A stretch of 26,706 nucleotides of DNA from a virus, in the IMG/VR virus record IMGVR_UViG_3300042922_001228, positions 1-26,706 of that record; one strand, given 5' to 3'. The position numbers and the translations under genes were made by a program. Numbering within the stretch: the stretch's first letter is position 1; each line of letters opens with the position of its first letter. Under the pieces are notes generated by a model that saw only the letters and a program-made list of their open reading frames with translations, was not told the DNA's origin and ran no database searches. Positions 1 through 26,706 of the stretch are shown one piece after another.

Positions 1-41
1 TTCGTCATCTATTTACTCCTTAATATTTATAACGTGCTGAT

Positions 42-1462
42 TTAAACAATACCTGTTACGGTAAAGACTGTAATCACCACAAATACCGCTAATGTTTTAA
101 TTACTGTGACTGCAAAAATATCTTTATACGATTGTTTATGGGTTAACCCAGTAACAGCGAGTAAAGTAATAACAGCACCATTATGCGGAAGTGTATCCAT
201 ACCACCCGATGCCATCGCAACCACACGGTGCATAACTTCTGGTGGAATACCAGCGGCTAAAATCGCGGCGTTATAATGTTCAGCCATTGCACTTAAAGCG
301 ATACTCATACCACCAGAAGCTGAACCGGTAATACCTGCTAAAACGGTTGTGGTCACAGCCCCATTCACTAAAGGATTTGTAAGGTACTGCTCATTGCATG
401 GCTAATCAGAGTAAAGCCTGGTAATGACGCAATAATTGCCCCGAAACCATACTCAGAAGCTGTATTCATCACCGCTAAAAGTGAGCCGCCAATACTGGCA
501 TTAATGCCCTCTTTAAAGTTTGTCACTACACGCTGATAATCAAATAAAATTGCAGAAATAATCCCGACAATAAGTGCAAGGCCTACTGCCCAGATCGCAC
601 CAGTTTTAGCAACATCTACGGTGTAGTCAGCTAAACCAACAGCAGCAAAATCAAAACCATTTGGATACCACTCTTTGATTGCTTTAGACAAATATTTGTT
701 CATTACAGCAACAAGAATGAGGGGTACAAAAGCTAAGAACTGACGCGCCGTACTTCCATTATTTTGCAAGTTCATATCGCCTTCAATTTCTTGAGATGAG
801 GTATTGTCTACTCCAAAGCCAGAGTAGCCTTCACCTGCTTTTGCAGCAGCGCGGCGACGCCATTCTAAGTAAGCCAAACCCATGCATAGAACAAAAATTG
901 CACCAATAATTCCTAGAAATGGTGCGGCGTAAATATTGGTGCCAAAGAATGTGGTTGGAATTACGTTTTGGATTTGTGGCGTACCTGGCAATGCATCCAT
1001 GGTAAAGGTAAATGCTCCAAGCGCGATGGTTCCCGGAATTAATCGTTTTGGAATATTCGCTTGTCTAAATAGCTGGTTTGCAAATGGATAAATGGCAAAT
1101 ACAGCAACAAAAAGACTCACACCGCTATAGGTTAAAATTGCACCTAAAAGTACAACGGTTAAAATTGCTTTTTTTGCCCCAATCCATCTCACAATAGTTC
1201 GAGCAATAGACTCAGCAATTCCTGACATTTCAACGACTTTACCGAAAATTGCCCCCAGCAAAAACACAAGAAAGTAATCTTTAATAAAGCTCACCATTTT
1301 GGGCATAAAGACACCCGAATAAAACGGTAAAACATTGGCTGGATTAATGAGTAGAACAGCAAGTAAGGCACAAATGGGTGCCATGAGAATGACTGAAAAG
1401 CCCTTGTAAGCTGTATACATTAACAGCCCAAGCGAAAGTAGAATTACAAATAATTCCCACAT
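42..1462 (-). pseudogene. GntP-family permease, interrupted by one frameshift
   Basis: This is an inner-membrane transporter of the gluconate/H+ symporter (GntP) family. The N-terminal part (1462 down to about 368) starts MWELFVILLSLGLL and carries many hydrophobic helices with family-like segments such as GVSLFVAVFAIYPFA and DALPGTPQIQNVIP. It stops prematurely at TAG after SSTLQIL. The C-terminal part continues in another frame as NPLVNGAVTTTVLAGITGSA, which is a conserved GntP-like stretch, and ends at 42. Restoring one base near 370-380 (TTACAAAT to TTAACAAAT) joins the halves into about 473 residues, a normal family length. ATG at 1462 has a GGAG about 9 bases upstream. In Acinetobacter such permeases often neighbour 3-hydroxybutyrate dehydrogenase, so hydroxybutyrate is a possible substrate (recall, not shown here). 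A sequencing error would look the same as a true null allele. Confidence 0.85.
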
Positions 1463-1549
1463 ATATTCTTTCTCCATAAAGAATAAATATTTTAGAAATT
1501 CCATATCTATTTGATTAATTTTAAGTTTATTAGATTTATTTCGATGCCC

Positions 1550-1578
1550 TGCAAAATAAATGCAAAATTCCTGCAAAA
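1550..1578. promoter_or_regulatory. Three TGCAAAA direct repeats at 11-bp period upstream of the permease
   Basis: TGCAAAA (TTTTGCA on the minus strand) begins at 1550, 1561 and 1572, exactly one helical turn apart. The array lies 88-116 bp upstream of the permease start at 1462. This is a plausible place for an activator or repressor array. No regulator can be named from the sequence. Confidence 0.35.
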
Positions 1579-1786
1579 CAGTTAAATCTAATAATCATTT
1601 TACTGACATAAGTGACAACATCTATTTTGAAGTTTTCTATAAAGATTTCTTTTTAAGATGTTGTAATTTTCATGTAAATAACCCTTTAGACATTACATCT
1701 ATTAGAGTCATTTTTGTACTGATATTTGAGAGGAATTACAAAAGCATAAAAATATTAATTTTCTAGTTTTTATATGCTCATTACAT
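1577..1786. other. AT-rich intergenic stretch without a convincing gene
   Basis: No credible coding sequence is present; the one open frame on the plus strand is low-complexity. A 9-bp inverted repeat is visible, ACAACATCT at 1615-1623 and AGATGTTGT at 1656-1664. ACATCTATT also occurs twice, at 1618-1626 and 1695-1703. Because the tmRNA-like core is just to the right, these could be integrase arm-type sites, but that is a guess. Confidence 0.3.
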
Positions 1787-1812
1787 AAAAAAGCCCTCCG
1801 TAGAGAGCTTTT
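1787..1812 (-). terminator. Hairpin with T-run, likely end of the antirepressor transcript
   Basis: On the minus strand, AAGCTCTC, a four-base loop and GAGGGCTT form a stem with one mismatch, followed by TTTTTTAT. It lies 40 bp past the antirepressor stop codon, with the tmRNA-like core in between. If it belongs to the phage, phage DNA reaches left of the core. Confidence 0.5.
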
Positions 1813-1815
1813 AAA

Positions 1816-1844
1816 GACACGGGTTCAACTCCCGCCATCTCCAC
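1816..1844 (+). other. tmRNA (ssrA) 3'-end fragment, probable att core
   Basis: The stretch GACACGGGTTCAACTCCCGC followed by CATCTCCAC reproduces the T-arm and 3' acceptor strand of tmRNA; E. coli ssrA ends GACGCGGGTTCAACTCCCGC then CAGCTCCACCA. The terminal CCA is absent (CCACTG here) and no tmRNA 5' half, tag reading frame or D-arm lies to the left, so this is a fragment and not a working gene. The 3' end of ssrA is a common integration target for phages and islands, which makes an attachment-site remnant the simplest reading. The antirepressor gene ends 7 bp to its right. Confidence 0.7.
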
Positions 1845-1851
1845 TGAACTA

Positions 1852-2655
1852 TTAGTTTCTATTTAGCAAATGATAACGATCCATTGGAGGTAAATGCCAA
1901 GGATGAGTATCTATGCGTTTGTGGAGTTCGGCTCTCTTTTCTTTCTCGATGAATGACCAAGCTACAAAGCCACCATCATTGAAATAGTCATGGATTGCTG
2001 CGGCCATGTGTGGATTGATTCCTTTTACCGCAGGTCCAAATTGTCTCCACCACCCGCTTAACCAAGCTAGGTATATCGCCATGGCTCTAACATTGGTATC
2101 TAGTCCTGTATTACCGTTTTTATTGCTCATGAGAGCAATTAGGTTGTGTACATATTCAACAGCTACAGGAATTTGGTCAAATGGAATCTCATCTATACCT
2201 TCTACAGCAAACCGCTGGTGCACCAGTTTGTAGGCATCAGAGAAGTTCAGGTTTTTAGTTTTGGCCACTAGTAAGTGAATGGCATCGTTAAGTGATACAC
2301 GTTCAGATTTGTGAGTTTTATGTTTTGGTTGAACTTCCCGATCTAGAATATCTAAAACCCATTTACGGAATTCTTTAGCAATCGCAGTTTTTGCGAACAT
2401 AGCAATAAGATGGCAACCTCGAAGTGAAAAAACTCTTATAGATTGCAAACCACCATTTGTTTTCATTTCTACTAACCGAGTCATATTTGTAGAAAACTCT
2501 TCAATATTTCGATTAAACAGTTTAATTACAGCCGTTTCAGGATTTGCATATCTTAAGGCTAACCCAATTTGGGTTGCCCCTATCCATACCTGCCCATCAT
2601 CTATAGAAATTGGGTATAAGTTCACTTCATTAAATGTTAATGCTAGACTTGTCAT
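1852..2655 (-). CDS. ant: Phage antirepressor, BRO-N plus P22-AR-C type
   Basis: The protein has 267 residues. Residues about 8-108 look like a BRO-N DNA/protein-binding domain (VNLYPISIDDGQVWIGATQI, then SIRVFSLRGCHLIAMFAKT). Residues about 118-185 resemble the P22 antirepressor C-terminal domain (DAYKLVHQRFAVEGIDEIPF). An extra tail of about 80 residues follows. Antirepressors of this type inactivate the prophage repressor and trigger lytic growth. I chose ATG at 2655 because GAAGAG precedes it by about 7 bases; an in-frame GTG at 2670 has no such site. It lies 65 bp downstream of the Arc-like gene on the same strand, as ant follows arc in P22. Translation is probably controlled by the predicted antisense RNA that covers its ribosome binding site. 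The family call is firm; the immI role is inferred from context. Confidence 0.85.
   Translation of the reverse strand: MTSLALTFNEVNLYPISIDDGQVWIGATQIGLALRYANPETAVIKLFNRNIEEFSTNMTRLVEMKTNGGLQSIRVFSLRGCHLIAMFAKTAIAKEFRKWVLDILDREVQPKHKTHKSERVSLNDAIHLLVAKTKNLNFSDAYKLVHQRFAVEGIDEIPFDQIPVAVEYVHNLIALMSNKNGNTGLDTNVRAMAIYLAWLSGWWRQFGPAVKGINPHMAAAIHDYFNDGGFVAWSFIEKEKRAELHKRIDTHPWHLPPMDRYHLLNRN
2621..2649 (+). promoter_or_regulatory. Predicted promoter of the sar-like antisense RNA
   Basis: TTCACT at 2621-2626, a 17-base spacer and TAGACT at 2644-2649, with an extended TG one base before the -10 box. Both boxes match consensus at 4 of 6 positions. It lies inside the 5' end of ant, pointing away from it, where P22 has Psar. 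Predicted transcription start is about 2656. Confidence 0.4.
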
Positions 2656-2722
2656 ATCTGATCTCTTCACCGAGTTGGATAGAAGCCCCTAGTCCGCCAA
2701 GATTCAGGGGCTTCATTGTTTT
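2656..2722 (+). ncRNA. Predicted sar-like antisense RNA over the ant ribosome binding site
   Basis: A transcript from about 2656 would be complementary to the ant leader, including the GAAGAG ribosome binding site. It would end in a perfect 9-bp hairpin, GAAGCCCCT at 2682-2690 and AGGGGCTTC at 2706-2714, followed by ATTGTTTT. The expected length is about 65-70 nt. P22 encodes a small antisense RNA, sar, of about this size in the same arc-ant intercistronic position, and it represses ant translation. The hairpin is seen directly; the RNA itself is inferred. Confidence 0.45.
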
Positions 2723-2879
2723 AATTCGTTTGAGTTAATAACTTGGAACGAGTTTCTTCTAAAGTTTTAACAATAAAATTATTTAAAGAGCGTCCATCTT
2801 TTTTCGCCTGCTCTTTTAAAAAAATTTTTAAATCTTGTGGTAGACGCAAGTTATATTGCGGATTTTTATGCTTACTCAT
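2721..2879 (-). CDS. Arc-like ribbon-helix-helix repressor, 52 residues
   Basis: This short gene reads MSKHKNPQYNLRLPQDLK at its N-terminus and has GRSLNNFIVKTLEE further on. That is the Arc/Mnt ribbon-helix-helix pattern: a beta strand (QYNLRLP) for major-groove contact, then a helix with GRSxN and a second helix. P22 Arc has 53 residues with QFNLRWP and GRSVNSEI at the equivalent places. ATG at 2879 is preceded by GAGAAG. It is the first gene of the arc-ant transcript and probably damps it by binding the operators upstream. The family is clear; the role is from the immI layout. Confidence 0.85.
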   Translation of the reverse strand: MSKHKNPQYNLRLPQDLKIFLKEQAKKDGRSLNNFIVKTLEETRSKLLTQTN

Positions 2880-2898
2880 AATTTCTTCTCAAAATAAT

Positions 2899-2936
2899 AG
2901 CCGATGGCTACCATTTAAATTTAATACCCATCGGCT
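2899..2936. promoter_or_regulatory. Operator-like repeats in the arc-ant promoter
   Basis: AGCCGATGG at 2899-2907 and CCATCGGCT at 2928-2936 form a perfect 9-bp inverted repeat. The 10-bp sequence GGCTACCATT also occurs twice as a direct repeat (2906-2915 and 2933-2942). The repeats straddle the predicted -10 box of the minus-strand promoter, so a repressor bound here would block arc-ant transcription. Confidence 0.55.
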
Positions 2937-2947
2937 ACCATTGTCAA
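2919..2947 (-). promoter_or_regulatory. Predicted arc-ant promoter (Pant-like)
   Basis: On the minus strand a consensus TTGACA (2947-2942), a 17-base spacer and TTAAAT (2924-2919) form a sigma-70 promoter with its start near 2912, about 33 bp before the Arc-like ATG. Its -35 box overlaps that of the divergent promoter. Confidence 0.55.
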
Positions 2948-2969
2948 TACCCACTAGACACTATTTAAT
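2941..2969 (+). promoter_or_regulatory. Predicted mnt-like promoter (Pmnt-like)
   Basis: TTGTCA at 2941-2946, a 17-base spacer and TTTAAT at 2964-2969; both boxes match consensus at 5 of 6 positions. Predicted start is about 2976, just before the palindrome at 2979-2994. The -35 boxes of the two divergent promoters overlap, so their use should be mutually exclusive. Confidence 0.55.
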
Positions 2970-2978
2970 ATGTATACA

Positions 2979-2994
2979 TGTCCACATGTGGACA
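2979..2994. promoter_or_regulatory. Perfect 16-bp palindrome at the mnt-like transcription start
   Basis: TGTCCACATGTGGACA is a perfect palindrome about 4-19 bp after the predicted plus-strand start. It differs in sequence from the repeats at 2899-2936, which suggests that a second repressor, or a different contact mode, acts here. Autoregulation of the Mnt-like gene is the simplest idea. Confidence 0.55.
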
Positions 2995-3035
2995 ATTAAT
3001 TGATTTATTCTTTCTACTTCAAGAGTATACAGAGC

Positions 3036-3320
3036 ATGAGTAGCGGTCATTTAAATGCACAATATAATTTAAGACTTCCTGATGACTTGAAGCAAAAAAT
3101 TGCTCAATCTGCAAAAGAACTGAACCGATCAATGAACGCGGATATAGTGGCTAGACTCGAAAGCAGCTTTGAACATAAAAACATTGATAATTTGGAAGAT
3201 ATTCCTTTAGAAAAACTTTTATCTGCAGTAATGGAGAAATTAGGAAAAAACTCTTTGAGCCTAACGCGTGAAGAAATTGCACGGGGTAAAGAGTTAGCAA
3301 AAAAAAATGAAAAAAACTAA
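3036..3320 (+). CDS. Mnt-like Arc-family repressor, 94 residues
   Basis: The N-terminus contains QYNLRLPDDLK and LNRSMNADIVARLE, the ribbon-helix-helix signature of Arc/Mnt proteins. P22 Mnt (82 residues) has FNFRMP and GRSMNSEL at the same spacing. A charged C-terminal half, about residues 50-94, could be the oligomerising helix found in Mnt. The gene is divergent from the arc-ant pair, as mnt is in P22, and probably holds the module silent in the lysogen. ATG at 3036 fits the family N-terminus; a TTG at 3000 would add 12 unrelated residues. Its ribosome binding site is weak. The pairing with Arc and Ant supports the role but does not prove it. Confidence 0.8.
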   Translation: MSSGHLNAQYNLRLPDDLKQKIAQSAKELNRSMNADIVARLESSFEHKNIDNLEDIPLEKLLSAVMEKLGKNSLSLTREEIARGKELAKKNEKN

Positions 3321-3557
3321 CTTTAGTTAGAGTTTGGGACTTAATCTAAGTTAGCTTTGAAAATTATCTTTAAACTTTATAAGGAAATTATTATTTGTAA
3401 TAATCGCACTTCTAAAGAAAGAATTTATCAAAAAAAGTGAAAAAAATAGATGGTGGTAGCTATGATTGAGATTATTGTTGGTACATAATTTTTAGGCGTA
3501 AGCATTTTAAATATTAACTTACTAAGAACATATTTATAATTAATTTGGAGTCTTAAC
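3321..3557. other. AT-rich gap without a convincing gene
   Basis: Just after the Mnt-like stop there is a small stem, CTAAC-TTTA-GTTAG (about 3318-3331), without a clear T-run. A 12-codon frame at 3450-3488 reads MVVAMIEIIVGT. Past its stop the same frame continues FLGVSILNINLL, so it could be a decayed membrane peptide. I do not call a gene here. Confidence 0.3.
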
Positions 3558-4682
3558 TTGAATTTATTTACCCCAATTGTTAATTCTGATAAACAACATG
3601 ATATTTTTAAACTACTAATTAATCCACAATTATATGCTGAGAGAGATGTTATTAATGATTGGGCGAGTGGATTTATAGATAGAGATAAAAAATTTGTAAA
3701 AGAATTTCAAACTACATTTGAATCATCATTTTTAGAACTTTATTTAAATAAAATATTAAAAGAAGATAATGTAAAATTGAATTTTTCATATCATGCACCC
3801 GACTTTGTTTGTGATAAAGATGGTGAAGAATTTTGTATTGAAGCAACTATAGCCAATCCAGAACAAGACGGTCTTCCAGCATATGGTTTTACTGAAAGTC
3901 ATATATCTTTTGATATTGATTTCGCAGAGTTTAATAGAAAGTCTATCATTAGAATTGCAAACTCCATCATTGTAAAAGCAAGAAAATTTAAAAGTTCTTA
4001 TAGTAATTTATCTCATGTATTAGGTAAGCCCTTTTTACTTGGATTAAACTCTTTTGATAGACCACATTCGCACTTTACTGGGCACCGTGGAATCATTGCT
4101 GTTCTCTATGGAATTTATTTAAATGAGGAAAAAGCTATAGCTGAAAACCTAAGTTTTATCCCTCAAGAAAGGATGGATTTTGTTGAAAAAAGTAATGGAG
4201 CTGAAATTCCTTTAGGTTTCTTTACCACACCAGAATATGAATATATTAGTGCTATTATTTATAATCCATATGCAACTTGGGGGAAAGTACGTGCACTAGC
4301 TGAAGTCTCTGATACTAATAAATATTGTATATTTAATGCGATATATACTAGAGACAATGAAATGGAAGAAAGCTTAATTCCGGATATTCATACTGGGATA
4401 ATAAAAGAAAAATATAAGGAGTCAATATTTGATGGACTTTATGTATTGCATAATCCATTTGCAAAATATCCTATGCCAGCAAACTTATTTAATGACCCTT
4501 TAATAGCTCATATGATTATAGATGAATCTGGTCATTTAGTTGAGCGAATTACTGGTAAGTTTTTACTATCTCGTAGCTTAATTTGCCCAGACTCTCAAAC
4601 ATTACCTCAAAAATATAGAGAAGCTCTAGATAATTTTATTGAAAACTTAAAAAAAAATTATACATATAAAAAAGCACCCTAG
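3558..4682 (+). CDS. PD-(D/E)xK-like nuclease-fold protein, unknown function
   Basis: The 374-residue protein shows the order expected of a restriction-endonuclease fold: a helix with FESSFLELYL (residues 54-63, Glu55 or Glu60), then APDF (Asp82), then FCIEAT (Glu95). The usual Lys of the ExK motif is replaced by Thr97; Lys140 in a following helix (NSIIVKARKFK) could substitute, as in families with a migrated lysine. No signal peptide or membrane segment is seen. The start is TTG at 3558, supported by GGAG 7 bases upstream. The gene stands alone, facing a DUF4062 gene across a shared terminator, in a block more AT-rich than the tail genes. It is likely accessory cargo, possibly anti-phage. 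The fold call is moderate and the function is unknown. Confidence 0.6.
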   Translation: MNLFTPIVNSDKQHDIFKLLINPQLYAERDVINDWASGFIDRDKKFVKEFQTTFESSFLELYLNKILKEDNVKLNFSYHAPDFVCDKDGEEFCIEATIANPEQDGLPAYGFTESHISFDIDFAEFNRKSIIRIANSIIVKARKFKSSYSNLSHVLGKPFLLGLNSFDRPHSHFTGHRGIIAVLYGIYLNEEKAIAENLSFIPQERMDFVEKSNGAEIPLGFFTTPEYEYISAIIYNPYATWGKVRALAEVSDTNKYCIFNAIYTRDNEMEESLIPDIHTGIIKEKYKESIFDGLYVLHNPFAKYPMPANLFNDPLIAHMIIDESGHLVERITGKFLLSRSLICPDSQTLPQKYREALDNFIENLKKNYTYKKAP

Positions 4683-4693
4683 AGTGCTTTTTT
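4668..4693. terminator. Bidirectional terminator between convergent genes
   Basis: AAAAAAGCAC, a six-base loop and GTGCTTTTTT form a 10-bp stem with T-runs on both strands. It overlaps the stop codon of the plus-strand gene and lies 24 bp past the stop of the DUF4062 gene. Confidence 0.85.
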
Positions 4694-4716
4694 CTTAAAT
4701 TAGATAATTTTATAAA

Positions 4717-5892
4717 TTAATTTTCAGAATCATTTTCATCATCTCTCTGTATTAATATTTTTTCATTATTTATAGAAATATAATATTCAAATGGTTCTCT
4801 TATATAACGTAAAAATGACATAGATGGCCGTATATCAACTAATGCATCAACAATTATTTCTTTTGTACTTTCATTCAATTTAATAAAAGAATCCCAATCT
4901 AATGAAATATTATTAAGAAAATCTATGGGCATTCTTAACTCAAAAAATGTTCTATCTTCTTTAATTAATAATACTTTTGATCTGATACCGGGACTCCTAA
5001 AATTAAACATTATTTCAGGATGTTGATTTAAATCTATAATCTCTACAATTCCTACATGTTTTAAAAGATTATCCCACGAGTAAAGCCCTTTTGTTAGTTC
5101 TGAATTGCTTAAACCAATAACTTTTAAAAAATCAACAAGACGTCTATATTTAACTACTCCTCGAGCGATCTCTCTTTCGTTAGTATTGCTAATTGATGTG
5201 ATAATTGCTGTTTTTAAATCTTCAAATTGTTCTGTAAGGTTTTCAATACGTTTAGCTTCAAATGCTTTATTTCTTTGTTCTTGAACTAGCCTTTGAAACA
5301 GAGATGACCACTGTCTTTTTAAAATATCTTCAATATCTTGGAGTTTAGAAAAAGGATGAACACTATTTCCTTTAATTCTATGCCGTAGGAAATTAATAAA
5401 CTCAAAAATAAATAAAGCTGTATGAGGCTTTTCAATTGATGGAAAAATAATTTCTTCTATAATTGGCTTATCTTTATTTTTTTCATACAGTGAATGATCA
5501 TGCATGACACCTGCATCAATAAAAGTATAAATAGGAATATCTGATTGAACAGCTTTAAGTATTTCTAATTGGGTTATAGACAAATTTTCTTGCTTCTTTA
5601 GAGTTTCGATGCTACGACTTTCTTTTTTTAAGTTTTCAAAATCTAAGCCTGCCAATGCATCGGGCACTACTTTACCACCAAATCTTGAACCAATTATTAA
5701 TACAACTACATCAGCAGAACCAACCTCATCTACACAACTTGTATGAGTATGAGTTCTGGGATCATAAAGTAAATCACTATAGTCACTCATGAATGGTTCA
5801 TGACCAAGATTTTGTATAAAAATACGTAATTGCGAGCGAATAACTGATAGATCATAACAAGTAGACGAAACAAAAACCCTCAATCCAGCCAT
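4717..5892 (-). CDS. DUF4062-domain protein, possible defence sensor
   Basis: The 391-residue protein opens with a DUF4062 signature: LRVFVSSTCYDL (about residues 4-15), then SADVVVLIIGSRFGG (about 62-76) and SITQLEILKA (about 104-113). DUF4062 is a Rossmann-like, TIR-related domain often fused to STAND NTPases or other effectors in conflict systems. Here no NTPase P-loop is visible. Instead a likely coiled coil follows (about residues 195-235), then a C-terminal domain I do not recognise. I chose ATG at 5892 because GGGGAG lies just upstream; a TTG at 5904 would destroy that spacing. The gene has its own strand and terminator, like a moron. Domain identity is confident; an anti-phage role is inference. 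Confidence 0.75.
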   Translation of the reverse strand: MAGLRVFVSSTCYDLSVIRSQLRIFIQNLGHEPFMSDYSDLLYDPRTHTHTSCVDEVGSADVVVLIIGSRFGGKVVPDALAGLDFENLKKESRSIETLKKQENLSITQLEILKAVQSDIPIYTFIDAGVMHDHSLYEKNKDKPIIEEIIFPSIEKPHTALFIFEFINFLRHRIKGNSVHPFSKLQDIEDILKRQWSSLFQRLVQEQRNKAFEAKRIENLTEQFEDLKTAIITSISNTNEREIARGVVKYRRLVDFLKVIGLSNSELTKGLYSWDNLLKHVGIVEIIDLNQHPEIMFNFRSPGIRSKVLLIKEDRTFFELRMPIDFLNNISLDWDSFIKLNESTKEIIVDALVDIRPSMSFLRYIREPFEYYISINNEKILIQRDDENDSEN

Positions 5893-6046
5893 AACTCTCC
5901 CCAAAAAGATAATTTATTAAAAAACGTTAAAACTTAGAATATTTAATCAAGCGTTACTTAAAAAGTTACTTATAATATTAAACTTACTAAATTAATTATT
6001 CTTCGTTTTAAGACTAATATAATGATTTGTCAACCAAAATATTCGA

Positions 6047-6177
6047 TTATTTCAACGGTTTGTCAACTAACAACCTTAGCCCAATATTACCTACTTCTAG
6101 GGCCATTAGACGTAAATCGGCACTTATCTTTTTTTAGGATCCCATGCATTTCTGGATTCAGCCCAAGCTTTTTTCAT
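6047..6177 (-). pseudogene. Relic or slippage-dependent small ORF, about 43 residues
   Basis: On the minus strand an ATG at 6177 reads MKKAWAESRNAWDPKKR and stops. A second frame right after it reads ISADLRLMALEVGNIGLRLL and then VDKPLK before a stop at 6047-6049. One extra A in the run of seven A at about 6129-6135 would join the two into a single 43-residue peptide. The amino-acid composition looks protein-like on both sides of the break. No ribosome binding site precedes the ATG, but TATAAT lies 8 bp upstream of it. I do not recognise the family. It could be the decayed 3' end of a lost gene, a sequencing error in a homopolymer, or translational slippage. Confidence 0.45.
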
Positions 6178-6273
6178 AGTAGTATTATAAAAAATATTTA
6201 TTTTTAAATGCACTATTTAGATGTATTTAATTATTTACAGCCTACTTAAAACTGATAATTGGACTTAAGAAAT

Positions 6274-7089
6274 ATGAAAAAATTGGGTGTATGTAAACTA
6301 ACTGGTGAATATGGCCAATTTATTAAAGCCCATTTAATCCCTCAAGCTTTAACAAAACCAGAAATAAATGGGAAGGTTATGAGAGAAATAGGCGAAGGCT
6401 ATAGAGCAAAAAAAGCTACTTCAAGTTGGTATGATGCAGAAATAGTAACTCAAAATGGAGAAGATATACTTACAGAGTTCGATACTGCAGCAATAAGAGA
6501 ATTACGGAAACACAAATTGATTTGGAGCAGTTGGAACGGAAACGAGTTGCCAGATGATTTATTAACAAAAATGAATCATAGTTATGGAATTCGAAAACTT
6601 GATGAGATAGATCATAAATCATTAAGATTATTTTTTTTAAGTTTATTATGGCGCTCATGTGCTTCAAAAAGAGTTGGATTCAATGAAATATCCTTACCAG
6701 AAGATGATATAGCAAACTTAAAAAAAATGTTGATAAACAGAGATGCAGGGCAATATTTTTACTTTCCAATCTTACTTGTACAATTGTCAACCAAAGGGAA
6801 AATACATAATCACACACCTTTAATAGAAGACTTTACTGTTGAACCTATTTATGGACAAGGCCCTGAGCAAACTTTTAAAATCGTGCGATTCTACTTCGAT
6901 GGCTTAGTTGTGCATATACGTTTAACTAAAGATGAAGAGAAGACTAGAAACTCAGGGAATGTATTTATAGGAAGAAGTAAAGAATTATTATTAACCACAA
7001 TAACTTATGATGAGTCATTTCAAAAACAAAATATGCAAGCAATTCAGGACCGCCATCAATTAGAAGCGAAAAACGGCCTTTTAAAATAG
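6274..7089 (+). CDS. HNH-like protein with degenerate zinc site, unknown function
   Basis: The 271-residue protein begins MKKLGVCKLTGEYG followed by FIKAHLIPQALTKP. A cysteine shortly before an (A/S)H(L/I)IP(K/Q)AL motif is the layout of a class of HNH-type proteins in which His of HLIP is the catalytic base candidate. Only one cysteine is present here, so a complete treble-clef zinc site is not evident. The rest, with W and Y residues (SSWYD, LIWSSWNG) and a basic patch near LLWRSCASKR, is not recognised. ATG at 6274 has only a weak AAGA upstream; TTG at 6259 is an alternative. The gene stands alone on the plus strand between the relic at 6047 and the lysis genes. Probably phage accessory or defence cargo; nuclease activity is uncertain. 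Confidence 0.55.
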   Translation: MKKLGVCKLTGEYGQFIKAHLIPQALTKPEINGKVMREIGEGYRAKKATSSWYDAEIVTQNGEDILTEFDTAAIRELRKHKLIWSSWNGNELPDDLLTKMNHSYGIRKLDEIDHKSLRLFFLSLLWRSCASKRVGFNEISLPEDDIANLKKMLINRDAGQYFYFPILLVQLSTKGKIHNHTPLIEDFTVEPIYGQGPEQTFKIVRFYFDGLVVHIRLTKDEEKTRNSGNVFIGRSKELLLTTITYDESFQKQNMQAIQDRHQLEAKNGLLK

Positions 7090-7192
7090 ATATTTATTAA
7101 CTTTTGAATAAATGTAACAAAATGCCAACTCATAAATTTTATAATTCCAATCCCATCTAATATATTTCAATAGCTTAGTTTAATTACATGAA

Positions 7193-7223
7193 GTTGGCCA
7201 ACCTCTGCAGATAGATTGGCCAA
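7193..7223. promoter_or_regulatory. Paired TTGGCCAA palindromes
   Basis: GTTGGCCAAC at 7193-7202 (10-bp palindrome) and TTGGCCAA at 7216-7223 are 22 bp apart centre to centre, about two helical turns. They sit in the gap between the converging HNH-like and lipoprotein genes. A dimeric DNA-binding protein could use them; no promoter boxes clearly match. The rest of the gap (7090-7246) shows no gene. Confidence 0.3.
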
Positions 7224-7246
7224 GTTTGTTGAGTTGACACAAAATG

Positions 7247-7384
7247 CTAATTAACAACACACTGAACACAGATACTAACTCGGATATTATTTTTGATCGT
7301 ATGAGCTGTGCATCCTGAAAATAGAATGCACAGCAATGTGATTACGGAAGCTATCTTTGAGCGTTTGCAATGAAAGACTTTCAT
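7247..7384 (-). CDS. Small lipoprotein overlapping the endolysin gene, possible Rz1-like
   Basis: This 45-residue product starts MKVFHCKRSK, has a hydrophobic stretch IASVITLLCI and a lipobox LFSGC, predicting lipidation at Cys25 and a mature peptide of about 21 residues with two further cysteines. Its ATG overlaps the endolysin stop (ATGA), which indicates translational coupling in the lysis cassette. In that position an Rz1-type outer-membrane spanin is common, and colicin-type lysis lipoproteins are similar in size. However, no Rz partner is visible and proline-rich sequence is missing. Gene reality is well supported; spanin function is only a suggestion. Confidence 0.65.
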   Translation of the reverse strand: MKVFHCKRSKIASVITLLCILFSGCTAHTIKNNIRVSICVQCVVN

Positions 7385-7926
7385 ATAACAACTCGATTAG
7401 AAATCCAGCCATAGAAAAACTGTTCTTGTGAAGGATTGCGTTCACAGATTTCAATGTAGCGCTGGCCTTGCATAATGTTGAGAACTCTTAGTAAAACCCT
7501 CTCTCCATCTTTACCGCGCTTGGCCAAGTATGTTTTAAGGGCGTTTAAAGTAGCTGGTCCATAAATACCATCGACCGTAAGATCTGGCCACCCTGCTTTG
7601 CCCTGATTATTAAGTAAATTTAAAGCACGTTGTAAAAGAGGTTTTGCAAAGCCGGTACCACAATTTACACTGGTATCTAAAAGCTCTTCAGCAACTGCAG
7701 AAGAAACAGAGTTCACCTGGTCAAATCGTGGTGCTGTCCAGTACTGCTTTTTATAAATAGCTTTAGCCATATCAAGCGGCAAATCTTTCATATTGCCTTT
7801 GAATCCATTTGCTTGAGCCACTGCTTCAGTAATTCCGTACTTAGTTGCACCGCCACGATCAGCAGGGTTATTTACATAACCACCTTCGCGATTAATAAGT
7901 TCTTCAAGATATTGATCAATATTCAT
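7381..7926 (-). CDS. Endolysin, GH108 family with peptidoglycan-binding domain
   Basis: The enzyme cleaves the glycan backbone of peptidoglycan to lyse the host. Its 181 residues start MNIDQYLEELINREGGYVNN. The REGGY motif with Glu14, followed by PADRGGATKYGIT, is the GH108 (N-acetylmuramidase-like) catalytic region. The C-terminal half, from about residue 85 (LLDTSVNCGTGFAKPLLQRA) through VDGIYGPATLNAL, matches the PG_binding_3 domain of this family. There is no signal peptide, so it needs the upstream holin for release. ATG at 7926 has AAGGAAA upstream; a longer frame to 7956 would run into the terminator. Length is typical for the family. Confidence 0.9.
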   Translation of the reverse strand: MNIDQYLEELINREGGYVNNPADRGGATKYGITEAVAQANGFKGNMKDLPLDMAKAIYKKQYWTAPRFDQVNSVSSAVAEELLDTSVNCGTGFAKPLLQRALNLLNNQGKAGWPDLTVDGIYGPATLNALKTYLAKRGKDGERVLLRVLNIMQGQRYIEICERNPSQEQFFYGWISNRVVI

Positions 7927-7945
7927 TTTACTTTCCTTTTGACGT

Positions 7946-7972
7946 AAAAAAGCCACCCGTAGGTGGCGCAGT
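7946..7972 (-). terminator. Late-operon hairpin upstream of the endolysin
   Basis: GCCACC, a short CGTA loop and GGTGGC form a stem at 7952-7967, with a run of six T on the minus-strand 3' side. It lies between the small membrane protein and the endolysin gene. Confidence 0.7.
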
Positions 7973-7987
7973 TTTTTTCAAGTTGGT

Positions 7988-8137
7988 TCATGCTTTTATA
8001 GAAGCAATTATTACATCCAACTTCCACATTAAGATTGGGATGGAAAACAAAAGAATAAATACAACTATTGTTTGCCATAAGCCGTACTTTTCAATAGACA
8101 CTTTTATAAGCTCCACTATTGGTTTAAAATGCTCCAT
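7988..8137 (-). CDS. Small single-pass membrane protein in the lysis cassette
   Basis: The 49-residue product reads MEHFKPIVELIKVSIEKYG, then a hydrophobic segment about residues 21-38 (WQTIVVFILLFSIPILMW) and a short tail ending IIASIKA. AAGGAG lies 13 bases before the ATG at 8137, which is rather far. It sits between the secreted protein and the endolysin, among lysis genes, so an accessory holin, antiholin or pinholin-like role is possible. I do not recognise a named family. Confidence 0.6.
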   Translation of the reverse strand: MEHFKPIVELIKVSIEKYGLWQTIVVFILLFSIPILMWKLDVIIASIKA

Positions 8138-8180
8138 ATAGATATATCTTCTCCTTAATCTAGCTCTGGTTAAGTTGATA

Positions 8181-8212
8181 AAAAACCTCAGTGCGTCAAC
8201 ACTGGGGTTTTT
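8181..8212 (-). terminator. Late-operon hairpin upstream of the small membrane protein
   Basis: AAAAACCTCAGTG, a six-base loop and CACTGGGGTTTTT form a long stem with one wobble pair, flanked by T-runs on both strands, so it could stop transcription either way. Confidence 0.75.
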
Positions 8213-8270
8213 GCTTTTTGATCATAGAAAATTTAACGATGAGTTTCCTCCGGCCCAGTTTCCATGTAAT

Positions 8271-8294
8271 AAAAAAAACCGCCCGAAGGCGGTT
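8271..8294 (-). terminator. Terminator after the DUF4882-like gene
   Basis: AACCGCC-CGAA-GGCGGTT followed on the minus strand by eight T. The same hairpin core recurs at 9204-9220 on the other side of the gene. Confidence 0.8.
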
Positions 8295-8326
8295 GTTGAA
8301 AGAAATTTGTTACTTATATAGTTTTT

Positions 8327-9100
8327 TTACAAAGCTACTCCGCAAATGTCTTTAGCTCCAGTAGGATAAATTTGTGTAATTTTAGATTTATCCAGCAGGA
8401 ATTCGACCGAGACATCTTTATTCACATCGGTTGCCGCTAAATCATAATAATTTGAAGTTAATGAAAAATACAGGTTATCTAGTTTAGAAGGGAAAGTTGC
8501 AAAATAACCTTTGTTGACCCCATTAAAAACTAAACCAACTTGATTAGAGTTCTGATTAATATATATACCAATCTTTTGGTAGCCATCGGAAGTAACTTCT
8601 GGAGCTAACTTAAATCCATTAGAAACTAATGCATCATCATTTGATGTGGTTTGAAAATAGAAATGATTAGCTGTGGGTCCATGTTGGTAAGCAACTATAA
8701 AATTCACAGCTTTACCATTCTGCATAATGCCTGCTGCTAGAGCTGGGAAAATATTTACATACCCTGTATTACCTAATGTAGGAACTTTAATTTTATATTC
8801 AAATGCTATAATTCCAGAAGTTGGTATTACTTTATCCCCTCTGGTATATAGCATTGCAGATGAATCATTTGCTGCTAAAAATCGTGAAAGGTAATCTTGG
8901 CTAAAAGCCATATAGTTAGGACTTTGCTGAGATGTCTTATAGGAAAACTTATTTCCTGTAATAGTTGGGAACTTCTGAACAGAAGTATTTCCTAAGGATT
9001 GTAACTGAGTTAATGTTGCATCAAAGCTATAAGTACATTCTGCAAAAGCACTACTTATTCCACTGAAGCCCATTATTGTTGCTAAAATTATCTTTTTCAC
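8327..9100 (-). CDS. Secreted DUF4882-like protein, lysogenic-conversion candidate
   Basis: The 257-residue protein starts MKKIILATIMGFSGISSAFA followed by EC, a clear Sec signal peptide with cleavage after AFA. The mature part is rich in beta-type sequence and aromatic residues (FEYKIKVP, YVNIFPAL, HFYFQTT) and has a concanavalin-like feel, with a Cys near each end (in ECTYS and DICGV) that could form a disulfide. This matches my recollection of DUF4882, an Acinetobacter-restricted family without known function. Start is GTG at 9100 with AGGA upstream. It has its own likely promoter and terminator inside the lysis cassette, the pattern of a moron, so it may be expressed from the prophage and alter the host surface or periplasm. 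Confidence 0.65.
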   Translation of the reverse strand: MKKIILATIMGFSGISSAFAECTYSFDATLTQLQSLGNTSVQKFPTITGNKFSYKTSQQSPNYMAFSQDYLSRFLAANDSSAMLYTRGDKVIPTSGIIAFEYKIKVPTLGNTGYVNIFPALAAGIMQNGKAVNFIVAYQHGPTANHFYFQTTSNDDALVSNGFKLAPEVTSDGYQKIGIYINQNSNQVGLVFNGVNKGYFATFPSKLDNLYFSLTSNYYDLAATDVNKDVSVEFLLDKSKITQIYPTGAKDICGVAL

Positions 9101-9130
9101 GGCTTTATCCTATTTTTATTTTGAACATTT

Positions 9131-9158
9131 AGTATAAACAAGTCTCTAAATATTTTAA
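9131..9158 (-). promoter_or_regulatory. Candidate moron promoter for the secreted protein
   Basis: On the minus strand TTAAAA, a 16-base spacer and TATACT lie about 35 bp upstream of the GTG at 9100. The -10 box is good and the -35 box is weak. Confidence 0.4.
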
Positions 9159-9203
9159 TTAAATCCGATAAATGACAGAAAAATAAGTGAACTATTTAAT
9201 AAT

Positions 9204-9220
9204 ACCGCCCGAAGGCGGTT
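9204..9220 (-). terminator. Hairpin at the end of the holin gene
   Basis: ACCGCC-CGAA-GGCGGT overlaps the holin stop codon. The following minus-strand sequence is ATTATT rather than a full T-run, so it is a weaker terminator than its twin at 8277-8294. Confidence 0.55.
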
Positions 9221-9608
9221 AACTATTTTGAATATCATCTTTAGCTTTTTTAACTTCTTTGATTACTTCAAAAATTGTTTTGCCTTCCTGTTTATCAATA
9301 AAGTTAAAGATCCAGCGGACTAAAGCCCAACCTGGGATACCACAAATAAAGAAGAAGCCACCAAGTGCTATCATCCCCCATACATCAGTAACCCATTCAT
9401 GAAGCCCCCACTTCACAATAATGAAAGAGCCACCTGCCAAACTTGATACGACTGTACAAATAAGTCCTACAGCCCATTCTTGAGGTGAGCGTGGCATACG
9501 TGTCATTAATACAACTGCTGCAACTAATGCGACCGCTAAAGTCACCATAATTGCCGCCCCATAAAATTTTAGTAATGCTGTTAAACCGCTAGTGGAAACT
9601 GGTTCCAT
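9219..9608 (-). CDS. Putative phage holin, three membrane helices
   Basis: The 129-residue protein has three likely membrane helices: about 15-37 (YGAAIMVTLAVALVAAVVLM), 45-65 (WAVGLICTVVSSLAGGSFII) and 73-98 (WGMIALGGFFFICGIPGWAL). A charged cytoplasmic tail rich in Lys and Glu follows. Holins accumulate in the inner membrane and open it at a set time to release the endolysin. Position right after the tailspikes and before the endolysin supports this, as does GGAG upstream of ATG at 9608. The topology is visible; the holin call rests on topology plus context. Confidence 0.75.
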   Translation of the reverse strand: MEPVSTSGLTALLKFYGAAIMVTLAVALVAAVVLMTRMPRSPQEWAVGLICTVVSSLAGGSFIIVKWGLHEWVTDVWGMIALGGFFFICGIPGWALVRWIFNFIDKQEGKTIFEVIKEVKKAKDDIQNS

Positions 9609-9634
9609 TTATTTCTCCAGAAAATTTAGACCAT

Positions 9635-9664
9635 AAAAAAGCCCCAACATAAAGTCAGGGCTTA
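9635..9664 (-). terminator. Terminator after tailspike 3
   Basis: AAGCCC and GGGCTT close a 13-base loop (extra pairing possible inside), followed on the minus strand by six T. Confidence 0.65.
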
Positions 9665-9685
9665 TCCAGATTTGTTTTGTAGATC

Positions 9686-11620
9686 TTAAGATGGACTTAC
9701 TGCTAACCAGTTAGTGCCATTCGCTAAAGTGTTTATCCAACTTATACGTGTTGTATTCGGATCTGATGCTTTGAAAATTGTTCCCGCTGGAAGCTTTGAA
9801 CCAGATACATTGGGAGGTGTACTAGATTTATAAGTAAACTCAATTTCTATATTTCCAAACAGAGAAGTCGCAATATAAGATGTAGCGTCTAAACGCATCT
9901 TGGGCGAACCGCTGCCGTAGTATTGTCTGAAACCATTATCAGATGTTAGTTTTGAATTAATAAAATTGACTGTGCCATTATAAAAGTTATACCCCTTTGT
10001 TGTTCCAGTCATTTCCCCCATATAAAGCTCTAGGTTTTCAACTGAGAAATTTAAATAGGTTGATGAACTAGGATTTCCAAAATGTAAATTACCTACTCCT
10101 GCCACAACAATTTTACTCGTTCCATCTGCATGACCGATTAAACGTATCCGCCCATTACCTCTGGTTAAAATAGAAGTAAGATAAACACTACTGTTAATTT
10201 CAAAATTACCAGAAGGGAATCGAATAATTACATCATGTAGCAACTCAGTATCATAAGCTACTTTAACTGCATTGTTGAAATTGACCGTATTTGAAGTAGG
10301 ATCCCCTGTATTACTCAAGGTAATATCTTGCACCTTGCGAGAATAATCCCAAAGTAAGAATCGGATAGGATTATTAAAGCGGAAGTTTGGAAGCCAAGTG
10401 CATTCTGTCGGCGCAATGCTTTGATCTAATATTGTCACACTCTCCGATGAGAAAGTATTGCCAAGATTAAGCTTATATTTATAACCTTGTGGGTTTTGAA
10501 GCCAAACACCAGCAATTGTAGTTGAATTACCACCCTCAATACGTATTAATTCATTAGGAGGATTTTCTTTATCTCCAATGGATAATGTCATTATTCCATT
10601 GATAACTAAACCTTGAGCTGAACGTACTTTTAAAATTCGGGTTGAACTTTCAGCACCACACCCATTAAATGTGACCCCACGAGCAATATCGATATAGTAT
10701 GGATAAGCTTCATAACCATCACCACTGTCATTGATGATATGATCAGCCGCACAAGAATTGAATGTGCAATAAGTAGTTTCTGCAAACCAATATCCATTAT
10801 GAGTATGATTTAACACATAACAGCTATTTAAAGTAATAGAAGTTTGCGGGTTACCTGTTCCATCCATAACTATGCCTCTTTTGGAGTACGCAGTTTGAAC
10901 TTGTTCGAGCAAAGATACATAAGTTTGTAGCTTTAAACAGTCTTCATTAGCTACGTAGAATTGACATTGTCTCATTGTTAAATTTGGATAGGCTGTATCA
11001 GTACCTTTAAAGACATAATTACAATTCTTGGTCTTCGCATCTTTACCTCCCCAGATTGAAATATTCTCAAATTTTTTGTATGCCCCTCCGCCCTTTAATA
11101 AAATTGCAGAATCAATAGTAACTCCAGTACCTAAATCTACTTTAATTTCTGTTAAGTTAGCTTCGCCACGAATTGAAATAGGATTTAAATAAATACTTTC
11201 ATCGTCTTTATTGATTACCAAACAAGCTGAGTTCGTAGGATCATAAGTTTTCCATCGATACCCACGAATTGGTTTCGGAACTACTAATTCACCACCCCCC
11301 TTACTACGTAAATAGTCGATGGCATTTTGAAATGCAGGTCGATCATCATACGATTCATCGCCTTTTGCCCCGAACATTTCAACTGTAATTTGTGAACAAT
11401 CTACCCGTTGCCATCGTCCAATATTGATTCCAGGAACTTGAAAGATCGTTCCACCATTTGGCGTAGCAGTACTTGTTGCCTCCCAATAAAACTCGCCTCC
11501 ACCTCTATATGGGTTTTGCTCAAGTGATTGATTCGGGGCATGATATCCCTTAACAAAAACAATATCCCCATTCTGTGGGTTTAAGTTATTAAGATCATTA
11601 ATAGATTCAACATATGACAT
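9686..11620 (-). CDS. Tailspike 3, pectate-lyase-like beta-helix, probable capsule depolymerase
   Basis: The 644-residue protein starts MSYVESINDLNNLNPQNGD and shares its first about 120 residues in pattern with the two neighbouring spikes: NG-x-V, K-G/S-Y, RGGGEF, GTIF, then MFGAKGDESYDDRPAFQNAI. That last stretch is the start of a Pectate_lyase_3 right-handed beta-helix, which runs through the middle of the protein. Such spikes trimerise, attach to the tail tip and usually bind and cleave capsular polysaccharide. The C-terminus (YKSSTPPNVSGSKLPAGTIF onward) looks like a separate terminal domain. ATG at 11620 has CGGAGAA upstream; the frame is open to 11671 but that part is the terminator. 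Sugar specificity cannot be read. Confidence 0.8.
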   Translation of the reverse strand: MSYVESINDLNNLNPQNGDIVFVKGYHAPNQSLEQNPYRGGGEFYWEATSTATPNGGTIFQVPGINIGRWQRVDCSQITVEMFGAKGDESYDDRPAFQNAIDYLRSKGGGELVVPKPIRGYRWKTYDPTNSACLVINKDDESIYLNPISIRGEANLTEIKVDLGTGVTIDSAILLKGGGAYKKFENISIWGGKDAKTKNCNYVFKGTDTAYPNLTMRQCQFYVANEDCLKLQTYVSLLEQVQTAYSKRGIVMDGTGNPQTSITLNSCYVLNHTHNGYWFAETTYCTFNSCAADHIINDSGDGYEAYPYYIDIARGVTFNGCGAESSTRILKVRSAQGLVINGIMTLSIGDKENPPNELIRIEGGNSTTIAGVWLQNPQGYKYKLNLGNTFSSESVTILDQSIAPTECTWLPNFRFNNPIRFLLWDYSRKVQDITLSNTGDPTSNTVNFNNAVKVAYDTELLHDVIIRFPSGNFEINSSVYLTSILTRGNGRIRLIGHADGTSKIVVAGVGNLHFGNPSSSTYLNFSVENLELYMGEMTGTTKGYNFYNGTVNFINSKLTSDNGFRQYYGSGSPKMRLDATSYIATSLFGNIEIEFTYKSSTPPNVSGSKLPAGTIFKASDPNTTRISWINTLANGTNWLAVSPS

Positions 11621-11647
11621 GTAGTTTCTCCGAAATTTATAAATAAC

Positions 11648-11681
11648 AAAAAGCCCTGAGCTATTAAACATAGGGCTTTTT
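11648..11681 (-). terminator. Terminator after tailspike 2
   Basis: AAAAAGCCCT and AGGGCTTTTT form a perfect 10-bp stem around a 14-base loop, with T-runs on both sides. It sits between the tailspike 2 stop and the tailspike 3 start. Confidence 0.8.
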
Positions 11682-11698
11682 ATACTTAAGGTATGTTA

Positions 11699-13459
11699 TT
11701 AAAGTTTTGGCAAAACTTGCCAAGATAAGCCGTTCGTGTTTGCTATTCCATTGAAGGTTAAATCGATATCTACTAAGTAACGAGTACTACTAGCAGCTAC
11801 CTCAAAAAAGATATCGAATTGTAAAATAGTTAAATTTTCAGTATTTCTTTTCACTATTGTTGCTGAAGTTAATGAACCATTCTTAATCACTTTAAGATGG
11901 TTATCCATATTTGTAGCATTATAGTCCATTGCAGAACTAATCAGCATTTGACCTGCCTTCTCATTGATATTGTTCCCGCTCTTATTTAATGGCAAGACGG
12001 TTAATATCGCAGCCATCATATTACCTTGTGCCAACCCTTCTGAAAGGGAACCGCAGAATAAGCCAAGCTTCTCAATATTAGGATCTAATAAGACTTTCCC
12101 TTTTCTATTTTTTACTCGAGAGTAAGTTATTCCATTAGCACTTAACGAATATCCCACCTCACCATTTTCACGACTATCCTGTCCGACAGAGAAGCTATTA
12201 AGTTTTAACCCTTTACTAGAAAGCTCTGTAATACGAGAAAAATTTCGATTTCCCATCTGAGGATTATTTAGAGTAACACCACTCCCATCTCCACTAACTA
12301 GAAAAATTTCCTTATCAGTACTTACCTTAAGATTATTAAAAATAATATTGCCAAATGGAACTTCAGGTTTCTTTATTAATCCTAAAAGATTTAAATCAGC
12401 AGAGGTTATGTAAATAGCATAATTCTCTACAACAACATTGGTAACACTGCTAGGAACCATTTCTGCGAAATCAAAAATATATTGGCCTTTTGGTCTTTCG
12501 CCACCCATTGCCTGTGCTGTAAGTCCAGCACAACGGCCAAATTTAAAAATAGCACCATCTGCTCCACAATCATCTGCAGCATGAGCACTTAAAAATGAAT
12601 ACGCATATGGGATGGATGGAATGCTAATTAAACCTTCCGCATCTGAAGAATATCCAATCATATAGGGACCTGAGCACTGGATAGCATAAGGGTTATTGAC
12701 GTTTGTTGAAGTGCCATACATTACATATGGATACTTACATATACGAAAGACTTCATTATTGAATGAAGAGTTCCATGTATGTGAGGAACGCCCTATTAGC
12801 CAACCACGAAAAGAAATGGATTTAAAATTAATTTGCTCAGCGCCACCCGAGCCGATATAGACACCAAGTCCAGTCTGATTATTATTCTTATTTACTATTT
12901 GGAAATTTTCTAAATTAAAATCTCTAAAGAAGCTATTTGTTTTCGAGTAAAAACCCTTATTACAATTATCAAATTCTAAAAAAGATGCTTCCGTTCCATC
13001 CCCACTTATTGTTATACCGACAGTTTGACCTGTTTTAAATTGATCCAAATCAATTGGTGAAGTTAACTTAACTCTATTTGAAAAATGAACTTTCTTTAAA
13101 ACCTTTAGAGTAGAGATAACTGCATTAGTGTCATCATTGACACCATCACATTGAGCTCCAAACCACTCAAAGTAACCTTCTTTTGAATCATACAAACGTG
13201 AGAAAGTTCCACTAACTACTGAAGATTTAATGATTGTCCCATTATTATCCACATCTGAAGATTCTTCTTTATATATAAATTTACCACCTCCCTTATTTGT
13301 ACCTGCAGTATGAGCCTTTACCAAAACAATTTGGCCATTAATTCTTGGTATATAATTCCGAAGTAATTCAATTGACTCAACAACTTGAACATTCTTATCA
13401 TTAATCTGCTTTTGATTTTCTGAATCATCAATTACATCTGTTGCATTTATTGTTGCCAT
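11699..13459 (-). CDS. Tailspike 2, beta-helix, paralogue of its neighbours
   Basis: The 586-residue protein begins MATINATDVIDDSENQKQIN, a region of about 25 residues absent from the other two. It then follows the shared anchor pattern: VESIELLRNYIPRINGQIV, NKGGGKFIY, NGTII, EWFGAQCDGVNDDTNAV. A beta-helix with many Asn and Gly turns follows. The C-terminal 90 or so residues contain a beta-rich end (TILQFDIFFEVAASSTRYLV) that may be a trimer or carbohydrate-binding domain. ATG at 13459 has GGTGAG upstream. It probably recognises a different glycan than spikes 1 and 3, as the central parts do not look alike. Confidence 0.75.
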   Translation of the reverse strand: MATINATDVIDDSENQKQINDKNVQVVESIELLRNYIPRINGQIVLVKAHTAGTNKGGGKFIYKEESSDVDNNGTIIKSSVVSGTFSRLYDSKEGYFEWFGAQCDGVNDDTNAVISTLKVLKKVHFSNRVKLTSPIDLDQFKTGQTVGITISGDGTEASFLEFDNCNKGFYSKTNSFFRDFNLENFQIVNKNNNQTGLGVYIGSGGAEQINFKSISFRGWLIGRSSHTWNSSFNNEVFRICKYPYVMYGTSTNVNNPYAIQCSGPYMIGYSSDAEGLISIPSIPYAYSFLSAHAADDCGADGAIFKFGRCAGLTAQAMGGERPKGQYIFDFAEMVPSSVTNVVVENYAIYITSADLNLLGLIKKPEVPFGNIIFNNLKVSTDKEIFLVSGDGSGVTLNNPQMGNRNFSRITELSSKGLKLNSFSVGQDSRENGEVGYSLSANGITYSRVKNRKGKVLLDPNIEKLGLFCGSLSEGLAQGNMMAAILTVLPLNKSGNNINEKAGQMLISSAMDYNATNMDNHLKVIKNGSLTSATIVKRNTENLTILQFDIFFEVAASSTRYLVDIDLTFNGIANTNGLSWQVLPKL

Positions 13460-13497
13460 TTTTCTCACCATTTATTTAGAAATTTTATAAGAAATAA

Positions 13498-13527
13498 AAA
13501 GGCCCTAATATTTCACTTAGAGCCTTT
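13498..13527 (-). terminator. Terminator after tailspike 1
   Basis: AAAGGC and GCCTTT, extended by CTAA/TTAG past one mismatch, followed on the minus strand by five T. Confidence 0.65.
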
Positions 13528-13535
13528 GTTTACTA

Positions 13536-15179
13536 TTAATAATATGGAACTTTCCGAACAGTACCGTTGATGTTAATCGATAAATATCCTGCTGGTTGTG
13601 CAGGTAAGGGACTGGCTGTTCCAGACATAGCAGAAGTAGTTGAAACACCACCCAGCATTGGATTACCAGATTCATCTACTCCAATAAATCCAGAACCTGC
13701 TTGAAGCTTGACATAAGGATATGCAATTAGCATTGTTGGTGTATTTACATCTCCTGAACCACCACCTGTAGGTTTTGGAATTAAGCGTTGTATATCCCAA
13801 ACAAATGCATCACCACCACTAATTTCTGCTGCACAAGAAATATATGCATTTGCAGACTGAAGAACATAAACATCATAAACATACCTATTGGTATATGTTT
13901 GTACGAAACGTACCTCTTGAATGCCTGCTCCATTTCCTACGTGATGCCAAGTGGCTTGTATATTTGCATATGTGGCATTTGAGTTGTTTTTGCATTGAGC
14001 AAATACTATTGTTTTACCTAGTGCAGAAGAAGCTGAAGGATTTCCTTGAGTATAGCTATTCGTCCCAAGGATCTCTAAACATAAAATTCCAGCCTCGCCT
14101 ATAGCCGCAGTACCTAATTTGGTCCATGTAGATCCAGAAAATGAAGGAGTAATACGCTTGAAACGCTCAAATTCCTTTTGTAATTCAAAAACTCCAGCTA
14201 CACGTGGAGTGAATAAGCTAGTCCCTTTATCAATATAAAGTAGGTCAGGCTGCGTAACATTAATCGTATCATTTGCAGTAAGTGCAAAATGGTACATTCT
14301 TAATAACCGTGTATTAGTGGCGGTTAATGGAGCACTATTATTCTCTGTATATAAATTAACTATTGTCCAAACACCATTATTGATATGCCCCATCGAAGTA
14401 TTGAACTCAAAAATACAATCAATCATTGAAGATTGAGTACAGTAATCAGCATCAAATAACAATGTATTATTTTGGGCATAAACTTTTTCAAGTTGAATAG
14501 TCGTATTATTTTCCCACTTATCTTTTACAAACTTAAATACAATATTATTGCTGTTAGGAATAAATCCACTGATTTTTGAATCAATAAGATCTTTAGCAAA
14601 AATTAGATGGCCTGAAAAACCTGATGCTCGACAATTTAAAACATGAATCCATGCACCATTATTTTTACTATTCGTAAGTAAACAGATATTTAAATTATCT
14701 GTTTTAGTACCCGTTGATTGAAAATCAATATACGCAAGTTTTACTTTTTGAGTATTACACTTAATTCCTGCTCCACTTATACGAATAGTTGTTTTTAATG
14801 TTTGTGCAGAAATTGAGGGAACACCACGAAGACTTACAGCTTTACTTCCATAATCAACAGTACTAAATGTAAAGTCACCATCTGCAAAAATTGTAGTTTC
14901 ATTATCTGAAGCATTAATTGCTGCCTGATAAGCAGCTGCATCATCCGAGCCATCAAATTTTGCACCAAACCAACTAAGGTATAACTCACCAAAACCTATT
15001 TGCCGCACCCATCCATTAAAAATAGTTCCACTATCATTTTGGGTAGATTTGGTTGAATCATAAATAAAGTGGCCACCACCACGGTTTTGTCCTGCATAGT
15101 ATGATTTCAAGTATACAGTTTGACCATTTACAGGATTTTGTATGCTCAATAACTCACTAACACTTTCATATGCTTCCAT
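13536..15179 (-). CDS. Tailspike 1, beta-helix with C-terminal adhesin-like tip
   Basis: The 547-residue protein starts MEAYESVSELLSIQNPVNGQ and has the common anchor: LKSYYAGQNRGGGHFIY, GTIF, SWFGAKFDGSDDAAAYQAAI. The middle is a beta-helix. From about residue 340 a beta-sandwich-like section (PSFSGSTWTKLGTAAIGEAG) resembles knob domains of phage fibres. The end (QPAGYLSININGTVRKVPYY) is a short motif common at the ends of Acinetobacter phage fibre proteins, as far as I recall. ATG at 15179 has AAGGTG upstream; a GTG at 15188 lacks one. It is the first spike after the tail-tip gene, so it may be the one that docks directly to the tail. Confidence 0.75.
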   Translation of the reverse strand: MEAYESVSELLSIQNPVNGQTVYLKSYYAGQNRGGGHFIYDSTKSTQNDSGTIFNGWVRQIGFGELYLSWFGAKFDGSDDAAAYQAAINASDNETTIFADGDFTFSTVDYGSKAVSLRGVPSISAQTLKTTIRISGAGIKCNTQKVKLAYIDFQSTGTKTDNLNICLLTNSKNNGAWIHVLNCRASGFSGHLIFAKDLIDSKISGFIPNSNNIVFKFVKDKWENNTTIQLEKVYAQNNTLLFDADYCTQSSMIDCIFEFNTSMGHINNGVWTIVNLYTENNSAPLTATNTRLLRMYHFALTANDTINVTQPDLLYIDKGTSLFTPRVAGVFELQKEFERFKRITPSFSGSTWTKLGTAAIGEAGILCLEILGTNSYTQGNPSASSALGKTIVFAQCKNNSNATYANIQATWHHVGNGAGIQEVRFVQTYTNRYVYDVYVLQSANAYISCAAEISGGDAFVWDIQRLIPKPTGGGSGDVNTPTMLIAYPYVKLQAGSGFIGVDESGNPMLGGVSTTSAMSGTASPLPAQPAGYLSININGTVRKVPYY

Positions 15180-15247
15180 TTCTTTCACCTTTTTAAAATA
15201 AACTTAACTTTTCTTTTTAAATCACTGGGTTTCAAATTAATAAATAT

Positions 15248-15267
15248 TTACATCATTCAGTCTCCTT
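15248..15267 (-). other. Strong ribosome binding site before ATG-ATG-TAA minigene
   Basis: On the minus strand AAGGAG is followed after five bases by ATG ATG TAA. It lies between the tail-tip gene and tailspike 1. It could be the scar of a deleted gene or a two-codon minigene like the bar minigenes of lambda. Around it, 15189-15282 holds no other gene. Confidence 0.35.
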
Positions 15268-15282
15268 AAATATGAAATAAAA

Positions 15283-15301
15283 AGCACCCGACATGGATGC
15301 T
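15283..15301 (-). terminator. Terminator after the tail-tip gene
   Basis: AGCATCC-ATGTC-GGGTGCT on the minus strand gives a 7-bp stem with one G-T pair, followed by TTTTTATT. Confidence 0.7.
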
Positions 15302-15319
15302 CTAAGTTCTTTCAAAGTT

Positions 15320-18300
15320 TTAAAGGGTTTGTAAGATTTTTCCTCCATTAATTAGTTTAGTTGTGAGTGGTGCGACTCCGACAATTGCGGTACCACCAGC
15401 CCCCGGTTGTCCTTCAATCGTGCCATGATATCGCCAGTTCCATGTTCCATCATTTGTAGACTTAGTACCACGCTGTCCCCATCCACCACCATCACCCGAT
15501 AATGGAGAACTATATCGATCGTTCTGAGTTCGATACCCTTTACCAGATACTGAGGCCTCAGCATCAGTGACTTTTACAACCATGAAACTGTCAATAAAGT
15601 ACCACCGCCAGTCCTGGGTATCATTGTAGATAGGCTGTCCTGTCATAACCCTGCCAAACGGCGCCCCAGCCCCACCAGGAATGCCCTGCACTCCATAGCC
15701 GAGTTCAGTGTAAATACCGCTTGGTGTAGCCCCACCTCCAGAACCTCCACGAGCCAGTGTTCCTCCATCAATGATCAGGTTTAACTTACTGTGCCGGTTC
15801 ATTAAACCCGGTGCACCCTGGAATCCATCACGGCGGGTTCTGGTAAATGTATAATTGGAATCACTAGATAATCCTCCATATGCTAGATGAGGGAGACCTC
15901 CATCACCACCACGCCCAACAACTGCGCCTTTGATTAGGAGATTCACAATTAGATCAGGTGGAAACATTCCTGTATCAATCGCTGGTAATTCAGATGCGGC
16001 AGGTACGATAAATTCTTTAGTTTCTGAGTTATTTGTATGCTTATAAACCATACGTGTTTCAGGCCGAAGTGAACTTGAGCTTGAAACCAATGCCCCTGCC
16101 TCAACCACAAAACTAATCTCACCTGTCGTTGGCAAATCACCCCTCTGCATTTGATATAAACGCGCAAGGTTAATATCTAACTGATCGTATCGAATGTAGA
16201 TCGGTGAATCATCAACTGGTACGTCAATAAAGTCGTTGTCATTAAGGTAATAGCGCACATCGTAATTCACTGCAGTAATCGTATTCGAGAATTGATCAAC
16301 CGGATCTTTTTTTGCGACAAGGTACGGCAAGGAACCTTTGGTATCATCATTAACTACGGTGTAGATGGTATTCACAAAATCATCAGAACTTAGCTTTAAT
16401 GCAGCGTTTGGTAAGCGTCCTAGTACAACTTTGTTCTTGGCAGATCCAGCCGTAACTGGGATAAGATCTACGGTACCATCTCCCATTTGCAAATAAATCA
16501 CGTAGCTCTTGCCAGCTATGAAATCGACATCGTGACTCAATGTAAGAATTAAGCCTTCTTGCTTTGTCACCTCACCACTTTGATGAATTCCATTTCGATA
16601 ATCAGCTACAGCGATGCGATCACGTAAAACCAGTAATTCCGATTCTGGAGCTGCATCAAAGGTGATCGATTTGCGCTGAAAGCGAAGCTTGTTCCAAAGC
16701 CGGTACGCATTGAAATGCGCTTGCCACTTATTACGCACGCCTACCGATTTCACCTCTTTTGGATTCTTGGCTCCTTTATCCGGCAAGTAGATATTAATAC
16801 GGCTATCATCGGACGGATCCGTGTACTCATAGATCAACCCATCGTAGTCATCCATTACACCAAAGGTCAGATCATGCTTATAACTATCAGGGATGATATT
16901 CCTGAAGTTAAACAGCAACACCGAGTTATCTGTTGGTCGTTCAAAATAGATCTTGAGCTTATTGTTTTGCCGGTATGCCGTACAAAAGACGGCATCACAT
17001 AGGTTCGTCACAAGCTCTTCAAATGAAAGATTGGTATCATCAATAGTAGTACAGAACTCGGCCGCTAAAGGTGTGCCAAAATAATCAACAATATCGTTAT
17101 AGGTACGATAGATGTTTTCTATATCAATTTCGTCGATCATACGGCGGCCGATCTTGTCATCTAGCGCCATCGACACCAATGCATCAGCAAAGCTTGACGT
17201 TGGAAATAACTCGGTCGTCATTGCTCCATTCTTATATGTTGGCAATATCCGCTGAAGATCAAAATTGATCTTGCGCGACTTAACTGCAAGCGCACCTGTA
17301 GTTGCATAAGTACGTGCACGAAAAACCGTTTCATATTCATATTTAGTGCTTTGCAGCGGGAATGCTCCGTAAAGTGCTTGCCACTTCACCTCATCAACAA
17401 CAGTGGTGACTGCTGGAGTCGGAGTTAAACGGCGTGCACGTACGCTGCAGCGTCCTTGGAATGTGACCATATCCAGCGTTGCACCAATAGTCTGCCGTGA
17501 CTTTGCTGAACCTTTCAGAATGATCTGTTTCAGCATTGGATTGCCAATGGCTGCACCCGATTCATTCACTGGTGTGACCTCAACTTCAATTGTCACGTTT
17601 ACAGCTGATTGATTGCCGCCTGCTGATACCGTATAAAGCCCATTACTGGCTACAAAGTTAAAAATGACACGGTTACGTTCAATGTTATCCAGGATGAATG
17701 GACCAATCCATTTCTCACCAATCGATGCAAGCTTTGGAGATAAAGCACCTGTTTGCTGGTTACTGAGTTCTTTTAGCTTTAACCAGTTTGGATTAACTGC
17801 AGCAGGATTTGATAACGTCATACGATCATCAGCAACGGATAAGACGCTATAAGTACCGTTTAAATCGTATGTTTGCCCGTTATAGGTAAATGAAGCATTA
17901 GTGATTTCAACACGGTCATTGCTGACAAATTTAGTCGTTAAATCGGTATTGTTTGCAGCTGCTCGAAGGATCTCGTTTGGATAAGCAAAAATAAGATAAT
18001 TAGTACCTTCTAGGCTTTGAGTATCTGCTGGACGTAATATCTGGCCATTCACTGAGTTTTGATGCTGAACACTTAAAGGTGGTGTGGTAATTTCGGTACC
18101 AATCGAAAAATAAGGTTGTCCTGAAACAATATCTACGCCTGGTCGGAAGACTTCTACTGATGCCCCGGCAATATCAACAATATTGGTTTCACCATCGTAC
18201 GCGCCATTAATTTGATAGTGGCCACGACCAATACAGCCAACAATATGCTCAACTTCAACATTGTTTTCATAAACCTTGTAAGGCACAGCAATCAGATCAG

Positions 18301-18751
18301 GTGTATTCCATCCAGCACCATAGTTATCTGTAATACGACCATTTACCCTCATCTTATTTTCACGATTTGAAAGTTCGTTATTTGCAGATGAGGATTGGTT
18401 GTTATTCTGATTGGTTTGAGCAATTGACGGTGCGGGGATTAAAAATGCAACAGCCACACTTAAAACAATAGAAACGATTGCAGCAATGAGCGCTGGCATA
18501 CCTTTCGGGTTTTCAATCACAATGAAAGTACCAGGTAAGAAATCTAGCTGTTTTAAGTCATGAGCATTCTTAGGTGTAACTTCATTGGCAAATGAAATTT
18601 CCGCATGATCCATATTGCTTGATGTATGAAAAATACGGACATGTTCAGGCATAGATTCATATTTGGAAGTTAACCATTGCCCTATTGTGTGAGCATGTTC
18701 CACTGTCTTTTCTTCAGACAAAGGATCCTGTTTATAAATAATCTTAATCAT
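15320..18751 (-). CDS. J: Tail-tip host-specificity protein, lambda J-like
   Basis: The 1143-residue protein forms the tail tip and contacts the host receptor. A hydrophobic segment at about residues 86-106 (PALIAAIVSIVLSVAVAFLI) is typical of J-type tip proteins near the N-terminus. The middle holds beta-sandwich and Phage-tail_3-like regions (for example around DKIGRRMIDEIDIENIYR). The last about 190 residues are glycine-rich (GRGGDGGLPHLAYGG, GGSGGGATPSG, GDGGGWGQRG, GQPGAGGTAIVG), resembling the polyglycine receptor-binding domains of T4-like gp38 adhesins. Its start overlaps the K-like gene by 8 bases, with GGGT upstream. The family is clear from size and order; the adhesin reading of the Gly-rich end is inference. 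Confidence 0.88.
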   Translation of the reverse strand: MIKIIYKQDPLSEEKTVEHAHTIGQWLTSKYESMPEHVRIFHTSSNMDHAEISFANEVTPKNAHDLKQLDFLPGTFIVIENPKGMPALIAAIVSIVLSVAVAFLIPAPSIAQTNQNNNQSSSANNELSNRENKMRVNGRITDNYGAGWNTPDLIAVPYKVYENNVEVEHIVGCIGRGHYQINGAYDGETNIVDIAGASVEVFRPGVDIVSGQPYFSIGTEITTPPLSVQHQNSVNGQILRPADTQSLEGTNYLIFAYPNEILRAAANNTDLTTKFVSNDRVEITNASFTYNGQTYDLNGTYSVLSVADDRMTLSNPAAVNPNWLKLKELSNQQTGALSPKLASIGEKWIGPFILDNIERNRVIFNFVASNGLYTVSAGGNQSAVNVTIEVEVTPVNESGAAIGNPMLKQIILKGSAKSRQTIGATLDMVTFQGRCSVRARRLTPTPAVTTVVDEVKWQALYGAFPLQSTKYEYETVFRARTYATTGALAVKSRKINFDLQRILPTYKNGAMTTELFPTSSFADALVSMALDDKIGRRMIDEIDIENIYRTYNDIVDYFGTPLAAEFCTTIDDTNLSFEELVTNLCDAVFCTAYRQNNKLKIYFERPTDNSVLLFNFRNIIPDSYKHDLTFGVMDDYDGLIYEYTDPSDDSRINIYLPDKGAKNPKEVKSVGVRNKWQAHFNAYRLWNKLRFQRKSITFDAAPESELLVLRDRIAVADYRNGIHQSGEVTKQEGLILTLSHDVDFIAGKSYVIYLQMGDGTVDLIPVTAGSAKNKVVLGRLPNAALKLSSDDFVNTIYTVVNDDTKGSLPYLVAKKDPVDQFSNTITAVNYDVRYYLNDNDFIDVPVDDSPIYIRYDQLDINLARLYQMQRGDLPTTGEISFVVEAGALVSSSSSLRPETRMVYKHTNNSETKEFIVPAASELPAIDTGMFPPDLIVNLLIKGAVVGRGGDGGLPHLAYGGLSSDSNYTFTRTRRDGFQGAPGLMNRHSKLNLIIDGGTLARGGSGGGATPSGIYTELGYGVQGIPGGAGAPFGRVMTGQPIYNDTQDWRWYFIDSFMVVKVTDAEASVSGKGYRTQNDRYSSPLSGDGGGWGQRGTKSTNDGTWNWRYHGTIEGQPGAGGTAIVGVAPLTTKLINGGKILQTL

Positions 18752-19106
18752 AGTAACTGACCCGACTAAACCCCATTGCTCTGATAACGTCTTCAGCTAA
18801 ATAAGTGACTCCACCTTCCATTAAATGCAGTACACGGCCTAAACGAAAAAGCCCCACATGCGGGGGCTTATTTCTTTGTCTAGGATGGAAGGCGACAATA
18901 CAGCCCTCCTTCGGCATGGGCAGCGGATTTAAAAGTTTCAATCTTGATGGTAGGAATGTAATTTTGCCCTTAGGTTGCATGAATAAATCCAAAGCTTCAC
19001 GTCGATCTATTCCATATAGATCTAAAGCAGCTTCATGGGCAAAATGAACGCAGTTGTACTGCTCCTCGTTATATTGCTTATCAAGTAAATGATCATGACT
19101 ATTCAT
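18744..19106 (-). CDS. NlpC/P60-like tail peptidase, lambda K-like
   Basis: The 120-residue protein has the NlpC/P60 (CHAP-like) arrangement: Cys19 in YNCVHFAHEAA at the N-terminus of a helix and His83 in PPHVGLF. The last catalytic residue may be the polar residue after RVLHLMEGG. In tails this enzyme cuts peptide cross-links during entry or helps tip assembly. It overlaps the upstream gene by 4 bases (ATGA) and the J-like gene by 8. It lacks the N-terminal metal-dependent domain of lambda K. Confidence 0.8.
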   Translation of the reverse strand: MNSHDHLLDKQYNEEQYNCVHFAHEAALDLYGIDRREALDLFMQPKGKITFLPSRLKLLNPLPMPKEGCIVAFHPRQRNKPPHVGLFRLGRVLHLMEGGVTYLAEDVIRAMGFSRVSYYD

Positions 19107-19609
19107 ACAGCCCCCTTCAGACCACTAAAGCGATCCAGTGCAAAAATATCTCCAGTCTTCGCAGTATTTAATCGTGGTGATTCAGCCTTGAATGTCACAG
19201 CTTTATGATTCATTGATATGCCTGAAAGTTTCAGTCCTAACAAATAATGGATTGGTGTATTCAAGTTGTCTGAACTATAGAGCCGATAATTTACGGTAGG
19301 CTTAACGTCTGAATATTGCCCTTCAATTACCCTTTCAAACTCATCCGGCAAGACATCACCAAGTCCTGAAATTGAAACAGTTAAGGTCTGGTCCAGATCA
19401 CCCAACATTCCAGATCTTTGGATAGACATGGGTAGATATTCATAAAAGACTTGTCCTGATCCTTCTTTATGCTGGACATAGACACCCTGATCATTGTTGC
19501 GAACAACCCGATATATATTTAGAAAAGATGGATGTGATAACTCAATACACTCTAGTTGATAGATATCGACTTTGCGATTGAGAAAGAACTTGGCATATTC
19601 GTTATCCAT
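19103..19609 (-). CDS. Minor tail protein, DUF1833-like, lambda L position
   Basis: The 168-residue protein begins MDNEYAKFFLNRK and has the DUF1833-like pattern YQLECIELSHPSFLNIYRVV. Between the M-like and K-like genes it takes the place of lambda L, a tip protein. The ATG at 19609 shares its A with the upstream stop (TAATG) and has GGGAGG before it, so the two are translationally coupled. Function beyond tail-tip assembly is not visible. Confidence 0.75.
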   Translation of the reverse strand: MDNEYAKFFLNRKVDIYQLECIELSHPSFLNIYRVVRNNDQGVYVQHKEGSGQVFYEYLPMSIQRSGMLGDLDQTLTVSISGLGDVLPDEFERVIEGQYSDVKPTVNYRLYSSDNLNTPIHYLLGLKLSGISMNHKAVTFKAESPRLNTAKTGDIFALDRFSGLKGAV

Positions 19610-20007
19610 TAGACCTCCCAATCTTTAATCAATACTGCATCAGCTGTAAGGTTTGGCTGATTCTGAATAACTTCTAACTGGGCAGTTACACGGTAAAGAT
19701 TTCCATTTACTTCGTTGGTCTTAAACGAGTTCGGAATAAAGTTACATTGGTATTGCTGGCGTGCTCCCTGGTCAATGACCAGATCCGCATAAAACGAGGC
19801 TGGCTTGTTTTGGTAAACACGCCAGAAAGCCATCATCTTATTGAAATCGGTTTTACTTAAATTCCAGTTCACATCGACAATATGGCTATTACGTTTGACA
19901 TCGATGTAATAGCGTCCACGTCCTCCATCCATTTGCTGACGCTTTACATCATCACCCGGTGTTACGCCATAGCCATTTGTTTGAGGATTTAGCTTTAACT
20001 TGTACAT
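19609..20007 (-). CDS. Minor tail protein, lambda M position
   Basis: The 132-residue protein follows the tape measure gene, where lambda and HK97 relatives carry gpM-like or distal-tail proteins. It contains NWNLSKTDFNKMMAFWRVYQ and YRVTAQLEVIQNQP, a pattern common in small tail-tip proteins. ATG at 20007 has AAGGAA 5 bases upstream. Assignment is by position and general pattern only. Confidence 0.7.
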   Translation of the reverse strand: MYKLKLNPQTNGYGVTPGDDVKRQQMDGGRGRYYIDVKRNSHIVDVNWNLSKTDFNKMMAFWRVYQNKPASFYADLVIDQGARQQYQCNFIPNSFKTNEVNGNLYRVTAQLEVIQNQPNLTADAVLIKDWEV

Positions 20008-20030
20008 AACTTTCCTTCAGGTAATAAAAA

Positions 20031-20048
20031 ACCACCTCGAAAGGTGGT
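20031..20048 (-). terminator. Terminator after the tape measure gene
   Basis: ACCACCT-TTCG-AGGTGGT type stem of 7 bp, followed on the minus strand by six T. The four genes beyond it, down to the J-like gene, have no hairpins between them. Confidence 0.75.
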
Positions 20049-20056
20049 CTTAATAA

Positions 20057-23000
20057 TTAACGATTTCGCCTTACGGTCGTATTCTCAGTCAATGACCGAC
20101 TAATAGTTGAGTTCGGATTTTTAATATCCTCACTTACCAGTTTCGGTACCGCTCTTGGAAGCTGCTTATCCAGTTCATCTTTAACAATGATCCGCACTGT
20201 TTTCTCATCCAGTTGTTCAGCTTCAACAGTTGCCCCTTTTACCTGATTAACTACTTCAATCTTGAAATTGATAGTCGGTGAAGCAGGTTCGATTGAAGGC
20301 ATAATCTCAGCTTGAGGACGTGAAGTTTGCCCTAAGGTAAAGTCCTGCACATCATCAATATTTGAACGATCCTGAACTAAACCATTTGAAGAGAAGTAAA
20401 CTTTTCCGTCATGATAAAGATCGGACATTGCTGAATTAGAATATTTAGCAGCATTTGTATTGCCTTTATAAATAATCTGGCCATCCTGAACTGGTTGATT
20501 AAAGATGTCAGATTGCTTTTGACTTTCCATAAGGGCATTAGAGCTCATCATTGCTCGGTTCAAGACATTTTTAGCGGATGCATTGTTGCTGAGGAAAGCT
20601 TCAGGGTTTGCACTCTTACGCATTTTCTCAACTAAGCCCACACCGCCCCATCGTTTAATGTCTTCTTGAGACCATACGATTTCACCTTTGTGTACAGCTC
20701 CCGCAACTTCATATTTGCCACCTCGCCCAGTAAAACCACCCTCAGCAAAGCCTTGATCTTTAATTGCCCGAATATTTGCAATAATGCTGGCACCTTGTGC
20801 AACGGCCCCAGCTATTAAAGGTAAGTTATATGGAAAACCGACTTTCGCAGCTGCTGCGATATTTTGCTGAATAGCAATACCTGCAGCTGCAATTGCATAA
20901 GCCTTATCCGCCGCAAACATGAGCTTATAGGCTTTGGATTGTTCACCAAACATAGAGCCGAACATTGATGTGACTGAACCCATCATTTGCCCACCAAGAG
21001 CAATCTGTGCGTTTAATCTATCTTGATGATACTTGTCTTCAATGTCCTTAGTGTTCTGGGCATATTCATTGTAAATTTGACTTCTTTGCTCTTGAGCAGC
21101 TTGAATAATGGCAGTCTTCTGATTTTCAAAATCCTGTTGCTGAATTAATCCAGCTTCCATCTGTGCATTCAGATTGTCTAAACTATTTTGTTCATTAAGA
21201 TCAGTGGCAGCATATTGACTATCTGCAAGATCATTGGCAGCACCTAAACGGCTAAACCGTTCCTGATCCTGTCTAAAGAACTCACTGGTACCATTCATGT
21301 CAGCCTGAATACCACCCCAGTTTTGAACAGCGTTATTCACCTTATCGCGTGTCTCTTTGTCCTGAGTTGCCTTAGATAGTGCGATTAGTTTTTGACGCTC
21401 TTCAATGGAAAGCTTAGTATTTTTAAGAATCTCCTCTCTTTCCAGTCTATAACGTTCCTGCATGGCTTGGGTTTCTGTCAATAAAGCTTGTTTAGCTTGA
21501 AATAAACGCTGCTCTTGAGCCAATTTTACTAATGCAATCTCTTGTCTTAATTGTTGAGCCAAAATATCAATAGCTTCTTTTCGCTGTTCTTTAGTCAACT
21601 CTAGATCATGCTCAGCATCAAACTGCCGTTTTGCAAAACTGTCTTTTAAAAGCTGCTCTTCCGACTTGGTGAAATCACGGAATGAATCAAGCTTAGTCTT
21701 TGTAGCTTGCTCAGCAATAGCAATATCATTATCTGCACGTGCTTGAAGTTCTGCTTTAATTTCGGCCTTGCGTTCCGGGCTAAAGTTAGCTTTATCAACA
21801 TCCTCAAGCTTTTTGGCCAGATCATTCCTAATCTTTGTTACTTGATTAGCAACCTCATTCTCTAATTGAAGACGAAGTTTTGCCTGCTCCTCGGCCATTT
21901 TAGTTGTATCTTGAATAAGCTTACCAAACTCTTTTGATGAGATATCACCAGCAGAATAGCCATTAATACCAGCCATATAACTTTGATAATCTTTCCAGTA
22001 TTGATTATTATTTTTACCAATACCTTTACCCTTCATTACATTGCCTTCACCTGCATGGTATGCACGTACAGCCTTCTCTAAATCGCCTTTAAAAAGTTTC
22101 AAAAGATAAGACATGTACTTAGCAGCACCTTCAGCAGACTGCGCTAAATCAGTGCGGTCTTTTACGCCATATTGCTTGGCAGTGCCTTCGAGAAACTGGA
22201 ATCCACCAGTAGCCCCAGTTTCTTTATTATAGGCTTTTGCATTACCTCGAGATTCGATCATATGAATCGCGGATAATGTTCCTGATGGAAGTTTATATTT
22301 AGACTCCAGATCTGCAAATCCGAATTTTGAAGCATTTGCTAGGACTTTCGCATTAACACTCAGTACTTTTTGCTGATTTTTAAGCTCCTTGTTTTGCTCA
22401 CGTATAGAATCAGTTCTAGCATCTGTGATGGCTTTGATTGATTCTTCTGCTTTCCAGCTATCCGTTAATGATTTCATAGCCTCTTGGTCTGCTGCCTTAA
22501 GACCCTTGGCTAATGAATCTTTATAAAGCTTCAGTAAGTCATTAGCCTGAGACTCAGAAAAACCCTTTTTCATTACTATCTCGACAAATTGCGTATCCCA
22601 CAATTTATCTGCATACATTTTCTGTAAGGACTTTTGCGCCTCATCTGCAGCCTGTTTTGTATTCTTGATAGCATCAGCATGCTTCTGCTGCTCAATTGCT
22701 GCATTTTGTGCTCTGTTACCCGTTAAGGTAACTTCGATACCAAACAATTTAATGGCTGTTTTGGTCTTATCTGCCTTTTCATAAGCCTCATTATATTTGT
22801 CGATTTGGTCCTTTAATGCATCCCTTAAACTTGGAGGTAACTTCTGTTTAGCAAGTTGCTCCAAAGCTTCCTTGTAATTAATTGTGCCTAGTCGCGCTTC
22901 ATTTGAAATCCGAGTAAATTCAACATTTCCCTTACCATAGTTCTGGATATCAATTAACGCAGAACCTACAGCCATTTCTGTTTTTTTCAGCTCCTCATTG

Positions 23001-24391
23001 TGAGCTTTAAAGGCTGCTGTTAAGTCGTTAATAGCTTTGTTTTTGGCTTCACCTTTTAAGCCTTTTAGTTCCTCAGCAGTACGGTTAGCCACTTCGGCTT
23101 GTTCGGCAAGTGTTCTATTCGCTTCTTCTGCCTTACCTTTAAAATAAGTATATGTTGCAGCCAGAGCGGATACACCTAAAGTAATTGCTCCAATTGGGCC
23201 ACCTATAAGACCTAAAGCACGACTGCCAATACTGCCAACTAAAGAAGAGGCTGCTGAGAGTTTTGTTTGGGCAGCGGTTTGTGCATTTGTAGCAGCAGTT
23301 ACTGCGGCTTGTGCCTGTGCATATCGAGTAGCCGCTGCAGTAGCGCCAAATTTGGCTTGGGTTTCTGCATTTGTAGCTCGGACATTCACAAGGTGCGCTT
23401 TGGCTGCATTCAAAGTAGCTGTAGCTTCTGCAAATTCTGCTTGAGCGTTTAATATAGATGCTTGGCGACTCGCTAATATTGATGCCATTCCCTCTTTAAC
23501 TGCTGTGCTCTTCATCAAAATTGCACGTGTGATATAACCTATACCAACAACCAATGCACCATCCGCAATTAAATCCAGATTTCCAGCCAGAGTCTGTACG
23601 GATCCTGCTAAAACCTGTGCAGCACCACTACCTTTACCAGCCTCACCCATAAATTTAGTGATTTCGTTATTTAAAAGTGTGAGTGATTGACCAATAGTTA
23701 TATCGGTTTTAGCAAACAGCGCATCCACATCATCTTGGACATTTTTAAGGGCTTTAACGATTTCTTTTGAAGTAATCTTTCCTTCTGCTGCTACTGAACG
23801 TAATTGGCCGACGGTAATACCCATACCCTGTGCGATTGCTTTAGCTAATGCTGGGGTTTGCTCCATTACAGAGTTAAGTTCTTCACCCCGCAATGTTCCA
23901 CTTGCCAAGGCTTGACCAAACTGCACTAATGCGGCATCGGCAGCCGCTGCACTTGCGCCACTAATTGCTACAGCTTTCGACACAGTCTCTGTCAAACGAG
24001 CTGTATCATCCATGGTCAAGTTTAGTGTCTTCGCATTATCACTAAAGCGCTGGTAAACCTGTAAGACAGAATCCCAAGCAGAATAGGTTTTTTGAGCAAT
24101 TCGGAATGTATCTTCTGTTGCTTTATTCAGCTCAACCTGACCATTTGTAACTAACTTAAGCCGGTTCTGAAGCCCTGTGTAAGTATCCATTTTAGAGATG
24201 GCTGCACCTACAGTAACCAAACCTGCCATATATCCAGCTAGTGCACGTGTGGCTACTGATAAGCCATCCATAGATTTTGATGCATGATCACCTTTGCGCT
24301 CAATGCTATCGAGTTCATTGCCTAGATTACGCGCATTACGTTCAGCATTTTGCGAATCAATAACAATAACCAGACGGGATTCTTGTGCCAT
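20057..24391 (-). CDS. Tape measure protein with lytic transglycosylase domain
   Basis: At 1444 residues this is the longest gene; its product sets tail length and is ejected first. The N-terminal about 250 residues match the tape_meas_nterm pattern (AGYMAGLVTVGAAISKMDTY, ALASGTLRGEELNSVMEQTP). Long Ala-, Gln-, Glu- and Lys-rich coiled coils follow (about 310-460 and 820-1090). A transglycosylase (SLT) domain lies at about 690-810: IHMIESRGNA with the catalytic Glu, GGFQF and AYHAGEGNV. Hydrophobic stretches near 390-415 and about 1145-1205 may insert in the membrane during DNA entry. ATG at 24391 has GAGGAAAG upstream. Confidence 0.93.
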   Translation of the reverse strand: MAQESRLVIVIDSQNAERNARNLGNELDSIERKGDHASKSMDGLSVATRALAGYMAGLVTVGAAISKMDTYTGLQNRLKLVTNGQVELNKATEDTFRIAQKTYSAWDSVLQVYQRFSDNAKTLNLTMDDTARLTETVSKAVAISGASAAAADAALVQFGQALASGTLRGEELNSVMEQTPALAKAIAQGMGITVGQLRSVAAEGKITSKEIVKALKNVQDDVDALFAKTDITIGQSLTLLNNEITKFMGEAGKGSGAAQVLAGSVQTLAGNLDLIADGALVVGIGYITRAILMKSTAVKEGMASILASRQASILNAQAEFAEATATLNAAKAHLVNVRATNAETQAKFGATAAATRYAQAQAAVTAATNAQTAAQTKLSAASSLVGSIGSRALGLIGGPIGAITLGVSALAATYTYFKGKAEEANRTLAEQAEVANRTAEELKGLKGEAKNKAINDLTAAFKAHNEELKKTEMAVGSALIDIQNYGKGNVEFTRISNEARLGTINYKEALEQLAKQKLPPSLRDALKDQIDKYNEAYEKADKTKTAIKLFGIEVTLTGNRAQNAAIEQQKHADAIKNTKQAADEAQKSLQKMYADKLWDTQFVEIVMKKGFSESQANDLLKLYKDSLAKGLKAADQEAMKSLTDSWKAEESIKAITDARTDSIREQNKELKNQQKVLSVNAKVLANASKFGFADLESKYKLPSGTLSAIHMIESRGNAKAYNKETGATGGFQFLEGTAKQYGVKDRTDLAQSAEGAAKYMSYLLKLFKGDLEKAVRAYHAGEGNVMKGKGIGKNNNQYWKDYQSYMAGINGYSAGDISSKEFGKLIQDTTKMAEEQAKLRLQLENEVANQVTKIRNDLAKKLEDVDKANFSPERKAEIKAELQARADNDIAIAEQATKTKLDSFRDFTKSEEQLLKDSFAKRQFDAEHDLELTKEQRKEAIDILAQQLRQEIALVKLAQEQRLFQAKQALLTETQAMQERYRLEREEILKNTKLSIEERQKLIALSKATQDKETRDKVNNAVQNWGGIQADMNGTSEFFRQDQERFSRLGAANDLADSQYAATDLNEQNSLDNLNAQMEAGLIQQQDFENQKTAIIQAAQEQRSQIYNEYAQNTKDIEDKYHQDRLNAQIALGGQMMGSVTSMFGSMFGEQSKAYKLMFAADKAYAIAAAGIAIQQNIAAAAKVGFPYNLPLIAGAVAQGASIIANIRAIKDQGFAEGGFTGRGGKYEVAGAVHKGEIVWSQEDIKRWGGVGLVEKMRKSANPEAFLSNNASAKNVLNRAMMSSNALMESQKQSDIFNQPVQDGQIIYKGNTNAAKYSNSAMSDLYHDGKVYFSSNGLVQDRSNIDDVQDFTLGQTSRPQAEIMPSIEPASPTINFKIEVVNQVKGATVEAEQLDEKTVRIIVKDELDKQLPRAVPKLVSEDIKNPNSTISRSLTENTTVRRNR

Positions 24392-24417
24392 TTTTTACTT
24401 TCCTCTAGGCAATAAAA

Positions 24418-24435
24418 AACCCGCTTACGCGAGTT
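24418..24435 (-). terminator. Hairpin upstream of the tape measure gene
   Basis: ACTCGC-GTAA-GCGGGT on the minus strand, with one T-G pair, followed by six T. It marks the left edge of the inserted plus-strand gene. Confidence 0.65.
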
Positions 24436-24539
24436 AGGGAATTAATAATCTAAAAGCACTTTTTAAAACCTAACACTAATTATAGAATTCGATATAAATA
24501 GATATTTATATTTTTTAGATATTTGAAGTGAACAATATT

Positions 24540-25418
24540 ATGAAATTTAGCTTTAATATAGATACTGCAATACTAATTACTCTTACTACTTCATTCTTAT
24601 TTTGGTGTGGCTATTGGTATAATTACGGATATTCAGATTATTTTGGTATTTCAATAAGTTTTTTTGAAATGACCATTCCAATGACTTTAATAGATGGACT
24701 TATTGTTGGTATTGATAAATTTTTGTACTTTATAGTGTTTATAATTTTTGTTGCTTTTCTATCTGGTTTTACTAGTAGAGATGCAAGTTATGCTATCAAT
24801 TGCATGACAACAGCAATTGTAGCTGCAATTATTTTTCTTTTATACCCAATCTTTCATGGTAAAAGAAGAGTTAAATATAAGTATCTTTCTTCCCATCCCC
24901 GCCACCCCCTTTTAATCAAAAAAAAGGAACATACTACTGAAACAAGTAAATTTAGATTATCTAAAACAAAACCCTATTTATTCACACAAAATTTTTTATA
25001 TAAAAACAAAATGAGTTTCTCTCAAATTAAAAATACTATTTATGGCGACGACAATAGAGAGCTTGGCTCTTATATTGTACTAAGATTAGGAATATATTAT
25101 TTTTTCCTAATTGGTATTGTTTTAATTATTTTATCAATGTTTCGTGTAGGTATGAATCTACAGAAAACTGGATTTCAAGATGCTGAAAATAACTTTAAGA
25201 GAAGTTTCGATCCTCAACTCAATATTGCCAAGACAAGTTTTAATTATTTTCCAAAAATTGATGAAAAAGAAAGTAACGTTAAGGATACATTTCGATTAAC
25301 TAATATCTGTAATAAAGAAGCATGTATAGCGGTTAACAAAGAACAAACTACAAAATTAGTTAAATTAGAAGATATTCAAATTATTAATCAAGAAGATAAA
25401 GAGAGTAAATTAAAATAA
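24540..25418 (+). CDS. Multi-pass membrane protein moron, possible superinfection exclusion
   Basis: The protein of about 292 residues (ATG at 24540; GTG at 24528 is an alternative) has four likely membrane helices: about 8-26 (AILITLTTSFLFWCGYW), 57-80 (LYFIVFIIFVAFLSGF), 85-106 (CMTTAIVAAIIFLLYP) and 184-206 (IYYFFLIGIVLIILSMF). Basic loops and a polar C-terminal domain of about 90 residues follow. The segment GYSDYFGISISFFE resembles a motif in many unnamed membrane proteins of mobile elements. It lies antisense inside the tail operon, is more AT-rich than its neighbours, and is bounded by hairpins on both sides, so it is a classic moron. Blocking superinfection is inferred from position only. 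Confidence 0.65.
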   Translation: MKFSFNIDTAILITLTTSFLFWCGYWYNYGYSDYFGISISFFEMTIPMTLIDGLIVGIDKFLYFIVFIIFVAFLSGFTSRDASYAINCMTTAIVAAIIFLLYPIFHGKRRVKYKYLSSHPRHPLLIKKKEHTTETSKFRLSKTKPYLFTQNFLYKNKMSFSQIKNTIYGDDNRELGSYIVLRLGIYYFFLIGIVLIILSMFRVGMNLQKTGFQDAENNFKRSFDPQLNIAKTSFNYFPKIDEKESNVKDTFRLTNICNKEACIAVNKEQTTKLVKLEDIQIINQEDKESKLK

Positions 25419-25433
25419 CCTTATTTAATAAGG

Positions 25434-25471
25434 TCTTAAAGATGGGATTAAGATATTTACCATCTTTAAGA
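25434..25471. terminator. Strong hairpin between the moron and the chaperone genes
   Basis: TCTTAAAGATGG and CCATCTTTAAGA form a perfect 12-bp stem around a 14-base loop. A second palindrome, ACCTTATTTAATAAGGT, sits just before it (about 25418-25434). It lies between two converging genes; T-runs are weak, so function as a terminator is likely but not certain. Confidence 0.55.
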
Positions 25472-25487
25472 TCTTAAAATTTAACTC

Positions 25488-25814
25488 TCAAATTTTATGT
25501 ACTCTTTTATGTAGCTCAGTCACAAAAAGATTATCCAAAGCAAAAATACAGTCATTAAAGATATGAGCATCAACAGGCAAATCATTATGCTCAGCATAGA
25601 CATTGATAGCCTGCTGATCTAAACATAGCGGAATGCCCTGCTCATATCGTCTAGATCTGATAATCGTGCTAAAAGCCGCAAGAATTGAATCAGCTGCATA
25701 AGAATATTCTGGTGGATCTGGGATATGTCCACCTAAGAATTTGATTTGTTCGATTTCGTGCGGCGTTTTCGACGCATACGATTTTTGGTATTTGTAGAGC
25801 TCGATGACTTTCCC
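25488..25814 (-). CDS. Tail assembly chaperone extension (T part of G-T), made by -1 frameshift
   Basis: In the -1 frame relative to gene G, an open frame runs from the slippery site to TGA at 25488-25490. It adds 106 residues, beginning VIELYKYQKSYASKTPHEIE and ending LFVTELHKRVHKI. It has no ribosome binding site or plausible start of its own, so it should exist only as a G-T fusion of about 253 residues. In lambda the T part binds the tail tube protein while G coats the tape measure. Length and composition fit that role. Confidence 0.85.
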   Translation of the reverse strand, partial: GKVIELYKYQKSYASKTPHEIEQIKFLGGHIPDPPEYSYAADSILAAFSTIIRSRRYEQGIPLCLDQQAINVYAEHNDLPVDAHIFNDCIFALDNLFVTELHKRVHKI

Positions 25815-26248
25815 AGAATTAAAGCCTTTTCTTTATCAGCTTCTTCCTGGATCTTTTGTGCTTGTTCTTTCACGAATAACCAGATTGAAATACCAATGTC
25901 GCCCATATTCAGTAATTTTGAAGCATTCTCTGGTGTATAAGGCATTTCAGTTTCTACAGTCTTTCCATCAACAACTTGTGCAAATACCACACCTTTCCAG
26001 TCCTCAATTAAGTGAGCTGCGCAAGCATCCATCAAAAGCTCATGGTATAGCTTTGCCGATGGATCGTTCGCCATCACGTCATAACCTTTAGATGAGATTT
26101 GATTACCTGCACGCTCAATGGCTACCTGAAAAGGCTTATATGCGATACCACGGACTTTAAACTCTGCCTGCACTTGACCATCTATGCCTTTAAACTCACA
26201 CCATTTAGACACTTCTGAGCTTTGAATAATTCCGACTTTTAAAGCCAT
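25733..26248 (-). CDS. Tail assembly chaperone G
   Basis: The 171-residue protein is the unshifted product. It lies between the tail tube and tape measure genes, the fixed place of this chaperone in siphoviruses. The N-terminus MALKVGIIQSSEVSKWCEFK leads into a mixed domain, followed by a helical, charged section (EQAQKIQEEADKEKAL). After the slippery site at codon 145-147 the zero frame encodes a very basic, Ser- and Asn-rich tail (RMRRKRRTKSNKSNS), typical of the non-functional zero-frame end. ATG at 26248 has GAGGTAGG upstream. Confidence 0.88.
   Translation of the reverse strand: MALKVGIIQSSEVSKWCEFKGIDGQVQAEFKVRGIAYKPFQVAIERAGNQISSKGYDVMANDPSAKLYHELLMDACAAHLIEDWKGVVFAQVVDGKTVETEMPYTPENASKLLNMGDIGISIWLFVKEQAQKIQEEADKEKALILGKSSSSTNTKNRMRRKRRTKSNKSNS
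25808..25814 (-). promoter_or_regulatory. Programmed -1 ribosomal frameshift site GGGAAAG
   Basis: The heptamer is in the right phase (G GGA AAG in the G frame) and is the same slippery sequence that lambda uses between G and T. Re-pairing on GGG AAA continues into the T frame at GTC. Confidence 0.88.
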
Positions 26249-26274
26249 ACCTACCTCTAAAATTTAAGAAATAA

Positions 26275-26300
26275 AAAGCCCATGGAACTACATAGGCTTT
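26275..26300 (-). terminator. Terminator after the tail tube gene
   Basis: AAAGCC and GGCTTT close a 14-base loop, with extra ATG/CAT pairing possible, followed on the minus strand by five T. Confidence 0.6.
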
Positions 26301-26318
26301 AAGGTTAATCAATTTGGA

Positions 26319-26706
26319 TTACACAAGAGCACGCACAATCGTTGGAGTTGTGCGGACTTGGGCAAAGTTGATGTCTATAGTGATAATGTCATCTCCACCA
26401 CCATCCGGGTGGTTCGCTTCCTTAACCTCAAGTTGCGGGAAGTTAAATGAGTACTTACTTCCCTTGCTATCGGTAATATCAAAGGACAACGTGAATACAT
26501 CACGAGTCTTGATTGCATCAATCCAAGCTGCCGATGTTGCTGAGAACATGAAATTGGCATTTACACCAATATCCATCATTTTTTCTAAGTAGAACTCAGG
26601 CGTGTACTTACCTGAACCGATACAACGGATCGCTTCCAGATTATTACTAAAGTTGATGGTGAGCGTCTGCAGACAAGCTTTACCCTGAATTGATTGGCCA
26701 TTAATA
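26319..26706 (-). CDS. Major tail tube protein, C-terminal part
   Basis: The open frame continues past the right edge, so the start is not in the window. The visible 128 residues include LQTLTINFSNNLEAIRCIGS, YTPEFYLEKM and FSFDITDSKG-like strands and end RTTPTIVRALV. The beta-rich pattern and place directly upstream of the G/T chaperones identify it as the tube protein of a long, flexible tail. An internal ATG near 26579 is not the start, since coding sequence extends upstream of it in the same frame. Confidence 0.8.
   Translation of the reverse strand, partial: INGQSIQGKACLQTLTINFSNNLEAIRCIGSGKYTPEFYLEKMMDIGVNANFMFSATSAAWIDAIKTRDVFTLSFDITDSKGSKYSFNFPQLEVKEANHPDGGGDDIITIDINFAQVRTTPTIVRALV

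Follow-up and report, generated by a model that had tools for sequence, protein, structure and literature searches.

A P22-type immI variant with a predicted Sar-like antisense RNA in an Acinetobacter prophage

The window analysed here, a 26.7-kb viral record, is a prophage of Acinetobacter. From the left it carries host-like DNA, the antirepressor gene ant and an arc-like repressor gene on the minus strand, a divergent mnt-like repressor gene on the plus strand and a PD-T7-5 defence gene, followed rightward by a DUF4062 gene, an unknown gene, an endolysin gene and tail genes. The initial annotation had read ant and the two repressor genes as a complete immI switch. All three frames are open at the positions it gave, and the mnt-like gene does diverge from arc-like/ant with overlapping back-to-back promoters; the genes and promoters were borne out, but a fourth immI part, a Sar-like antisense RNA, had been missed. 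The cassette comprises the following features.

1852..2655, minus strand: ant, antirepressor, 267 aa from ATG 2655; N-terminal BRO-N, C-terminal half P22-Ant-like
2641..2649, plus strand: Psar, putative promoter with extended -10 TGCTAGACT overlapping ant codons 3-5 and a weak -35 TTCACT at 2621-2626
about 2656..2722, plus strand: predicted sar-like antisense RNA, ~67 nt, over the ant ribosome-binding site; identified by the R2 model, covariation and fold z
2656-2680, plus strand: 5' hairpin of the sar-like RNA, anti-Shine-Dalgarno in the loop
2682-2714, plus strand: terminator hairpin of the sar-like RNA, followed by a T-rich end at 2715-2722
2721..2879, minus strand: arc-like repressor, 52 aa; Pfam Arc 8e-8; reading head Q8-N10-R12
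2898..2910, minus strand: candidate operator O3 TAGCCATCGGCTA, +37 from the Pant -35 start; P22 Mnt operator position
2919..2947, minus strand: Pant, -35 TTGACA at 2947-2942, -10 TTAAAT at 2924-2919
2925..2937, minus strand: candidate operator O2 TAGCCGATGGGTA, within Pant between -35 and -10; P22 Arc operator position
2941..2969, plus strand: Pmnt, identified by inspection, -35 TTGTCA at 2941-2946, -10 TTTAAT at 2964-2969; overlaps Pant
3036..3320, plus strand: mnt-like repressor, 94 aa; Pfam Arc 2.4e-10; reading head Q9-N11-R13; model resembling AmrZ/Arc

The earlier placement of the cassette next to the lysis end holds only loosely: it occupies the record's host-side end, and the endolysin gene is 4 kb further in, beyond the PD-T7-5, DUF4062 and unknown genes. 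The gene beside the mnt-like gene (3558-4682, plus strand) codes for a full-length homologue of PD-T7-5 anti-phage defence (PADLOC E 8.6e-119), and one relative (L017) also has a distant PD-T7-5 copy near its ant cassette. The DUF4062 gene (4717-5904, minus strand) and the unknown gene (6259-7089, plus strand; weak phrog_7075) are likely to be further accessory genes. In the host flank, a GntP-type permease recognised by inspection occupies two open frames on the minus strand (42-368 and 368-1576), possibly split by a frameshift. Between ant and the host-like DNA, 29 nt (1816-1844) resemble the 3' end of ssrA. Simple integration into ssrA was rejected, because the ssrA-like 29 nt by ant in A. 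calcoaceticus DSM 30006 (G001) sit 1 Mb away from an intact ssrA. No main repressor locus, the presumed target of Ant, was found within the 26.7-kb fragment, so the role of a second immunity region that the initial annotation gave the cassette is putative.

The ant product matches Pfam BRO-N (E about 2.5e-10) and a PHROG antirepressor family (E 3.5e-58). Its homology to P22 Ant does not extend over the full length; it is confined to the C-terminal half, which aligns with P22 Ant residues 128-256 at 34% over 131 residues (BLASTP E 5e-20). As judged by these matches, Ant is a chimera with BRO-N in front and the P22-Ant C-terminal half behind. Its start is most likely ATG 2653-2655, not GTG 2670, because relatives begin there and a Shine-Dalgarno sequence lies 7 nt upstream.

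Pfam, PDB sequence and structure-prediction checks agree that both small genes encode ribbon-helix-helix proteins, as originally proposed. Both exceed the gathering cut-off of Pfam Arc (PF03869, 20.4 bits), the arc-like protein with 32.4 bits and the mnt-like protein with 40.5. Among PDB sequences, the arc-like protein matches Arc (E 1e-5 for the permuted pArc, 5e-4 for the wild type) and Mnt (E 1e-3), and the mnt-like protein matches AmrZ (E 2e-5) and pArc (E 1e-3). AlphaFold models both as two-helix ribbon-helix-helix monomers, the mnt-like model having its best structural matches in AmrZ and Arc at Foldseek E-values above 0.01. The Q, N and R of the reading head are invariant in an alignment of the Arc-like protein of the window, its 6 relatives and P22 Arc. 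The mnt-like protein is not an Mnt proper with H-N-R head and C-terminal tetramerisation domain: its head is Q-N-R, BLASTP coverage against P22 Mnt is limited to residues 7-38, and helices are predicted at its C-terminus in the monomer model.

For Pant, the promoter scanner chooses an 18-nt spacing. With the first base of the Pant -35 (TTGACA) as the reference point, the palindromes O2 and O3 start at +10 and +37; in the P22 comparison sequence (immI, X01916) the corresponding offsets are +9 for the Arc site TAGAAGCACTCTA and +37 for the Mnt site GTCCACGGTGGAC. The positions of the candidate operators are consistent with the P22-type layout, in which the Arc site lies in the Pant spacer and the Mnt site at the start site. 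Both share the half-site TAGCC, whereas in P22 the half-site is TAGA for Arc and, as PMC2726951 confirms, GGTCCAC for Mnt; this supports in silico the new operator specificity that the initial annotation had predicted. An automatic scan over the Mnt-like genes of all fetched loci returned, for most of these genes, a palindrome near +35 to +38, with a sequence that shifts with the Mnt-like reading head.

Head E-K-R: palindrome TCCCCAATGGGGA or ACCCCACTGGGGT
Head A-N-R: palindrome TGTCCAGTGGACA
Head Q-K-R: palindrome TACCTACTAGGTA
Head Q-N-R: palindrome TAGCCAGTGGCTA
Head H-N-R (P22): palindrome GTCCACGGTGGAC

A Fisher test of head against operator was chosen after the data were seen and is not counted as proof. 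The rule that arc presence accompanies the spacer operator fails, as the A-N-R group has a spacer site and no arc, and the rule that both repressors always have one head fails at locus L078. The mnt leader also contains a perfect 16-bp palindrome, TGTCCACATGTGGACA (2979-2994), which resembles the TGTCCA half-sites found in A-N-R relatives but is spaced differently. It was rejected as a conserved part of the cassette because none of its 5 exact matches in viral contigs is near ant or arc.

The arc-ant gap holds GAAGCCCCT-N15-AGGGGCTTC, with a T-rich stretch after it on the plus strand. The same hairpin arrangement, with other stem sequences, precedes ant in nearly all Acinetobacter relatives, and in folds of their antisense strands hairpin 1 shows an anti-Shine-Dalgarno and hairpin 2 is a terminator. 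A first covariance model (R1), made from a plain MAFFT alignment, misaligned the hairpins and kept 4 pairs; models R2 and R3 were used instead. R2, built from eight relatives with the window left out, matches the window at 2653-2721 on the plus strand with 30 bits (E 4e-4 in the set searched). Across 44 distinct sequences, which are mutually related and whose alignment was fitted to the model, 95.8% of cells are paired and double changes occur in 19 of 20 pairs; in the 5' hairpin over the ribosome-binding site they occur in 10 of 11. The covariation score of these 44 sequences is 0.507, against 0.212 when shuffled and at most 0.104 with partners slid. In view of the fitted alignment, extra RNA tests were added. 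G-U exceeds A-C (which is G-U on the mRNA) by 108:10 on the antisense strand, again in fitted columns, and this excess places the RNA structure on that strand. The antisense strand has a more stable fold than its complement in 43 of the 44 sequences; a T-run follows the stem in 39/44 on the antisense strand and in 4/44 on the other. The window RNA folds with z = -3.8, and no Rfam 15 model matches its region at E <=1. By these comparisons, the sar-like RNA is a structurally conserved, widespread family of Acinetobacter prophages.

The putative promoter of this RNA is embedded in the coding sequence that the RNA would control. Of 37 distinct ant genes, 35 have the extended -10 TGNTANANT over codons 3-5, against 1.2 expected from the synonymous codons used in the rest of these genes, and like tripeptides elsewhere in them match in 0/37; as the genes are related within families, these counts are not independent events, though the families differ from each other. 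The element is kept across the unrelated N-domains BRO-N, P22_AR_N and ORF6N, and in KilA-N ant genes except for the TG of the codon-5 part. P22 ant (MNSIA) has TGCTATACT over the same codons 3-5.

The hairpins upstream of ant might instead act in the sense mRNA leader, as a thermometer, attenuator or mask of the ribosome-binding site, with no antisense RNA involved. The mRNA strand does form them too, less stably and with the Shine-Dalgarno sequence inside the first, but the G-U/A-C ratio (108:10), the fold asymmetry (43/44), the T-run and the -10 element all point to the antisense strand, and we consider action in the sense leader very unlikely. The structure might also be a mere terminator facing out of ant, guarding against antisense read-through, with the -10 match resulting from conserved amino acids. 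The presence of this terminator hairpin, with the loop CCGCCAAGATT/CCGTCCAAAGTT, before other small phage genes (L147, L174, L177, L179, L180) speaks for such a terminator. Against it, the 5' hairpin over the ribosome-binding site covaries as well, with 10/11 pairs double-changed, and TGNTANANT is kept by codon choice, not by residues alone, even in unrelated N-domains, which leaves the terminator explanation unlikely.

R2 matches 33 of 176 Acinetobacter species genomes at 36 places. At twenty-four of these an antirepressor-like gene has its start codon exactly there, and 2-3 more lie at degenerate ones, antirepressors having been called by Pfam in nine representatives (the window and P22 included) and by their N-termini in the others; the remaining ~9 have low scores and match mainly the terminator-like part. 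The broader model R3 finds matches in 66 of 349 Moraxellaceae genomes. No Acinetobacter Sar was found in the open-access literature. A terminator hairpin with the loop CCGTCCAAAGTT also lies antisense before genes for phrog_29933 small membrane proteins (L147, L174, L179, L180), perhaps a second antisense-controlled phage gene.

A search for the mnt / arc-ant order in other Acinetobacter prophages, as the initial annotation had proposed, retrieved it at some dozen further loci (among them L108, L107, L003, L086, L115, L118, L117, L013, L016/L078). The arc gene is absent from most relatives, and loci without it far outnumber those with it. Acinetobacter sp. MB5 (L108) comes nearest to the unit as a whole, with 79% in arc, 60% in mnt and 65% in ant. 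In A. calcoaceticus DSM 30006 (L107) and the L002 contig, the match to the window runs from the host flank to base 2722, where the sar terminator ends and the arc stop codon lies, and no further; ant with sar is therefore exchanged as one block, and arc/mnt with the operators as another. One short viral contig (L057) carries two opposed copies of an ant/mnt cassette. On balance, we favour the view that a mobile cassette for antirepressor control has the Sar-like RNA as its constant core, that Psar imposes the opening residues x-x-[SNT]-[LI]-[ATS] on antirepressors whose N-domains are unrelated, and that the repressor/operator half is swapped independently.

Very probably, the cassette is a P22-type immI control unit for the antirepressor. 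Its genes, fold families and operator geometry, and the conserved RNA structure and promoter, are evident in silico; for repression, antisense inhibition and antirepression we follow the analogy of P22. In the lysogen, the Mnt-like protein on O3, and perhaps on O2, would keep Pant off and ant silent. Upon infection or derepression the arc-ant operon would be transcribed, and the Arc-like protein at O2 would then close Pant and probably Pmnt too. A constitutive antisense RNA of ~67 nt, starting inside ant and terminating between arc and ant, would pair with the ant ribosome-binding site and keep translation low. Ant itself would inactivate the main repressor of a prophage by binding it.

The division of labour between the repressors may differ from that of Arc and Mnt in P22, which read different sites. 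Since both heads are Q-N-R and O2 and O3 have one half-site, TAGCC, in common, the two proteins could share one specificity and act redundantly at the same two sites. We lean slightly against this redundancy: the flanking residues and N-arms differ between the two repressors, and L078 combines an A-N-R Mnt-like with a Q-N-R Arc-like protein. Truncated or frameshifted ant copies do occur elsewhere (L003, L074, L138) and would fit a decayed remnant without function; in the window, frames, promoters, operators and RNA pairs are all intact, and decay is highly improbable there.

Sar has been a textbook case of P22 since 1987. The present analysis turns it into a recognisable RNA family, whose structure is held by compensatory changes in dozens of Acinetobacter prophages, and many of these prophages reside in species among which are hospital pathogens. 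An antisense promoter within a coding start, constraining unrelated proteins, makes a clean case of overlapping codes. Two reading-head positions differ among the Mnt-like proteins, whose operators, at a fixed place, change along with the heads, so that the long-standing question of a beta-ribbon recognition code becomes testable with natural pairs; if the RNA is indeed the core of the cassette, it comes with a natural series of ribbon-helix-helix reading heads and their operators. The cassette further hints at ways in which Acinetobacter prophage induction and superinfection are controlled.

Among known systems, the Acinetobacter phages A1626.2, Ab105-2phi, Acba_23, vB_AbaS_Ftm and vB_AbaS_Gln have a BRO-N antirepressor with the same RNA, unannotated, at its start codon; no arc was seen in them, and their divergent gene encodes another small protein. 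The ant morons of epsilon34 and other P22-like phages are, like the window cassette, modular antirepressor units, with their own expression and a gene content that varies between phages (PMC2629481). Their hosts are Salmonella/enterobacteria, and no Acinetobacter member or Sar family was found in passages of that article. BRO-type antirepressors of Pantoea, Chimaeribacter, Serratia and Buttiauxella (L119, L130, L135, L137, L139) have at their start an antisense structure of two hairpins that comes close to P22 Sar. Enterobacterial intermediates score 20-22 bits with R3; the enterobacterial genome L139 gave no R3 match at the genome-wide threshold.

P22 immI (X01916: mnt, arc, sar, ant) has the gene order and orientation of the window, with a ribbon-helix-helix Arc and a divergent Mnt. 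P22 Sar (sequence also given in PMC13397905) is likewise an antisense RNA that folds into two hairpins and ends between arc and ant; it shares the terminator stem GAAGCCC/GGGCTTC with the window RNA and has its Psar -10 at the same position, ant codons 3-5. In the 1.6 kb of X01916, Sar is the top R3 match and exactly placed, at a marginal 10 bits (E 0.18); common descent of the two RNAs is likely, but this marginal score does not prove it. The differences lie in the proteins and their sites: the Ant N-domain is P22_AR_N in P22 and BRO-N in the window, the Mnt head is H-N-R in P22 whereas both window repressors read Q-N-R, the Mnt-like C-terminus is unlike that of P22 Mnt, and the candidate operators have TAGCC half-sites unlike those of P22. 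As far as its predicted parts tell, the cassette is a variant of the P22-type immI built around a BRO-N/P22-Ant chimera.

Follow-up and report, generated by a model that had tools for sequence, protein, structure and literature searches.

The small antisense RNA sar is known from phage P22 and its relatives. In the annotation of the P22 genome (NC_002371) it runs from position -1 of the ant ATG to the arc stop, and its promoter lies within ant. As set out in a review (PMC12197685), P22 sar pairs with ant mRNA and interferes with the initiation of its translation. Weiss 2016 (PMC5320573) describes the C4 RNA of phages P1 and P7 as processed from a larger transcript and having another fold, and tabulates 84 sRNAs with their positions in Acinetobacter strain AB5075, a genome outside the set of loci compared here. 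The literature searched, with most subscription journals outside its coverage, did not describe any sar-like RNA from Acinetobacter; PMC11472050, PMC12802169 and PMC12646401 gave no relevant passage under prophage or phage terms.

The window analyzed here, the whole 26,706-base stretch of an IMG/VR virus record, is judged from its sequence and that of its relatives to carry, with high likelihood, a P22-type immunity-I switch of an Acinetobacter prophage, in which the stretch 2621-2722 would encode in cis a sar-type antisense RNA, some 67 nt long, to block translation of ant.

Gene content of the locus

The features of the region are collected in Table 1. The ant gene is 97% identical to copy L002 of Acinetobacter calcoaceticus DSM 30006, and its start is placed at the ATG at 2653-2655 rather than at the GTG at 2668-2670 that opens the longest reading frame, because the GTG reads GTT in that closely similar copy. 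At the Shine-Dalgarno position the window has GAAGAG where L002, L005 and L006 have AGGAGA; GAAGAG is perhaps the weaker ribosome site. The ant of L006 has a TGA stop at codon 6 (L006:4016-4033), yet its leader and RNA are intact. The label of phrog_795, the family matched by the mnt-like gene, is "partition protein ATPase", a name that the P22 annotation likewise uses for the Mnt product. The candidate arc-ant promoter is flanked by the palindromes TAGCCGATGGCTA and GTCCACATGTGGAC, at 2899-2911 and 2980-2993, and the arc-less relatives L020 and L023 carry other paired palindromes, e.g. ATCCCCAATGGGGAT; all of these are likely operators.

The gene just past the mnt-like gene, at 3558-4679 on the plus strand, matches the anti-phage defence family PD-T7-5 (PADLOC, E 8.6e-119), so that a defence gene adjoins the immunity switch. 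It is followed at 4720-5904, on the minus strand, by a gene for a DUF4062 protein (Pfam, 3e-15) without a PADLOC match. The stretch at about 1815-1845 resembles the 3' end of a tmRNA gene, and ARAGORN reported no tmRNA in the window; the stretch may be an attachment site, with a host permease gene on one side and the prophage on the other.

Table 1. Features of the ant region of the window and the basis on which each was assigned
Feature	Position	Strand	Basis
ant, Bro-N antirepressor, 267 aa, ATG start	1852-2655	-	Pfam Bro-N 2.5e-10; phrog_2127 anti-repressor 3.5e-58; start from conservation
-35-like box TTCACT, 17 nt from the -10	2621-2626	+	read from sequence
Extended -10 TGC TAGACT (TG 2641-2642; TAGACT 2644-2649), on ant codons 3-5	2641-2649	+	synonymous-site conservation
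Predicted sar-like antisense RNA, about 67 nt	2656-2722	+	R1 match, 65.4 bits at 2638-2723; extent relative to ant and arc as in P22 sar
Stem-loop I, with its apical part complementary to the ribosome binding site of ant	2656-2680	+	predicted fold, covariation
Likely ant Shine-Dalgarno GAAGAG, covered by the predicted RNA	2663-2668	-	assignment inferred
Stem-loop II, terminator hairpin: 9 bp, inner pairs, loop CGCCAA	2682-2714	+	predicted fold, covariation
9-bp stem arms GAAGCCCCT / AGGGGCTTC	2682-2690 / 2706-2714	+	read from sequence
T-rich tail ATTGTTTT	2715-2722	+	read from sequence
arc-like ribbon-helix-helix gene, upstream of ant	2721-2879	-	Pfam Arc 8.2e-08
Candidate arc-ant promoter TTGACA-18-TAAATT, 10/12	2918-2947	-	consensus match only
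mnt-like ribbon-helix-helix gene, divergent	3036-3320	+	Pfam Arc 2.4e-10; phrog_795 1.5e-18

The predicted promoter and RNA

A sequence-only reading of this stretch had described a plus-strand promoter inside ant, with TTCACT and TAGACT 17 nt apart and an extended TG, as well as a perfect 9-bp hairpin at 2682-2714 with ATTGTTTT behind it at 2715-2722; all of these elements are present just as it described them. On the minus strand, the ant codons 3-5 that lie under the -10 read AGT CTA GCA. The predicted transcription start at about 2656 is position -1 of the ant ATG, and the predicted end at about 2722 coincides with the arc stop. The same reading had expected an RNA of about 65-70 nt over the ant ribosome binding site, and the extent now predicted, about 67 nt from 2656 to 2722, agrees with this and lies over the likely Shine-Dalgarno.

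Taken alone, the promoter, with 8/12 consensus matches, is not above chance. A generic promoter and terminator scan of the window listed neither the predicted antisense promoter nor the hairpin, which was overlooked because the scan's loop limit is 8; between 1500 and 4500 the scan gave 9 promoter-like sites against 14.0 expected from shuffles. The fold of 2680-2725 has an energy of -19.8 kcal/mol (z -4.83) and that of 2656-2725, comprising the predicted RNA, one of -25.5 kcal/mol (z -3.99), and in each case 0/200 shuffles equal it. The unit of promoter and hairpin is placed far above chance by its conservation among relatives.

Conservation among relatives

The ant protein was found at E <= 1e-20 in 43/175 Acinetobacter genomes, and an alignment-based scan of IMG/VR gave 80 ant loci. 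The 114 ant starts located, in 71 distinct forms, were reduced to 56 representatives and then to 52 non-redundant Acinetobacter-type ants, less than 90% identical over the first 150 nt. P22 was left out of the 52, as were L145, L151 and L152, whose N-termini resemble those of other lineages; these three have neither the motif at codons 3-5 nor the terminator. Alignment A2 holds 45 rows, the window and 44 of these relatives, and A3 holds the 39 that are left when L016, L018, L024, L037, L134 and L139, some of them badly aligned, are taken from A2. The relatives share kinship, so that p-values computed from them overstate significance.

The codons beneath the predicted -10 are the top three of 99 alignment columns by constraint. 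Across the 52 relatives, Ser at codon 3 is written AGT in 45/45 cases (background 191/826, 23%), Leu at codon 4 is YTA in 49/49 (background 520/1208, 43%), and Ala or Thr at codon 5 is RCA in 46/47 (background 34%). The best -35 match at a spacing of 16-18 averages 4.02/6, compared with 2.59 in shuffles, though coding constraint may contribute to this. At the other end of the unit, an antisense-side terminator is found in 52/52 relatives where 5.8 would be expected from shuffles; the simple rule used fails to score P22's own sar, and is therefore no sar detector.

Covariation of the hairpin among relatives had been proposed in the earlier reading as a check; when this was run, both hairpins were found to covary. 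Stem II has 51 compensatory cells in which both sides have changed (15.2 when shuffled) and a covariation score of 0.414, against 0.155 when shuffled and at most 0.179 when slid; for stems I and II together the compensatory cells number 85, against 36.4. Stem-loop I is formed at the 5' end in 44/52 relatives (12.7 expected). The loss of both hairpin and promoter boxes from homologous loci, which had been named as what would speak against an antisense RNA, was looked for among these relatives, and the proposal stands. Promoter constraint, the antisense-side terminator, covariation and strand-specific folding all agree with a P22-sar-like reading of 2621-2722, and the predicted small RNA is very probably real; this evidence from evolution points to the plus-strand RNA as the molecule selected.

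Distribution and downstream genes

A covariance model, R1, was built without P22 from the window and 38 relatives (39 rows). It scores the window, itself one of the training rows, at 65.4 bits at 2638-2723, and matches P22 sar in register at 29.8 bits (E 1e-4), part of that score coming from shared ant codons. Matches at E <= 0.01 are found in 91/175 Acinetobacter genomes; among 229 genomes drawn from the class, the only match is in G001, the Acinetobacter genome on which the search was centred, with the qualification that the class genomes do not share the base composition of Acinetobacter and the R1 background is therefore only approximate. The Rfam sar model, RF00262, gave no match between 2560 and 2800 even at E <= 10 and none over its curated cut-off of 43 bits in the Acinetobacter genomes (0/175); as a control, it scores P22 at 97.8 bits. 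At gathering score, Rfam gave no match in the window, neither to sar nor to C4 (RF01695, cut-off 45 bits).

The genes behind the RNA were examined at 70 of the stronger R1-match loci. The ATG is in place at 69/70, L213 being the one without it. Behind R1 lie 61 distinct proteins of at least 40 aa, which carry Bro-N (27), KilA-N (10), P22_AR_N (6), ORF6N (4) or Rha (2) domains; the remaining 12/61 are small ORFs of 54-124 aa, several of them in PHROGs of unknown function. Genes for P22_AR_N and KilA-N proteins were also sampled regardless of R1, for unbiased denominators, and R1 is found at the gene start (E <= 0.05) in 16/27 and 13/30 loci respectively, the weakest matches lying near the threshold. 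At 37 R1-selected loci outside the training set (L207 and L220 were left out, since the same or nearly the same sites had served for training), the stability of stem-loop I is once more confined to the antisense strand (-5.06 against -2.47), and tails with at least 5 T of 8 occur in 30 on the antisense side against 0. The 12 small-ORF loci behave alike, with stem-loop I at -5.5 against -2.5.

The RNA occurs independently of arc: 22/52 relatives have an Arc-like gene upstream, 27/52 have a divergent ribbon-helix-helix gene alone, and 3/52 have neither. At L216 and L218, where both the Arc-like and the divergent gene are present, the RNA stands before a small ORF not recognisable as an antirepressor. 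We would put at about even the chance that the sar unit is a portable antisense-control cassette, whose promoter, RNA, leader and first five codons move as one block onto unrelated Acinetobacter prophage genes, encoding five kinds of antirepressor N-terminal domain as well as small proteins not recognisable as antirepressors. Since such a block would include the first five codons, the shared N-terminal tag M-x-[SN]-[LI]-[AT] would then be set by the antisense promoter and not by protein function. The main loop varies less than the stems, with CCGCCAAG in 21/52 relatives on 11 different 5' arms; as the loop is kept while the stems change, the RNAs of resident prophages may pair also with the messages of other phages.

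Alternative explanations

The hairpin folds on the mRNA strand too, and it might work in the ant mRNA itself, as an attenuator or as a stability or translation element, with no antisense RNA being made; some sense-side terminator-like tail is indeed matched, more loosely, in 28/52 relatives (1.6 expected). The T tract, however, is on the antisense side only: the 8-nt tails average 5.31 T there and 2.46 on the sense side, and at least 5 T of 8 are found in 43/52 as against 0/52, the hairpin being mis-called in L134 and L139. G-U polarity likewise favors the antisense strand by 13:1 (13 G-U cells as antisense, 1 A-C cell that would be G-U on the mRNA), stem-loop I is stable only as antisense (-6.09) and on the mRNA strand (-2.83) is about as weak as shuffles (-2.54), and the fixed codons 3-5 lie outside the hairpin, all of which leaves an element of the mRNA very unlikely. 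The least probable of the alternatives is that codons 3-5 are constrained by translation initiation or protein function, while the hairpin merely terminates something else, e.g. transcription entering from ant. Start regions often prefer A/T codons, and Leu at codon 6 is also invariably YTA (33/33 in the 52 relatives), so that an early-codon A/T preference may explain part of the constraint. A general start-codon effect nevertheless fails to explain the AGT of codon 3, since the Ser of codon 2 varies (TCT 9, TCA 4, AGT 3), and TCA and TCT would be as A/T-rich at codon 3, where AGT is always used. In the P22_AR_N and KilA-N loci, moreover, the strict extended -10 motif occurs only where R1 matches (15/29 R1-positive and 0/27 R1-negative loci, L277 having no ATG and the start choice being wrong in a few rows, e.g. 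L234, L258 and L259), a contrast that is partly circular because R1 spans the extended -10 bases; stem-loop I, too, evolves as an antisense RNA.

It is conceivable, though improbable, that the conserved loop (UUGGCGGA on the mRNA side) serves mainly as a landing site for chromosomal C4-like sRNAs, and that the cis RNA is secondary. C4 (RF01695) is present in 8/10 ant-bearing genomes, and C4-type RNAs are many and scattered in Acinetobacter genomes (L041-L070), with 24 in G001 and 26 in G142. Pairing of the C4 b' region is 3.5 kcal/mol stronger with class-A leaders than with shuffled ones, although the b' segment belongs to the Rfam consensus and this match may therefore be due to chance. Class B loops, on the other hand, show no gain (+0.02, 12/52), and we know of no demonstrated target for the C4-like sRNAs of Acinetobacter. 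C4-like sRNAs were rejected as a general partner of the loop, the pairing gain being seen for some loop classes only; P1's own C4-target pairing was considered as a yardstick.

Proposed mechanism and significance

For the sar-type antisense RNA preferred here, the extended -10 promoter in ant codons 3-5 would read away from ant, on the plus strand, giving an RNA with its 5' end at the base before the ant ATG and its 3' end at the arc stop. Of its two stem-loops, I would lie over the ribosome binding site of ant and II would serve as terminator. This RNA, fully complementary to the ant leader, would pair with it and so keep ribosomes off ant. If events follow those in P22, the Mnt-like protein would keep the arc-ant promoter shut in the lysogen, any leaked or early ant message would be blocked by the antisense RNA transcribed from inside ant, and Ant would be made only when its message outruns the antisense RNA. 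We infer that the RNA would be transcribed in the lysogen and repress ant translation there, acting alongside the Mnt-like and Arc-like repressors as a second brake.

In our judgement the RNA is ordinary in kind, being sar-type, and its breadth beyond the known sar is what is new. Sar-type antisense control appears from these comparisons to be kept across one bacterial genus, to outlast the neighbouring arc and to be attached to different proteins, which would place antisense control at the core of the antirepressor switch. Constraint at the DNA level would explain the recurrent N-terminal peptide, and R1 lets existing A. baumannii RNA-seq data be searched at once.

Comparison with C4, P22 sar and the immunity-I module

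The C4 RNA of P1 and P7 (RF01695) and the C4-like Group 1 sRNAs of A. baumannii are likewise concerned with controlling an antirepressor message in antisense, close to the ribosome binding site; processing from a larger transcript and a different fold set C4 apart from the RNA of the window.

P22 sar is much closer. Like the predicted RNA of the window it sits between arc and ant and covers the ant start region, and the two agree almost to the base in their extent relative to the ant ATG (-1) and the arc stop. P22 sar is about 68-70 nt long with two stem-loops, the second of them the terminator, and the window RNA agrees by predicted fold and covariation; both promoters lie within the 5' coding region of ant, that of the window by sequence and conservation. 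The sequence-only reading had spoken of a conserved layout with unrelated sequence. The layout is borne out; "unrelated" probably has to be given up, since the stem GAAGCCCC..GGGCTTC is common to P22 and the window and the -10 falls on the same three codons, TGC TATACT over AGT ATA GCA in P22 and TGC TAGACT over codons 3-5 in the window. Sequence, and not merely layout, thus appears to be related to that of P22, though the loops differ. The Mnt-like divergent gene, the Arc-like gene and Ant follow in the window in the same order as in the P22 immunity-I module, whereas 27/52 relatives keep the RNA and the divergent ribbon-helix-helix gene with no Arc-like gene seen; in contrast to P22 sar, the Acinetobacter RNA occurs with or without arc and before several unrelated genes.
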